A stretch of DNA of 64,000 nucleotides from Anaerolineales bacterium. GTDB lineage: Bacteria > Chloroflexota > Anaerolineae > Anaerolineales > Villigracilaceae. The notes beneath the pieces are model-generated. The model was not told the DNA's origin. It searched no databases and saw nothing but the letters and a program-made list of their open reading frames with translations. Numbering within the stretch: the first letter of the stretch is position 1; each line of letters begins with the position of its first letter. Shown one piece after another: positions 1-64,000 of the stretch. The DNA lies in NCBI GenBank assembly GCA_020847435.1, contig JADLBX010000040.1, forward strand, positions 1 through 64,000. Reading direction: 5' to 3'. Made by a program: the position numbers and the translations under genes.

Positions 1-729
1 AAATACGAGGGACCCGATAAGATCGCCGCCATCATCATGGAGGGAGTAGTCGGCTCAAACGGACTCATCATCCCGCCCGATGATTACTGGCCCCGCGGGC
101 GCGAGATTTGCGATAAGTACGGCATCCTCTTGATCTCGGACGAAGTGATGAGCGGATGGGGACGCACGGGCAAATGGTTCGCCGTGGATAACTGGAACGT
201 CGTCCCCGACATCATCACCACCGCCAAAGGCATCACCAGCGGATATGCTCCGCTCGGCGCGGTGATCGTCTCAGAGAAGATTGCCAAATTCTTCGACGAC
301 AAATATCTCTATGCGGGTCTGACCTACAGCGCACACGCGCTTTCATGCGCGACTGCGTTGGCAACTATCGAAGTCTACGAAGAAGACAAACTCATCGAAA
401 ACGCCGCGTTGCTTGGAAAATATCTCGGCGAAGCGTTGGAAGACATCAAGGCGCGGCACGTCTCCGTTGGCGATGTTCGTTATATCGGACTGTTCTCCAC
501 GATTGAGTTGGTTGTCAACCGTGAGACGAAAGAAAGTTTCTCGCCCGCAGTCATGGCTGAGGTGGGGAAGGTCCTGCGCCAAAACGGACTGTTCACTTTC
601 ATCATGGCAAACAACATGGGAAGTATGGTCTTCATCGTCCCGCCGCTGTGCATCACGCAGGAGCAACTCGATGAAGGGCTTGCGATCGTGGAGAAGGCGT
701 TGGAAGTGACGGATAAGCAAGTCAAGTAA
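1..729 (+). CDS. Class III PLP aminotransferase (C-terminal part; gene begins before the window)
   Basis: Frame open from base 1; ISDEVMSGWGRTGKWFAV and ITTAKGITSGYAPLGAV (PLP-Lys motif) typical of class III aminotransferases. Confidence 0.9.
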   Translation, partial: KYEGPDKIAAIIMEGVVGSNGLIIPPDDYWPRGREICDKYGILLISDEVMSGWGRTGKWFAVDNWNVVPDIITTAKGITSGYAPLGAVIVSEKIAKFFDDKYLYAGLTYSAHALSCATALATIEVYEEDKLIENAALLGKYLGEALEDIKARHVSVGDVRYIGLFSTIELVVNRETKESFSPAVMAEVGKVLRQNGLFTFIMANNMGSMVFIVPPLCITQEQLDEGLAIVEKALEVTDKQVK

Positions 730-758
730 TGTTGAAAGTGGTAGAGTAAAATAGAGTC

Positions 759-1841
759 ATGAAAAAAATAAAAGACCAAGCTCCCGTTACTTACTCAGTG
801 AATCGTCCAGCAGAAATGCCGTTTTGGAATGAAATTATTTGTGGAGATAGCGCAGTTTTGCTTAAGTCCATTCCAGCCAATAGTGTTGACTTGATTATCA
901 CTTCTCCTCCGTATTTTCAGCAGAGAGAATATGATGGTGGAGGTGTTGGGAACGAAAAGAAACCCGACGATTATATTTCTGCGCTGATGAAAATCTTTCG
1001 TGAGTGCGTCCGTGTAATCAAACCAACAGGCAGCATTGTTTTCAATGTTGGTGACAAGTATGAGGATAGTAGTTTGTTGTTAATGCCTTATAGGTTTGCT
1101 ATCGCCGCAACTGAGCAATGCGGTGTGGCTCTTGTAAATAATGTAACATGGGTAAAGTCCAACCCGACCCCAAGGCAATTCAAACGCAGACTGGTAAGTA
1201 GCACAGAACCGTTCTTTCATTTTGTAAAATCCCAAGACTACAAATATTTTCTTGATGAGTTTCTCAAGCCAACCGAAGAACCAAAAACAAATGGCAATGG
1301 AACAGGTGAAAATGTAGGAAAAAAATACTTTCCGCTGATTGAGCAATCGACACTTACACCAAAACAGAAAGAAATGGCAAGAAACGCACTGGAAGAAGTC
1401 ATCGAAGAAGTTCGTAATGGCGAAATTCAAGGTTTTCGTATGAAAATCAGGGGAATTCATTCAGAGCCTTTTGGCGGACAAGATGGCGGAAGAAAAATTC
1501 AATTGGACAAAAACGGATTTACTATCATCCGTATTTATGGTAACCCATTAAAGAAAGATGTTATCACTACACCTGTTGAATCGTTGAAAAACTGTCCACA
1601 CCCCGCTATCTATCCAGTAAAAATTGTGGATGAGTTTATAAAACTATTGACACAAAAAGGCGAAGTTGTTCTTGACCCTTTCATGGGTTCTGGCTCAACG
1701 GCTGTGTCTGCTTTTCAAAACGAGAGAGTGTATATCGGTTTTGATATAAGCGAAGAATATTGCCTTTACGCCCAAAAACGTTTGAGTAGCGTGAAGCATC
1801 AATTGTCTTTGTGGGAGCGAAACAATGCCGCAAACGCCTAA
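759..1841 (+). CDS. Type II site-specific DNA methyltransferase (N4/N6 amino type)
   Basis: TSPPY catalytic motif (TSPPYFQQREYDG) and FMGSGST SAM-binding motif; AT-rich compared with flanks; overlaps next ORF. Confidence 0.88.
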   Translation: MKKIKDQAPVTYSVNRPAEMPFWNEIICGDSAVLLKSIPANSVDLIITSPPYFQQREYDGGGVGNEKKPDDYISALMKIFRECVRVIKPTGSIVFNVGDKYEDSSLLLMPYRFAIAATEQCGVALVNNVTWVKSNPTPRQFKRRLVSSTEPFFHFVKSQDYKYFLDEFLKPTEEPKTNGNGTGENVGKKYFPLIEQSTLTPKQKEMARNALEEVIEEVRNGEIQGFRMKIRGIHSEPFGGQDGGRKIQLDKNGFTIIRIYGNPLKKDVITTPVESLKNCPHPAIYPVKIVDEFIKLLTQKGEVVLDPFMGSGSTAVSAFQNERVYIGFDISEEYCLYAQKRLSSVKHQLSLWERNNAANA

Positions 1842-2970
1842 TGAATTATTGGAAACCGCTTACGAAGCGGCGAAGAAGAGGTCATTAAAAACAATTTTAT
1901 CTGGCTTGCCAGATGAATACGTTGACGAATTAAGAATCATCGTAGAAAATGCTGAAACTCAAAAAGCCGTTCTGGGCGTTACATTGACTTCGCTTGTGTA
2001 CAAGGTTTATCAGCCTGAACAAGATATTCGCAAACATCAGGAAGGTATGAAGGGCGGTTATTCGGGTAGAACGTTTGACACGAAATATGTCACCCCATTT
2101 TTGAAAAGCAAATTCCCTCATTTCGCAATGGCTGAAAGCGCATGGTTGACTCGTTCTTTAGAACAACCTCGCCCATACAATCTTAATTTTCCAGGCAAGA
2201 TTCGTAACATCGCTCTGAAAACTGCTTTTTTGAGAACATTAGACCATGTGCAGGCTGAAAGCAATCTTGCGCCTAAGTTGCTGGTTGCGTTAATGGGTCT
2301 TATGTTTGAATCAACAGCAAGCGATGACGCTCTTTTTGCCAGAGTACAAGTTGCAAGTAGTATAACGATTGCAAAAATCATAGACGCGCTAAGCCTGCAT
2401 ATTCGTCACGATTATGGCAAAGGCATTGTTGGAACTGCCCGCCTTCCTGTCCTGGCGATTTACTCTGTTTATAACCTCCTGATGCCTGATGTCAGGAGAT
2501 ATTCGGGAAAATTTCTCTTGCCACTCGAATCGCATACCAGCCCCGATTCTCGTTCTAAATCTTTGGGGGATATTGATGTAAACAATGCCGATAATTCGTG
2601 TTTCGAGTCGGTTGAAATCAAGCACAACAAGCCGGTTACCGCTGATATGGTTGGTGTAGTTTATCGAAAGATAAGAAACACTGAAATTGACCGTTACTAT
2701 ATTTTGACTACAAGTGAACCGAACTTTGATGACTACGAATCGGTAGTGCAAGAAATAGATAAGTACAAGAAAGTTCACTCATGCCAGATTATTGTCAACG
2801 GCGTTATCCCTTCATTGAAATATTACATGCGCTTAATAAGCAACCCACAAGACATTGTTGGTGAATATACCAAATGGCTTGAATTTGAATATCAACGCGC
2901 CAGTGGAGTTAAAAGAGAACATTTGCGATTTTGGCAAGAAATACGTCAAACTTTGTTGAACCTTGAATGA
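1825..2970 (+). CDS. Probable cognate type II restriction endonuclease (possibly SacI-like family)
   Basis: Overlaps the methyltransferase by 17 bp on the same strand; GGYSGRTFDTKYVTPFLK / WLTRSLEQP resemble, from memory, SacI-type REases; SVEIKHNKPV is a plausible E-x-K nuclease element. Confidence 0.6.
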   Translation: MPQTPNELLETAYEAAKKRSLKTILSGLPDEYVDELRIIVENAETQKAVLGVTLTSLVYKVYQPEQDIRKHQEGMKGGYSGRTFDTKYVTPFLKSKFPHFAMAESAWLTRSLEQPRPYNLNFPGKIRNIALKTAFLRTLDHVQAESNLAPKLLVALMGLMFESTASDDALFARVQVASSITIAKIIDALSLHIRHDYGKGIVGTARLPVLAIYSVYNLLMPDVRRYSGKFLLPLESHTSPDSRSKSLGDIDVNNADNSCFESVEIKHNKPVTADMVGVVYRKIRNTEIDRYYILTTSEPNFDDYESVVQEIDKYKKVHSCQIIVNGVIPSLKYYMRLISNPQDIVGEYTKWLEFEYQRASGVKREHLRFWQEIRQTLLNLE

Positions 2971-3133
2971 CTTTACCCCAGGAAACTATCCTCAATAACA
3001 AAGTGGGCGGCTGAGGCGAGAGCAAAAGTTCAACGGATAGAATCAACTATCAGATTAGAAAGAAGCGTAGCGCGTCATCCAATTACCAATTACTACTTAC
3101 TTACCAATCTCTAATCTCTTATTCGGAGTAAAC

Positions 3134-4600
3134 ATGGAAATCCTCAACTATATAAACGGCTCATGGACAAAACCAAACGTCGCAGAATATTTTGACGTAA
3201 TCAACCCCGCCACAGGACTCGTCATCGCCAAGACTCCGCTCGGCACAAAAGCGGATGTTGACTCAGCGGCGAAAGCGGCGAGTGAGGCGCTCGATGGCTG
3301 GCGCAGGACGCCCGTCAACGACCGCGTGCAGTATCTATTCAAATTGCGCGACCTGATGCGCGCCAACCACGATGAAATAGCCAAACTCATCACGAACGAA
3401 TGCGGCAAAACGTTTGAAGAAGCAAAAGCCGAGATGGTACGAGCCTTCGAGAACATCGAAGTTGCGTGCGGGATGCCGATGATGATGAAGGGCGAATTTG
3501 TCGAAGACATCGCCACAGGCATAGACGAGACGATGATCCGTCAGCCCGTCGGCGTGTGTGCCACGATTGCGCCGTTCAACTTCCCTGGCATGATCCCGTT
3601 TTGGTATCTGCCCTACGCGCTCGCGGCGGGCAACACCTACATCGTCAAGCCGTCCGAAAAAGTTCCGATGACGATGCAGTTCATTTTCAAACTCATCGAG
3701 CAGGTCGGCTTCCCGAAGGGCGTGGTCAATCTCGTCAACGGCGCAAAAGAAACGGTGGATGGGATTCTCGAACACCCGTCCATTCGCGCGGTGACGTTCG
3801 TCGGCTCGACCAACGTCGCCAAGTATGTTTATGCCACCGCCGCCGCACACGGCAAACGCGTTCAGGCGCAGGGCGGGGCGAAGAATCCCGTCATCGTTTT
3901 ACCCGACGCCGATATGGACATGGCGACGAAAATTATTGCGGACTCCGCCTTCGGATGCGCGGGACAGCGCTGTCTCGCCGTTTCTTTCGCAGTGACAGTT
4001 GGTTCAGCCCGTTCGACTTTTACCGAAGCGATATGCGACGCCGCCTCCTCGCGCGTCGTCGGCTACGGACTCGACTCAGGCGTCCAGATGGGACCCGTCA
4101 TCAATGCCGCGTCGAAGGCGAGAGTCGAGTCGCTGATTGGACTCGGCGTCAAGGAAGGGGCAACCGTCCCTGTGGATGGACGCGGGGTTTCCATCCAAGG
4201 ATATGAATCGGGCAACTTCGTCCGTCCCACAATTTTGGCGGACGTCCCGCGCGGCAGTGAAATCGCAAAGACGGAAATTTTCGGACCCGTGTTGAGTCTC
4301 ATGCACGTCGAGACGGTGGACGAGGCGATTGAGTTGGTGAACGGCGGGCAATATGGAAATCAGGCGAGCCTGTTCACGTCGTCTGGTTCTGCCGCGCGGA
4401 AATTTCGCTACGAAGCCGAAGCGGGCAACATCGGAATCAACATCGGTGTCGCCGCGCCGATGGCATTCTTCCCGTTCAGCGGCTGGAAAGATTCGTTCTT
4501 CGGCGACATGCACGGTCAAGCGATGGACGCGGTAGAATTTTTCACGCAAAAAAAAATTGTGATCGAAAGATGGCCGAAGGAATGGACGAGGAAATTCTAG
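3134..4600 (+). CDS. mmsA: CoA-acylating methylmalonate-semialdehyde dehydrogenase-type aldehyde dehydrogenase
   Basis: Full-length ALDH fold; [39 protein letters not shown] catalytic Cys motif. Confidence 0.85.
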
Positions 4601-4607
4601 GCATACT

Positions 4608-4793
4608 CGGTGGTCGAGTAGGCGGCATCGCGCTGAGCGGAGCGAGGAGCGCAAGTTGCGACGAACGAAGCCGAAGCGTTGCCGCCGTATCGAGACCACT
4701 AGTTTTCAAAAGTACTCTGGTAACAAGAATTACTTTACGGCGCGGTGGTCTCGATACGTCCCGCGACGATCATGCGGGACTACTCGACCACCG
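4608..4793. repeat. Two-hairpin intergenic element, copy A (CGGTGGTCGAGTAG ... GTATCGAGACCAC ... GTGGTCTCGATACG ... CTACTCGACCACCG)
   Basis: Inverted ends and internal hairpins read directly; related copies at 16916, 18560, 36457, 62287. Confidence 0.9.
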
Positions 4794-4820
4794 AAATAAA
4801 AAAAACAAGAGGAGAAAAAC

Positions 4821-5927
4821 ATGAGGATAAAACGAACGGCTGTACTGATCCTGTTGTTGAGCGGCATCGTATCTGCCTGTGCGCCCGCCGCGCCGCCTGT
4901 GACGTCCACAGAACTGAACGTGTACGCCTTTTCGGAATACATCCCTGAAGCGTTGGTCGCAGGGTTTGAAAACGAAACGGACGTGCAGGTGAATGTGGAA
5001 ACGTACTCGACCAACGAGGAGATGATCGAAGGGCTGAAGAACAAGCCTGGCAAATACGACTTGATCGTCCCCAGCGATTACGCGGTGGAAACGTTGATAG
5101 CGCAGAAAGCCCTGCTCCCGTTGGATTTGAAGACGATTCCGAATTACGACAAAATTGACACGGCATTTTTGAGTCCATACTTCGACCCGTACAGCGTCAA
5201 CAGCCGCCGACCTGGGGCGAAGAACGAAAAATTCAGCCTGCCCTATTTGTGGGGCACAACGGGAATCCTATATGATCCCGCAATGGTTTCTGAGCCGATC
5301 TCCAGTTGGCAGGACCTATGGCGACCCGAACTCGCGGGTCATATCGTCGTGCTGGACGATTCGCGCGAGATGATGGGCGTTGCCCTGCTCACGCTGGGCT
5401 ATAACAAGAATGAAACAAACCCAGCCCGTCTTGCCGAAGCGCGCGATAAATTAATGGAACTCGCCCCTGGCGTTGTCGCCTACGATACGGAAACGCCCGA
5501 AGACTATTTGCTTTCTGGGCGGGCTTGGGTGGCGGTTTTGTATAACGGCAACGCCGCATTGGCTGAAAGACAGAACCCAAATCTTGTGTATGTTTTGCCG
5601 AGCGAAGGCGCGGGGATTTGGTTCGATAACATGGCGATTCCTGCAGACGCGCCGCATTCCGATGCCGCGATTGCCTTCATGAATTATGTGCTGGCGCCTG
5701 AAAATGCTGCGCTGGTGGTCAAGGAATATCCCTATTCAACGCCGAACATCGGCGCGCTTGAATATTTGCAAGCCAATGATGCGGAAGTCTACGAAGCGTA
5801 TGTGTCAAGCCTCGCCTCGAATCCGCCGCAGGATGCGTTGTTGGGCGCCGTTCTGGTCAAGCGCGTCAACGACTCGGCCGCCGCTTTGTACGAAGAGTAT
5901 TGGTTAGAAGTCAAATCTGCCCGCTAA
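4821..5927 (+). CDS. PotD-like polyamine ABC transporter substrate-binding lipoprotein (second paralogue)
   Basis: Lipoprotein signal LLLSGIVSACAP; ELNVYAFSEYIPEALVAGFE, YDLIVPSDYAVETL; paralogous to 12728..13891. Confidence 0.85.
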   Translation: MRIKRTAVLILLLSGIVSACAPAAPPVTSTELNVYAFSEYIPEALVAGFENETDVQVNVETYSTNEEMIEGLKNKPGKYDLIVPSDYAVETLIAQKALLPLDLKTIPNYDKIDTAFLSPYFDPYSVNSRRPGAKNEKFSLPYLWGTTGILYDPAMVSEPISSWQDLWRPELAGHIVVLDDSREMMGVALLTLGYNKNETNPARLAEARDKLMELAPGVVAYDTETPEDYLLSGRAWVAVLYNGNAALAERQNPNLVYVLPSEGAGIWFDNMAIPADAPHSDAAIAFMNYVLAPENAALVVKEYPYSTPNIGALEYLQANDAEVYEAYVSSLASNPPQDALLGAVLVKRVNDSAAALYEEYWLEVKSAR

Positions 5928-5936
5928 GGAGAAACC

Positions 5937-7343
5937 ATGACTGCTATCACTTCTAATAATGGTCACATACCTGTCCGTGTTATCGCGCGTAGGTTGACTC
6001 TCCTGCCGCTGGTGATGATCATGTTCTTCACTGTCAGCGGCGGCGCGTATGGTCTCGAAGATTTGGTTGGTTACTCGGGACCCGGCATGGCATTGCTTCT
6101 CATCCTGCTCACGCCGATCATCTGGAGCCTGCCCACCGCGTTGATGGTCGCGGAACTATCCACCGCCATGCCCGTGCAGGGCGGATACTACGCGTGGGTG
6201 AAGAAAGCCCTCGGTCCGTTTTGGGGATTTCAGGAAGGCTGGTGGAGTTGGGTCACTTCGTTCGTGGATATGGCGATCTATCCCGTCCTTTTTGCTGACT
6301 ACCTCTCCACGCTTCTTGTTCAACAATTCGGCATCCACGCCCTCGAAAACGAACTGATCCACTGGTTGGTGACTCTGGTCGTCATCTGGGTCTTCACGGC
6401 GATCAACATTCGCGGCTCGAAAGGAGTCGGCGATTCATCCAACTGGTTTGGCTTGTTCATCCTCGCGCCGTTCGCCGTGATGTCGGCGATCGGCATCTTT
6501 CGGCTGATCCAAAACCCTGTCAACGTGTGGGAGCCGTTCATCCCGCCCGATTCAACATTCCTCGGCGCGTTTGGCGTCGGCTTGTTTGTGGTGATGTGGA
6601 ATTATCTCGGCTGGGACGGCGTCTCCACGGTTAGCGAAGAGATTGACAACCCGCGCAGAAATTATCCGCGCGCGCTGGCTTTGACGATCCCGCTCGTCAC
6701 GCTGGCGTACTTCCTGCCAGTGCTGGCAGGTTTGGCTGTCGCGGCGGATTGGAGCGGCTGGACGGCGGGATACTTTCCCGAAGTCGCGGCGCAGATCGGA
6801 GGTCAGTGGTTGGGGGCGTGGTTGGCGATCGGCGGTTTGGTCAGCGCGGTAGGCTTGTTCAACGCCTTGCTGTTATCCATCTCGCGGTTGCCGTTCGTCA
6901 TGGCGGAGGACGGTTACCTGCCGAAGGCGATCACGAAAATGCACCCAAAATTTGAAACGCCGTGGGTCGCCATCATCGTCTGCGCCACGATCTACTCTTT
7001 CTTCACTTTGAGCGCGTTTGCCAGCCTCGTTGTTGTGGATGTGATCGTCTACTCCGCCGCGTTGTTGTTGGAGTTCGCGGCGTTGATCGCCTTCCGCATC
7101 AAATATCCCAAGATGAAACGTCCGTATCGCGTGCCTGGCGGTTGGATTGGAATCTTTTTGATTACCATCCTGCCTGTGGGAGTTTTGGGGCTTGCCGTGG
7201 TCAGCACGATTCAGGAGGAGGGCATCGGCGCGTTGTATCTGTCCATTGCCGCGATTGCCACAGGTCCCATTTTGTATCCGATCCTGAAAAAATTTATCAA
7301 GAAGGATCAACCCGATGTGGAAGTCCCCATTGAGGAAGAATAA
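5937..7343 (+). CDS. APC-superfamily amino acid/polyamine permease
   Basis: Multiple TM segments; FFTVSGGAYGLEDLVGYSGPGMALLLILLTPIIWSLPTALMVAELSTAMPVQGGYYAWV. Confidence 0.9.
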   Translation: MTAITSNNGHIPVRVIARRLTLLPLVMIMFFTVSGGAYGLEDLVGYSGPGMALLLILLTPIIWSLPTALMVAELSTAMPVQGGYYAWVKKALGPFWGFQEGWWSWVTSFVDMAIYPVLFADYLSTLLVQQFGIHALENELIHWLVTLVVIWVFTAINIRGSKGVGDSSNWFGLFILAPFAVMSAIGIFRLIQNPVNVWEPFIPPDSTFLGAFGVGLFVVMWNYLGWDGVSTVSEEIDNPRRNYPRALALTIPLVTLAYFLPVLAGLAVAADWSGWTAGYFPEVAAQIGGQWLGAWLAIGGLVSAVGLFNALLLSISRLPFVMAEDGYLPKAITKMHPKFETPWVAIIVCATIYSFFTLSAFASLVVVDVIVYSAALLLEFAALIAFRIKYPKMKRPYRVPGGWIGIFLITILPVGVLGLAVVSTIQEEGIGALYLSIAAIATGPILYPILKKFIKKDQPDVEVPIEEE

Positions 7344-7357
7344 GGAAGGAGTAAACC

Positions 7358-7783
7358 ATGATCAAGAAAATTCTTTTACCGACAGACGGTTCGGAACATG
7401 CGGCAAAGACAGTCGCGTATGCGATTGATCTCGCCAAATTGTTGAAAGCCAGCGTTGAAGTCATGTATGCCTATCAGCCATCCGCAGTCCTTCGCAAACG
7501 CGCTGCGGCGATGATGGAGGAATACAAACGCGCGATCGAAGAGGATGCGAAGGAGATTGTAGAGGAAGTAGCTGAAAAACTGAAAGCAGAAGGACTCCAA
7601 GTATCCGCGTTGGTCGTGGAAGGTCCTGCGGCAGACGCTATTCTGCGCGCGGCGGAGGATTCAAATCCCGACCTGATCGTGATGGGCTCACGCGGCGAAG
7701 GCGGTTTTACCTCTATGCTTCTCGGCGGCGTAACCGCGCAAGTGGTCAACTATTCAAAAGTTCCCGTGTTGGTCGTGAAATGA
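7358..7783 (+). CDS. Universal stress protein (UspA family)
   Basis: KKILLPTDGSEHAAKTVAYA ... DLIVMGSRGEGGFTSMLLGGVTAQVVNYSKVPVLVVK. Confidence 0.95.
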   Translation: MIKKILLPTDGSEHAAKTVAYAIDLAKLLKASVEVMYAYQPSAVLRKRAAAMMEEYKRAIEEDAKEIVEEVAEKLKAEGLQVSALVVEGPAADAILRAAEDSNPDLIVMGSRGEGGFTSMLLGGVTAQVVNYSKVPVLVVK

Positions 7784-7847
7784 CCTTGGCGATTGAGTAC
7801 TCCCGCTTGCACGAGGAAGAACATGGCGTGGACGAGGAAGCTCTAAG

Positions 7848-7935
7848 AACGTAGACAAGGAAACACGTAGACAAGTAAACGGCTCACAACCCTTCTCCGT
7901 GTGTCCGTGTGTACTTGTTTACGTGTATACCTGTA
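7848..7935. repeat. GTAGACAAGGAAACAC / GTTTACGTGTATACCTG imperfect inverted-repeat element, copy 1
   Basis: Direct reading; related copy at 15306..15405. Confidence 0.75.
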
Positions 7936-7956
7936 TCTTTAATACGCAAGGACATC

Positions 7957-9318
7957 ATGAATCAAAACTACACCAAGGCGCTCTCATACTCCTCTCAATG
8001 GCTTGACATCATCAAGCAAAATAACTTCCCTGAAGAATCGCAGGCGAAGTGGATCATCGACGAATCGAAAAATAACTTCGCCGAGCATTTCAATCGCGGC
8101 TGGCTGGAATATCGCAAATCCGTGACCGAGGCGGGCGATTGGGCGTCTGTCGAATGGTCGGGCAAAGGCTCGACGATCACCGACGTGATGGGACGCAAAT
8201 ACATTGACTGGCTCGGCGGTTTCGGCATGTTGGATCTGGGCTGGCGTCACCCCGAAGTCGTTGAAGCGGTGACAGCGCAATTGCAACGCAGTCCCATGCC
8301 CTCGCAGGAATTGATTGACCCTCTGCGCGGCGTTCTCGCAAAACTCATGGCAGAGATCACGCCAGGCGATTTGAAATACTCATGGTTTGCGGCGAGCGGC
8401 ACCGAAGCGATCGAAGCCTCGATAAAAATTGCCAAGCTCTTCACGGGCAAGTCTGCGTTCATCGTCGCGCTCAAAGGTTTTCACGGCAAGACGATGGGTT
8501 CGCTCTCGATGATGGGCAAAGCGGATTATCGTCAGCCGCTCGGCATGTTGTACGGCGGGCAGGTCTATCACGTCCCGTTCGGCGATGCGGATGCGCTCGA
8601 GAAGCAACTCGAAATTTGCGACAAGGTCGGCGTCGGCGTGGCAGGCGTGTTGTTCGAGCCGATTCAAGGCGAAGCGGGCGCCATCGTCCCGCCTGATGAT
8701 TTCTGGCCCCGCGTCCGCGCGGCGACGAAAAAATACGGCGTGCTCCTCATTGCGGATGAAGTGCAAACGGGTCTCGGTCGGACGGGGAAGCTGTGGGGCG
8801 TGAACCATTGGGATATCGCCCCCGACATCATCGCCACTGCGAAGTCCCTCGGCGGCGGCGTGATGCCCGTCAGCGCGGTGACGACTACCGAAGAAATCTT
8901 CAAACCGATGATGTATCCGAATCCGTTCATGCACACGACGACGACAGGCGGAGGCGCGCTCGCCTGCGCCGCGGCGATCGCCGCCATCAACGTCACGCTT
9001 CGCGACCGACTTTGGGAGGGCGCGGCGACGAAGGGCGCTTACCTCAAAGAGAAAGTGGACGAACTCGCGGCGGAGTTTCCGCAGGTGTATAAAAATGTAA
9101 CAGGCAAAGGCTTGCTCATCGGTCAACATTTCAACACGCCTGAGTTGGGCTACAAGGTCGCGGCAGAGTTATTCAAGCGCGGCGTGCTTGTCGCGGGCAC
9201 GTTGACCAGCGCGCAAACCATCCGCATCGAACCGCCGCTCATCATCGAGCAAAACGAAATTGACGAAGGCTTGAACCGTTTGAGTGATGCCGTCGGAGTT
9301 GTTGCGAAGACGATGTGA
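7957..9318 (+). CDS. Class III aminotransferase (putrescine/GABA-type)
   Basis: ORF from 7909 but best start at 7957 after AAGGAC; LIADEVQTGLGRTGKLWGV and ATAKSLGGGVMPVSAV motifs. Confidence 0.9.
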   Translation: MNQNYTKALSYSSQWLDIIKQNNFPEESQAKWIIDESKNNFAEHFNRGWLEYRKSVTEAGDWASVEWSGKGSTITDVMGRKYIDWLGGFGMLDLGWRHPEVVEAVTAQLQRSPMPSQELIDPLRGVLAKLMAEITPGDLKYSWFAASGTEAIEASIKIAKLFTGKSAFIVALKGFHGKTMGSLSMMGKADYRQPLGMLYGGQVYHVPFGDADALEKQLEICDKVGVGVAGVLFEPIQGEAGAIVPPDDFWPRVRAATKKYGVLLIADEVQTGLGRTGKLWGVNHWDIAPDIIATAKSLGGGVMPVSAVTTTEEIFKPMMYPNPFMHTTTTGGGALACAAAIAAINVTLRDRLWEGAATKGAYLKEKVDELAAEFPQVYKNVTGKGLLIGQHFNTPELGYKVAAELFKRGVLVAGTLTSAQTIRIEPPLIIEQNEIDEGLNRLSDAVGVVAKTM

Positions 9319-9338
9319 TACTGTTAAGTGAACGCCAC

Positions 9339-9492
9339 TGAGAGAGTGTTTCTTTACCCAAAGCGCGGCTCTTTTGTACACGGATTTCACGGAATGCACG
9401 GAAAAGAACAGATTTTTAAAAGATTTTTCCGTGAAATCAGCGTTATCCGTGTTGTCCGTGTCCAAAAAAGAAATTAAGAAACAGTCTCTGAG
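9339..9492. mobile_element. MITE-like ~150 bp palindromic element, copy 1 (TIR-like AGAGWSTGTTTCTTWA; core CACGGATTTCACGGA/TCCGTGAAAT)
   Basis: Homologous end to end, in opposite orientation, to 34737..34891. Confidence 0.8.
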
Positions 9493-9530
9493 ATACGGAG
9501 ACGCGGAGAAAATCGGTAGATCGCGAAAAC

Positions 9531-9583
9531 GTAGTAACGACTTCAGTCGTTAGGCTAAAAAGCGACTAAAGTCGCCACTACGA
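9531..9583. repeat. GTAGTAACGACTTCAGTCGTT palindromic unit pair
   Basis: GTAGTAACGACTTCAGTCGTT ... AGCGACTAAAGTCGCCACTAC; related unit at 13996..14041. Confidence 0.85.
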
Positions 9584-9738
9584 AGCCCTTCCGCGAAGTA
9601 CTGAAAATCATTTATAAAACTCCGTGACTCAGTGTCTCCGTGGTTCGAGCTTGTAGAGATCGCAGCGCTTAATTTTTGTGCCTTGTTATGGCATAAATAG
9701 CAGTAAAATAAGCAAATCCCGCTCTGAGGAGAAGAGAC

Positions 9739-10851
9739 ATGACAGCCGAGTTCGCAGTTGAATTGCGCGACGTTGTGAAGAAGTTCATCACGCCCGAAGG
9801 AAACTCCCTGAATGCCGTGGACCATGTCACGATGCAGATCAAGAACGGCGAATTCTTTTCGATGCTGGGTTCGTCGGGCTGCGGCAAGACAACCTCGTTG
9901 AGGATGATCGCGGGCTTCGAATGGCCCACCGAAGGGGAAGTGTACATCGAAGGCAAGGCGATGGGGCATCTGCCTCCGTTTCAACGGAAAGTGAATACCG
10001 TATTTCAAAGTTACGCGCTCTTCCAGCATTTGACCGTCTTTCAAAATATCGCCTTCGGCTTGGAAATGGAAGGCGCGGATAAATCTGAGATTGAAAAACG
10101 CGTCAAGCACGTGCTGGAGATGGTGCAACTCACCGGCATGGAGCGCCGCAAGCCGAAGCAACTCTCCGGCGGACAGCAACAGCGCGTGGCGGTGGCGCGG
10201 GCGCTGGTCAAGGTGCCGGATGTGTTGTTGCTCGACGAGCCGCTCGGCGCGTTGGATTTGAAACTCCGCAAAGAGATGCAACTCGAACTGAAAGCCCTCC
10301 AGCAACAGCTCGGCATCACGTTTGTTTACGTGACGCACGATCAGGAAGAAGCAATGACCATGTCCGACCGCATCGCCGTGATGAGCAAGGGCAAGGTCCA
10401 GCAGATGGGTCACCCGGTCGAGATCTATGAAAGACCGGCGAATAAATTCGTGGCGGATTTCATCGGGGAGTCGAACTTCCTCGACGGCAAGATCAAATCC
10501 CTGTCCAAAGAAGAAGCGGTGGTTTTCATCCCTGCCTGGAATACCGAGATAACCGGCTTGCCCGTCTCGCCTGGGTTGGTCAACGGCGAGGAGGTCACGG
10601 TCTCGATCCGCCCGGAGAAAGTGTTGATCTCGGACCAGACGCTGAATCAAAATTCGTTCAAGGGCAAGGTGACGAATACCGTTTACATCGGCACCGACAC
10701 GCACGTGTATACGGATGTGATGGGGAAGCGCGTCAAAGTGTTGGAGCAGAACCGCATTTCACGACTCGACCCCGGTTCGTTCTACACGATCGGTCAGGAT
10801 GTGAACCTGGTGATGATGTTCGAAAATGTGCTGGTGTTGAAAAAGGAGTAG
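9739..10851 (+). CDS. potA: Spermidine/putrescine ABC transporter ATP-binding protein
   Basis: [16 protein letters not shown] Walker [16 protein letters not shown] signature, TOBE-like C-terminus; followed by potBC. Confidence 0.93.
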
Positions 10852-10855
10852 CGCC

Positions 10856-11779
10856 ATGTTGAAACGACTCCGTGAAAATAAATCGGCGCAAGGCACACTG
10901 CTGGCAAGCCCCACGTTGTTGTGGATGATCGGCTTGCTGATCATCCCGCTTATCCTGACTCTCATCGTCTCGTTCGGCAAGCGTAGTCCCGACGGCGATG
11001 TGATCTACTCCTTCTCTTTGGATAACTACATCCGCCTGTTCGGCTACAGCACAGATTGCGACGCCGGGCAAACTTCCTGTTTCGATCCGTTGTATCTTCA
11101 AATCCTGTGGCGTTCGTTGACGCTGGCTTTCAACTCCACGGTGTGGGTGATTTTGCTGGCGTACCCGCTGGCTTATTTCATCGCCCGGGCGCATCCGAAA
11201 CGCCGCAATACGTTCCTGTTCATGGTGCTGATTCCCTTGTGGACGAATTTCGTCATCCGCGTTTACGCGTGGATGATGCTGTTGCGTACGCAGGGTGTGA
11301 TCAATTTGATTCTCGGTTGGATCGCAGGCTTGTTCAATCTCCCATTCACGCCGTTGGAAATGCTGTACACGCCCGGCGCGGTGCTGGTGGGCATGGTCTA
11401 TGAATTCCTGCCGTTCATGATCCTGCCGATCTACACGTCGCTGGAAAAGATAGACAACTCCCTGTACGAAGCGGCGGCAGACCTCGGCGCAAACGGGATT
11501 AAAACCTTCTTGCGCGTCACTCTGCCGCTTTCGATGCCGGGCGTGGTGGCTGGCACGATCCTCGTATTCATCCCGGTGATGGGCACATTCATCGTCTCGG
11601 ACATTCTGGGCGGGCGGCAGGTGATTCTGGTCGGCAATCTGATCCAGCGTCAATTCCTCGACGCGCGTGACCCAACCTTCGGCAGCGCGGCTTCCTTGAT
11701 CCTGATGGTCATGACCCTGATCGTCACGTATTTCTATACTCGAAAGTTCGGCTTCGGAGAGGAGATTGTCGTCGCATGA
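10856..11779 (+). CDS. potB: Spermidine/putrescine ABC transporter permease
   Basis: TM protein with [28 protein letters not shown] loop. Confidence 0.92.
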
Positions 11780-12666
11780 ACCCACATCGCAGGCACCCGT
11801 TTATTTTCTCCTCGGCGATTCTGGTGTATATCTTTTTATACGCCCCGATCATCGTGTTAATCCTGTTTTCGTTCAACGCCTCGCGCGCGAACATCACTTT
11901 TGAAGGATTTATTCCCACCTTCAGCGAACGGACCGTGATGGAAGGCAGTGTGGTCAAAGCCAGTCCCTGCGGACCTTTCCATTGGTTCTGCGAGCTCGCC
12001 AAGGACGACGATGTCATCGAAGCGGCGGGAAACACGCTCACCATCGCCTTCATTTCCACGTTGATCTCCACGATCATCGGCACGATGGCGGCGCTGGCGT
12101 TACAGCGCTACGAGTTCAAATTGAAACCCTTCTCGCAACTGTCGCTGTACATCCCCATCGTCATCCCAGAGATCGTGATGGGTATTGGCATCTTAACCCT
12201 CTTCAGTCAGTTGTTCGGGGTGATCAACAACGGGCTGGGGTTGAGCGGCGATTCGAGACTCAGCATGGGCATCAGCACCGTCATCGTCAGCCACATCGCC
12301 TTTAGCGTGCCGTTTGTAACGCTCGTGGTGCAGGCGCGCTTGCAGGGTTTCGATAAATCCTACGAGGAAGCCGCCATGGACCTCGGCGCGAACGAATGGA
12401 CGACCTTTCGCCGCGTCACGTTTCCGATGATCCTGCCCGGCGTCCTCTCCGGTGGCTTGCTGGCTTTCACCCTCTCGCTCGACGACTTTGTGATTACCTT
12501 TTTCACCAACGGTCCCGGCTCGACGACCCTGCCGATCTACGTCTATGGACTTCTGCGCCGCATCATCACGCCGCAGGTCAACGCCTTGTCCACGGTTTGG
12601 ATTCTGACGATCTTCTCCGCGGTTTTGCTTCTTCAGTGGGTGCAAAGCCGTGAAGCAAAACATTAA
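11776..12666 (+). CDS. potC: Spermidine/putrescine ABC transporter permease
   Basis: TM protein; [29 protein letters not shown]; 4-bp overlap with potB. Confidence 0.92.
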
Positions 12667-12727
12667 TTTGGGTGCATCGCGGCTCTCCGCGTGACCAGCG
12701 CGACAAAATCTTACAAAGGAGAAAGAG

Positions 12728-13891
12728 ATGAAAAGAAAAAATATCATGAAATGGTTGGGGATATTAATGGCAGCCAGCCTGGTTCTCACCGCCTGTGGCG
12801 GTGGCGCCGAACCAACGGCTCCCGAAACGACCGGCGGAGGCGAAGCCAAAGTGACCTCCTCCGGCTTTACCTGCCCGGAGCCCAGCCCGCGCATGGAAGT
12901 CACTTCCACCGAATTGAACATCTTCGTGTGGACGGAATACTTCCCGCAGGACATGCTCGATTGTTTCGAGTTAGTCTATGGCATCAAATTGAACCGTGAC
13001 GAATATTCCAGCAACGAGGAAATGTACGCCAAACTTTCCGCAGGCGGAACTGCTTATGACCTCGCCCAACCCACCGACTACATTGTGCCGCTGATGATTC
13101 GTCAGGGCTTGTTACATGAATTGGATCATGCCCAATTGCCGAACCTGAAGAACATCGCTTCGGGCTGGCTCAATTTAGGCTTCGACCCTGGCAACAAATA
13201 CAGCGTCCCTTATCTGGGCGGAACCGATGCGATCGTAGTCAACACCGACACCGTCGAGAACGTCCCGCAATCCTGGGCTGACTTGTGGAAACCCGAATAC
13301 GCGGGCAAAATTGTCTCCATTGACGACTCGCGCGCGGTGATCGGCGCGACCCTGCTCACGCTGGGATACGACGTCAACACCATTGACCCTGCCCAACTCG
13401 AAGAAGCCAAAGCCAAACTGGCGGAATTGGTCGCGAACATCAAAGTGTTCGACAGCGACAGCCCCAAGACCGCCTTGATCGCGGGCGACGTGGACCTCGG
13501 TATCGTCTGGACGGGCGAAGCGTTCATCGCCAATCAGGAAAACCCAGCCTTCCAATATATTTATCCGACGGAAGGTCCGATCCTTTGGCAGGACAACTTC
13601 GTGATGCTGAAAGACGCCGCGCACGCCGACGCCGCCTACGCCTGGTTGAGCTACATGATGCAGGGCGATGTCTTCTGGCTCACCATCCGCGACTTCCAAT
13701 ACACCAACCCGAACGCCGCCGCGCTGGAATACGCCAAAACGAATCAGCCCGAGGTGTACAGCGCCTACGCCGATTCGCCGATCACCAACCCGCCCGCCGA
13801 CGTGATCGCCAACGGACACGGCATTCAGGATGTCGGCGAGGCGACCGTCCTCTACGACGATATTTGGGTAGAAGTAAAGGGCGGCAACTAA
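12728..13891 (+). CDS. potD: Spermidine/putrescine ABC transporter substrate-binding lipoprotein
   Basis: Lipobox LVLTACGG; ELNIFVWTEYFPQDMLDCFE; YDLAQPTDYIVPLMIRQGLL. Confidence 0.92.
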   Translation: MKRKNIMKWLGILMAASLVLTACGGGAEPTAPETTGGGEAKVTSSGFTCPEPSPRMEVTSTELNIFVWTEYFPQDMLDCFELVYGIKLNRDEYSSNEEMYAKLSAGGTAYDLAQPTDYIVPLMIRQGLLHELDHAQLPNLKNIASGWLNLGFDPGNKYSVPYLGGTDAIVVNTDTVENVPQSWADLWKPEYAGKIVSIDDSRAVIGATLLTLGYDVNTIDPAQLEEAKAKLAELVANIKVFDSDSPKTALIAGDVDLGIVWTGEAFIANQENPAFQYIYPTEGPILWQDNFVMLKDAAHADAAYAWLSYMMQGDVFWLTIRDFQYTNPNAAALEYAKTNQPEVYSAYADSPITNPPADVIANGHGIQDVGEATVLYDDIWVEVKGGN

Positions 13892-13905
13892 TTTTTGGAT
13901 TCGAC

Positions 13906-13938
13906 GAGGGTCGAGATTTTCGCCCGACCCTCGTCTAC
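13906..13938. terminator. Stem-loop GACGAGGGTCG...CGACCCTCGTC after potD
   Basis: 11-bp inverted repeat directly downstream of the pot operon. Confidence 0.6.
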
Positions 13939-13995
13939 GCTTCTTTCGCAGGGACGTCTGATCCAGTTTTCTTGAAAATTTCTCCACCCTGAATC

Positions 13996-14041
13996 CGTAG
14001 TAACGACTTCAGTCGTTGCTCTCACGGCTGGAGTCGTTAAA
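13996..14041. repeat. GTAGTAACGACTTCAGTCGTT palindromic unit, second locus
   Basis: Shares 21 bp exactly with 9531..9551. Confidence 0.85.
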
Positions 14042-14109
14042 ATTGTAACTTCAAAATCTTGTCCGCCCCCTCGACTAAACTGGACGGCGGAGCCTTCTGA
14101 AAGGATTTT

Positions 14110-15306
14110 ATGCGAGTTTTACTCGTAGGGGTTGGGGGAGTAGGGGAAGCCATCGCCGCCATCGCAAAACCGCGTGAGTGGATGAAGTTGATGGTCTTAG
14201 CCGATTACAACATTCAGCGCGCCGAAGAGGTGCAGAAAAAGCTGGGGGACCGCGCCCGCTTCCCCGTCGAAACGATCGACGCGAGCAATCAGGGAAATAT
14301 CGAAGCGCTGGCGAAAAAATACAACGTGGACTTGATCATGAATGCGGTAGATCCCGTGTTCAACAAACAAATCTTCGACGCGGCATACAACGTCGGCGTC
14401 AACTACATGGACATGGCGATGACGCTCTCCGAACCGCATCCCACCGACCCGTTCAATCAGGTCGGAGTCAAACTCGGCGATTATCAATTCGAGAAAGCGA
14501 AAGAGTGGGAAGCGAAAGGATTGCTCGCCCTCGTCGGCTTCGGCGTGGAGCCTGGCATGGCGGATGTGTTCGCGCGCTACGCCGCCGATCATCTGTTTGA
14601 CGAGATTGACGAGATCGGAATCCGCGACGGAGCGAACCTCGTTGTAGATGGCTATGACTTCGCGCCGACCTTTTCCATCTGGACAACCATCGAAGAATGT
14701 TTGAACCCGCCTGTGATCTACGAAGAAGGCAAAGGCTGGTTCACCACCGCGCCGTTCTCTGAGCCAGAAATATTTGATTTCCCCGAAGGCATTGGCAAAG
14801 TGGAAGTGGTCAACGTGGAGCATGAGGAAGTGTTGCTTGTGCCGCGTTGGTTGAAAGCCAAACGCGTCACCTTCAAATACGGACTCGGCGATGAAATAGA
14901 CGTGTTGAAAACGATCCATAAACTCGGTTTGGATAACAAGAACAAGATCAACGTCAAAGGCGTGCAAGTCGCGCCGCGTGACGTGGTCGCCGCGTGCCTG
15001 CCCGATCCCGCCCACTTGGGCGACAAGATGCGCGGTAAAGTCTGCGCAGGGACGTGGGTGAAGGGGACGAAAGACGGGAAGAAGAAAGAGGTTTACTTAT
15101 ATCAAGTCGCGGATAATCAGGGGTGTATGAGCAAGTGGAACTGTCAGGCAGTCGTCGCGCAGACCGCGTTCACGCCCGTCATCGCGATGGAACTGCTCGA
15201 AAAAGGAATCTGGAAAGGCGCGGGCGTGCTCGGTCCCGAAGCCTTCGACCCCATCCCATTCATGGAGCGGATGGAGGGATATGGGTTTCCATATGGTGTG
15301 AGGTAG
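14110..15306 (+). CDS. Saccharopine dehydrogenase-like NAD(P)-dependent oxidoreductase
   Basis: N-terminal Rossmann VLLVGVGGVGEAIAAIA; saccharopine dehydrogenase/carboxynorspermidine synthase-like layout. Confidence 0.82.
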   Translation: MRVLLVGVGGVGEAIAAIAKPREWMKLMVLADYNIQRAEEVQKKLGDRARFPVETIDASNQGNIEALAKKYNVDLIMNAVDPVFNKQIFDAAYNVGVNYMDMAMTLSEPHPTDPFNQVGVKLGDYQFEKAKEWEAKGLLALVGFGVEPGMADVFARYAADHLFDEIDEIGIRDGANLVVDGYDFAPTFSIWTTIEECLNPPVIYEEGKGWFTTAPFSEPEIFDFPEGIGKVEVVNVEHEEVLLVPRWLKAKRVTFKYGLGDEIDVLKTIHKLGLDNKNKINVKGVQVAPRDVVAACLPDPAHLGDKMRGKVCAGTWVKGTKDGKKKEVYLYQVADNQGCMSKWNCQAVVAQTAFTPVIAMELLEKGIWKGAGVLGPEAFDPIPFMERMEGYGFPYGVR

Positions 15307-15405
15307 AAACGTAGGCAGGAAACAAGTAAACAAGGAAACAAGTAGGCAAGGCGAAACGTGTTTACCTGTGTACGTGTCTACATGTCTACGTGTTTCCTTG
15401 TTTCC
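15306..15405. repeat. GTAGGCAGGAAACAAGTAAACAAGGAAAC / GTTTACCTGTGTACGTGTCTAC inverted-repeat element, copy 2
   Basis: Direct reading; same vocabulary as 7848..7935. Confidence 0.75.
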
Positions 15406-15470
15406 GCAGTTGCCAACCGATAATCGGAACTGTATAATTTCATCATCCTGAACTTCTCACGAGGAAAATC

Positions 15471-16910
15471 ATGGACTACAAACTTTGGATTGACGGCAAG
15501 TGGGTGGATTCGCAAGGCGGCGGGAAGATGATGATCGAGAATCCCGCAACAGGCGAAAAAATTGCCGAAGTGCAAGATGCCTCACGCGCGGATGTGGACA
15601 AGGCAGCGCTAGCCGCAAAGACCGCGTTTTACGATGGGCGTTGGTCGCGCAAGACTCCGAGCGAGCGCTCGAAAGCGATCTGGAAACTGGCGGACTTGCT
15701 CGAAGAAAGATCCGAAGAGTTTGCGCGCGTGGAAAGCGAGAACACGGGCAAGCCCTATAAATTCTTGAGCCTCGCCAGCGACGTTCCGTTTACCGTTGAC
15801 AACCTGAGGTTTTTCGCCACCGCCGCGCGCGACACGCACGGCTCGCACGCGGGCGAGTTCATGGCGGGATACACGTCCATGTATCGGCGTGAGCCTGTGG
15901 GAGTCATCGGGCAGATCACGCCGTGGAATTATCCGCTCAACATGGCGGGCTGGAAGATCGGTCCCGCGCTCGCGGCTGGTTGCACGATTGTGTTGAAGCC
16001 TGCGCCTGGTACGCCTCTCACTACCCTGATGCTTGCTGAGTTAATCAAAGAAGCGGGCATCCCCGATGGTGTGGTCAACATCATCTCTGGCGGCAACGAC
16101 GCAGGTCAAGCGATTGCCGAGCATCCCGATGTGCGCATGGTCTGCGTGACGGGTTCATCTGGCACAGGCAAAAAAGTGATGAAAACCGCCGCAGATACGT
16201 TGAAGCGCGTGCATCTCGAACTCGGCGGTAAAGCGCCGTTCATCGTGTTTGACGACTCCGATCCCGAGCTTGTCGCGGCGAAAGCCTCCTTTGCGGCAAC
16301 GGCAAACACGGGACAGGATTGCACTGCCGCGACGCGTATTTACGTCGAGAAGGGGCGCGCCAACGATATGCGTGAAGCGGTCGTCGAAGCGATGAGGAAC
16401 ACAAAAGTTGGCTTGCCGTTTGACGATGGCGTTGTGATGGGACCGTTGATCTCTGGGATTCAACGTGAACGAGTAAGCGGGTTTGTGGATCGAGCCAAAT
16501 CGCAAGGCGCAAAGATTCTCACGGGCGGCGGAGCGCCGAAGGATTTGCAAAAAGGCTATTATTACGAGCCGACGGTCATCTCGAACGTTCAACAAGATTG
16601 GGAGATCGTGCAAAGCGAAGTGTTCGGACCCGTGATTACGGTTCAAGAATTCGACAACGAAGACCAGGCATTGCATCTTGGCAATGATGTGTTGTACGGC
16701 TTGGCGGCTTCGGTGTTCACAAAAGATGTCGGTCGCGCCATGCGGCTCACGAGTCAATTGGAATTCGGCACGGTGTGGGTCAACGACCATTTGCCGATCA
16801 CCTCCGAAACGCCGCACGGCGGATTCAAGCAATCGGGCTTCGGCAAAGATTTATCCGCTGAAGCCGTCGGCGATTATCAGATCACGAAGCATGTGATGAT
16901 CGCGCACTGA
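15471..16910 (+). CDS. Aldehyde dehydrogenase (aminobutyraldehyde/betaine-aldehyde DH type), paralogue 1
   Basis: LELGGKAPFIVFDD, NTGQDCTAATR catalytic Cys; close paralogue of 18740..20182. Confidence 0.9.
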   Translation: MDYKLWIDGKWVDSQGGGKMMIENPATGEKIAEVQDASRADVDKAALAAKTAFYDGRWSRKTPSERSKAIWKLADLLEERSEEFARVESENTGKPYKFLSLASDVPFTVDNLRFFATAARDTHGSHAGEFMAGYTSMYRREPVGVIGQITPWNYPLNMAGWKIGPALAAGCTIVLKPAPGTPLTTLMLAELIKEAGIPDGVVNIISGGNDAGQAIAEHPDVRMVCVTGSSGTGKKVMKTAADTLKRVHLELGGKAPFIVFDDSDPELVAAKASFAATANTGQDCTAATRIYVEKGRANDMREAVVEAMRNTKVGLPFDDGVVMGPLISGIQRERVSGFVDRAKSQGAKILTGGGAPKDLQKGYYYEPTVISNVQQDWEIVQSEVFGPVITVQEFDNEDQALHLGNDVLYGLAASVFTKDVGRAMRLTSQLEFGTVWVNDHLPITSETPHGGFKQSGFGKDLSAEAVGDYQITKHVMIAH

Positions 16911-16915
16911 TACCT

Positions 16916-17106
16916 CGGTGGTTGAGTAGTCCCGCCGCGCTGAGCGGAGCGATAGCGAAGACGAAGCGTGCGGGGCGTATCCGCTGGGTTGAGCTTGTCG
17001 AAACCGAAACCACAGGCGCGTAAAGCAATACTTGTAACAAAAGCAGACTTGAATACCTTTGGTCTCGATACGGGCGAGGAGAACACTCGCCCTACTCGAC
17101 CAACGA
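16916..17106. repeat. Two-hairpin intergenic element, copy B
   Basis: CGGTGGTTGAGTAG ... TTTGGTCTCGATACGGGCGAGG...CCCTACTCGACCAACG. Confidence 0.85.
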
Positions 17107-17129
17107 AGTACACAAGGAATTGAGGCGAT

Positions 17130-18554
17130 ATGGAATACAAACTTTTGATAGACGGTCAATGGACGGGGAACGGAAACCTGCTGGAAGTGAAAAACAAATA
17201 CGATGGAAAAACCATCGGCGTATTGCCCATCTCCTCGGCGGAGGACGTGAACAAAGCCATTGACGCCGCCGAACGCGCCGAAGACGTGATGGCGGACATG
17301 CCCGCGCACAAACGCGCCGACATTTTATTGAAGACCGCCGCGCTCCTGCGTGAGCGCGCCGATGACCTCGCAAAGACCATTGCGGCGGAGGCAGGCAAAG
17401 CGATGAAGTTCGCCCGCGCCGAGGTGGACCGCGCCGTCCTCACGTTCACCATCGCCGCCGAGGAAGCCAAGCGCCTGCACGGCGAAACGATTCCGCTGGA
17501 TGCCATCCCTGCGGGCGAGGGATATTTCGGATTTTGGACTCGCCGTCCCGTCGGCGTGATCGCCGCCATCAGCCCGTTCAATTTCCCCTTGAATTTGGTC
17601 GCACATAAGGTGGCTCCCGCGCTCGCTTCGGGCAACACGCTCGTCCTCAAACCTGCCGAAAAGACTCCGCTCGCCGCAGTCAAGCTGTGTCAGGCGCTGA
17701 TGGACGCGGGTCTGCCTGCGGGCGCATTGAATCTGGTGAATGGCGCAGGTTCGGTCGTGGGTGAAATGATGGTGACCGACCCGCGCGTGGACAAGATCAC
17801 GTTCACGGGAAGTCCCGCAGTTGGTCAACGTATTTTGTCGGTGGCGGGAATCAAAAAAGTGACTCTCGAACTCGGCAACACGTCGCCTGTCGTCGTCGCG
17901 CCTGATGCGGATTTGGACTTTGTCGCCAAGCGCTGCGCGGTAGGCGCGTACTATAACTCTGGACAGGTCTGCATTTCCGTTCAGCGAATTTACAGCGAGA
18001 AGAAAGTGTATGAGCCGTTCACAGAAAAATTCGTCAAAGCGACCGAGGCGATGGTCGTCGGCGATCCGCTCGACGAGCGCGTGGATGTCGGACCGATGAT
18101 CGACTCGAAGGAAGTGGACCGAATCGAAAGTTGGGTCAATGAAGCGCAAGGGGATGGAGCGAAAGTCCTCACGGGCGGGAAACGTGAGGGCGCGGTCTAT
18201 TATCCGACTGTTCTCACGAATGTCGAAGCCGATATGAAGGTTGTGGCAGAAGAGACGTTTGCCCCCGTTGCATCCGTGATTTCGAGCGACGATTTTGAGT
18301 CAGCGCTGCAACAAGCAAATGACACGAAGTTTGGTTTGCAGGTGGGCGTCTTTACAAACGATGTGAACCGCGTGTTCAAAGCCATCAAGCGATTGAATTT
18401 TGGCGGCGTGATCATCAACGATACGCCCGTCTTCCGCGCCGACCACATGCCCTACGGCGGCAACCGCCAAAGCGGACTTGGGCGCGAAGGCTTGCGCTTT
18501 GCAATGGAAGATATGACCAATATTCAAATGGTCGCGATACGGACGGGTTCATAA
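17130..18554 (+). CDS. NAD(P)-dependent aldehyde dehydrogenase (succinate-semialdehyde/lactaldehyde DH-like)
   Basis: LELGNTSPVVVAPDADLD, YYNSGQVCISVQR. Confidence 0.88.
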   Translation: MEYKLLIDGQWTGNGNLLEVKNKYDGKTIGVLPISSAEDVNKAIDAAERAEDVMADMPAHKRADILLKTAALLRERADDLAKTIAAEAGKAMKFARAEVDRAVLTFTIAAEEAKRLHGETIPLDAIPAGEGYFGFWTRRPVGVIAAISPFNFPLNLVAHKVAPALASGNTLVLKPAEKTPLAAVKLCQALMDAGLPAGALNLVNGAGSVVGEMMVTDPRVDKITFTGSPAVGQRILSVAGIKKVTLELGNTSPVVVAPDADLDFVAKRCAVGAYYNSGQVCISVQRIYSEKKVYEPFTEKFVKATEAMVVGDPLDERVDVGPMIDSKEVDRIESWVNEAQGDGAKVLTGGKREGAVYYPTVLTNVEADMKVVAEETFAPVASVISSDDFESALQQANDTKFGLQVGVFTNDVNRVFKAIKRLNFGGVIINDTPVFRADHMPYGGNRQSGLGREGLRFAMEDMTNIQMVAIRTGS

Positions 18555-18559
18555 TCACT

Positions 18560-18714
18560 CCGTTGGTTGAGTAGGCGGCGCTCGTCCGCCGTACACCTGC
18601 ACCCACCGCAGGTGCGGTGTCGAAACCAACTGGTTAGATTCTAACAATTCATTTCTTGGACACCTGTGGTTTCGATACGTCCCGCGACGATCACGCGGGA
18701 CTACTCAACCACCG
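18560..18714. repeat. Two-hairpin intergenic element, copy C
   Basis: CGTTGGTTGAGTAG...GTGTCGAAACCAAC...GTGGTTTCGATACGTCCCGCG...GGGACTACTCAACCACCG. Confidence 0.9.
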
Positions 18715-18739
18715 ATTACTTCTGATGAGGAGAACAATC

Positions 18740-20182
18740 ATGGAACACAAACTTTGGATTGACGGCAAGTGGGAGGATACAAAAGGCGGGAAGATGATGG
18801 CGATCGAAGACCCTGCGACGGGGAAGAAGATCGCCGAAGTAGTGGACGGAAGCCGCGACGATGTGGACCGCGCTGTGCAAGCCGCCAAGCGCGCGTTCTA
18901 CGACGGTCGCTGGTCGAAGAAGACTCCCGCTGAACGTTCGAAAGCGATCTGGAAACTCGCCGATGTGATCGAAGCCAACATCGAAGCGATTGCAAAACTC
19001 GAATCCGATAACACGGGCAAGCCGTACGCGTACGTCAGCCTCGGCGGCGACTTGCCGTTTGCGATTGACAACCTGCGCTTCTTCGCCAGCGCGGCGCGCG
19101 ATACACATGGCTCGCACGCGGGCGAATTTATGACGGGCTACACGTCCATGTATCGGCGTGAACCTGTCGGCGTTGTCGGGCAGGTTGCGCCGTGGAACTA
19201 TCCCTTCATGATGGCGGCGTGGAAGATCGGTCCCGCACTCGCGGCGGGTTGCACCATCGTGTTGAAGCCCGCGCCTGGCACGCCTCTCACCACCCTCATG
19301 CTTGCGGATTTCATCAAAGAGGCGGGCATCCCCGATGGCGTTGTCAACATTGTCACTGGCGGAAATGATACGGGTCAGGCGATGGTCGAGCACCCCGATG
19401 TCCGCATGGTGAGTCTCACGGGCTCTACTGGCACAGGGAAAAAGATCATGAAGACGGCGGCGGATTCGCTTAAGCGCGTGCATCTCGAACTTGGCGGCAA
19501 AGCGCCGTTCATCGTGTTCGACGATTCGGATCCCGAATTGGTCGCGGCGAAAGCGTCCATGGCGGCGACGCTCAACACGGGTCAGGACTGCACGGCGGCG
19601 ACTCGGCTTTACGTCGAGAAGAGCAAGTTGAAGGTCATGCAAGAAGCGGTTGTCGAAGCGGTCAAGAATGTCAAGGTGGGGCTTCCGTTTGAGGATGGAG
19701 TCCAGATGGGTCCGTTGATCTCAGGAGTCCAGCGCGAACGCGTGTCTGGATTTGTAGATCGTGCGAAAGCCGCAGGCGCAAAAATTCTCACAGGCGGCGG
19801 CGTGCCGAAGGGATTCGACAACGGCTACTATTACGAGCCGACTGTTGTCGGTAACGTCAAACAGGATTCGGAAATTGTGCAAAGCGAAGTGTTCGGTCCC
19901 GTCATCACCGTGCAGGAATTCGACGATGAAGCCGACGCGCTGAGCAAAGGCAACGATGTGTTGTATGGACTCGCTGCGTCGATCTTCACTCGTGACATCG
20001 GACGCGCCATGCGCCTCTCTTCGCAATTGGAATTTGGTACAGTTTGGGTGAACGATCATCTCCCCTTGACCTCCGAAACCCCGCACGGCGGATTCAAGCA
20101 ATCAGGCTTTGGCAAAGACTTGTCCGCCGAGGCGATTGGCGATTATCAGATCACGAAGCACGTGATGATTGCGCAGGGGTAA
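18740..20182 (+). CDS. Aldehyde dehydrogenase, paralogue 2 of 15471..16910
   Basis: MEHKLWIDGKWEDTKGGK...; ORF as called (18656) extends into repeat C, so the true start is about 18740. Confidence 0.9.
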   Translation: MEHKLWIDGKWEDTKGGKMMAIEDPATGKKIAEVVDGSRDDVDRAVQAAKRAFYDGRWSKKTPAERSKAIWKLADVIEANIEAIAKLESDNTGKPYAYVSLGGDLPFAIDNLRFFASAARDTHGSHAGEFMTGYTSMYRREPVGVVGQVAPWNYPFMMAAWKIGPALAAGCTIVLKPAPGTPLTTLMLADFIKEAGIPDGVVNIVTGGNDTGQAMVEHPDVRMVSLTGSTGTGKKIMKTAADSLKRVHLELGGKAPFIVFDDSDPELVAAKASMAATLNTGQDCTAATRLYVEKSKLKVMQEAVVEAVKNVKVGLPFEDGVQMGPLISGVQRERVSGFVDRAKAAGAKILTGGGVPKGFDNGYYYEPTVVGNVKQDSEIVQSEVFGPVITVQEFDDEADALSKGNDVLYGLAASIFTRDIGRAMRLSSQLEFGTVWVNDHLPLTSETPHGGFKQSGFGKDLSAEAIGDYQITKHVMIAQG

Positions 20183-20279
20183 AAGAGAGACTGGAGACTA
20201 GAGACTGGAGTGTGGTCTCACATTTGAAGGGCGACATAAATGTCCCGTTACGAATAACTCAGTGATGTGATTTGGGAAA

Positions 20280-20322
20280 ATAAAAATGAGGATGGGCTTA
20301 ACGCTCATCCTCATTTTTTTAG
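20280..20322. terminator. Bidirectional terminator AAAATGAGGATGGGCTTAACGCTCATCCTCATTTTTTT
   Basis: Strong stem plus T-tract between convergent genes. Confidence 0.85.
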
Positions 20323-20343
20323 TCTCCAGTCTCAAGTCTCTGG

Positions 20344-21915
20344 CTATTTCGTAACCGCAACCTCAGCCTTGATCTCCGAAGCGGTTTCTGTTTTCTTGCG
20401 TTTGCGGAAGAGTTGTGAAAGTGTCTCCCACTTTTGTTTCAACGTCGTTCCATACACCACGCCCATGATCGCCGTTCCGAGGTCGTAATGTCCGCTCTCG
20501 CGCAGGATGGTGGCGATATCCCATTTGACGGGGGCAGGTCCCATCGCATAACTGACGGCTTGGGTGAATTGTTTGAATCCCTCCTCGCCGTGGATACGCC
20601 CAAAGCCCGACTCTTTCATCCCGCCGAATGGAAGCATCGGGATTGCGAAATGAGCGATGCTGTCATTGAGGATCACGCCTCCCGCCTTGAGTTGATACGC
20701 GACACGTTTCGCTCGTTCCTTGTTTTGACTGAAAACGGACGCGCTCAACCCGAACTTGCTGTCGTTCGCCAGGCGGATCGCTTCCGCTTCATCCTTAACT
20801 TTTACGATCGGCATGATCGGACCGAATGTTTCCTCTTGCATCAACATCATCGAGTTGTCCACATCCACCATCACGATTGGGCTGTAGAACGTTCCTTGCT
20901 CTTTTCCGCCCGTCAACACGCGTGCGCCTTTTGCGATCGCATCTTGCAGATGATTGTTGACGATTTCCGCCTGCCGTTTAGATACAGGTCCGAGAAAATA
21001 GGGGCTGTCAAAGTCTGTGGTGAAACCTGCTTTGAGTTTCTTTGCATATTCCACTGAGCGTTTGACGAACTCATCGTACTTCGATTCGACGACATACACG
21101 CGCTCCACAGACATGCAGGTCTGCCCCGCGTTGAAGAACGCGCCCCACGTTCCCCAGCGCGCGGCGGCGTCTATGTCTGCGTCTTCGAGAACGATCATCG
21201 CATCCTTGCCGCCCAATTCCAGCGAGACGGGAGTCAACGTCTCGGCGGCGGTTTGCAGAATCTTTTTGCCCGTCGGCGTGGAGCCTGTGACGAAAATGAA
21301 ATCAGGCTTCGATTTCGTCAACGCCGCGCCGACGTTCCCTCCGCCATGCACGACGCGCATGAATGGAGCCAGTTCGGGAACACGTTGAATCAACTGCTCG
21401 ATCAAAACTCCCGTCGCGGGCGTGACCTCCGACGGTTTCAACACGACGGTATTGCCCGCCAGCAAAGCGATCAACGCGGGCGGGACCGCCAGCGTGAATG
21501 GATAGTTCCATGGCGCGATGACCGCCACCACGCCATGCGGGCGATATTCGATGGATGCCTGCTTGAAAATATACAATCCCGATGAAACCCGCTTCTTTTT
21601 CAACCATTTCGGCGCGTGCGCACAATGTTGAGACAACATGTCCACCGCGACGAACAATTCGATCAACGCGTCCTGCCTGCTTTTGCCGCAGTCCTGATTG
21701 ATGACGCTGGTGATGTGGTCGCGCTCCTCGATGAGCAGGGTTTGCAGTTTCTTCAAGATGCGAATCCGCTCGCGAATGGGTTTCCCGCTCCACTTGGGGA
21801 AAGAACGGCGCATTTCATCCACAGCATGTTGAACGTCGTCGGGCGTCGCAACGTTGACCTCCCCGAATTTGACTCCTGTGGCGGGATTGATAAAGGCAAG
21901 TTTTTCCTGATCCAT
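20344..21915 (-). CDS. Aldehyde dehydrogenase family protein
   Basis: WNYPFTLAVPPALIALLAGNTVVLKPSE, LELGGKDAMIVLEDADID, NAGQTCMSVERVYV; start at 21915 preceded by AAGGAGCG. Confidence 0.9.
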   Translation of the reverse strand: MDQEKLAFINPATGVKFGEVNVATPDDVQHAVDEMRRSFPKWSGKPIRERIRILKKLQTLLIEERDHITSVINQDCGKSRQDALIELFVAVDMLSQHCAHAPKWLKKKRVSSGLYIFKQASIEYRPHGVVAVIAPWNYPFTLAVPPALIALLAGNTVVLKPSEVTPATGVLIEQLIQRVPELAPFMRVVHGGGNVGAALTKSKPDFIFVTGSTPTGKKILQTAAETLTPVSLELGGKDAMIVLEDADIDAAARWGTWGAFFNAGQTCMSVERVYVVESKYDEFVKRSVEYAKKLKAGFTTDFDSPYFLGPVSKRQAEIVNNHLQDAIAKGARVLTGGKEQGTFYSPIVMVDVDNSMMLMQEETFGPIMPIVKVKDEAEAIRLANDSKFGLSASVFSQNKERAKRVAYQLKAGGVILNDSIAHFAIPMLPFGGMKESGFGRIHGEEGFKQFTQAVSYAMGPAPVKWDIATILRESGHYDLGTAIMGVVYGTTLKQKWETLSQLFRKRKKTETASEIKAEVAVTK

Positions 21916-22074
21916 AATGCGCTCCTTGTTTATTTGCCACAGCGATCGTTGAGTTTTTCGAGAAAAGGCTTTGTTTTCTCTGCGTTCCCTGCGGCTCATC
22001 AAAGAATGATGCAATTATAAGCCGTAATTGTCCTCTCTTGGTACAATATCGGCATCTCAAAAAAGAAGGTTGCC

Positions 22075-23358
22075 ATGACCAGCCAACTCTATACCGAAAA
22101 TTTTCCCCACATGACTCCCGCGTGGAGCCGCATCTTCAACTTCGTCGCCGAGCGCGCCGAGGGATCGTACATCTACACCGACGACGGACGCAAACTGCTC
22201 GACTTCACCAGCGGCATCGGCGTGACGAACACGGGTCACTGCCACCCGAAAGTTGTCGAGGCGATTCGTGAGCAGGCGGGCAATTTCATCCACGCGCAGG
22301 CGAACATCGTCATCCACAAACCGATGCTGCAATTGATCGAAGAACTGCGGAAGATTGCGCCGCCTTCGATTGATTCGTTTTACTTCGCCAACTCGGGCGC
22401 GGAGGCGTTGGAGAACGCGGTGAAAATTGCGAAGGTCGTCACGGGCAGACCGAACGTGATCGTCTTCAACGGTTCATTCCACGGGCGGACTCACGCCACC
22501 ATGTCGTTGACCACGTCCAAGACGATTTACCGCGCGGGCTTTGCTCCACTGATGGCGGGAGTGTACGTCGCGCCGTTCCCGTACGCGTACGCGCTGAACA
22601 TGACCGAAGAACAAGCCAGCCAATATTGCCTCGAACAACTCGAATACTTACTCGCCTCGCAGACCGCGCCGAAAGAAACCGCCGCGATATTGATCGAATC
22701 CGTTTTGGGGGAGGGCGGATATGTCGTGCCGCCAGCATCGTTCATGAAAGGACTGCGCGAGATTTGCGACAAGCAAGGCATCATGCTCATCTTCGACGAA
22801 GTGCAATCGGGCTTCGGTCGCACGGGGAAGTGGTTTGCGCTGGAACATTTCGACGTGATTCCCGACATCATCACCGCCGCGAAGGGAATCGCTTCAGGGA
22901 TGCCGCTCTCTGGCGTGTTCACCCGCACCGAGATCATGAAAAAAGTGGAGACGGGTTCCATCGGCGGGACGTACGGCGGCAACGCAATCGCCTGCGCGGC
23001 AGGCGTAGCCTCCATTCGTGCGATGCGTGACGAAAAGATGCTGGAAAATGCTGCCGAAAAAGGCGTTCAACTGATGACGGGCTTGCGAAAACTGCAAGAG
23101 GAATACTCGCAGATCGGCGACGTGCGCGGCAAGGGGCTGATGGTCGCCACAGAATTTTCCCTGAACGGCGACCGCGCCAAAGAGAAAAAACTGGTCAAAG
23201 ACGTTATCCACGCGGCGGAGGAAAAAGGTATGTTGCTGCTCTCGTGCGGGACGTACGATAATACTGTCCGTTGGATTCCGCCGCTGAATGTGACAGCGGA
23301 ACAGGTCAGTGACGGGTTGAGGATTTTTGGCGAGGCGTTAGGCGCGGTGGTAAAATAA
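22075..23358 (+). CDS. Class III aminotransferase (4-aminobutyrate/ornithine-type)
   Basis: IFDEVQSGFGRTGKWFALEHF, ITAAKGIASGMPLSGV. Confidence 0.93.
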   Translation: MTSQLYTENFPHMTPAWSRIFNFVAERAEGSYIYTDDGRKLLDFTSGIGVTNTGHCHPKVVEAIREQAGNFIHAQANIVIHKPMLQLIEELRKIAPPSIDSFYFANSGAEALENAVKIAKVVTGRPNVIVFNGSFHGRTHATMSLTTSKTIYRAGFAPLMAGVYVAPFPYAYALNMTEEQASQYCLEQLEYLLASQTAPKETAAILIESVLGEGGYVVPPASFMKGLREICDKQGIMLIFDEVQSGFGRTGKWFALEHFDVIPDIITAAKGIASGMPLSGVFTRTEIMKKVETGSIGGTYGGNAIACAAGVASIRAMRDEKMLENAAEKGVQLMTGLRKLQEEYSQIGDVRGKGLMVATEFSLNGDRAKEKKLVKDVIHAAEEKGMLLLSCGTYDNTVRWIPPLNVTAEQVSDGLRIFGEALGAVVK

Positions 23359-23373
23359 TTTCACGTAACCGCC

Positions 23374-23604
23374 TTGGAAAGGATCTGTCCCATGGTGATG
23401 AATCAAACAATTCAAAAATACATTGAAAAACTGCCCGCTTCGTATCAGGAGACAGTGGTTGATTTTCTCGCCTTCCTTCTCGATAAAGCCGAGCGTGAAC
23501 AGGATGTCGAGTGGTCGAATATTTCGCTAACGTATGCTATGCGCGATATGGAAGATGATCCGTCCGAATACTCTGTGTCGGATTTGAAAGTTACCTATCG
23601 GTGA
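23374..23604 (+). CDS. Putative antitoxin (DUF2281-like small protein)
   Basis: Small acidic ORF overlapping the start of the next PemK-like ORF. Confidence 0.55.
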   Translation: MERICPMVMNQTIQKYIEKLPASYQETVVDFLAFLLDKAEREQDVEWSNISLTYAMRDMEDDPSEYSVSDLKVTYR

Positions 23605-23948
23605 TGAAACAGGCTGGCGCTGTTGTTTTGTTCCGCTTTCCGCAAACCAATCTTGAGATCAATAAACCGCGTCCCGCCCTCTTGATCGGAAAGTTGCACG
23701 GAAAGTACCCAGACTGGCTCGTGTGCATGATTTCCTCCCAGACTCGACATTGCCAACCCAACATTGATGAACTCGTGCTAGTGAGCGATAAAGATTTTAA
23801 AGAGAGTGGGCTTCACGGTGAAAGCGTTATCCGTGTGGAAAGACTCGCTGTTATGGAGGAAGCCAGTTTGTTGGGAGAAATTGGCTCAATATCTCCTGAG
23901 CGGTTAAAACGAATTAAAGCGCATTTGGTAAAGTGGCTTACCGAGTAA
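23601..23948 (+). CDS. PemK/MazF-like toxin
   Basis: GAVVLFRFPQTNLEINKPRPALLIGKL ... SVIRVERLAVMEEASLLGEIGSISPERLKRIK is MazF/PemK-like; 4-bp overlap with the antitoxin. Confidence 0.7.
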   Translation: MMKQAGAVVLFRFPQTNLEINKPRPALLIGKLHGKYPDWLVCMISSQTRHCQPNIDELVLVSDKDFKESGLHGESVIRVERLAVMEEASLLGEIGSISPERLKRIKAHLVKWLTE

Positions 23949-23953
23949 ACCCA

Positions 23954-23992
23954 TGAGAACTTCCGCACTTTTACTGGTCGGAAGTTTTTTAT
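23954..23992. terminator. Terminator AACTTCCG...CGGAAGTTTTTTA
   Basis: Inverted repeat plus T run after the TA module. Confidence 0.65.
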
Positions 23993-24041
23993 CACACCCT
24001 ACATTGCTCATGCAATATTTTTTCATGAGAGAATAATCAAC

Positions 24042-25400
24042 ATGATATCAACGATCAACCGCACCCACCTCACCCAACTCCTCCACCAAGAAGAATCCCT
24101 CTTCCACAAGACCCACCCCAAATCGCACGAACTCTATCAACGCGCCCGCAAATCATTGCATGGCGGTGTGCCGATGTTGTGGATGGTACGCTGGGCGGGA
24201 TCGTTCCCCGTTTTCGTCAAGGAAGCGAAAGGCGCGCGCTTCACCGACGTGGACGGCAACTCGTACATTGACTTCTGTCTAGGCGACACAGGCGCAATGA
24301 CGGGTCACGCGCCCGATGCGACCGTGCAAGCCATCGCCGAGCAGATTCAAAATGGCATCACGCTCATGCTTCCGTATGAAGACGTGATCTGGGTGGGGGA
24401 GGAACTTCAGCGCCGCTTCAAACTTCCCTTTTGGCAGTTCGCCCTCACCGCCACCGACGCCAACCGTTTCGCCCTGCGCATGGCGCGGCTCATCACCGAC
24501 CGCCCGAAAATTCTCGTTTTCAATTATTGCTATCACGGCTCCGTGGACGAATCCTTCATCGTTCTCGACGAAGAAGGCACGTCGATCTCGCGCCCCAACA
24601 ACATGGGTCCGCAAATTGACCCGCGCCACACGACCAAAGTCATCGAGTTCAACGACGTCGCCGCCCTCGAAACCGCCCTCTCTGCCCGCGATGTCGCCGC
24701 CGTGCTCGCCGAGCCTGTGATGACCAACATCGGCATCATCCACCCCGACGCGGGTTATCACGACGCCCTGCGTGAGATCACCCGCAAATATGGGACGTAT
24801 CTCATCATTGACGAGACTCACACCATCTGTACATCTCCAGGCGGATACACCGCTTCATTCGACCTTCAGCCTGATTTCCTGACCCTCGGCAAACCCATCG
24901 CTGGAGGCGTCCCCGCCGCCGTGTATGGATTTACCGAAGAAGTCTCGCGCCGCTTCGCCGAACGACTCGACCTCGACGACGCAGACGTCGGCGGCATCGG
25001 CGGGACTCTCGCTGGCAACGCACTATCCATCGCGGCAATGAAAGCGACTCTGCAAAATGTTTTGACAGATGAGTTCTATGCCAAAGCCATCGCCTTGCAG
25101 GAAAAATTCACCGCAGGCATCGAATCGGTCATCGAAGAATTCAACCTGCCGTGGATCGTCAAACGATTGGGCAACCGCTCCGAATATTGGTTCCGCCCCA
25201 CGCCGCCGCGCAACGGAGGCGAAGCCTTCGCCGCCATTGACCACGACCTCGACCGCTACATGCACCTCTACATGCTCAACCGCGGCATCCTCATGACTCC
25301 CTTCCACAACATGGCGCTCATCTCGCCCGAAACCACCCAAGCGGATGTGGATTACCACACGAAAGTGTTTCGGGAAGCGGTCCAAAGTTTAATTGCGTAG
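24042..25400 (+). CDS. Aspartate aminotransferase-family PLP enzyme (glutamate-1-semialdehyde aminomutase-like)
   Basis: HGGVPMLWMVRWAGSFPVFVKEAKGARFTDVDGNSYIDFCLGDTGAMTGH; LIIDETHT. Confidence 0.85.
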   Translation: MISTINRTHLTQLLHQEESLFHKTHPKSHELYQRARKSLHGGVPMLWMVRWAGSFPVFVKEAKGARFTDVDGNSYIDFCLGDTGAMTGHAPDATVQAIAEQIQNGITLMLPYEDVIWVGEELQRRFKLPFWQFALTATDANRFALRMARLITDRPKILVFNYCYHGSVDESFIVLDEEGTSISRPNNMGPQIDPRHTTKVIEFNDVAALETALSARDVAAVLAEPVMTNIGIIHPDAGYHDALREITRKYGTYLIIDETHTICTSPGGYTASFDLQPDFLTLGKPIAGGVPAAVYGFTEEVSRRFAERLDLDDADVGGIGGTLAGNALSIAAMKATLQNVLTDEFYAKAIALQEKFTAGIESVIEEFNLPWIVKRLGNRSEYWFRPTPPRNGGEAFAAIDHDLDRYMHLYMLNRGILMTPFHNMALISPETTQADVDYHTKVFREAVQSLIA

Positions 25401-25461
25401 TGGACGTTCTCTAATGTCCACGTGTGATGTATAATCTGATGTATAACTCGAGGAGCCTCGA

Positions 25462-25755
25462 ATGAATAAGATGGTTCGCAAGCAAATCTATCTTCAAAAG
25501 GGTCAGGAAAAACAGCTAAAAAAAGTTGCCGAAGCGCGTGGGCTGAGCGAAGCGGAGATTATTCGACGCGCTCTGGACACCGAGTTGAAGCGAGCTGGGT
25601 ATCGTCTGGCGTATGATAACGAGGCTTGGCAGCGCCTTTGCAAACTGATGCGCGACCAGGACAAGAAACCCCCTGTCCCACGAAAAAAGCGGGATTGGAC
25701 CCGTGAAGATCTCTATGAAGAGCGAATGAAGCGGTATGACCGTCGCGCTTCTTGA
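25462..25755 (+). CDS. Ribbon-helix-helix antitoxin (CopG/VapB-like)
   Basis: KQIYLQKGQEKQLKKVAEARGLSEAEIIRRALD RHH motif; overlaps the PIN ORF. Confidence 0.75.
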   Translation: MNKMVRKQIYLQKGQEKQLKKVAEARGLSEAEIIRRALDTELKRAGYRLAYDNEAWQRLCKLMRDQDKKPPVPRKKRDWTREDLYEERMKRYDRRAS

Positions 25756-26182
25756 TACCAACATATTGGTCTATGCGTTTGATCGGGGAGAACCTGAAAA
25801 ACGCGCGCAGGCTATGCAATTGTCGCTCGAAGCACAGGAAAATGCCGTAGGCTGTTTAAGCGTGCAATCCCTTTCTGAATTTTTCAATGCGGTTACGCGC
25901 GGGGCAAAACCCAAATTATCGGTAGATGAAGCGTTGCAGGCTGTTCAAGAATATTTGCTGGCATTTCCAATCTTTCTACTTACGCCGTCGGTTGTGTTGG
26001 AAGCCGCTCGAGGAGTGCGAGACTATTCGTTATCTTTTTACGACGCTCAACTTTGGGCATCGGCATTGATCAACGAGGTTCATATAATCTTCAGCGAAGA
26101 TTTTCAAGATGGACGGGTCATCGAAGGTATCCGCTTTGTGAACCCGTTCGTGAAAGATTTCAAATTGGAGAAATGGATATAA
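25736..26182 (+). CDS. PIN-domain ribonuclease toxin (VapC-like)
   Basis: LLDTNILVYAFD, SLSEFFNAV, YDAQLWASAL, FSEDFQDG PIN motifs. Confidence 0.85.
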   Translation: MTVALLDTNILVYAFDRGEPEKRAQAMQLSLEAQENAVGCLSVQSLSEFFNAVTRGAKPKLSVDEALQAVQEYLLAFPIFLLTPSVVLEAARGVRDYSLSFYDAQLWASALINEVHIIFSEDFQDGRVIEGIRFVNPFVKDFKLEKWI

Positions 26183-26187
26183 CAAAA

Positions 26188-26220
26188 AACTCCCGAAGTC
26201 TTTGATGCTTCGGGAGTTTA
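26188..26220. terminator. Terminator ACTCCCGAAGTCTTTGATGCTTCGGGAGT with flanking A/T runs
   Basis: Inverted repeat between convergent vapC and tRNA-Thr. Confidence 0.8.
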
Positions 26221-26228
26221 CTCATCAG

Positions 26229-26301
26229 AGCCACCGACGAGATTCGAACTCGTGACCTGACGATTACGAATCGTCTGCTCTACCAGCTGAGCCACGGTGG
26301 C
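26229..26301 (-). tRNA. tRNA-Thr (anticodon CGT)
   Basis: Reverse complement folds: acceptor GCCACCG/CGGTGGC, anticodon arm GACGA-TTCGTAA-TCGTC, T arm with GTTCGAATC. Confidence 0.93.
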
Positions 26302-26414
26302 ACACGTTGGACAAATTGCCAATTTGTCCTACAGCGGCGGGGATTATAAAGGAAACCAAATATTCCCGCAAGTTTTCCACCTCACGCCTCGTCTAGGACG
26401 ACGGAAATTACGCC

Positions 26415-27656
26415 ATGCGAATCGCAATGCTTTCATATCACACCTGCCCGCTTGCCACGCTCGGCGGCAAAGACACGGGCGGCATGAACGTCTACGTCCG
26501 TGAGCTCACGCGCCAACTCGGCAAAATGGGCATCCACGTGGACGTGTTCACGCGCTCGCAAGACGACCACGTGCCGCACGTTTTGCACGAACTCGGCTAC
26601 GGCAACCGCGTCGTCCACATCCCTGCGGGACCCGAACACCCCGTGCCGAAACAGGAACTCGCAAATTACATCCCCGAATTCGTCGAGGGGATCAAATCGT
26701 TCGCCTGCGACAAAAAGATTCAATACGACGTCATCCACAGCCACTATTGGATGTCTGGGATTGCCGCCGCGTCTCTTTCGGACCTTTGGGCTGGCGCGCC
26801 TATCGTCCACATGTTCCACACGTTAGGCGAGATGAAGAACCGCATCGCCCGCTCGGACGAGGAACGCGAAGGGGCGTACCGAATCGAGGGTGAGAGGCAG
26901 GTCATCCGTCGCGCGGACCGAATCGTTGTCGCCACGTTGGCAGAGCTGACGCAGTTGCGATTCCTCTACAAAGCGGACGCGTCCAAAATGGTCGTCATCC
27001 CGCCTGGCGTGAATGTGAGTCGCTTTTATCCGATTCCATCCGACGAGGCGAAAGAGTTTGTGGGTTTGAAGCCCGACGATCGGATGATCCTGTTCGTGGG
27101 GCGCATCGAGCCGCTCAAAGGCGTGGACACGCTGCTCGAGGCGATGTCTTGTTTGCAGATGAAGGAGTCGCGCCCCGTGCATTTGGCGATCATCGGCGGC
27201 GACCCTTCGGCAAGCCCCGAAAAGATGAACGCCGAAATGGCGCGCCTGAAAAATTTGTGCGAGGTTCTTGGGTTGGATCAATCGGTGGTGTTTTTGGGCG
27301 TGCGCGACCAGGATAAACTTTCGTATTATTACTCGGCGGCGGAGGTGGTGGTGATGCCGTCGCATTACGAGTCGTTCGGCATGGTGGCGCTCGAAGCGAT
27401 GGCGTGCGGTACGCCTGTCATCGCTTCCGAAGTGGGCGGACTCGCCTACCTCGTCCGCGACGGCGAGACGGGTTTCACCATCCCCGCCGAGGAACCCGAA
27501 ACGCTGTGCGAAAAATTATCCTGGCTGTTGAACGACCCCGACCTGCACGACTCGATGAGCAAGCGCGCCGTCGAGTACGCACAAGATTACGCGTGGGAGA
27601 AGGTCGCAGAGCAGATTGTGGATCTTTACAACCATCTGTCACCTATCAATTTGTAA
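26415..27656 (+). CDS. GT4-family glycosyltransferase (sucrose-phosphate synthase/MshA-like)
   Basis: GGMNVYVRELTRQLG, VIHSHYWMSG, FVGRIEPLKGVDTLLEA, SHYESFGMVALEAMACGTPVIAS. Confidence 0.92.
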   Translation: MRIAMLSYHTCPLATLGGKDTGGMNVYVRELTRQLGKMGIHVDVFTRSQDDHVPHVLHELGYGNRVVHIPAGPEHPVPKQELANYIPEFVEGIKSFACDKKIQYDVIHSHYWMSGIAAASLSDLWAGAPIVHMFHTLGEMKNRIARSDEEREGAYRIEGERQVIRRADRIVVATLAELTQLRFLYKADASKMVVIPPGVNVSRFYPIPSDEAKEFVGLKPDDRMILFVGRIEPLKGVDTLLEAMSCLQMKESRPVHLAIIGGDPSASPEKMNAEMARLKNLCEVLGLDQSVVFLGVRDQDKLSYYYSAAEVVVMPSHYESFGMVALEAMACGTPVIASEVGGLAYLVRDGETGFTIPAEEPETLCEKLSWLLNDPDLHDSMSKRAVEYAQDYAWEKVAEQIVDLYNHLSPINL

Positions 27657-27744
27657 CTCGTTATTTTGCTCGCTACAAGAAGATGGTAAAAGTATGTAAA
27701 AGGTTGATGATAATACCACGCCAACTAATATAAAAAGCAACCTG

Positions 27745-29082
27745 TCATTTGGATTTTTGGACCCATTTAGTTTGGATTATTTTGATAATAGTCGGAATCA
27801 TATGACGCATTGTGGCCGGGATACGCTTTTCATTTAAGTACTTGTAAAGATCTTTCTTTATCTGCCTCAGGGTTACATCTGAATTTGACTTAAGTTTATA
27901 CCCCGAAACTTGATGGAGTTCCAAAATTTTTCGAATCAACTCATTTGCAGTTTGTTTTGAGCTATCGATGATTTTTAGTGAAAAACGGACCAGGTCCCAG
28001 CGATCTTTTAGCGCCGGATCAATTTTCTTGATAACACTATCTAGAAGATAATCAGGCATTGCCATTATCTGTCCGATCGATGGGTAGCTATTGTTATTAT
28101 TTTGTCCAGCGTGATCTATCATGTTTTGGTGAAGCCTGAAAAATAAATTGAGAATCTCTGCTGATTGCTGTGAATGCTTATCGATGCTTTCGGACGATTT
28201 ATAAGACTTTATGTGTTCCATCTCATCGATAAAAATTACAATTCTTTTATAGCCCGCTTGATGGCATAGCCGAAGCGTTAAATCTATCAATTCATTATTT
28301 TTCGCACTTCGTGTCAATTCTTTTATCAAGCGATCGAAATCAGGTTCTTGAGATTTCTCCTCTCCCAGGTCTAATAATCGGTAAATAAATTCATTTTGGA
28401 ACGCAATTTGGCTATGCTTATTAATCTCTTCTGATATAGCCTTATCTCTTGCCAATTTTTGGCGATCCGCATCTTGTTTCTGCCGTATTTTCTGTAATGC
28501 ATACTTCGCAACCCATTTTCCTGGAATAGTTACCACTGGTGCTGGACTCGACGCTGCTCCTATATCTACGACAAGGTCAAATAATTGACGCGCGATTACT
28601 CTTTTCTGATCAACTGAATAATTTTTCCCGTTGACTATAGGCTCAGCTATCCTGGAATAAATATCTTGTAAAACGCCGAAATAATTGGTTTTATCCGGTA
28701 GTTTATTGCTAAAATATGACAAACCCTTGATAAATAAGTATTGAAAGTCTTCTTCTTGTCTTAAATCCCTCAGCTCAATCCATGTGCATAAAGTATTTTT
28801 ATCGTTTGACAATGATTGACTGAGTAATAAATAAAGGTAGCGAAAGAAGTGGGTCTTGCCTATACCTATATCTCCCAAAAGAACCTTTGGGGCATACACA
28901 TCCACATTTTCGGAAAGTTCTATTATCTCTTCTGCAAAACTGTTGGCTAGGTTTCTAAAATCATTTCCCGCAGTGTAATGCAGGTAATAATCTTCCAATG
29001 GTGGAGGGGAACCGCCGGATAGGAGTGTTTTTAGTAAACTTCGGTACTCTTTGTTTGCCATATTGCCCTTCCTGGAAAGCAT
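27745..29082 (-). CDS. AAA/KAP-like P-loop ATPase of unknown function
   Basis: Walker A LGDIGIGKTHFFRYL; Walker B RIVIFIDEMEH; AT-rich; operonic with 29089..29859. Confidence 0.75.
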   Translation of the reverse strand: MLSRKGNMANKEYRSLLKTLLSGGSPPPLEDYYLHYTAGNDFRNLANSFAEEIIELSENVDVYAPKVLLGDIGIGKTHFFRYLYLLLSQSLSNDKNTLCTWIELRDLRQEEDFQYLFIKGLSYFSNKLPDKTNYFGVLQDIYSRIAEPIVNGKNYSVDQKRVIARQLFDLVVDIGAASSPAPVVTIPGKWVAKYALQKIRQKQDADRQKLARDKAISEEINKHSQIAFQNEFIYRLLDLGEEKSQEPDFDRLIKELTRSAKNNELIDLTLRLCHQAGYKRIVIFIDEMEHIKSYKSSESIDKHSQQSAEILNLFFRLHQNMIDHAGQNNNNSYPSIGQIMAMPDYLLDSVIKKIDPALKDRWDLVRFSLKIIDSSKQTANELIRKILELHQVSGYKLKSNSDVTLRQIKKDLYKYLNEKRIPATMRHMIPTIIKIIQTKWVQKSK

Positions 29083-29088
29083 GATTCG

Positions 29089-29859
29089 CTAAAGAACTTG
29101 GATAAGATAGATATCTTCCCTTGCTTGTTGAATTTTTAGTATACCGTCTTGTGTATTTGCTATTTCAATCGCTACTCTTAGTAGATCAATTTTCTTTCCC
29201 GGGTATCGTTCCCTCAATAAAAGTTCTAAGTCGCTTATTGAAACAAATGGGTCGTTTTGAGTTTTTGACGCAATAGAATAGAGCTCGCGCAAAACCTTGA
29301 GTCCAGCCATTAGTTTTGAATTTAATTCAATTTGTATCTCATTAGTTTGTGCTTCTGAATTTGCGATCGGTTTATATATAGGGCGAGGGCGATCCTCAAT
29401 AACACCTTTTGGAGACAAACGAGGTCGCAGTTCAACGTGCTGGGTTCGTGTGTTCAGAATAATAATACCTAGAACCAATAACGTTACTATGCCTATAGCA
29501 ATAAATGATAACCAGCGAATAATAGTAAAAGATGGAGAAATTGCCTCTGTGTGAGGGGTTGGAGTTGCGGTAGTAAAAGTTGCCGTCGGTGTTGTGATAG
29601 CAGTTGGGCTTATGGTAAAACTGGCAACTACGGTTGGGGTAGTTGTCAATGCTTTTGTTGATGTCGCAGGTTGAGCCGAAGTGCTTGAAGGCAAAGTAGT
29701 TGTCGTCAGATTTGTTTCTACCGTGGGTTGAGTATCGTCAGCTAGTGCACCATAGTTTGGTCGAACTAACGCCCACAACATAAAAAGAAATGATATTGTT
29801 AGCGTCAACAGGATTCTGTGGCGCACCTCATAGATAGTTTGGTGAGATTGTTTTTTCAT
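29089..29859 (-). CDS. Membrane protein with two TM segments, Thr/Pro-rich extracellular stretch and a cytoplasmic C-terminal domain
   Basis: TM LLTLTISFLFMLWALV; TTTTLPSSTSAQPATSTKALTTTPT low-complexity region; second TM WLSFIAIGIVTLLVLGIIIL. Confidence 0.6.
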   Translation of the reverse strand: MKKQSHQTIYEVRHRILLTLTISFLFMLWALVRPNYGALADDTQPTVETNLTTTTLPSSTSAQPATSTKALTTTPTVVASFTISPTAITTPTATFTTATPTPHTEAISPSFTIIRWLSFIAIGIVTLLVLGIIILNTRTQHVELRPRLSPKGVIEDRPRPIYKPIANSEAQTNEIQIELNSKLMAGLKVLRELYSIASKTQNDPFVSISDLELLLRERYPGKKIDLLRVAIEIANTQDGILKIQQAREDIYLIQVL

Positions 29860-29971
29860 TGTAAGATCATCGCTAATGAACCGTTGTGCGTTTTCTATAT
29901 CCCTACTCCTTCACCCTCACATAAAAGATCTGCTGACCTTCCATATCCTTCGTTTTCATCTCGAAGCGGTC

Positions 29972-30022
29972 TTATATTTTTTTGAGATTATGCCCGAAAC
30001 CTTTCTCAAATAAGACTTTCAT
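29972..30022 (-). pseudogene. N-terminal remnant of a RelE/ParE-type toxin (MKVLFEKGFGHNLKKI*)
   Basis: Starts 3 nt after the antitoxin stop; resembles RelE/ParE N-termini, then hits TAA. Confidence 0.5.
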
Positions 30023-30025
30023 TGG

Positions 30026-30229
30026 TTACCCCGCTAGAATTGTCTCGATTTCTTCTCTCGACATAAAATCGTTCTTTCGCCCTTCCTGAATGGCGTTTGC
30101 GACCCCGATATCTTCCAGCGCTTCCGCAACGATTGCCGAGAAAATGTCGCGTCGTTCCTCGAACAACTCGATCAGGGTTTGTTTCAACAAGACCTTGAAT
30201 TGTTTTTCATCAAGCGAAATTGTGGTCAT
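30026..30229 (-). CDS. Small RelB-like antitoxin
   Basis: 67 aa; EALEDIGVANAIQEGRKNDFMSREEIETILAG resembles antitoxins partnered with RelE toxins. Confidence 0.55.
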   Translation of the reverse strand: MTTISLDEKQFKVLLKQTLIELFEERRDIFSAIVAEALEDIGVANAIQEGRKNDFMSREEIETILAG

Positions 30230-30296
30230 TGGGCGCCTCGTTTCGAGGTTGATTATACCGCTCTTTGTAATTGCAAAAGATGTTCGATTGGTTAGA

Positions 30297-30426
30297 CGGC
30301 TTCACTATCCCCGCCGAGGAACCTGCACGACTCAATGGGCAAACGCGCCGTCGAGTACGCGCAAGATTACGCGTGGGAGAAGGTCGCTGGGCAGATTGTG
30401 GGGGTGTACGAGGGGTTGATTGGTTA
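30297..30426 (+). pseudogene. Decayed duplicate of the 3' end of the 26415 glycosyltransferase gene
   Basis: DGFTIPAEEP ... LHDSMGKRAVEYAQDYAWEKVAGQIVGVYEGLIG*; matches GT C-terminus GFTIPAEEP...LHDSMSKRAVEYAQDYAWEKVAEQIV with an internal deletion/frameshift. Confidence 0.9.
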
Positions 30427-30573
30427 ATTGCCGTTAATTGCTGTGGGTAGGTGTGGATTCTGCTTGGGAGCAGGAAAAACTCGAAGCGAGGAAAATGTCC
30501 AAATAACGCGGCGCGTAACCCAAGTAGGCTGCACGCTGTGTTAGGCGCACTCACTGAATGCAAGGCCGTAAAA

Positions 30574-30822
30574 TTATTTAGAGACTTGATCGTCTTCGGA
30601 CGCGTCGCCCATTTTTGGTTCTTGCTCTGTTAGACTGAATTTACTCTCATTCCAAGCTTTCCATGATTCTACTTTACTCTGGTTCCATGCCTTCAATTCT
30701 GCTACAACTCTTTGATATTCATCTCGGTAAATCTTCTTAATATCTGTCAGGCTTAAATCTGCAAGACCTGTAATTTTGTTTCTTGCGCCCATTCTTGCGT
30801 AACCCAATGCTCTTTTTGTCAT
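30574..30822 (-). CDS. Small protein of unknown function
   Basis: 82-aa ORF, AT-rich, no recognised motif. Confidence 0.35.
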   Translation of the reverse strand: MTKRALGYARMGARNKITGLADLSLTDIKKIYRDEYQRVVAELKAWNQSKVESWKAWNESKFSLTEQEPKMGDASEDDQVSK

Positions 30823-30887
30823 TTCTTACCTCATCTTTCGTCTTCATCTCGAAGCGGTCAGTTGCGCGTAGGATTTAATGACACCAT

Positions 30888-31257
30888 TTATCCCTTCACA
30901 TACGACAACTTCTCGGCGATCAGCCCGTCTTTCAACTTGAACACATCCACGCCGCGGACGTGACCGTCGCCCCAGGTGTACTTCCAGCGCATCACACAGC
31001 GGTTGCCCATGCCGAAGATTTCTTCGATCTCGATGTGCGCGTTCGGCGAGTCGCGGAAGAAATCGCTCCAAAACTGCGTCACGGCTGGCTTGCCTGAGAA
31101 TGTCGTCCCGTCGGGGGAGGGATGTGTGTTCTCGAAGACGGTGTCGTCGCTCGCCAACTGCATCATCTCTTGAACGTCGTGCCGGTTGAACGCGTCGTTG
31201 AATTCCATCACGATCCGCACCGAAGTTTCGATTTGCGACATGCGAATTGGGCTCATG
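30888..31257 (-). CDS. SnoaL/NTF2-like protein
   Basis: FNDAFNRHDVQEMMQLASDDTVFENTHPSPDGTTFSGKPAVTQFWSDFF; likely start 31257. Confidence 0.8.
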
Positions 31258-31400
31258 GGGGACCTTCCTATCTTTTTTTGCCGCGCTGTTCGTGTCGCGA
31301 GCACGGCGGCGCCGCTGACAAAGCGCACGGAGAAAGGGTTTCTGTGAGCTCTGTGTGGCTGAATATGCTTACTGCGACAAGAAATCCATTAACCTGGGTT

Positions 31401-31536
31401 CGGAATAAATCTATTCGGGACACGGATTACACGGGAGATACGGAAAAAACCATAAAAGTACGGAAAAATCCGTGAAGTCCGTGAAATCCGTGTACGAAGT
31501 TCCCTGATAAGCCTTATCCCGAATAGACGTTCTTAT
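31401..31536. repeat. Nested palindrome: outer GGAATAAATCTATTCGGGA/TCCCGAATAG...TTATTCC, inner CACGGAT.../...ATCCGTG
   Basis: Direct reading; core shared with 9339 and 34737 elements but with different ends. Confidence 0.75.
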
Positions 31537-32531
31537 TCCTGCGCGTTATCTTCTCTCAGCCAAATATCCTGCGTCGGATCATACCGCAATTGGTAATCGG
31601 TTTGCAAACGTTCGCTTCCCGCGATCAGGTTGTAGTTGAACTGCGTACCGCGCACGATCATTTCGTCCGATTTTCGGAAGATGATGCGCCGCGCTTTCTC
31701 GTCGCCTTCGGAGCCCCAGCCCGCCATCGAAAATTCGAAGCGCGGTTTGCCGCGAAACCGTCCATCGTTGCCCAGCGCCACCGACCAGACCTCCGATTTG
31801 CGCGTCAAGCCGAAGTATAGCCGTTTGCCCAACACGCGGTTGAAGACCGCCATGCCGAACGCGTCGATGTCCTCGAGTTGCGAGACGACCTCGCCGGTCT
31901 GCGAGTCGATTTGGTAGATGACGCCCAGTTCCCGGTCACGCGTCGAGCCGGCGATCGAAGCCGCGTATAAGCTCCGCGTGTCGCAATCGTATGCCAACCC
32001 GATGATGCCGAACGGATTCTCTGGCGGCATGGGCGCGGGGAAGGGCAGGGCGACGAACGCCTCCATGTCGCCTGTTTTCGTGTCCACTTTGAAGATCGTG
32101 TTCTGTTGTTCGGGCGGATTATCGTACAGGTTGACGCGCGGCGCAGGTGCGGCGTAGATGTTCCCCAATTCGTCGTTCACCGGCGTGCCGAGATAACCCG
32201 CGTCATCCCACGATGGATGCTGGTACACGTTGGTCGGCGTTTGCCCCAGTTGGGTGGGGCGGTCGTAGATGAACAAGCCTTTCAGCGTTTCGTTGGTGCT
32301 CATGATGGCGGTCGTGTCGTAGCCCATATCCAGCGCGAACTTTGGCGTTGCCTGGCAATACGTCACGCCGCCGAGACCCATCCCCGGCGCGAGTTTTTGT
32401 TCCGACGTGTTGATGGAATAAACCACGACGACGATGATGCCGGCGGCAAGCGCGGCAAGCAAACCCCATCCCAGCCAGCGATTGCGTTCGGCGCGAGCCT
32501 GTGCCGCCTTCTGTTTTTTCTTGTTTGCCAT
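31533..32531 (-). CDS. Membrane-anchored protein with beta-propeller-like extracellular domain, unknown function
   Basis: Start MANKKKQKAAQARAERNRWLGWGLLAALAAGIIVVVVYSIN; repeated DTKTGDMEAF / DSQTGEVVSQ elements. Confidence 0.6.
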   Translation of the reverse strand: MANKKKQKAAQARAERNRWLGWGLLAALAAGIIVVVVYSINTSEQKLAPGMGLGGVTYCQATPKFALDMGYDTTAIMSTNETLKGLFIYDRPTQLGQTPTNVYQHPSWDDAGYLGTPVNDELGNIYAAPAPRVNLYDNPPEQQNTIFKVDTKTGDMEAFVALPFPAPMPPENPFGIIGLAYDCDTRSLYAASIAGSTRDRELGVIYQIDSQTGEVVSQLEDIDAFGMAVFNRVLGKRLYFGLTRKSEVWSVALGNDGRFRGKPRFEFSMAGWGSEGDEKARRIIFRKSDEMIVRGTQFNYNLIAGSERLQTDYQLRYDPTQDIWLREDNAQE

Positions 32532-32647
32532 AAGTTTAGGTTGAAAGTGTTTCTTGCTTCGCCACCGAGTCCACAAAGCCTTTGAGAAGTTCTCTTTTTT
32601 TGCTGTCTCGCGCCGCTGTTCGCAAGATAAATCTTGCGGCGCTGAGA

Positions 32648-34405
32648 TTACGGAGCGATCGGCACGAACATGGGACCTGCGTAACACGGATATTCTATCG
32701 CTGTGTACACGCCTCGGTCGAGTATGGGTTTTGCCCAGCAATATTCCTGCCCTGGCGCTCCGCTGTTTTCGATCTGCGGCACGTACCATAAAACCAGTTC
32801 GGCATTCTCGATGGGTTCGTCGTTCAAGAACCGTTCGGGTCCCTGTTCGTAATTGTTATTGCAACATGGACCGATGGTGACCATATCCGAATCGCCTTCG
32901 TCGAGGTCGGGGTGATGGAGGGTGACGTAGACGAAGGCGTTGTCGGCGTGAGCGCCTGCGTCGAATTGACCGCGTCCCGGTTCGATGTAATAGCCCGCGC
33001 CGTTCGCATCGGCGAAGCGATATTGATAGCCTTCGGCGGTCGCGGCGGAGTCGGGTTGCAACTGCCACACCTCGGTGGACCAGGTTTCCCAGGCCGAGCC
33101 GGTCCACGAGGCGAAAGAATTTTCCCCGGCGAGCGCGAGGCGCAGAACGGGTCGGTAGGCGCCGTTGTCGCCGCAGCCGCGTCCCACATTCCCGGCGACC
33201 ACGCGGAAGCGTCCGTCGTTATAGAATTCGTAACGTTGAACGTAAAAATAACTGCAAGGTTGGGGCCACTGTTCGCCCCAGAATTCCTGTTCGAGGACGA
33301 AGCCCACGCTTTTGCCGTTCTCGGTCAAGTCTTTGATCGTGGGTCCTTGGAAGGCGACCACCGCCGCCTGACTGAACACGGGACAGCCGACCGCGTCGCT
33401 GTAACCGAAGGCTTGCGTGGCGGAGTAGTTCACGTGCCAGTCCACCAGTTTGGCGCTTTCGAGCAAGGAGCGATTTTTGTATTGCACATTCGAGATGCGC
33501 AATCCATCGGAACTGGTGAGGATGAAATCCATGTTCCAGTCGCCGCGCGCGAGCGGGGTATTTTTTTCGCAGTAGAGCTGACTGACGACATCGTCTTGGA
33601 GGCTTCGCTCAGTGACTGTCGGCGCGCCGGGGTCGCCGACTTTTGTCCAGCGGATGCCGACGAGCACGCCTTCGGTCAGGTCTACGATTGCCCAGAGCGC
33701 GTCTTCGCCGGTGACGAACGTTGGCGCGAGGCAGAGGTGCCGCGAGCGTTGACAGCGCGTGAGGTTGAGTGCGGTCTTGGTGTTTTCCATCCTCGCTTCT
33801 TCGCTGTCCGGCTTGTAGCCTAATGCGGCGGCGACTTCGGGCGATTCGGTTGCGATCTGCACTGCCAGGTCAACCAGATATGGTGGGACGTCCGGTTGGG
33901 TGTTGGGAAATTTTGTTACTGCGAGCAGGGTTTGGGCGTTGACGTCCACCATCCCGATCGTCGTCAAATTTTTGGCGTAGTTGTACATTTCCACGCGATA
34001 ACACTTGGATTGTTGGCACTGGGCGGTGGCTTGAGTGATGTCGCTTTCGCGGAAGGGATAGACGCCGAAGATTTCGTTGCGGAGGGGCGCGCCGGTCGCC
34101 GCGTCCCACAGGTCGCCTTGAAAGCGCGGATCGACCGCGGCGAGTTGCTGCGCTTGCGCGCGTTCCGCATCCAAGCCCAACATGAGTTGAATTGGAACCG
34201 GCTGTGCCAGAATATTTTGCACCAGCGTCGCTTGCGCTTGTAATGCGGGCAACGGATATTGTTCCGGGTTGAGGGTTGCGCGCGGTACGACCGCGCCCAC
34301 CGGCGTCGAGTCGGCGGCGGGCGTGTGGCTTTGTACTGAAGTGCAGGAAACCAGTAAAAGAACGATCGCACTCGTTGCAATAAATTTTCGAATCTTTTGA
34401 ATCAC
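32648..34405 (-). CDS. Lipoprotein/secreted copper-amine-oxidase-like protein (degenerate active site)
   Basis: GTG start at 34405 with upstream GGAG; lipobox VLLLVSCTS; WNMDFILTSSDGLRISNVQYKNRSLLESAKLVDWHVNY and HHPDLDEGDSD...LVLWYVPQ reminiscent of copper amine oxidases. Confidence 0.55.
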   Translation of the reverse strand: MIQKIRKFIATSAIVLLLVSCTSVQSHTPAADSTPVGAVVPRATLNPEQYPLPALQAQATLVQNILAQPVPIQLMLGLDAERAQAQQLAAVDPRFQGDLWDAATGAPLRNEIFGVYPFRESDITQATAQCQQSKCYRVEMYNYAKNLTTIGMVDVNAQTLLAVTKFPNTQPDVPPYLVDLAVQIATESPEVAAALGYKPDSEEARMENTKTALNLTRCQRSRHLCLAPTFVTGEDALWAIVDLTEGVLVGIRWTKVGDPGAPTVTERSLQDDVVSQLYCEKNTPLARGDWNMDFILTSSDGLRISNVQYKNRSLLESAKLVDWHVNYSATQAFGYSDAVGCPVFSQAAVVAFQGPTIKDLTENGKSVGFVLEQEFWGEQWPQPCSYFYVQRYEFYNDGRFRVVAGNVGRGCGDNGAYRPVLRLALAGENSFASWTGSAWETWSTEVWQLQPDSAATAEGYQYRFADANGAGYYIEPGRGQFDAGAHADNAFVYVTLHHPDLDEGDSDMVTIGPCCNNNYEQGPERFLNDEPIENAELVLWYVPQIENSGAPGQEYCWAKPILDRGVYTAIEYPCYAGPMFVPIAP

Positions 34406-34736
34406 GTTGAACTCCAAATGCTCGACTGACGTGTACGATTTAACGATTCCCCGGATTGATTTTGGGATCAAGTCGTACACATCGGAAGTATTTTACTATA
34501 ACGGGAAAAGCGTCGTTAACCGCCGCAATCACAAGCGAAGCGCAGATAGAACTCCCGCGCCGGGACCTGTTTTTTTCAAGGTCGCCTGGCAACCTGGGAA
34601 CTTTGGAACGCAAATTGCTCGAATGGGCGAATTTCACGAATTATCAAAAATTTATTATTCGCGCCATTTGAAGATTTGCGATATTCGCATTGAAAAATTC
34701 CGACTTTGAAAACCGTCCCTGTTCTGAAAAAAAACA

Positions 34737-34891
34737 CTAAGAGACTGTTTCTTAACTTCTTTATTTGGACGCGGACAACACGGATTTCGCTGATTTTCAC
34801 GGAAAAACCCTATAAAAAAATCCGCTCTTATCCGTGCGCTCCGTGAAACCCGTGTACAAAAGAGCGTTGCTTTGGACTTAAGAAACGCTCT
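34737..34891. mobile_element. MITE-like palindromic element, copy 2 (inverted relative to 9339..9492)
   Basis: Reverse complement matches 9339..9492 along its whole length, including CTCTTTTGTACACGG and TTAAGAAACAGTCTCT ends. Confidence 0.85.
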
Positions 34892-35515
34892 TTAAGTCTC
34901 TTCTTGGCGGGGTCGCCACGGCTCGCGCTCGTGGGTGAGCCAAACCAGTTCGGGATCGAGCGCGCGCACGAGCAGTTGACCTTCGGTGTGCGGCTCGTCG
35001 AGTTCGCCGAACCAAACCGCCACGTCGCCGCCGACAATGATTGGACGTCCGCCGGTCTTGATGACGACCATCTGCATCCCGTCGCTGTGACCCGACGCCG
35101 GGACGAGGCGGAGTCCGGGCAGTAGTTCAAACTCGCCTTCGACCGTCGCATACCGCACGCCGGGCGCGTCCACCCACGTGCGAATGGTGTAATCGTCCTT
35201 GCTGTGCGCGTCGTCGAGTTCCCGCCGCTGAACGTAGATCGGTTTGCTGGTGAAGAGGTGGTTGCCGCCGCAGTGATCGAAGTGCAGGTGCGTGTTGACG
35301 ACGATGTCAATGCTGGCGAGGTCGAAATCCTGCTCGTTCAGTGGATTGAGTTGCGGATCCATATCCGCTACCGCCGGGTGCAGTTCGGTCATGCCGGTGT
35401 CAACCAGTACGCGCGCGTCGGGATGGTCAATGAGGTGCACGTAGACCGGCATTCGTTCGCCCTCGGCGAGCAGGTCGGCGACGTGGATCGGCGTGACAGT
35501 GATTTCCTTTTTCAT
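34892..35515 (-). CDS. Metallo-beta-lactamase-fold hydrolase (quorum-quenching lactonase-like)
   Basis: NTHLHFDHCGGN, PASGHSDGMQMVVIKTGGRPIIVGGD. Confidence 0.88.
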   Translation of the reverse strand: MKKEITVTPIHVADLLAEGERMPVYVHLIDHPDARVLVDTGMTELHPAVADMDPQLNPLNEQDFDLASIDIVVNTHLHFDHCGGNHLFTSKPIYVQRRELDDAHSKDDYTIRTWVDAPGVRYATVEGEFELLPGLRLVPASGHSDGMQMVVIKTGGRPIIVGGDVAVWFGELDEPHTEGQLLVRALDPELVWLTHEREPWRPRQEET

Positions 35516-35539
35516 GATTCTTGTTTGTCCTCGATGCCT

Positions 35540-36136
35540 TCAATCCATGGGCAGAAAAATTCTCATCCCGTCGCGTTCGTCAACGACATACGCGGACGAA
35601 GGATAACGGAGGGCAACGCTCGTTATCCACAAATCGCCAATTGCCGCGCCCCCGTTGAGCGTTCCCAAAACCGCGAAAAGCCAGACGCTCGCAGCACCGG
35701 CTTGGATCAAAATCGCGCAACACGCCAGAGCGCTCAGGCTGACCAATGGAGCAAGCGCCATGACAATGTATTGATTGCGTTGAAAAGCGTAGCCAGGGGC
35801 GGTGGCGTAGACCATTAATCCTTTCCAGTTAATGCCGTATTTTGCTTGCGCGCCAAAAAATTGCATGGCAAGCCCATGCACAAGCTCGTGCACGATAATG
35901 GTTATGGCAAAACCAACAAGGAGAAGTAGACTCTGCTTTGGATCGTCAATAATATATTCAGGAGGTTTGCCGCTCAGTCGAATAATAAAATAAAACCCAA
36001 ACCAGAAAATACCAGCCAGAGGGATCGCCAATAAATTCATGGCAATGAGGCGGCTTTTCTTTTCGCTAATTTTCCAATAGAGCGCTTCTTTATAATTCGC
36101 GGGCAGTTTGCTCACAGGAGTTGTTGAATTAGACAT
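35540..36136 (-). CDS. DUF3267-type membrane zincin
   Basis: TM protein with HELVHGLAMQFFGAQAKYGINW; likely start 36136. Confidence 0.75.
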   Translation of the reverse strand: MSNSTTPVSKLPANYKEALYWKISEKKSRLIAMNLLAIPLAGIFWFGFYFIIRLSGKPPEYIIDDPKQSLLLLVGFAITIIVHELVHGLAMQFFGAQAKYGINWKGLMVYATAPGYAFQRNQYIVMALAPLVSLSALACCAILIQAGAASVWLFAVLGTLNGGAAIGDLWITSVALRYPSSAYVVDERDGMRIFLPMD

Positions 36137-36431
36137 GGACCGGAGCCCTTGTTGTAGAGTCTCTGGTTTCCAAATGTCCACCCGCCTCTGCTTGACTCAG
36201 CACATCGAGGATCGTCTTCACCAACTCCCGCGCCGCCGCCTCGCTCAACTCCACCGCCACGCGCGCCGAAGGTCCTTTCGATTCGTTCACGAAATCAATG
36301 TTCAACGCGTGTTCCATCGGCGCGTGGAAGGGATGGTCGTATGAAACGTTCGCCTGGTCGAGTGTGAACCATCCGCTTGCGCTTTTGCCGCTTCCGTCTA
36401 TTTTCACTTTTTCGACGATCATGGTGCACAT
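36129..36431 (-). CDS. Small conserved protein (DUF6295-like)
   Basis: MCTMIVEKVKIDGSGKSASGWFTLDQANVSYDHPFHAPMEHALNIDFVNE. Confidence 0.6.
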   Translation of the reverse strand: MCTMIVEKVKIDGSGKSASGWFTLDQANVSYDHPFHAPMEHALNIDFVNESKGPSARVAVELSEAAARELVKTILDVLSQAEAGGHLETRDSTTRAPVHV

Positions 36432-36456
36432 GGTATTTTCCTCTTCATTTTATATC

Positions 36457-36598
36457 CGGTGGTTGAGTAGGGACGGTGAAGTTCCGTCCCGTATCGAAAC
36501 CACCAGCGCCTAAAGCAACTTTCATAACAGGATTACTCTTGAACATCGGTGGTCTCGATACGTCCCGCGACAAGCATTGCGGGACTACTCGACCACCG
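36457..36598. repeat. Two-hairpin intergenic element, copy D
   Basis: CGGTGGTTGAGTAGGGACGGTGAAGTTCCGTCCCGTATCGAAACCACC...GGTGGTCTCGATACGTCCCGCG...GGGACTACTCGACCACCG. Confidence 0.92.
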
Positions 36599-36603
36599 TG
36601 AAT

Positions 36604-37359
36604 TTAAGATAAATATTTCTCACAAAATGCAAAGACCTTTTGCCAGCCATCCACGGCTTGCGCCGGACGATAAGCGGGACGGTGGTAATAGAAAAAACCG
36701 TGACCCGCGCCGTCGTAGCGATGAAATTCATATATCTTGTTGTGTTTCTTCAATTCAGCCTCATGCAAGTCCACTTGTTCGGGAGACGGACTTGTGTCGT
36801 CATTGCCGAACAACCCAAGCAGCGGACACGACAAATCTTTCGTCAAGTCGAGCGGCGAGACCGGAGTCAATTCGTCCAGCTGATCGGGAGACATGACCAC
36901 GCGCCCACCCCAGCAATCTATGGCGGCGTTAAACACCGAGGCGCGGCAGGCGGCGAGATAGGCGTGCCGTCCGCCGGAGCAGGTCCCGAAGATTCCGACT
37001 TTGCCGTTGACGATCGCGAGCGTGTTGATGAATTTTGCCGCGCCCGCGAGATCGCCCACCGCTGAATCGTCCGAGACGCCCCCCTCCGCCCTTACTTTTG
37101 CCGCCACATCTTCCGGCGTGCCATGCCCCGCGCGGAAATACAAGTTCGGCGAAATAGTCACAAAGCCGTGATGCGCGAACTTATACGTAGCCTCGCGATA
37201 CCACAAATCCCAGCCTGGCATGTGATGCGCCAACACCATCGCCGGGAACGGACCGTCTCCCAGCGGACGCGCAAAATACGCGTTGATCGGGTCCCCGTTC
37301 GCACCGGGCATCGTCACCGTTTCGGCGTGGATGCCTTCGTTCATGTCGGTCGTGTACAT
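36604..37359 (-). CDS. Dienelactone hydrolase family protein
   Basis: FGTCSGGRHAYLAA nucleophile elbow, GAGHGFFYYHRPAYRPAQAVDGWQKVFAF; start MYTTDMNEG at 37359. Confidence 0.85.
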   Translation of the reverse strand: MYTTDMNEGIHAETVTMPGANGDPINAYFARPLGDGPFPAMVLAHHMPGWDLWYREATYKFAHHGFVTISPNLYFRAGHGTPEDVAAKVRAEGGVSDDSAVGDLAGAAKFINTLAIVNGKVGIFGTCSGGRHAYLAACRASVFNAAIDCWGGRVVMSPDQLDELTPVSPLDLTKDLSCPLLGLFGNDDTSPSPEQVDLHEAELKKHNKIYEFHRYDGAGHGFFYYHRPAYRPAQAVDGWQKVFAFCEKYLS

Positions 37360-37392
37360 TGCCTGCTCCTTTCGGCGCTCGCGCGCGGCTGT

Positions 37393-37398
37393 TATAAT
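37393..37398 (+). promoter_or_regulatory. Extended -10 (TGTTATAAT) upstream of the pseudouridine synthase
   Basis: TG-n-TATAAT 38 bp before the start codon at 37436. Confidence 0.45.
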
Positions 37399-37435
37399 GG
37401 CGAAATTATATTCCAAAATACATTGGTTACTCCTC

Positions 37436-38179
37436 ATGTCTGAACGATTACAAAAAATCCTTGCCCAAGCGGGATACGGCTCACGCCGCGCCTGTGAAGA
37501 CTTTATCTCCGCCGGACGCGTCCGCGTCAATGGACAGATCGCCTCTCTCGGCGGGAAGGCTGACCCGCACGTGGACAGAATCACCGTGGATGGGAAGCCC
37601 ATCGCCGCGCCCGAGCGCTTAACCTACATCGCCTTGTACAAGCCGCGCAATGTATTATCCGCTGTTGAAAAAGAACGCGGCGACGACCGCCGGACCGTCC
37701 GCGATCTGGTGGACGCGCCCGGGCATTTGTATCCCGTCGGCAGGCTGGATTTTGAAAGCGAAGGTCTTGTGTTGATGACCAACGACGGCGACCTGACGAA
37801 TCGGCTCACGCATCCGCGTTACGGGCATGAAAAAGAATACCGCGTCCTGTTGGCGCGCCGTCCCGACGCGGAACAGGTCGAAGCGTGGAAGCGCGGCGTC
37901 ATCCTCGAAGACGGCTATAAAACCCAACCGGTCAACGTCCGCTTTGAATCTCCGCAGGGCAAGGGCGCGTGGATGCGCGTGGTGATGGGCGAGGGGCGGA
38001 AGCGCCAGATTCGCGAGACGTGCAAACAGTTGGGCTTGCCCGTCGTGCGTATCCTGCGCGTCCGCATCGGCGAATTGCGGCTGGGCAATCTCAAAGCCGG
38101 GCAATGGCGCGCGCTCACCCCGCATGAAGTGGACGACCTGAAGGGCAAACCCTCCCGCAAAACAACAAACCGGCGCTAA
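37436..38179 (+). CDS. rluB: 23S/16S rRNA pseudouridine synthase (RsuA/RluB family)
   Basis: S4 domain ERLQKILAQAGYGSRRACEDFI; PVGRLDFESEGLVLMTNDGDL; GRKRQIR; start corrected to 37436. Confidence 0.92.
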   Translation: MSERLQKILAQAGYGSRRACEDFISAGRVRVNGQIASLGGKADPHVDRITVDGKPIAAPERLTYIALYKPRNVLSAVEKERGDDRRTVRDLVDAPGHLYPVGRLDFESEGLVLMTNDGDLTNRLTHPRYGHEKEYRVLLARRPDAEQVEAWKRGVILEDGYKTQPVNVRFESPQGKGAWMRVVMGEGRKRQIRETCKQLGLPVVRILRVRIGELRLGNLKAGQWRALTPHEVDDLKGKPSRKTTNRR

Positions 38180-38198
38180 GCCGGTTTGGGTTTTTTAG
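38168..38198 (+). terminator. Terminator AAACCGGCGCTAAGCCGGTTTGGGTTTTTT
   Basis: GC-rich stem plus T-tract after the pseudouridine synthase. Confidence 0.85.
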
Positions 38199-38201
38199 CG
38201 C

Positions 38202-38287
38202 CGCAAAGTTCACTTTGCGATTTTTGCGGTTGTACTGCAAAGTTCACTTTGCAAAAGTCTCCGTGCCAAACGCAAGATAACTCTTGC
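38202..38287. repeat. Cluster of short perfect palindromes CGCAAAGTTCACTTTGCG (twice) and CGCAAGATAACTCTTGC
   Basis: Direct reading; same 16-18-mer at 40443..40460 and related CGCAAGATAAATCTTGCG at 32621..32638. Confidence 0.9.
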
Positions 38288-38292
38288 AATTC

Positions 38293-38934
38293 TTAACTCA
38301 CGCGGACATCCCAAAACTTGATCACCACCTTGTTGAGCGCTTTTTTGATCGCCGCGATATTTATACCGAGTACCTTGAACGTGACGATCTTTGTGCCGGC
38401 TTCGGGTCCTGCAAAGACGCCCAACGAGACGAAGTTGCCGCCCGCGCTGGCGACCGCCTTCGTCAATTTTGCGAGTTGACCGTGCGAATCCTTGACGAGC
38501 GCGGTAACGCGCGTCGCCTTCTGGCGCGCGCCCATCATTTCAAGAAATACTTTGAACAAGTCGGTCTCGGTGATCATGCCGACCACGCGGTTGCCGTTCA
38601 TCACGGGTAGGCCGCCGATCTTGTTGTCTGCCATCAGGCGCGCGGCGGCTTCGATTGGCGTGTTCACATCCACCGTGCGGACCTTCTTGCTCATCACGCG
38701 CTGGATCGTGACCTTGCTCAACAGGTAATTCATTTCCCAGATGCTGAGCGAAGTGACCGGCGACGGCGAGGCGTTCAACAAATCGGACTGCGAAACAATC
38801 CCCACCAGTTTTCCATCCTTAACCACCGGCGCGCGACGGATATGTTCGCGTTTGAAAAGCCGAATGACATCGTGCAGGGAATCTTCCGGCGCCACCGCAA
38901 TTACCGGGCGAGACATTCTTTCACCGACAAGCAT
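38293..38934 (-). CDS. CBS-domain pair protein with C-terminal ACT-like domain
   Basis: MSRPVIAVAPEDSLHDVIRLFKREHIRRAPVVKDGKLVGIVSQSDLL; second CBS LMADNKIGGLPVMNGNRVVGMITETDLF. Confidence 0.9.
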   Translation of the reverse strand: MLVGERMSRPVIAVAPEDSLHDVIRLFKREHIRRAPVVKDGKLVGIVSQSDLLNASPSPVTSLSIWEMNYLLSKVTIQRVMSKKVRTVDVNTPIEAAARLMADNKIGGLPVMNGNRVVGMITETDLFKVFLEMMGARQKATRVTALVKDSHGQLAKLTKAVASAGGNFVSLGVFAGPEAGTKIVTFKVLGINIAAIKKALNKVVIKFWDVRVS

Positions 38935-39054
38935 GTTGACCTCCGTCTTCTGGTTGATACTGCAAGATGATTATAGTCCTTGCCGGCGAAGCGAGCGTCA
39001 CCAATTCGGAGTGATGTAGGTCACAAAAATGTGACGTTCAGCCGCGGCGAATCG

Positions 39055-40416
39055 TCAGGACTTGGCAAACTCTTTCAACACCCGCGCCATGTGCCGCGCG
39101 TGTTTGAGATACAGATCGAGCCGAATGTTTTCGTTCGGCGCGTGCGCCTTCGTATCCGGGTAGCCCAAGCCCGCCGTCGCCACCGGCAAACCGAGATCGT
39201 GCACAAATGGATAATTCGGACCGGAGCCGCCGATCATCGGGACGATCTCCATCGGGAACTCATACACCTCTTCGGAGGTCTTCGCCACGGTTCGCACGAA
39301 CGGGTCGTCTGGGTCCGTCCTAGCCGCCGGCTCGCCCCCGAGGAATTGGATCTGCACATCCTCGAAGCCTTGCGCGTCGAGGTGGGCGCGTAACTTTCTG
39401 ACGATGTCGGCAGGCATCTGTCCGGGCACGAGGCGGAAGTCCACTTTGGCGGAGGCTTTCGCAGGCAGAACTGTCTTTGAGCCGGGACCTTGATAGCCGC
39501 TGGTGAGTCCGCAGATCGTGCAAGTCGGAACGAAGACCTCCTCCATTTTGAGGTCGGTTCCGCCGGTGAGGCCCTTGATGAATTTTTTCACGCCGAAGCG
39601 TTTTGTATATTCCTCGGCAACGTCGGGGAGCGCGTCCATCAATTCGCGGTCGCGCTTCGAGGGCGGTTGGAGGTTGTCGTAAAAACCTGGGATGAGGATT
39701 TTTTCATCGGGTCCTTTCAACGTGGATAGCGCCCACACCAGCCGCCATGCCGCGTTCTCGAGGATCGAACCGCCGACGCCGGAGTGTACGTCCGTGCTTA
39801 ATTTCTCGACGAAAAGTTCGACGTAACAGATGCCGCGCAAGCCGAGATATTGCATCGGTACGTCGCGGTGATCCACGCCGCCGAATTCCCAAATGCACGC
39901 GTCGGCTTTGAGTTTGTCTTTGTTCTGCAAGATGAATTCGTGCAGGTGAACGCTGGCGGTTTCCTCTTCGCCCTCGATGATGAATTTGACGTTGCACGGG
40001 AGTTCGTCGTCGGCATCGAGCAGGGCATCGATTGCAAACAACCTTGAAGTGATGTGCGATTTGTCGTCGCTCACGCCGCGCCCGTAAAGTTTTCCTTCGC
40101 GAAGCGACGGCTCGAACGGCGGCGAGTCCCAAAGTTCCAGCGGCTCCGGCGGTTGCACGTCGTAATGGTTATAGAAGATCAACGTCTTGTCCGCTTTGCC
40201 CTTGCGTTCGCCGAAGACGACCGGCGCGCCATCCGTGTCCATGACCTCGGCAGTGAAGCCGCGCGCGCGGAGCATGTCCGCAACCATTGCCGCGCACTCT
40301 TTCAACCCCACACCCTGCGCGCTGATGCTCGGTTGCGCGACCAGCCTCGAAAGTTCGGCGACGCTCTTGTCCATATTCTTTTCGAGATACGAATCGATTT
40401 TGCTGAAATCTGACAT
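39055..40416 (-). CDS. M20-family dipeptidase
   Basis: NHYDVQPPEPLELWDSPPFEPSLREGKLYGRGVSDDK; IEGEEETAS; IGGSGPNYPFVHDLGLP. Confidence 0.92.
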   Translation of the reverse strand: MSDFSKIDSYLEKNMDKSVAELSRLVAQPSISAQGVGLKECAAMVADMLRARGFTAEVMDTDGAPVVFGERKGKADKTLIFYNHYDVQPPEPLELWDSPPFEPSLREGKLYGRGVSDDKSHITSRLFAIDALLDADDELPCNVKFIIEGEEETASVHLHEFILQNKDKLKADACIWEFGGVDHRDVPMQYLGLRGICYVELFVEKLSTDVHSGVGGSILENAAWRLVWALSTLKGPDEKILIPGFYDNLQPPSKRDRELMDALPDVAEEYTKRFGVKKFIKGLTGGTDLKMEEVFVPTCTICGLTSGYQGPGSKTVLPAKASAKVDFRLVPGQMPADIVRKLRAHLDAQGFEDVQIQFLGGEPAARTDPDDPFVRTVAKTSEEVYEFPMEIVPMIGGSGPNYPFVHDLGLPVATAGLGYPDTKAHAPNENIRLDLYLKHARHMARVLKEFAKS

Positions 40417-40502
40417 AACAAACTCCTTTTGCGAAGTTGTGCCGCAAAGTTCACTTTGCGGGCGGTGACTTTTCAGACACTTTCAAAGAAATCTGCGAAA
40501 CG

Positions 40503-41240
40503 TTATTTGATGAATTGCGCCAGCCAATCGAGCGAATATCTGCCTGCGTAGGCGAACATCGTCATCTTGATCAACTGCCCGATCCACACAAAAAACAAAA
40601 ACGTGCGCAACGGCATCTTCGCGATGCCCGCCGCGATGCCTGCCGCGTCGAAAAACGGATTTGGGATCGCGGACAAAACGAGGATCGCCCAGCCGCCGTA
40701 TTTATCCACCCACGGTTTCGTGCGTTCATACACGTCCATCCGTTCGACGATGGCTTGACCGCCGAAGCCCGCGAGATAGCCCGAAAGTTCGCCGAGCGCG
40801 CCGCCCGTCCCTGCCGCGATCCCCACTCCAAGCGGATGGAACACCGCGCCCATGGCGTAGATCACCGCCACACCCGGCGCAGGAAGCAGGATGGTCGCGT
40901 TTGCCAGCAAGGCAACGAGAAATATTCCGGGGTAGCCGAACTCGGAAAACTGCGCCACGCGCTCGCGGATGCTGAAAATATAAACCGTGATGGCGATGAC
41001 CGCCCCCAGCGCGAGAACGCGCAAAAGATTCGTTGGGAGACTCGATGGATGCGACTCGACGGCGGGCGCAGGCGATTCGGCCGCCGGTTCAACCCGGACC
41101 TTCTGCCTGCTTGTCCTGACCTTCGGCTTCTTCGCCGCCTCGACGCGTGAAGAGCGCGCAGAAGTTTTCTTGCTCTTCTTCTGCGCACTCTTGCTTTTAT
41201 TAGGCGGGACTTTCTTATTCGCTTTCTTCGATGTTGACAC
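40503..41240 (-). CDS. VTT/DedA-family membrane protein
   Basis: [58 protein letters not shown]. Confidence 0.88.
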
Positions 41241-41727
41241 GGATGATCTTCACTGCCGGGGCGTTGCGGTTATTCGGGTCGCGCGCCGGGATGGACATCA
41301 GCACATCCAACCCTTCCACAACTCGACCGAAAACGCTGTGACGATCGTTGAGATGCGGCGTGGGACCGTGCGTGATGAAAAACTGCGAGCCGTTCGTGCC
41401 GGGTCCCGCGTTTGCCATCGAGAGGATGCCCTGCTTGTCGTGCCGCAGGCTGGGATGAAACTCGTCTTCGAACTTGTAGCCCGGTCCGCCCATGCCGGTA
41501 CCGGTCGGGTCGCCGCCTTGCGCCATGAAGTTATCAATTACGCGGTGGAAGATCACATCGTCGTAGAACCCCTCGCGCGCGAGGAAAACGAAGTTGTTCA
41601 CGGTCTTGGGGGTCTTATCGGCGAACAATTCGATGACCATCGTTCCCTTGTCGGTTTCCATGTGCGCTTTGTATTTTTTCTTCGGGTCAATCTGCATTGC
41701 GGGAGCGGACTTCCATTGTTTTGCCAT
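41215..41727 (-). CDS. Cyclophilin-type peptidyl-prolyl cis-trans isomerase
   Basis: [63 protein letters not shown]. Confidence 0.95.
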
Positions 41728-41816
41728 TTCATTTCTCCTAATTCATGTTGTGAAGTTATTTTGTCGTTCTTTCCTCTTTCTTCCTTCTTCGATAACGAAA
41801 GAGGAAAGAAGAAAGG

Positions 41817-42440
41817 TTATTTGAGTAAAGCCTCGACCCTTGCCACAACCATGTCGAGCGCGGCGGCGTTGAACCCGCCTTCGGGGATGATCACGTCCGC
41901 ATAGCGCTTGGACGGTTCGACAAATTCGAGGTGCATCGGGCGGACGGTGGATTGGTATTGCTTGATAACCGATTCGGTCGTGCGCCCGCGTTCGTGGAGG
42001 TCTCTTTCAAGGCGGCGGATGAAGCGCAGGTCGGCGTCGGTGTCTACGAAAATTTTCACGTCGAACATTTTCCGCAATTGCGGCTCGACGAAGATCAGGA
42101 TTCCTTCCACGAGGATGACGCGCCGCGGCTCGACATGGATGGTTTTATCGGTGCGCCGGTCGGTGGAGAAATCGTAGACGGGGACCGCGACAGGCTTCCC
42201 GTCGCGGAGCGAAGCGATGTGTTGAATCAGCAGGCCCGATTCGAGTGAGTCGGGATGGTCGAAGTTGATCTCTGCCCGCTGAACGGGTGGCAGTCCGCTC
42301 AGGTCTTTGTAGTATGAATCGTGTTGCAGGAATGCTATTCGGTCGCGCCCAACTCTGGAGAGGATCGCTTCGGCGACAGTGGTTTTTCCAGAGCCCGAAC
42401 CGCCGGCGATTCCGATGACGAGAGGGTCTGGATGGTTCAT
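41817..42440 (-). CDS. udk: Uridine kinase
   Basis: VIGIAGGSGSGKTTVAEAI; FLQHDSYYKDLSGLPP; INFDHPDSLES; true start about 42440, not 43223. Confidence 0.93.
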   Translation of the reverse strand: MNHPDPLVIGIAGGSGSGKTTVAEAILSRVGRDRIAFLQHDSYYKDLSGLPPVQRAEINFDHPDSLESGLLIQHIASLRDGKPVAVPVYDFSTDRRTDKTIHVEPRRVILVEGILIFVEPQLRKMFDVKIFVDTDADLRFIRRLERDLHERGRTTESVIKQYQSTVRPMHLEFVEPSKRYADVIIPEGGFNAAALDMVVARVEALLK

Positions 42441-42533
42441 GGTTCCGATTATACGTGATTTCGCTCGGTCTCTGATTGTTAGGTATAATACTCCGCGTGT
42501 TAGAACATTGGACGGAACACCGAGGAGCCTGCA

Positions 42534-43604
42534 TTGGCGTTTAACCCCATCAATTGGCTGTTGGGCTTGTTCTCGCTGGATATTGCGATTGACTTGGGGA
42601 CGGCGAACACGCTGGTCAACGTGCGCGGCAAAGGGATCGTGATCAATGAACCGTCGTGGGTGACGATTGATAAACGCCTGCGCCAACCGCTGGCAATCGG
42701 TTTGGAAGCGAAAGAGATGATGGGACGCACGCCGAGCAATGTGGCGGTGGTGCGTCCGTTGCGCGACGGCGTCATTTCCGATTTCGATATTACCCAAGTG
42801 ATGCTCGAATATTTTATCGGGCGCGTACACGAGCAGAGCGTGGCGCCGTTGCCGCGTCCGCGTGTGGTGGTGGGCATCCCAACCGGCGTGACGGAAGTCG
42901 AAAAGCGCGCGGTCTACGACGCGGTGATGGCTGCCGGCGCGCGCGCCGCGTACATGATCGAGGAGCCGATCGCCGCCGCGCTGGGCGCGGGTTTGCCAAT
43001 TGGCGAGATCCGCGGGAGCATGGTGGTGGATATCGGCGGCGGCACAACCGAAGTCGCGGTGATGTCCAAGAGCGGCGTGGTCGCCTCGCGTTCGTTGCGC
43101 GTGGCTGGCGATGAGATGGACCAGGACATCGTGCAGTATTTGCGTAACAAATACAACCTGCTCGTCGGCGAAGGCGTTGCCGAACAGATCAAATGGAAGA
43201 TCGGCTCGGCATATCCATTGCAACCCGAAAAAACAATGGAAGTGCGCGGGCGCAATCTGGTGACCGGTCTGCCGGAGAGCGTCGAGATTTCGTCCGTTGA
43301 AATGCGCGAGGCGCTGGCTGGTTCGGTGCAGGTGATCGTGGATACGATTCGCGATGCGTTGGATGAAATTCCGCCGGAGATCGTCGCCGATCTAATGGAC
43401 GTGGGTATCTGTCTCGCCGGTGGCGGCGGACTCTTGCAGGGACTCGCCGACCGGCTCACAGATGAACTAAAACTGCGGGTGTGGGTGGCGGAAGACCCGC
43501 TCACCTGCGTTGCGCGCGGCGCGGGCATGGTCTTTGAAGATTTCGATAATTTGAGTCGTTACCTCGTCGGGCTTGAGCGCGGCAGTACGCGCCATGCCCT
43601 GTAA
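42534..43604 (+). CDS. mreB: Rod shape-determining protein MreB (TTG start)
   Basis: LDIAIDLGTANTLVNVRGKGIVINEPSWVTID; VDIGGGTTEVAVMS. Confidence 0.96.
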   Translation: MAFNPINWLLGLFSLDIAIDLGTANTLVNVRGKGIVINEPSWVTIDKRLRQPLAIGLEAKEMMGRTPSNVAVVRPLRDGVISDFDITQVMLEYFIGRVHEQSVAPLPRPRVVVGIPTGVTEVEKRAVYDAVMAAGARAAYMIEEPIAAALGAGLPIGEIRGSMVVDIGGGTTEVAVMSKSGVVASRSLRVAGDEMDQDIVQYLRNKYNLLVGEGVAEQIKWKIGSAYPLQPEKTMEVRGRNLVTGLPESVEISSVEMREALAGSVQVIVDTIRDALDEIPPEIVADLMDVGICLAGGGGLLQGLADRLTDELKLRVWVAEDPLTCVARGAGMVFEDFDNLSRYLVGLERGSTRHAL

Positions 43605-43656
43605 TCCTCTTCGCTCGCGGCATTTGCCGGTGCAGGCTTGAATCCCAGATTTTGAA

Positions 43657-44496
43657 ATGAGAAATTTACTTCCACGTACGCTTCAAACGACGATCGTCTT
43701 TTTGGTCGTGGGCGGGGCGCTCGCGCTTGCGCTGGGCGGCTATTTCGGTCCCGTTTCCAACGCGGTTTCGCAGTCGCTGGTCAGCGTGCAGGCATGGTTT
43801 TCCTCCCGTTTTGTGGCTGTGCAAGAGATGCTGACCGCGCCGCGCGACGTTGCCACCCTGCGCGAACGCAACGCTGAACTCGAAGCGGAAGTGGCTGAAC
43901 TGCAGGCTCAAGTCATTCAATTGCAACAACAAGTAGGCGAGACCGAAATCCTTGCCGCGCTGGTGGATTTCTCGCGCGCCAACCCGGAGAACACCTATCT
44001 GGCGGCGGCTGTCATCGGTAAAGACCCCAGCCCGTTTTTGCATTACGTGATCATCAACCGCGGCTCGAACGACGGAATTCAACGCGGGATGCCGGTGGTG
44101 ACGAATCAAGGCTTGGTGGGGCGCATCGACGCGGTCATTGCCGACGCGGCGCGCGTGCAGTTGATCACCGATCCCGCCTCGAGTGTGAACGTCCTCCTGC
44201 AAAACGCGGAGACCGATGGCTCGCTCGTCGGTTCGGTGACCGGCGACCTGGCGCTTGAATTTATTCTGCAGGACGTGGCGATCGAAGCGGGCGATCTCGT
44301 CGTGACCTCCGGGTTGGGCGGCGGGTATCCGCCGGATCTGATCGTCGGGCAGGTGGTCAACATCCGCACGCGCGAATCGGATTTATTCCAGCAGGCGACC
44401 GTCCAGCCGGTTGTGGATTTCGACCGCCTGCAGATCGTTTTGGTGATCGTGAATTTCACGCCGGTGGATATTTCGCCGCTGGTCCCCGCTCCCTGA
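43657..44496 (+). CDS. mreC: Rod shape-determining protein MreC
   Basis: Position after mreB; coiled coil; VIGKDPSPFLHYVIINRGSNDGIQRGMPVVTNQGLVGRI. Confidence 0.93.
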   Translation: MRNLLPRTLQTTIVFLVVGGALALALGGYFGPVSNAVSQSLVSVQAWFSSRFVAVQEMLTAPRDVATLRERNAELEAEVAELQAQVIQLQQQVGETEILAALVDFSRANPENTYLAAAVIGKDPSPFLHYVIINRGSNDGIQRGMPVVTNQGLVGRIDAVIADAARVQLITDPASSVNVLLQNAETDGSLVGSVTGDLALEFILQDVAIEAGDLVVTSGLGGGYPPDLIVGQVVNIRTRESDLFQQATVQPVVDFDRLQIVLVIVNFTPVDISPLVPAP

Positions 44497-44501
44497 TTTC
44501 A

Positions 44502-45002
44502 ATGCGAAACCTGATCGCGATCCCGGTTATCATTCTGGCTGTGCAATTACAGTCGTCCATCGTCAGCCGCGTGCCGTTGCTTTCCGGCACAGCGGACCTG
44601 CCGCTGGTGATTCTCGCGGCGTGGGCATTACAGGATGGCGTGGATACGTCTTGGCATTGGGCGCTTGCGGCTGGCTTGCTGGTCGGGTTTGTGTCAGCCA
44701 TTCCGATCTTTGTGCCGATCGTCAGTTATCTTTTTGTCGTCGTCCTCGCCCAGTTGTTGCAACGCCGCGTCTGGCAGACCCCTCTGCTAGCGATGTTCGT
44801 CGTCTGCCTGATCGGGTCCATCTTCCTCTACGCGCTTTCATTGGCGGCTCTGCAATTGGTCGGCGTTCCGGTCGCGCTCGGCGACGCGCTCGGTCTGTTC
44901 GCTTTGCCGGGCACGTTATTGAATTTGCTTCTGGCGATCCCGGCCTTTGCGATCATGCGCGATCTGGCGCGCTGGGTCTACCCTCTCCCGGAGTTTGAAT
45001 GA
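44502..45002 (+). CDS. mreD: Rod shape-determining protein MreD
   Basis: Small multi-TM protein between mreC and mrdA. Confidence 0.85.
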   Translation: MRNLIAIPVIILAVQLQSSIVSRVPLLSGTADLPLVILAAWALQDGVDTSWHWALAAGLLVGFVSAIPIFVPIVSYLFVVVLAQLLQRRVWQTPLLAMFVVCLIGSIFLYALSLAALQLVGVPVALGDALGLFALPGTLLNLLLAIPAFAIMRDLARWVYPLPEFE

Positions 45003-47272
45003 CGTCCGATAATAAATATCAAGTTCAACGCTGGCGGCTGGCATTGATCTATCTTGTGGTCATGGTGGTGGTCGGCACACTGCTTGCGCGCCTGATCTCC
45101 CTCCAGTTTTTTGGCGGACAGGAATGGGTGGACCAGGCGGTTGAGAACTATCGCTCCGAGATCAGCGACCCCGCCCCGCGCGGCATCATCTACGACCGCA
45201 ACGGGTACATTCTGGCGCGCAATGCCGCTTCCTATAATGTGGTCATCACCCCGGCAGGCTTGCCGGACGACGAGGCGGATATCCAGCGCATCTACCGCGA
45301 GGTCTCGCAGTTGACCGGCGTGCCGGCGGGCGGACCGGTGACCGAGGAAACGCTCGAAAATGCAAAACTATTTTCCGCTTGTGTGCCCGGTCCGAGCATC
45401 GCGGATATGGTCGCGCTGGGCGATTCGCTCGCCCCCTTCGACCCAGTGCGGATCAGTTGTAACGTCAATGAAGAACTGGCGCGCGTCATCCGCGAACGGA
45501 CGGTGGATTTGCCCGGCGTTTCGTTGGAGATCGAACCCGTGCGCGATTATCCCACGGGCTCGTTGACCGCGAACATCATCGGGTTTTTGGGACCGATTTA
45601 TCCCTCGGTTCAGACCGCCCTCGAAGCCCGCGGCTTCGTCGCAAATCGCGACAAGATCGGTTACGCCGGCATCGAAACCTCGATGGACGATGTACTCTTG
45701 GGTCGGAACGGTTTGCGCGTGGTGCAGGTGGATGTGGCAGGCGAGCCGTTGCGGAATCTCGAACCCCCGATCGCGCCGCAGTCCGGCTACAACGTGGTGC
45801 TAACGCTCGATACGCGTCTGCAAAAAGCCGCTGAAGCCGTGCTGATTGACGAGATCAATTATTGGAACGGGATCTTCAGGACCAACCGCATTTCGAGCGG
45901 CGTGGTGATTGCGATGAACCCGAAGACCGGCGAGATCCTCGCCATGGTTTCATACCCGACGTACGAAAACAATCGGCTTGCCCGTTTCATCCCCGGTTAT
46001 TACTACGACCAGTTAATTGAAGACCCGCGCCGCCCGCTCGTCAACAATGCGATTTCGGCAGAACTCGCTCCGGGCTCGACGTTCAAACTGTCCACCGCTA
46101 CAGGCGCGTTTAACGAAGGCGTCATCAAAGCGGGGCAGATCGTACAAACTCCCGGACGACTTGTGCTGTGCGAACGTTTTTCGCCGAACGACCCTTGTAC
46201 GCCGCGCAACTCGCGTCCCTTCGTGGATTGGATCTACGAACGCAACGGCGTCATCAACGAAGCCGGCTTTGGCGCGTTGGATTTTTTCCGTTGCATTGCT
46301 TATTCGAGCAACGTCTGTTTCTACAAACTCGGCGGCGGCTTTGAAGGTGAGATCGAAGAAGGGCTTGGCATCTTCCGCCTTGGCGAATACGCGCGCGCGC
46401 TTGGATATGGCGAACGCTCGGGAATCGAACTGCCGGGCGAAGAGGACGGGCTGGTGCCAACCCCGCAGTGGAAACGCATCAACACCGGGGAAAACTGGTC
46501 CACAGGCGACACCTACATCGCCAGCGTGGGGCAGGGATATGTGTTGGGCACGCCGCTCCAGGTGTTAATGTCTGGCGCAACGATCGCCAACTACGGCAAG
46601 TTGATGCAACCCACGGTCGTCCGCGAAGTGCAGGACGAGGAGGGCAGGGTTGTCCCGTTATGGTTCGACCCGGTGACTTTCAGTATCTACGAAGAACGCG
46701 ATTTATCCGATGAGGAGGGCAGGTCTGGGCGCGTGTGGGTCAATGTGATTGACGAGACAAAATCGTTTTCTTCGCCGCCCGCCGGAAGTTATCAGATTTC
46801 CCCCTTCACGCCCAACTTGAAATGGGATGTCACCACCGAACCCATCATCCATGAATGGAGTTGCGAGGCTGGCTATTGCGACCAGACCGGAAATATGAAG
46901 ACCGTCTTGCCGTCCACCATCGAGGCGGTACGCACCGGCACGCGCATGTCGGTGACCGAAGATCCGCTCGGCACACTGAACCGCATTTTCACGCAGGTCT
47001 ACCCTTTGCCGGTGGCAGTGGCTGGCAAAACCGGCACGGCGGAATATTGCGACGATGTGGCGCGCGTCGCCGACAAATGCCGCTTCGGCGCGTGGCCCAC
47101 GCACGCGTGGACGCTGGCGTACGCGCCCTTCGAGGACCCGGAGATCATCATCCTGGCGTTTGCTTACAACGGCGGCGAAGGCGGCACCGTTGCCGCGCCG
47201 ATCGTGGCGCGCGTGATGCAGGCATACTTTGAACTCAAATCAATTGACCTGACCGAGAACGGCGGCGGATGA
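44999..47272 (+). CDS. mrdA: Penicillin-binding protein 2
   Basis: PGSTFKLSTATGAF (SxxK), YSSNVCFYKLGG (SxN), VAGKTGTAEYC (KTG). Confidence 0.95.
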   Translation: MTSDNKYQVQRWRLALIYLVVMVVVGTLLARLISLQFFGGQEWVDQAVENYRSEISDPAPRGIIYDRNGYILARNAASYNVVITPAGLPDDEADIQRIYREVSQLTGVPAGGPVTEETLENAKLFSACVPGPSIADMVALGDSLAPFDPVRISCNVNEELARVIRERTVDLPGVSLEIEPVRDYPTGSLTANIIGFLGPIYPSVQTALEARGFVANRDKIGYAGIETSMDDVLLGRNGLRVVQVDVAGEPLRNLEPPIAPQSGYNVVLTLDTRLQKAAEAVLIDEINYWNGIFRTNRISSGVVIAMNPKTGEILAMVSYPTYENNRLARFIPGYYYDQLIEDPRRPLVNNAISAELAPGSTFKLSTATGAFNEGVIKAGQIVQTPGRLVLCERFSPNDPCTPRNSRPFVDWIYERNGVINEAGFGALDFFRCIAYSSNVCFYKLGGGFEGEIEEGLGIFRLGEYARALGYGERSGIELPGEEDGLVPTPQWKRINTGENWSTGDTYIASVGQGYVLGTPLQVLMSGATIANYGKLMQPTVVREVQDEEGRVVPLWFDPVTFSIYEERDLSDEEGRSGRVWVNVIDETKSFSSPPAGSYQISPFTPNLKWDVTTEPIIHEWSCEAGYCDQTGNMKTVLPSTIEAVRTGTRMSVTEDPLGTLNRIFTQVYPLPVAVAGKTGTAEYCDDVARVADKCRFGAWPTHAWTLAYAPFEDPEIIILAFAYNGGEGGTVAAPIVARVMQAYFELKSIDLTENGGG

Positions 47273-47326
47273 AATTCTATGTGATGGTCCTGCGTGTGCC
47301 TGCGGATTCCGCCGGATACTTCATGC

Positions 47327-47332
47327 TATAAT
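47327..47332 (+). promoter_or_regulatory. Extended -10 promoter element (TGCTATAAT) upstream of minC
   Basis: TG-n-TATAAT 20 bp upstream of the minC start. Confidence 0.5.
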
Positions 47333-47351
47333 CTCGGCAAGCGCTTGAATT

Positions 47352-48038
47352 ATGGAAGAGACAAGGTCACTGCTTCAGATCAAAGGTTTGCGCGACGGTT
47401 TGCTGGTCGCGCTGGATGACGCGCCGTGGGAAGAACAACACGCGGCGCTGATCGCGCAAGTGGACGCCCAGCCGGCGTTCTTTCAGGGCGCGCGGCTTGC
47501 GCTGGATGTCGCCGCGCAGGTCTTGCGCGTCAACGAACTTGTCGAGTTGCGCGACCAACTTTCTGAGCGCGGGATTTTTCTTTGGGCGGTGATCAGCGAA
47601 TCGCCGACGACGGAACAAACCTCCCAACTGCTTGGGCTTGCCACGCGCATCTCGAAACCCAGACCCGAGGAGACGCGTCAGTTTTCGGTTGACGATCTTG
47701 GCGAAGAAACGGCGTTGTTTTTGAACCGCACCCTGCGCTCCGGCACGCGTGTGGAGTTTCCTGGGCACGTGGTTGTTTTGGGCGACGTGAACCCCGGCGC
47801 GGAGATCGTTGCCGAGGGCAACATTGTCGTCTGGGGCAGGTTGCGCGGCATGGTCCACGCCGGCGCGAAAGGGAATGCGCGCGCGACGGTTTGCGCGCTC
47901 GATCTTTCGCCGACCCGCTTGCGCATCGCCGACGAGGTTGCGGCAGGCGGACCGGGGCGCGAAGCGTCGGGCCCCGAGTTGGCGCGAATCAACGAAGCCG
48001 GTAACCTTCAATCCGAATTCTGGTCGGCGGACCGGTAA
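47352..48038 (+). CDS. minC: Septum site-determining protein MinC
   Basis: C-terminal RSGTRVEFPGHVVVLGDVNPGAEIVAEGNIVVWGRLRGMVHAGAKGN; followed by minD/minE. Confidence 0.93.
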   Translation: MEETRSLLQIKGLRDGLLVALDDAPWEEQHAALIAQVDAQPAFFQGARLALDVAAQVLRVNELVELRDQLSERGIFLWAVISESPTTEQTSQLLGLATRISKPRPEETRQFSVDDLGEETALFLNRTLRSGTRVEFPGHVVVLGDVNPGAEIVAEGNIVVWGRLRGMVHAGAKGNARATVCALDLSPTRLRIADEVAAGGPGREASGPELARINEAGNLQSEFWSADR

Positions 48039-48058
48039 TCATCACTCAGGAACAGCGA

Positions 48059-48856
48059 ATGCCTGCAACAGTCATCACGATCACATCTGGAAAGGGCGGG
48101 GTGGGGAAGACCACCACCGTCGCCAACCTGGCCGTCGCGCTCGCGCTGGAAGGCTCGCGCGTGGTTTGCATTGACGGCGATATTGGGTTGCGCAACCTCG
48201 ATGTGATCCTCGGGCTTGAAAACCGCATTGTTTACGATATTGTGGATGTGATCGAAGGACGCTGCCGTTTGAAGCAGGCGATGATCCGCGATAAGAAATT
48301 TACCGAGTTGTATCTCATCCCCGCCGCGCAGACGCGCGATAAAAGCGCGATCTCGGCGAACGACATGGTCCGCTTGGTGAAGGAATTGCGCTCGGTCTGC
48401 GATTTTGTGTTGATCGATTCGCCCGCCGGTATCGAGCGCGGGTTCCGCAACGCCATCGCGGGCGCCGATCGCGTACTGGTGGTGACCAACCCGGAGATCA
48501 GCGCGGTGCGCGACGCCGACCGCGTGATCGGCATCCTGGAGGCGGAGGAGAAGGGACCCGCGTCGCTGATCTTGAATCGTTTGAACCCGGCGTTGGTGAA
48601 GAGCAAGGATATGCTGTCTTCCGAAGATGTGCTCGATTTGCTCGCCATCGAATTGATCGGGATCGTGCCCGAGGATGAAAACGTGATCATCGCTTCGAAC
48701 CGCGGCGCGCCGGTTGCGGCGGACGGCAAGACCAAAGCCGGGCAGGCGTTTCGCAACATCGCCAAACGATTAAAAGGCGAGACGGTTCCCTTCCTCGATC
48801 TGGACGCGCAAGGCGGTTTGTGGGAACGGATCCAACGCATGGCGGGGAGGAAGTAA
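48059..48856 (+). CDS. minD: Septum site-determining ATPase MinD
   Basis: ITSGKGGVGKTTTVANLA deviant Walker A; C-terminal amphipathic LWERIQRMAGRK. Confidence 0.96.
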   Translation: MPATVITITSGKGGVGKTTTVANLAVALALEGSRVVCIDGDIGLRNLDVILGLENRIVYDIVDVIEGRCRLKQAMIRDKKFTELYLIPAAQTRDKSAISANDMVRLVKELRSVCDFVLIDSPAGIERGFRNAIAGADRVLVVTNPEISAVRDADRVIGILEAEEKGPASLILNRLNPALVKSKDMLSSEDVLDLLAIELIGIVPEDENVIIASNRGAPVAADGKTKAGQAFRNIAKRLKGETVPFLDLDAQGGLWERIQRMAGRK

Positions 48857-48857
48857 G

Positions 48858-49127
48858 ATGGGCTTTTTTGAGAAATTCTTTGGGAAGAAAGCCAGCGCCG
48901 ACAGCGCGAAGGAACGCCTGCAACTTGTGTTGATCCACGACCGTACCGATCTGACCCCCGCCGAGCTGGATTCACTGCGCGACGATCTGGTCGCCACCAT
49001 CAGCCGCCACGTGGAAGTGGATGTGAAAGCGATGCAGATCGGCGTCGAGCATGACGGGCGTTCACAGCGTCTTGTGGCGGATATTCCCCTGAAATCGGCG
49101 CGTCGCAAGACACGAAAGACGAAATAA
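48858..49127 (+). CDS. minE: Cell division topological specificity factor MinE
   Basis: AKERLQLVLIHDRTDLTPAELDSLRDDLVATISRHVEVD. Confidence 0.93.
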   Translation: MGFFEKFFGKKASADSAKERLQLVLIHDRTDLTPAELDSLRDDLVATISRHVEVDVKAMQIGVEHDGRSQRLVADIPLKSARRKTRKTK

Positions 49128-49135
49128 TTTTGTCT

Positions 49136-49169
49136 GTTCTTGCGGCAGTTGAACTGCCGCAGGAACAGG
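49136..49169. repeat. Palindrome CTGTTCTTGCGGCAGTTGAACTGCCGCAGGAACAG
   Basis: Near-perfect inverted repeat between minE and rodA. Confidence 0.8.
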
Positions 49170-49191
49170 GTGTTTTGCAAGACCCCCCCTC

Positions 49192-50319
49192 ATGTTTCAA
49201 AACATTTCATGGCGCTATTTTGACTTTTGGCTGTTGGGCGCTGTCGCGCTGGCTGTGGCGTTCGGCACGACGATGATTCGCTCGGCGGTGGCGGGGAATG
49301 AAGTGCTTCTGCCGCTCATCAACCGTCAGATCTATTTCGCGCTGGCGGGCATCGTGCTGATCTTCGTCGTGGCAGCGATAGACTATCGCTATTGGATGGC
49401 ATTGTACCGCCCAATGTATGCCGTGATCCTGCTGTTTCTTGTGACCCTGACGGGTTTTGGTCAAACCGCGTTCGGCGCCCAGCGTTGGTTTCAGGTGGGT
49501 GTGTTGTTCCTCCAGCCGACGGAGTTTGCCAAGATCGTCGCGATCCTGGTTTTGGCGCGTTATTTTCACGCCACCCAAAACCAGCCGCGCGATTTGAGGT
49601 GGCTGATCGGCGCGGCGCTTTGGGCGGGAGGCATCATCGGGTTGATTTTGCTTCAGCCGAACTTAAGTAACGTGGTCGTGTTGTCGGTGATTCTCGCGGT
49701 GTTGTTATGGGTCAATGGAATGCAGGTCAAGCATGTGATCTTAGCCGGCTCCATTGCTGTGCTGGGATTGTTGACGGTCGTCGGCTTGACCGCGGCCGGC
49801 ATCCGTATCTCGTTTTTGGAGGAATACCAGCAAGACCGCATCGCGAACTTCATCCTGCCGGACCCGGAAGCCAGTTTCGGCGCGACCTACAACGTGCAAC
49901 AGGCGTTGATCGCCATCGGCTCCGGCGGGGTGACCGGGCAGGGATACGGCCACGGCACACAAACGCAGTTGCGTTTCCTCAAGGTGCGCCACACCGACTT
50001 TATCTTCTCGGCGATTTCCGAGGAGTTCGGGTTTGTCGGTTCGCTGTTGGTTGTGATCATTATCTTACTCGTTGTCTGGCGGTGTTTGCGCGCCGCACAA
50101 AAGGCGCGCGACGTGGCAGGCATGTGTATCGCCTACGGCGTGGCGACCCTGATCTTTTTTCAAGGTATGGTCAACATTGGGGTAAACTTGAATATCGTGC
50201 CGGTCTCGGGCTTGCCGCTTCCGTTCATCAGTTACGGCGGCAGCGGACTCACCTCATTGATGCTCGGCATCGGGCTTGTGGAAAGCGTTGCCATGCGGTT
50301 TAGGCAATTGGAATTTTAA
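49192..50319 (+). CDS. rodA: Rod shape-determining protein RodA (SEDS)
   Basis: GAQRWFQVGVLFLQPTEFAKI; VPVSGLPLPFISYGGSGL. Confidence 0.94.
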   Translation: MFQNISWRYFDFWLLGAVALAVAFGTTMIRSAVAGNEVLLPLINRQIYFALAGIVLIFVVAAIDYRYWMALYRPMYAVILLFLVTLTGFGQTAFGAQRWFQVGVLFLQPTEFAKIVAILVLARYFHATQNQPRDLRWLIGAALWAGGIIGLILLQPNLSNVVVLSVILAVLLWVNGMQVKHVILAGSIAVLGLLTVVGLTAAGIRISFLEEYQQDRIANFILPDPEASFGATYNVQQALIAIGSGGVTGQGYGHGTQTQLRFLKVRHTDFIFSAISEEFGFVGSLLVVIIILLVVWRCLRAAQKARDVAGMCIAYGVATLIFFQGMVNIGVNLNIVPVSGLPLPFISYGGSGLTSLMLGIGLVESVAMRFRQLEF

Positions 50320-50330
50320 TTTGTTTTTAG

Positions 50331-50508
50331 CCACAGAGCGCACAGAGACCTCTGAGAATTAGACAGGACTTACGCAAAACCGCACTTTTTTGCTCAAAGG
50401 CGGTCTGTGACCGCCGTGTTCTTCAAGCCGCCTCGCAGGGTCACAGACCCTGTGGGAGCATTCTGCGTAAGTCCGATTAAACTCAAAATCTCTGTGATCT
50501 CTGTGGCA
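50331..50508. mobile_element. Triple-nested palindromic MITE-like element (outer CCACAGAG../..CTCTGTGG; middle GGACTTACGCA/TGCGTAAGTCC; inner AGGGTCACAGACCCT)
   Basis: Inverted repeats read directly between rodA and gltX. Confidence 0.75.
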
Positions 50509-50531
50509 AACAATCGTGGAGGATTTTTGAA

Positions 50532-52010
50532 TTGAAACCAGCACGCACACGCATGGCGCCATCGCCAACCGGACGGTTCCACCTCGGGAGCGCGCGCACC
50601 GCGCTCTTCGATTATTTGCTCGCGCGCAAAACGGGCGGACAATTTATTTTGCGGCTCGAAGATACAGATCGGAAACGTTTCGTACCTGGCTCGGAGGAGG
50701 AGATCATGCGGAGTCTCGACTGGCTCGGCATCACTCCCGATGAAAGCCCGCTTCACGGCGGAAAGTTCGGACCGTATCGCCAGACCGAGCGACGCGAAAT
50801 CTATCAGGCGCGCGCAAACGAATTGGTGCAAAAAGGATTTGCTTATCCATGTTTCTGTACGCCCGAACGACTCGAACAATCGCGGAAGGAACAGGAAGCG
50901 CGTAAAGTGGACCGCGTCCGCTATGACGGGTTGTGCCGCGCTCTAGATCCGTCCGAGGCGGCGAAGCGCGTCGCCAGCGGGGAGAAATACGTCATCCGAT
51001 TCAAGATGCCGCACGAAGGTTCGACCATCGCGCACGATCACTTGCGCGGCGACATCGTCACTGAAAATAAATTTCTCGACGACAACGTCATCCTCAAATC
51101 GGACGGACTGCCCACGTATCATCTCGCGGCGATGGTGGACGATCACGAAATGCAGATCACGCACGTCTTGCGCGGCTCCGAGTGGCTTCCCTCGTTTCCG
51201 CTTCACGTGAATATCGTGCGCGCGTTTGGGTGGGATGAACCTGTGTGGATTCATCTTTCCTTGTTCCTCAAGCCGAGCGGCAAAGGCAAACTGAGCAAGC
51301 GCGAATCGGCGGAGGCGATGAAGGATGGCCACACAGTTTTTGTGGACGACATGAAAGATTTAGGCTATACACCCGAAGGCGTGTTGAATTGGATCGCGTT
51401 GATGGGGTGGGGCGTCGCGGAAGACGATGTGATGTCGTTGGAGGAAATGATTCAGCGGTTCAACATCGACACGTTGACTCCCTCGCCTGCAGCGGTCAAC
51501 TTTCAACGCCTCGACCACTTCAACGGCGCGCACATCCGCCTGTTGTCGGACGCGGACCTGTCAGCGAGGATCAAGCCGTATTTTGTCGCGGCAGGCTTAC
51601 CCGTCGAAGAGGAAGCGTTGATGAAGATCGCGCCGCTCATCCGCGAGCGACTCGTCACGCTGGATGATTGCTTCACGTTTGCGAGTTTCTTCTTCAAAGA
51701 GGATGTGTCGCCGAATCGCGATGACTTGATCGCCAAGGGACTCGACGCGCAGCAGTCCGCTGAAATTGCGAAGAAGACATACGAAGTGTTTTCGGCGCTG
51801 ACCGATTTTTCGCATCAGACCGCCGAAGCGCCGATGCGTGAGTATGTGGAGGGATCGGGGTTGAGCGCGAGCCAAGTGTTCGGCGTCATCCGCGTCGCGG
51901 TGACGGGACAAAAAATCAGCCCGCCATTGTTCGAGAGCATGGAGATTATCGGGCGCGAAAAAGTGTTGGCGCGCTTGCAAAACGCGGTTACGGTTTTGGA
52001 ACGAATGTAA
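50532..52010 (+). CDS. gltX: Glutamyl-tRNA synthetase
   Basis: APSPTGRFHLGSARTALFDYLLAR (HIGH-class), GKLSKRESA (KMSKS-class). Confidence 0.95.
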   Translation: MKPARTRMAPSPTGRFHLGSARTALFDYLLARKTGGQFILRLEDTDRKRFVPGSEEEIMRSLDWLGITPDESPLHGGKFGPYRQTERREIYQARANELVQKGFAYPCFCTPERLEQSRKEQEARKVDRVRYDGLCRALDPSEAAKRVASGEKYVIRFKMPHEGSTIAHDHLRGDIVTENKFLDDNVILKSDGLPTYHLAAMVDDHEMQITHVLRGSEWLPSFPLHVNIVRAFGWDEPVWIHLSLFLKPSGKGKLSKRESAEAMKDGHTVFVDDMKDLGYTPEGVLNWIALMGWGVAEDDVMSLEEMIQRFNIDTLTPSPAAVNFQRLDHFNGAHIRLLSDADLSARIKPYFVAAGLPVEEEALMKIAPLIRERLVTLDDCFTFASFFFKEDVSPNRDDLIAKGLDAQQSAEIAKKTYEVFSALTDFSHQTAEAPMREYVEGSGLSASQVFGVIRVAVTGQKISPPLFESMEIIGREKVLARLQNAVTVLERM

Positions 52011-52032
52011 CCGGGCGTTTGCTGTTATACTT

Positions 52033-52782
52033 TTGAATATCGAATTTCAGAAAGGATTTTTTAGTATGTCACAAAATGCAGGCACAGGACGTAAAGCGAG
52101 AGTCCCGCGCACGAGTACCAGCTCGGCGCGACCGTCTTCGTCGAGCGCGAGCGGCGGCGCAGATTTGTCCGCGTTGTTCAATGTGGCGGCGAAAGCGCTC
52201 GCCGCCAATCAACAATCGTTGAACCAGGCGGACGCGCAGAACGGCAATCACGGCGATAACATGGTGCAGATGTTCAACATGCTCACGCAGGTGATGGGTG
52301 AACAGAAAGGCGCTTCGCCATCACAGCAGTTGAGCAACGCCAGCCAGTACCTCCAACAACACGCCACTAGCGGATCGTCGCAGGTGTACGCGCAGGGATT
52401 GGCTCAAGCCGCGCAACAATTTCAGGGACAAAAATCCATCAATCAGGATAACGCGATGATGTTGGTGCAATCGCTCCTCGGCGGTGGACAGCCTGCCCAA
52501 CAACAAAGCGGCGGCGCGGACTTGCTTGGGTCATTGCTCGGCGCGGTGACGCAGTCTCAGCAACCGCAACAACAGCAAAACGACGGCATTGACCTTGGCG
52601 ACGTGCTCAACGCGGGCATGGCGTTCATGAACGCGAAGAACCAGGGACAGGATAATTTGCAAGCGGGACTATCTGCCCTCATGGCGGCGGGACCGCTCGG
52701 GCAGAGTCCGCACCGACAGCAATCGGGTCAGGTGGTTGGGAACGCGCTGATGCAGGCGATCTCGATGATGGGGAAGAAGTGA
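52033..52782 (+). CDS. Gln-rich low-complexity protein with possible DAK2/DhaL-like NGNHGDNM motif
   Basis: QQ-rich stretches; LNQADAQNGNHGDNMVQMF. Confidence 0.5.
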   Translation: MNIEFQKGFFSMSQNAGTGRKARVPRTSTSSARPSSSSASGGADLSALFNVAAKALAANQQSLNQADAQNGNHGDNMVQMFNMLTQVMGEQKGASPSQQLSNASQYLQQHATSGSSQVYAQGLAQAAQQFQGQKSINQDNAMMLVQSLLGGGQPAQQQSGGADLLGSLLGAVTQSQQPQQQQNDGIDLGDVLNAGMAFMNAKNQGQDNLQAGLSALMAAGPLGQSPHRQQSGQVVGNALMQAISMMGKK

Positions 52783-52802
52783 TCGGTTGATATAGAAAAT
52801 GG

Positions 52803-52836
52803 AAACTCCGCGCTGAGACGGCGCGGAGTTTTTTTT
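52803..52836 (+). terminator. Terminator AACTCCGCGCTGAGACGGCGCGGAGTTTTTTTT
   Basis: Stem plus T-tract; duplicated at about 53968..53996. Confidence 0.85.
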
Positions 52837-52875
52837 GTTCTCCAACTCAACTTTGACGTGAATATGAATCGAATT

Positions 52876-53388
52876 TCAAGCAAGTCGGTTGTTCAATTCC
52901 TGCAAATGGTTGAGAATTTCGGTATTGAAATCGAATTTGCCCGCTCGTGATAGCAAGCCGCGAACCATCTTTTCAAACTTGTTTCGGTCAATAAAATCAT
53001 TTTGAACGAGAAAAACAATGTCATCAAGGTCGGTGTCGTAGCCGCGATCGAGCTTACTTAGCGAAATGCTGTATGGATCTGCAACAAAAACTTCGAGATT
53101 CCCGAATTGTCCAATGCGAATACTTCGTTGATCGCTGCCTTCTGGCAAGGGAACAAATCGTTCGAGAGGTACAGGCTCAACAAGAATGTTTCTTTCACGA
53201 GCAAGTTGCATGATCGTTTTATGCAATTCGCTGGGAGCAACATCGTCGCCGACGAAATCTATGTCGATTGTGGGACGAGAACTCCCAAGAAGCGCCATAG
53301 CGCTTCCGCCTACCAAAAACATTTTTGATGCGGGCGGAACTATTTCTCCAAGAATATGTAATTTTGCATGGATGTCGGCGTTGTCCAC
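52876..53388 (-). CDS. DUF6036-like nucleotidyltransferase
   Basis: MFLVGGSAMALLGSSRPTIDIDFVGDD (GG-S ... DxD); GTG start about 53388 directly after upstream stop. Confidence 0.65.
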   Translation of the reverse strand: MDNADIHAKLHILGEIVPPASKMFLVGGSAMALLGSSRPTIDIDFVGDDVAPSELHKTIMQLARERNILVEPVPLERFVPLPEGSDQRSIRIGQFGNLEVFVADPYSISLSKLDRGYDTDLDDIVFLVQNDFIDRNKFEKMVRGLLSRAGKFDFNTEILNHLQELNNRLA

Positions 53389-53390
53389 GA

Positions 53391-53882
53391 TTATGCCTTT
53401 TGTAATTCCAATCCCTTGAGCCAGATTCGCGCCGCGTGTTCGTACGTGCCGAGCCAATTGATCTGCGCGCCGCTTAACTCCTTGTGGCGTTTGGCAAGTT
53501 CTTGTAGATTTTCGTCAACGTTTTCGACGGCGTGCAGTCCCAACTCTTTCGAGAAATAATCGGGCATTGAAATTCTCAAAAGAAATTTCTGTCCGAACCA
53601 GACTGCCGCGCTGTAATAACATTGGAGCGTGAGTCGAGCGGGCGCGTCGAGTCGTTTCGCCGCTTCTTGGGCATAGTTGGAAAACTCAGGATGTTCGAGA
53701 AATAGCGGGATGAGCGATAGGCGCAAACGAGCGTCGCCGCTTTCGGCAAGGGCCGCAATTAGGAGCGCGGGTTGTTTGTGCAGCGCTTCGATTTCTCTGT
53801 GTCCGCCCATAATAAATTTGACGCCCAATGCGTGCAGGGAATTCGTAAGTTGGTCGTCCGTGATGGCAACTGTCTTGCTCAT
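53391..53882 (-). CDS. Helical protein partnered with the nucleotidyltransferase, unknown function
   Basis: Start MSKTVAITDD at 53882; stop 53391 lies 2 nt from the next start. Confidence 0.55.
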   Translation of the reverse strand: MSKTVAITDDQLTNSLHALGVKFIMGGHREIEALHKQPALLIAALAESGDARLRLSLIPLFLEHPEFSNYAQEAAKRLDAPARLTLQCYYSAAVWFGQKFLLRISMPDYFSKELGLHAVENVDENLQELAKRHKELSGAQINWLGTYEHAARIWLKGLELQKA

Positions 53883-53897
53883 GCTTGAATTATATCG

Positions 53898-54000
53898 TAG
53901 GTTGGGAGCGCGCTCTTGCAGGCGATCTCGATGATGGGGCAAAAGTGATCGGTTGACGTGGAAAATGGAAACTCCGCGCGGAGATGGCGCGGAGTTTTTG
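53898..54000 (+). repeat. Diverged duplicate of the 3' end plus terminator of 52033..52782
   Basis: GSALLQAISMMGQK*-ATCGGTTGA...GGAAACTCCGCG...GCGCGGAGTTTTT vs NALMQAISMMGKK*-ATCGGTTGA...GGAAACTCCGCGC... Confidence 0.92.
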
Positions 54001-54013
54001 ATTCGGGATTGAC

Positions 54014-56722
54014 CTACTCTCCCAATTCCCTGGCGGATACAACCACACTGTAATTCACCCCTAACGTTTTGTTGAAATGTTGTTTTCCCGCGATGATCTT
54101 TCGTCTCTCAGCGTGTCGTAGTTTATCTAGGTCGCGCGTGTCCTTTGTCTCTCTGACGAGATAAAGGACATCTTCTACTTCCCCGTCTTCGTTTTTCTTT
54201 TCCAATACGATCGCCCAATCGGGATTGTATTCCCCAATGGGTGTGGGAACGGTAAACCACGAAGGCAGTTTGACGTACAGTTTTACATCTTCGCGCTTTT
54301 CCAAATCCGCTACAAATCTTTTCTCAACCTCCGAGTCGTAAATTACGTGTTCGTAGATGGAATGCGGCGAGGGGATCAGGCTATCTTCCCAGTTTGGAAG
54401 GTCTACAAACTGCGTCATTTCGTAGTACTCGTTAATTTTTTCGTATTGAATTCCTTCCACGAGTTGATCGGCAAGTTTGTTCTTGATGATGCGGGAGGCA
54501 ATCGAAGCAAACTCAAAAGGATTTTTGAGCGCGGCTTGTTGAATCGTATTCGCGCATTGCTTGTAGATCTCCAGCAAAGTAATCCGCGTTAACCGAATGG
54601 TCGGGGAGGTGCGCTCCAGGACTGCAGAAACCAACTCGGTAATGTTAGGCAAAGACATCGTTTCGTAGCCTTCGCCCATCGGACGTTCGGCGGTTTGGAT
54701 GGCGGTAAAGAATTTATCTTTGGCTTCCAGCCTTGCGCGGCGGACAACGATCTGCGGCGGGCGGATGGTTTCCTCGTTCAATTCCTTTACCGTATCTGCG
54801 ATCAGCTTCTGGCTGTCAATTGTCACGTTGTAGCGCGTCTTGTGTTTGATGCGTTCCCACAATTCTTTGAATTCAGGTTTGAGTTCAAAGCCTTTGCGGA
54901 GCCGCGCGGTTTTCTGCTTACGGGCGCTGGGCGGGTTCGGGGGTAGATTGCCAGCCCCATACTCCGCTTCCAGTTCGGATTGATATTTGCCAACGTAACT
55001 TTCGTAGCTCTCATTCGCAATGACCGTCAAAATGTTGACCTGCTCATCGCGCACTCTTTCGCCCTGCTGGTTGATCGCCAACCGCACGCCGCGACCGATC
55101 TCCTGCCGTTTCTTCATTTCGGAAGTGGTTTGGTTGAGTGTGCAAATCTGGAAAACATTCGGGCTGTCCCAGCCTTCACGCAGTGCGGAGTGAGAAAAGA
55201 TGAAGCAGGTGGGTTCCTCGAACGACATCAACCTTTCCTTGTCTTTCATGATTAGGTCGTAGGTTTCTTTGTCTCTTTCAGACTCGCCCGTTTTACTGTC
55301 TTCGTAGACGATCTCGCCTGTCTTTGTCCTGCGCGACGCAAAGTAGGCGGCTTGGACCTTGTCCGATTCGATCTCGCTAAATTCGGTATTCGACTTTAGC
55401 TCGTTGAACGCCTTGTTGAACAAGACGCGGATCAACCCGTCTTCGTTTGCATAATTATCCACGCGGTCAATGAAGAACAGCGAAAGGACTTTGATCCCGC
55501 GTTCGCGCAGTCGTTTTTGTTTGCGGAAGTGTTCCTGAACGGTGTAGCGGATCTGCGCCTCGAAGACGGCTTTCTTATCCGCGCCGCGCGATTCGCCCAC
55601 GCGGAGTTCCGCGTTGTTTTGAAACAGCACGGACTGGTTGCCGACGCTGATCTCCTCCACGACGAAGCCCGCATAGTCCGGGCGGTTGGCTTTCTTTTCC
55701 AGCGTATCGCCCGGCTTGACCGTGATAATTTTTTCTTTGACGGTTCCGTTCTTCAGCAAGGCGTGGACGGCAATCCTCGCCGTGAGGGTTTTCTTCTCCG
55801 AGTTCACCTCGTCCAACCGTAAAAATGCCTGGTTTTCATCGGATTCTTTTTCCACGCCTGCCACTTCGACGCGTTTGACCAGCCCCTGCCGATAGGCTTC
55901 GTAGGGCGTGAGACGGTAGACCAGATTGTACGGATTACGATGGGTGGCGGAGTAACGCAGAGCGAAGAGCGGATTGAGCGCGGCGAGCGCGGCGACCCGT
56001 AATTCGCTTTCCATATTTTGCGGCTCGTCCAAAATCAGAATCGGGCGCGCGGCTTGCACGAGATGGATCGGCGTTTCGCCTTGCAGGCGGTCGGTGGTCT
56101 GGTTGATCACGTTGGTGGATTTGTTGAACGAGTCGATGGTCATCACCATGAGCTCGACGCTTTCCGAGAGCGCAAACTGCCGCACCTGCGAAAGATTCGC
56201 CGAGTCGTAGGCGTAATAGCGGCACGGCGTATTGTCGTACAGTTCGCGCAAATGCTTCTGGGTGATCTCCAGCGTTTTTAACACGCCTTCGCGCACCGCC
56301 ACCGATGGGACAACGATTATGAATTTCCGAAACCCATAGCGGCGGAAGAGTTCGAAGGCGGTTCGCAAATAGACGTACGTTTTGCCTGTGCCCGTTTCCA
56401 TCTCCACCGAGAAGTTGTGGAAGTTGACGCGTTCTTTGCCCTCGATGGTTTCGATCACGCGCTCGATGGGCATGAATTCGCGATCGGGTTCGATGCCGTT
56501 CTCATTTTGAACTTTATTCAGGTTGGCGAGCAGTTCCGCATCGGAGAGATCGAGGCGGTTGGGGATCGCCGCGAAACCGAAGGTAAACTGCACGTCGGTT
56601 CGGAGGCGCGGTTGACCGTCGAAGAGGTTGGCGACCGCTTCGACGGCTTGGATTTGAAATTCCTGACTGGAATCGAATTTGATCTGCATCAGCGTGTGTG
56701 CTATATCGTCTTCAACCTGCAC
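54014..56722 (-). CDS. Type III restriction enzyme, Res subunit (helicase/endonuclease)
   Basis: VEMETGTGKTYVYLRTAFELF, ILDEPQN, FIFSHSALREGWDSPNVFQICTL, RQEIGRGVRLAIN. Confidence 0.9.
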   Translation of the reverse strand: MQVEDDIAHTLMQIKFDSSQEFQIQAVEAVANLFDGQPRLRTDVQFTFGFAAIPNRLDLSDAELLANLNKVQNENGIEPDREFMPIERVIETIEGKERVNFHNFSVEMETGTGKTYVYLRTAFELFRRYGFRKFIIVVPSVAVREGVLKTLEITQKHLRELYDNTPCRYYAYDSANLSQVRQFALSESVELMVMTIDSFNKSTNVINQTTDRLQGETPIHLVQAARPILILDEPQNMESELRVAALAALNPLFALRYSATHRNPYNLVYRLTPYEAYRQGLVKRVEVAGVEKESDENQAFLRLDEVNSEKKTLTARIAVHALLKNGTVKEKIITVKPGDTLEKKANRPDYAGFVVEEISVGNQSVLFQNNAELRVGESRGADKKAVFEAQIRYTVQEHFRKQKRLRERGIKVLSLFFIDRVDNYANEDGLIRVLFNKAFNELKSNTEFSEIESDKVQAAYFASRRTKTGEIVYEDSKTGESERDKETYDLIMKDKERLMSFEEPTCFIFSHSALREGWDSPNVFQICTLNQTTSEMKKRQEIGRGVRLAINQQGERVRDEQVNILTVIANESYESYVGKYQSELEAEYGAGNLPPNPPSARKQKTARLRKGFELKPEFKELWERIKHKTRYNVTIDSQKLIADTVKELNEETIRPPQIVVRRARLEAKDKFFTAIQTAERPMGEGYETMSLPNITELVSAVLERTSPTIRLTRITLLEIYKQCANTIQQAALKNPFEFASIASRIIKNKLADQLVEGIQYEKINEYYEMTQFVDLPNWEDSLIPSPHSIYEHVIYDSEVEKRFVADLEKREDVKLYVKLPSWFTVPTPIGEYNPDWAIVLEKKNEDGEVEDVLYLVRETKDTRDLDKLRHAERRKIIAGKQHFNKTLGVNYSVVVSARELGE

Positions 56723-58554
56723 TGTAACGACAGATTCGCCGCGGTCTCGTCATCCAACGCGACGTCGCGGCAGATGAACAGGTCGTCCTTCTTCAGGTTC
56801 AAGGGTTTTACATCTTTCCATTTGACTTTGTCCGCGAGGGAAATGTAGAAACTTTGACCTCGCTCTGCGTCGTTGACCCTCTGTACGCCCGTGGATTCGG
56901 TCTCGGTCAAGGAGAGGTTGAGTCCGAAGCCTTCCTTCAGCGCGACCTCGTAAATAACATCCTCTTCCTTCCAGTCTTTCACGAGCGGATCGGCGAGCAT
57001 TTCCATTTGTTTGGCATAGGCTTTCGGGTCTTGCTGTTCGGAATCGTCCCACCCCTTGTAATTGGACTCGCGCAGTTTGAAGACCTTGAAGCCCAAATCT
57101 TCGGGCTTGTCCAACTGCATTTGACCCTCGCGTTCTTTCTTCATTTTCTTGATCACGCGGCGGATGCGTTCCTTGCCGATATCGGCGATTGTGGGAAATT
57201 CCTTGTTTTGCGTAGGTTCGGGCAGTTGCACTAGAATGAATTTTCGGTTGCCGCCGTCTTCGCGGTTGAGTTCTAAAGTCGCATGGGCGGTAGCGGCCGA
57301 GCCAGCGAAAAAATCGAGAATCAATTCAGTTTCGTTGTTTGTTGTCCCAATTTGGATGAGTGTTTTGATAAACCTGCTTGGTTTTGGGAAAGGGAAAACT
57401 TGCGCGTCACCGAACAAGTCAATTATTTCGTTTGTGCCGTGTTGTGTAAAGATGTCGTCGATTAGCGAAAAAGCTTTTGTTTCTCTTTGGTTGCCCTGCT
57501 CATCTTTCAGGTATTGTTTTGTGTGAACAGTCCAATTATTGTTGACCTTGATAAACTCAAGCTCGTTATTTTCCAATGCTTTCAACACTCTTTCTTTTGA
57601 CCAAAGCCATTGCCTCTTAGGCAGAACTTTAGTCCCGTCAGGAGCAGTAATCGGGAAAACTAAATTTTTTCTTTCGCCCATACTCTTCGTTGCTTCGAGC
57701 GGGTGGGTGCGGTATGAACCACGAATAGAAAATTTATCATCCTTAAGTTTGTAATATCGGTCAATTGATTCTTGATCGGTAGGAACAAAGATGTTTTCAA
57801 GCGCATTTATGTCTTTCGCGTAAAATAATACATACTCATGCACGCTTACTAAAAACTTTTCTTTTGCTCCACCGCCATATCTTTTCTTTCAGATGATATT
57901 GTCAATGAAATTTTCTTCCCCAAAAATTTCGTTCATTAGCAAGCGTAGATCGTGAACTTCGTTATCGTCAATGCTTACAAAAATTACCCCATCATCTTGA
58001 AGCAACTGCCTCGCTAAAAACAAACGCGGGTACATCATCGAGAGCCACGCCGAGTGGTAACGTCCGCTGGTTTCGGCGTTACTGGTGAGTAAATTTCCGT
58101 CGCTGTCTTTTTGTCCCGTGAGTTTCAAATAGGTGTCGAGTGGGTCGGCGAAGTTATCGGGGTACACGAAGTCGTTGCCCGTGTTGTAGGGCGGGTCAAT
58201 GTAGATCATCTTGACCTGCCCGAAGTACGGCTTGTAGAGCAGTTTCAACGCTTCGAGGTTGTCGCCCTCGATGAACAGGTTTTGGGTCTTATCGAAGTCC
58301 ACCGATTCCTTGCGCGCGGGGACCAGCGTGGCGCGCGAGGGCGTTTGCAGGATTTTGAGCGCGTCTCGTTTTCCCGCCCATGAAAACGAATAGCGTTCGG
58401 GTCGTTCGTCGCCGAAATCGCCGAGCGCCGCGTGCAGTTTCTCGAAATCAATTTTGCCCTCGCTGAAAACGTGCGGCAGGAGTCCGCGCAACTCTGCGAG
58501 TTGTTCGTCTGTGATGGATGGCGTTCGTTTGTTGACGGGTGATTTTTTAGCCAT
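56701..58554 (-). pseudogene. Type III DNA methyltransferase Mod interrupted by one in-frame TGA (57891-57889)
   Basis: N part with DPPYNTGNDFVYPDNF and C part LILDFFAGSAATAHA lie in the same frame; ...NFIDNII-TGA-KKRYGGGAKEKFLVSVHEYVLFYAKD. Confidence 0.88.
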
Positions 58555-58617
58555 GAAAGTTGTATCCCGATCGTTTGATGGTTCAAGCATACAGCCAAAA
58601 CCCCCTGCGTGCAAGCC

Positions 58618-58662
58618 TCACTCCTTCCGACACTCTGCCGCGTACGCGGGATTTGCCGATCC
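58618..58662 (-). repeat. Diverged duplicate of the 3' end of the 59684 cyclase gene (NPAYAAECRKE*)
   Basis: TCACTCCTTCCGACACTCTGCCGCGTACGCGGGATTT vs TCATTCCTTCCGATACTCCACCGCATACGCGGGGATTT at 59684. Confidence 0.75.
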
Positions 58663-58839
58663 AGCGGAGGGTGGGCATGACATAATGGGTTCTCCTGTAA
58701 AGTCAATTGTACACAAAATTAAAAGCCCGACGAATATCCGACAGGCTGGGTCTCGAAGTCATTTACGCCGAGGATAGATCGGCGGGTATTCACTGACACA
58801 GGAATCCCTCAATCTCCGCAAATTTACCCGCGTGTTCGA

Positions 58840-59556
58840 TCATGGAATACCGCCAAGCAGTGAAATTAAAAAGCCGAAGACGATCAATAGGATAACGAGT
58901 CCCCACCATAATTTGATCCGTACGACTGGCAACCCCAAGCAGGAACCCAATAACCCAAGGATCGCAATGCGCGGCGTGAAATTCATTCCATTCCAATAAA
59001 CAATACTGACGACCGATCCAAGGGTTATTCCGAACAATGCGAATGCTAAATTCTTCGGAGTTTCGCCGAGGACTCCGCCGATCGCTCCAATAAATAAACT
59101 TACAATGACCCCAAACGGCAGTCCTGCGACCAAAAATAATCGTACAACGTTCCACGACGGATACTCACCGATAACCAGAACAAACATGGCAAAGAAGACG
59201 GTGATCCAGATTACCCCATACACGATCTGCCTCACTAAAATCGAACTTGAAAGATCGCCGAAATCAAAGTCGAGGGAAAAGGCGCGCAGTTTAAAATCTG
59301 TGAGCATGAATTGCAGAAATTTTCCCAAAAGGATAACTGCCACGCCAAATAGAGTTAGGCTAAACGCGAAACTCAACCAAAAGAATAACTGAAAAAACGC
59401 GCTCTGTGAAAACGATTGGATCCCAATATTTTGGAATAAAGATAAAACGACACGATCCCACCATTGACGGACGTCAAGGATATCCAGTACAAAGCCGACG
59501 AAAGTTAAGCCCGCGCCGATCGCAACCATCGAGTTCTTGAAAAAATCCTTCGCCAT
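58840..59556 (-). CDS. Multi-pass membrane protein, unknown function
   Basis: Multiple hydrophobic segments (AIGAGLTFVGFVLDI, FFWLSFAFSLTLFGVAVILLG, VIWITVFFAMFVLVIG ...). Confidence 0.65.
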   Translation of the reverse strand: MAKDFFKNSMVAIGAGLTFVGFVLDILDVRQWWDRVVLSLFQNIGIQSFSQSAFFQLFFWLSFAFSLTLFGVAVILLGKFLQFMLTDFKLRAFSLDFDFGDLSSSILVRQIVYGVIWITVFFAMFVLVIGEYPSWNVVRLFLVAGLPFGVIVSLFIGAIGGVLGETPKNLAFALFGITLGSVVSIVYWNGMNFTPRIAILGLLGSCLGLPVVRIKLWWGLVILLIVFGFLISLLGGIP

Positions 59557-59683
59557 GATCCCTCCCGTTTCGATATTTGAAAAGTTGTGGTGAAAAGGTC
59601 AAAGTGTTCCAGCATAATGTGGATATGTTTTATTGTCCCGATTATAAAACAAAGAGTTTCGTAATCGCCCCCTTTGCCGAACT

Positions 59684-60334
59684 TCATTCCTTCCGATACT
59701 CCACCGCATACGCGGGGATTTCGATCCCCGAGATCGAAATCTTCAACTCGCGCGCTTTGATGTTCGCTTCGGCGGGAATCATGTTGAACGCGTCTTTGGT
59801 GATGAGCACTTCGCCCGAGGCGGCGATGTCCTCTCCCATTTTCGAGGCGCGGTTGACGGGGTCGCCGAAGCAGTCGTCGTGTCCCACCACGAGGATGCGT
59901 CCGTAGTCAATGCCGCAGGCGATGTGGATGTCGAGATCGTCCGAGGTGAGCAGGTTCGAGGCGGTGAACGCGTGCTGCATCGCCACCGCCGCGTTCACCG
60001 CCGCCAGCGGATTCGGAAACACGGCGAAGCAATTGTCCGCTTCGTATTTGATCATCGTCCCATCGAACGACTCGACGATGGGGCGCGTGGTCAACTGCAT
60101 CCGCCGCACCATCGAAAGGTAGTGGACGATTCCATACTTGCGCGTCAGCAGTGAGAAGCCCGACATGTCCAACACGAACACGGCAAACTCCGCGCCGAAG
60201 CCGTCCCATAATTTTTGTTCCAGCGCTTTTCGTTTGCGTATTTCCTCCTCTTGCGAAAACTTGAGGAGCAAGTCTTGGAATCGTTTCGCGGGTGTCGTTT
60301 TTTTAGTCGCCATTTTTCCTTTGGTAGACCTCAC
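59684..60334 (-). CDS. Adenylate/guanylate cyclase catalytic-domain protein
   Basis: FAVFVLDMSGFSLLTRKYGIVHYLSMVRRM; YEADNCFAVFPNPLAAVNAAVAMQ; HVACGIDYGR-like region; GDPVNRASKMGEDIAASGEVLITKDAF. Confidence 0.85.
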   Translation of the reverse strand: MRSTKGKMATKKTTPAKRFQDLLLKFSQEEEIRKRKALEQKLWDGFGAEFAVFVLDMSGFSLLTRKYGIVHYLSMVRRMQLTTRPIVESFDGTMIKYEADNCFAVFPNPLAAVNAAVAMQHAFTASNLLTSDDLDIHIACGIDYGRILVVGHDDCFGDPVNRASKMGEDIAASGEVLITKDAFNMIPAEANIKARELKISISGIEIPAYAVEYRKE

Positions 60335-60360
60335 AGGTCTTAAAGACCTGTGAGGTCTCT
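60325..60360. repeat. Palindrome GACCTCACAGGTCTTAAAGACCTGTGAGGTC
   Basis: Perfect inverted repeat between cyclase and rtcB. Confidence 0.9.
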
Positions 60361-60363
60361 TGA

Positions 60364-61785
60364 TTATATATCACCCGGCTCGTCCGCCATCCGCACAACT
60401 TTCGGCGTGAACTTGCCGATCACGTCCACGAGATCGCTCTGCGCGGCGAGGACTTTGTCCACGGGCTTATATGCCTGCGGCGACTCGTCGAGTCCGCCGC
60501 CCAGCAAGGTGACGCCGCGCGCTTTGAGATACTCGTCCCGTTCGCGCTTGCTGATGGAATTCAGCGCGGCTTTGCGGCTCATCAGCCTGCCCGCGCCATG
60601 CGAAGCGGACTCCAATGCCTCCGCCGCGCCTCGCCCGCGGACGACGTAGCCCGCGTCGCCCATCGAGCCGGGGATCACGCCCAACACGCCCAGCCCGGCA
60701 GGAGTCGCGCCTTTGCGGTGGACGATCGCTTCGCGTCCATCGGGCAATTTCTCGCGCCAGGCAAAATTATGATGATTCTCCACCACCGCCACTTCTTTCA
60801 GTCCAACCGATGCGGCGACGCGGTGATGGATGACGTAATGATTTGCCGCCGCAAACCTGCCCGCCAACTCCATCGAAAGCCAATATTCCTGCCCCTCCTC
60901 CGAATCGAGGTTCAGCCATGCGAGGTGACGAACGCTCTTGTCCAAATTTGGCTGTTTCTCCATCGCGACTTTACTGAACCGTTCGGCGATCCGCGCGCCC
61001 ACGCCGCGCGATCCGCTGTGCGAAAGCAGCGCGAGATACTCGCCGGGTTTCAACCCGAACATTTCCTCGTCCAATCGGAACGATCCCCACTCGACGAAAT
61101 GATTTCCCGTTCCGCTTGTGCCGAGTTGGGCGTAGGCAGTGTCGTGCAGCGTTTGCAGTTGGCGCGTCGCTTCCCATGCCGGGTCGTCCAGCACGGGGTG
61201 ACTGGCGCGCTTCGATCCCGTCCATTTTGCGCCCATGCCGAAGGCAGTCTCGTTCCACAACGATTCCTCGAACATGCCTTTCTTCTGTCCGATCAGGATC
61301 GGCGAGACTTCGTAGATCGAAAGCCTCATGCGGCAGGCAATGTCCACACCGACCGCGTACGGGATGACCGTATTTTCCGTGGCAAGCACGCCGCCGATGG
61401 GAAGCCCATAGCCGACGTGCGCGTCGGGCATCAACGCGCCGCTCACGCTGACGGGCAACCGCATCGCGTTGTCCATTTGGCTGAGCGCGCCCTCGTCAAT
61501 TTGCTCGCGTCCCCAAACGGGATACGCCAACGGCGCGTCGCGCAGAGCGCTCGGCGACGGCTCCTCTTTTTGATTCAAGCGGATGCACTCGCGCGCCAAC
61601 TCCGCCAGCGCCGCGTCGGCGAGGAAACTGCCGGGGTTGGCGCGCACAGCCTCAAGTTTGGCGAGAGCCGAGTCCCGATCCAAGCCTCCCTCGATCAATT
61701 TGTTCCCCGCCTCTTTCGCCAGCCCGATCAATTTCCCCTCGTGCCAGTTATGATATTTCAGGATTTTTCCTGTGAGGATGTCCAT
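60364..61785 (-). CDS. rtcB: RtcB-family RNA ligase
   Basis: MPDAHVGYGLPIGGVLATENTVIPYAVGVDIACRM; LGTSGTGNHFVEWG; start 61785. Confidence 0.9.
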   Translation of the reverse strand: MDILTGKILKYHNWHEGKLIGLAKEAGNKLIEGGLDRDSALAKLEAVRANPGSFLADAALAELARECIRLNQKEEPSPSALRDAPLAYPVWGREQIDEGALSQMDNAMRLPVSVSGALMPDAHVGYGLPIGGVLATENTVIPYAVGVDIACRMRLSIYEVSPILIGQKKGMFEESLWNETAFGMGAKWTGSKRASHPVLDDPAWEATRQLQTLHDTAYAQLGTSGTGNHFVEWGSFRLDEEMFGLKPGEYLALLSHSGSRGVGARIAERFSKVAMEKQPNLDKSVRHLAWLNLDSEEGQEYWLSMELAGRFAAANHYVIHHRVAASVGLKEVAVVENHHNFAWREKLPDGREAIVHRKGATPAGLGVLGVIPGSMGDAGYVVRGRGAAEALESASHGAGRLMSRKAALNSISKRERDEYLKARGVTLLGGGLDESPQAYKPVDKVLAAQSDLVDVIGKFTPKVVRMADEPGDI

Positions 61786-61800
61786 GATATTTCCTTTTGC

Positions 61801-61827
61801 AGCGCGACATGAATGTCGCGTTACGGA
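61801..61827. repeat. GCGACATGAATGTCGCGTTAC palindrome, copy 1
   Basis: Same sequence at 62644; variant GCGACATAAATGTCCCGTTAC near 20231. Confidence 0.88.
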
Positions 61828-62246
61828 ATCGGCTCGGGCGGGATGCACGCTTCGTCAAATTCGATCGTCGTGAAGATTTCCGCTTGGACGACCCATTCGC
61901 CGTTACGCGTTCTCTGCCATTTGGCGGAATACACGCCCGCGGCTTTTACCGCTTCTTTCCCGACGGTGTAACTGCCGCGCCAATTCCCCAACTCTTCCGC
62001 CAACCCCCACGCCTCGTTGACCGTGATCTCGCGCGGCGTGCGGACGTAGACCGCCGTCGGGTCCGCCTCGAACACGCCCGCCCAGCGCCGCGCCTCCTCG
62101 TCCGCGCCGTGAGATTGGTCGCTGCGCCCCGTGACGATGTGATAACTCGGCGCAAGCAACGCGCGGATTGCCTTCGCATCCTTGTTTGCGATGGCGAGGT
62201 TGAATTTTTCTCTCGCCTCGATGATGAGGTCTTTTGATGTTGTCAT
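61821..62246 (-). CDS. SnoaL/DUF4440-like protein
   Basis: LIIEAREKFNLAIANKDAKAIRALLAPSYHIVTGRSDQSHGADEEARRW; start about 62246. Confidence 0.75.
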   Translation of the reverse strand: MTTSKDLIIEAREKFNLAIANKDAKAIRALLAPSYHIVTGRSDQSHGADEEARRWAGVFEADPTAVYVRTPREITVNEAWGLAEELGNWRGSYTVGKEAVKAAGVYSAKWQRTRNGEWVVQAEIFTTIEFDEACIPPEPIP

Positions 62247-62286
62247 AATTTTCTCTTTCGCTAGCCATCTGACGCTTTTGTTGAAA

Positions 62287-62436
62287 GTGGCGGTCGAGTA
62301 GTCCCGAGTGATTTTTCGAGTGGCGTATCGAGACCACGTTTCCAGCAAATCACATCTGCCGTTTGGTCTCGATACGGCGGCATATAGTAGAGTTTCTGGA
62401 AAACAAGCGCTCTTTCTGCCGCCTACTCGACCAACG
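62287..62436. repeat. Two-hairpin intergenic element, copy E
   Basis: GGCGGTCGAGTAGTCCCG...GTATCGAGACCACG...TTTGGTCTCGATACGGCGGC...GCCGCCTACTCGACCAACG. Confidence 0.88.
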
Positions 62437-62485
62437 GAGCGCTTATGAATCAAACTGTCAGGTGGCTAGTGCGCCAACAAATTAA

Positions 62486-62540
62486 AGTTGTAGGGCAAAT
62501 TGCCAATTTGCCGAACGCAATTTAGCAAATTGCGCTACAA
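62486..62540. repeat. Paired palindromes GCAAATTGCCAATTTGC and GCAATTTAGCAAATTGC within TTGTAGGGC...GCTACAA
   Basis: Direct reading; related GGACAAATTGCCAATTTGTCC at about 26309..26329. Confidence 0.85.
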
Positions 62541-62643
62541 GTTCATCTGGCAGAAGTACTAGTTCTTTCGCCGAGTAAACAGCAGATGACGACACCGAAG
62601 GGATGTTTTTCGTACCGCGGCATTATGTCGCTTTGCTCTGAAA

Positions 62644-62667
62644 TAGCGACATGAATGTCGCGTTACT
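62644..62667. repeat. GCGACATGAATGTCGCGTTAC palindrome, copy 2
   Basis: Identical 21-mer to 61801 locus. Confidence 0.88.
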
Positions 62668-64000
62668 CTTCCAGCTTCCACAACTCGCGCATTTCGGGAC
62701 TTGTTGCGAGCAATTCATCGAGAGCGCCTTCGGATTCAACTTTACCATCTTTCAACACGATGATGTGGTCGGCGCGGCGGAGGAGGGGGCGGCGGTGGGA
62801 GACCACTACGCAAGTCATCTCGTTGCCCGATTCGAAGATTCGCTCCCAGAGTTGGCGTTCGGTTTCCACGTCGAGGGCGGAGGAGAGGTCGTCGAAGACG
62901 ACGAGTTCGGGCTCGCGGATGAACATGCGTGCGGCGGCGGTGCGTTGCATTTGTCCGCCAGAAAGTTTGACGCCGCGCGCGCCGACCATCGTTTCGAGAT
63001 TGTCGTCGAGTTGTTCGAGGTCGCGGTCCATCACGGCGAGTTTTGTCGCTTCGTAGATTTCGTCATCGCTTTTGTTCATGCCGAGCAAAATATTATTTCG
63101 CAGGGTGTTGCTGAACAAACGCGGGACTTGTGCCGTGTACGAACAACGCGGAGGGATAAAGAAGTTGCCCGCGTCTGTGATGATGTCTCCGTTCCATTTG
63201 ATGGAGCCAGAGTCGGCGGGGAGGAGTCCGAGCAATGTGCGGAGCAGAGTCGTCTTGCCAGAACCGATGCGACCAGTGATGACCGTCAACGAGCCGCGCT
63301 TGATTTTCAGCGAAACGTTCTCGATGCCGTTCGTCGAAGAGGGGTAGTGATAAGTCAAATGGCTTGCGACCAGCTCGCCCAGTCGGTCTGAAGCGGTTTT
63401 TGTCGCGTACGTCACATCTGGCAACGGCGCGGAAAAATCCACTGTGCTGTGTTCGACGAGGGCGGTCAACGGCGCGTTTTCCATGAGGCGATACATCCGC
63501 TTGACGGAGACTTCGAGTTGTTTGTAGCGCGCCCACAACATGCCCGCGAAGGTGGTGAGGTCGCCCATGCTGTTGAGGAGGTAGACGAAGAGCGAAAAAT
63601 CGCCGAGGGTGAAGTTGCCCGTGCGCATGGTCTGACCGACGAGGATGAGGATGACGCCCGTGCCGAGCGTGGACGTGTTGCGATAGATCGAGCCGAGCAC
63701 GTCGTCGAATAATTTTTCGCGGACGGCGAACACGCGGCGCTCGTCGTTGATCTTGTGAAAATGTTTCGTGATGTTTCTTTCGGCGTTGGCGACCTTGATG
63801 GCTTGCACTGCGCCGAAAAATTCGCCGATGAATCCAGAGACGTTGCCCGCGGCTTGACGCGAGGCGGCGCGATAATGTTCGATCCGTTTGGTGGCGATGT
63901 TGGCGACGATGCCGACGATGATGAGCGGAATCAACGCCATGATCGTGACCGATACGCTGATCTGCGCCATCAAGTAAATCGAATAGGCGATGATGCCGAC
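62663..64000 (-). CDS. ABC exporter, fused permease/ATPase (N-terminus beyond window end)
   Basis: [19 protein letters not shown] Walker [18 protein letters not shown] signature; [16 protein letters not shown] Walker B. Confidence 0.92.

Follow-up and report, generated by a model that had tools for sequence, protein, structure and literature searches.

Displaced gene ends suggest repeated addition of small foreign genes behind existing genes in an Anaerolineales genome

In a 64,000-nt stretch of DNA (the window) from a MAG of an Anaerolineales-type Chloroflexota (74 contigs, 88.6% complete), the final 45 bases of a small nucleotidyl cyclase gene occur again, in decayed form, 1 kb beyond the gene, and an orphan membrane-protein gene is found between the two copies. 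The same signature recurs at other genes, and the data suggest that small foreign genes have repeatedly been added behind existing genes without a recognisable transposase or integrase. Most likely, these are integrase-less additive insertions anchored in the host gene, arising either through homology-facilitated illegitimate recombination or through insertion with long target duplication. We assign a probability of roughly 0.55 to the former, i.e. to an anchored, integrase-less addition of the cassette behind the cyclase by homology-facilitated illegitimate recombination, with the same process acting at many genes.

The duplicated cyclase 3' end and its locus

Alignment of the two sites confirmed that the second cyclase tail is real. 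The gapped alignment covers 44-45 nt and terminates precisely at the stop codon; 38 of 43 aligned bases are identical, with one 2-nt and one 1-nt gap in addition, and the ungapped core returned by the repeat search measures 33 nt (58618-58650 / 59684-59716; 28/33, 85%). Past the stop the alignment is weak (48/59, to +16), leaving a far remnant of 45 nt. Both copies run in the same reading frame up to the stop, the gene ending in ...IPAYAVEYRKE and the minus-strand reading at 58618-58662 being GSANPAYAAECRKE, each followed by the stop codon. The alignment score of 49 compares with a maximum of 33 among 500 dinucleotide shuffles (Gumbel p = 4.7e-7) and with a best score of 35 among 18 genuine 6-kb segments taken from elsewhere in the window. 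Moreover, a degenerate pattern of the cyclase tail, allowing up to three mismatches, detected just these two sites across the 3.05-Mb assembly, and a genome-wide repeat was therefore rejected. The match is just 45 nt long, which is what chance similarity or a dispersed repeat would have in its favor. However, with p at about 5e-7 against the shuffles, only two genomic sites, both of them near the gene, and a frame shared to the stop, such an explanation is hardly credible.

The initial annotation, which had reported this duplication, gave the correct coordinates for the repeat (58618-58662 and the cyclase end) and for the membrane-protein gene between the copies (58840-59556). Its count of 38 matching bases out of 44 is right in the 38 identities and left out the gaps (38/43 columns plus two gaps). 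The opposite-strand ORF strings that it offered as independent evidence are the same DNA read antisense. It had called for a nucleotide alignment with shuffling controls, which is the one described above, and had named a score within the shuffles, or a genome-wide repeat unrelated to the cyclase, as results that would speak against it; neither was obtained. Its view of an island flanked by the duplicated 3' end of the target gene gains support from the low GC content of the insert (Table 1) and from the membrane-protein gene itself, which is missing from all 151 other family genomes searched.

Table 1. Positions in the window of the cyclase locus and of the two other islands.
Feature	Position	Strand	Remarks
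Cyclase locus: host gene, small class III-type nucleotidyl cyclase, intact	59684..60334	-	208-216 aa; Pfam Guanylate_cyc PF00211, E 4.8e-5, above cut-off
Cyclase locus: host-side repeat copy	59684..59727	-	last 44 nt of the cyclase including the stop codon
Cyclase locus: insert between tail copies	58663..59683	.	1021 bp; 45% GC vs 54% in the window
Cyclase locus: cargo membrane protein	58840..59556	-	238 aa; about six or seven hydrophobic segments
Cyclase locus: far copy	58618..58662	-	decayed 45-nt cyclase 3' end
Type III restriction-modification pair	54014..58554	-	mod 56701-58554, res 54014-56722; adjoins the far copy, outside the repeats
Second island: host-side copy	52734..52848	+	3' end and terminator of gene 52033-52782 (DUF / gltX-neighbour gene)
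Second island: cargo	52876..53942	-	DUF6036/AbiEii-like nucleotidyltransferase and 183-aa partner
Second island: far copy	53900..54019	+	3' end and terminator; 101/115
Glycosyltransferase island: host-side copy	27541..27621	+	inside glycosyltransferase 26415-27656
Glycosyltransferase island: cargo	27745..29859	-	AAA ATPase (445 aa) and 256-aa protein; insert 39% GC
Glycosyltransferase island: far copy	30321..30401	+	75/81; runs on into the native C-terminus seen in G058

The gene order on the minus strand is rtcB, cyclase, membrane-protein gene, tail copy, type III restriction-modification (RM) pair and second island. Cyclase orthologues in related genomes are 87-95% identical. No family was assigned to the 238-aa membrane protein in Pfam, PADLOC or NCBIfam, and nothing matched it in phage and plasmid collections. 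The repeat search detected no inverted repeat bounding the insert, which accordingly lacks the terminal inverted repeats and short target duplication of IS or MITE elements, the duplication being 45 nt long. The mod gene carries an in-frame stop mid-gene at 57889-57891 (minus strand); the type III RM system is therefore probably inactive, or the assembly contains an error at this position. The neighboring rtcB gene (60373-61827) is present between a SnoaL-like gene and the cyclase in the window as well as in the related genomes G066 and G084 and is missing there in G058 and G071; its gain or loss was clean, without duplication at the ends. A dispersed, REP-like hairpin repeat (GTGGTCTCGATACG...GGGACTACTCGACCAC) occupies intergenic positions 4686-4794, 17005-17073, 18666-18715, 36490-36598 and 62289-62337 of the window.

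The neighbor that the cyclase faces in relatives is gltX, in some cases with a small DUF gene in between. This junction is essentially empty in seven of them (G071, L035, L037, L038, L040, L046, L049), and it contains a PIN toxin-type gene in G066, a NucS-like nuclease and a PIN gene in G084, a 165-aa gene and a DUF6036/AbiEii-like pair in G058, and, as judged by eye, an apparent HEPN/nucleotidyltransferase-type pair in L039. These varied fillings mark the cyclase-gltX junction as a hotspot. Among the relatives, none offered a clean empty cyclase site with a flank corresponding to the far copy. Immediately after the stop of the working cyclase, 21 nt match G058, and for this reason the host-side copy looks native.

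Recurrence of displaced tails and their order of arrival

The initial annotation had counted the cyclase locus as the third island of its kind in the window, and the two others, at the glycosyltransferase and at the DUF gene, are equally real (Table 1). The cargo of the second island is common to the sister genome G058. Outside the window, a second cyclase is encoded on contig C54, its protein being 95% identical over 164 aa; here, a 1.35-kb insert that carries an unrelated 342-aa gene separates the cyclase from a 109-nt copy of its tail (89/109). Contamination as the origin of C54 was rejected, since truA occurs once in the genome, on this contig. About ten further genes show the tail signature, and three of them carry serial copies: three far tails at L115 4816-6249, two at L108 122-1198 and two at C24 1848-2735. 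The L115 gene is called MttB-like from reading of the sequence, and a PIN toxin-antitoxin-type pair as well as small genes lie between its far tails. At L115:42-3441, an ABC transporter gene is followed by a DUF2281/PIN toxin-antitoxin-type pair, a copy of the transporter tail (82%) and a second PIN pair.

The inserts lie between direct copies of host sequence measuring 45 nt at the cyclase and 61-115 nt at the glycosyltransferase, MttB-like and DUF genes. These repeats are specific to each host gene and are not shared between inserts, whereas the cassettes of an integron would each be followed by a shared attC-type site. Inspection of 16 junction pairs by eye revealed no shared terminal motif. 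A palindromic element of about 120 nt (GTCCGCT...AGCGGAC core) occurs at L115:6310-6424 and at G000:C32 105872-105983 and 106493-106616, inside two tail-flanked inserts. As a carrier it was rejected, being present in 2 of the 16 inserts with five copies in 0.84 Mb. Around the C32 copies, at 105800-115500, several consecutive genes are each followed by related 40-120 nt intergenic repeats, which gives the region a cassette-like look. At G000:C24 47170-100894, at least seven adjacent, very large ORFs (1400-2570 aa) share modules and perhaps form a polyketide or peptide synthase cluster.

A systematic scan looked within 8 kb for copies of the terminal, initial and central 120 nt of each gene of 150 codons or more, leaving out copies in same-strand ORFs. 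The scan sampled about 0.84 Mb of the genome's own sequence and 0.6 Mb of G058 and is not a census; ORFs were called mechanically, making the counts approximate. Tail copies were found for 11 of 589 own genes and 7 of 442 G058 genes, that is 18 of about 1031, and 17 of these 18 lie downstream of the gene. Gene middles gave 2 of about 1031 in the same scan. Gene heads gave 13 of about 1031, located in both directions with no clear preference, and several of these matches reflect doubtful start codons or antisense readings of a tail copy. In 320 kb of E. coli K-12, tails, heads and middles alike scored 0/234. Three other family genomes yielded 0/143 (G014), 2/145 (G063) and 1/151 (G078, an upstream copy) for tails, so prevalence beyond the near relatives is low or variable, as judged from the counts of these three genomes.

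Comparison with sister genomes indicates the order of events. At the glycosyltransferase, the single site of G058 corresponds in the window to an 81-nt duplication and an insert of 2699 bp. Past the repeat, the far copy reads GVYE... like the G058 gene, while the working gene now ends in DLYNHLSPINL. G058 likewise has a single target copy at the MttB-like gene, where the duplication measures 61 nt. In this case a block of 1060 nt made up of the far tail, the PIN toxin-antitoxin-type pair and the next tail aligns collinearly with the G058 gene end at 92%, and the new 187 bp adjoin the host gene. A bare copy of the palindromic element seems to constitute these 187 bp. Because the site is unoccupied in the sister genome at both genes and the far copy runs on into the gene end of that genome, the new DNA was added beside the gene in each case, with displacement of the native tail. 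Two further cases point the same way, less completely: for the C24 gene, the far tail and about 600 nt are collinear with the G066 gene end, and for a UvrD-like gene the G066 end matches the far copy slightly past the repeat.

Origin of the duplicated tail

According to the anchored model, incoming DNA with homology to the 3' part of a host gene would pair with it there, and its other end would be joined by non-homologous recombination near the recipient's own gene end. The host gene would stay intact with a new or renewed tail and the cargo would settle behind it, so that the old tail and all downstream sequence would be displaced outwards; repeated events would generate serial arrays with the newest cargo nearest the host gene. 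In case of the cyclase, a small foreign cassette (1.02 kb) bearing the membrane-protein gene would have joined directly behind the gene, yielding two copies of its last ~45 bases. One of them still ends the working cyclase, and the other would represent a non-functional scar past the cassette, which has since drifted. We infer the uptake of donor DNA, the anchoring with illegitimate joining, and the operation of this process at the cyclase locus.

Three-way site counts at ten loci address the origin of the host-side tail. Relative to G058, 24 sites were host-copy-only, 50 far-copy-only and 24 outgroup-only, which is star-like. Relative to G066, the corresponding numbers were 22, 53 and 65, and the two copies are sisters. 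From these two results it would follow that the insertions date from around the time of the split from G058, or that the donors were congeners. Overall, the counts favor neither a donor-borne tail nor a duplicated target. The main rival explanation, insertion with long target duplication, differs from the anchored model solely in the origin of this tail: the cassette itself would cut or copy into its target and duplicate 40-110 bp of recipient sequence, and a donor tail would not be involved. In line with this, the tail copies are sisters relative to G066 at most loci, the two cyclase copies in the window share the TGA stop and one further base versus G058 and G066, and the repeats, about 45-115 nt long, agree in size with the "order of 100 bp" quoted in PMC3874152. 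In addition, the type III RM system borders the repeat on its outer side, and the cargo frequently includes toxin-antitoxin genes. However, at the glycosyltransferase and MttB-like genes the two copies agree against G058 at 0 of 12 variable sites, and for this reason the evidence at these two loci leans towards a donor-borne tail. Furthermore, the known cases concern RM genes, whereas the cargo is mostly of other kinds here, and no insert encodes a protein able to perform the reaction. We thus regard long target duplication as unlikely, albeit a serious candidate.

Alternatively, a second full cyclase, in tandem or replaced, might have decayed to its last 45 bases, the membrane-protein gene being a separate arrival. 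The genome does contain two cyclase copies, the remnant at the glycosyltransferase reaches further upstream and has an internal deletion, as would be expected of a gene fragment in decay, and a 308-nt remnant is present in G058. This explanation is nevertheless improbable, as no other cyclase homology was detected at 58663-59683, independent genes all retain their 3' end, nearly always downstream, and insertion suffices to explain the single site of the sister genome at the glycosyltransferase and MttB-like genes; for the cyclase itself, the preference for insertion over decay is argued by analogy with these other loci. A restored gene end and a displaced native tail are typical of integrase islands in gene 3' ends, and an attachment site duplicated by a site-specific integrase, as in icd or tRNA genes, would produce both if the integrase had been lost or acted in trans. 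Yet there is no recombinase in the window inserts, none of four tyrosine-recombinase matches genome-wide is near the islands examined, and the duplicated sequence differs at each host gene, so there is no common core. An integrase-borne island was rejected on the grounds that no recombinase is nearby, and the broader explanation by attachment-site duplication appears very improbable.

Comparison with known systems

Insertion with long target duplication has been described for RM genes of Helicobacter pylori, with duplications of ~100 bp (Nobusato et al. 2000, as cited in PMC3874152, PMC3031569 and PMC4978471). As portrayed in these citing papers, the two situations are alike in that an integrase-less insert is flanked by direct copies of a 40-110 bp target; the target is single in a related genome, in our case at the glycosyltransferase and MttB-like genes. 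They differ in that the H. pylori inserts are RM genes, whereas the copies described here straddle gene 3' ends and enclose varied cargo; at the cyclase an orphan membrane-protein gene lies between the copies and the type III RM genes lie outside. Islands of tyrosine integrases in the 3' ends of protein genes likewise restore the host end and displace the native end, but our inserts have no integrase and no common core and measure just 0.2-2.7 kb. Minimal mobile elements of Neisseria consist of different small genes that occupy one junction between conserved genes across strains without a mobility gene. The cyclase-gltX junction, differently filled and free of a mobility gene, resembles them; a duplicated host tail is not known to be part of the concept. 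Our literature search on gene cassettes or duplicated 3' ends in Anaerolineae retrieved nothing relevant.

The sequential displacement of T6SS effector genes in Vibrio cholerae (PMC5361080) and P. aeruginosa (PMC11751169), for which homology-facilitated illegitimate recombination has been proposed, shares a homologous anchor in a conserved gene and a non-homologous far end with the process proposed here. There, too, the old gene 3' end and the old downstream gene are moved outwards, and the newest material is gene-proximal in serial arrays. In T6SS arrays the exchanged unit is an effector with its immunity gene (PMC5361080; PMC11751169); in contrast, the cargo here comprises toxin-antitoxin, orphan membrane or other small genes, and the hosts, unrelated genes of housekeeping type, retain their reading frame. 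As a tentative generalization, small genes, often toxin-antitoxin genes, may be stacked genome-wide in Anaerolineales, independently of integrases, just downstream of housekeeping genes. Each event would leave a displaced tail behind the 3' end of its host gene, the host genes would serve as anchors, and the arrays would provide a relative chronology of gene gain.

The entry of small genes without mobility functions, such as toxin-antitoxin pairs and orphan membrane proteins, has mostly been deduced from presence and absence. Displaced host-gene tails would be direct scars of single events, which preserve the site of insertion, its polarity and the order of arrival with the newest first, and which lend themselves to automated searches. 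Should the pattern prove to be family-wide, the mechanism proposed for T6SS weapon loci and RM genes would extend to ordinary genes, which can be tested by counting. Taken as a whole, the process is of a known kind with a molecular step that we infer; its lasting interest is the recurrence of the scar across the genome and the ordering of gene gains that it permits.
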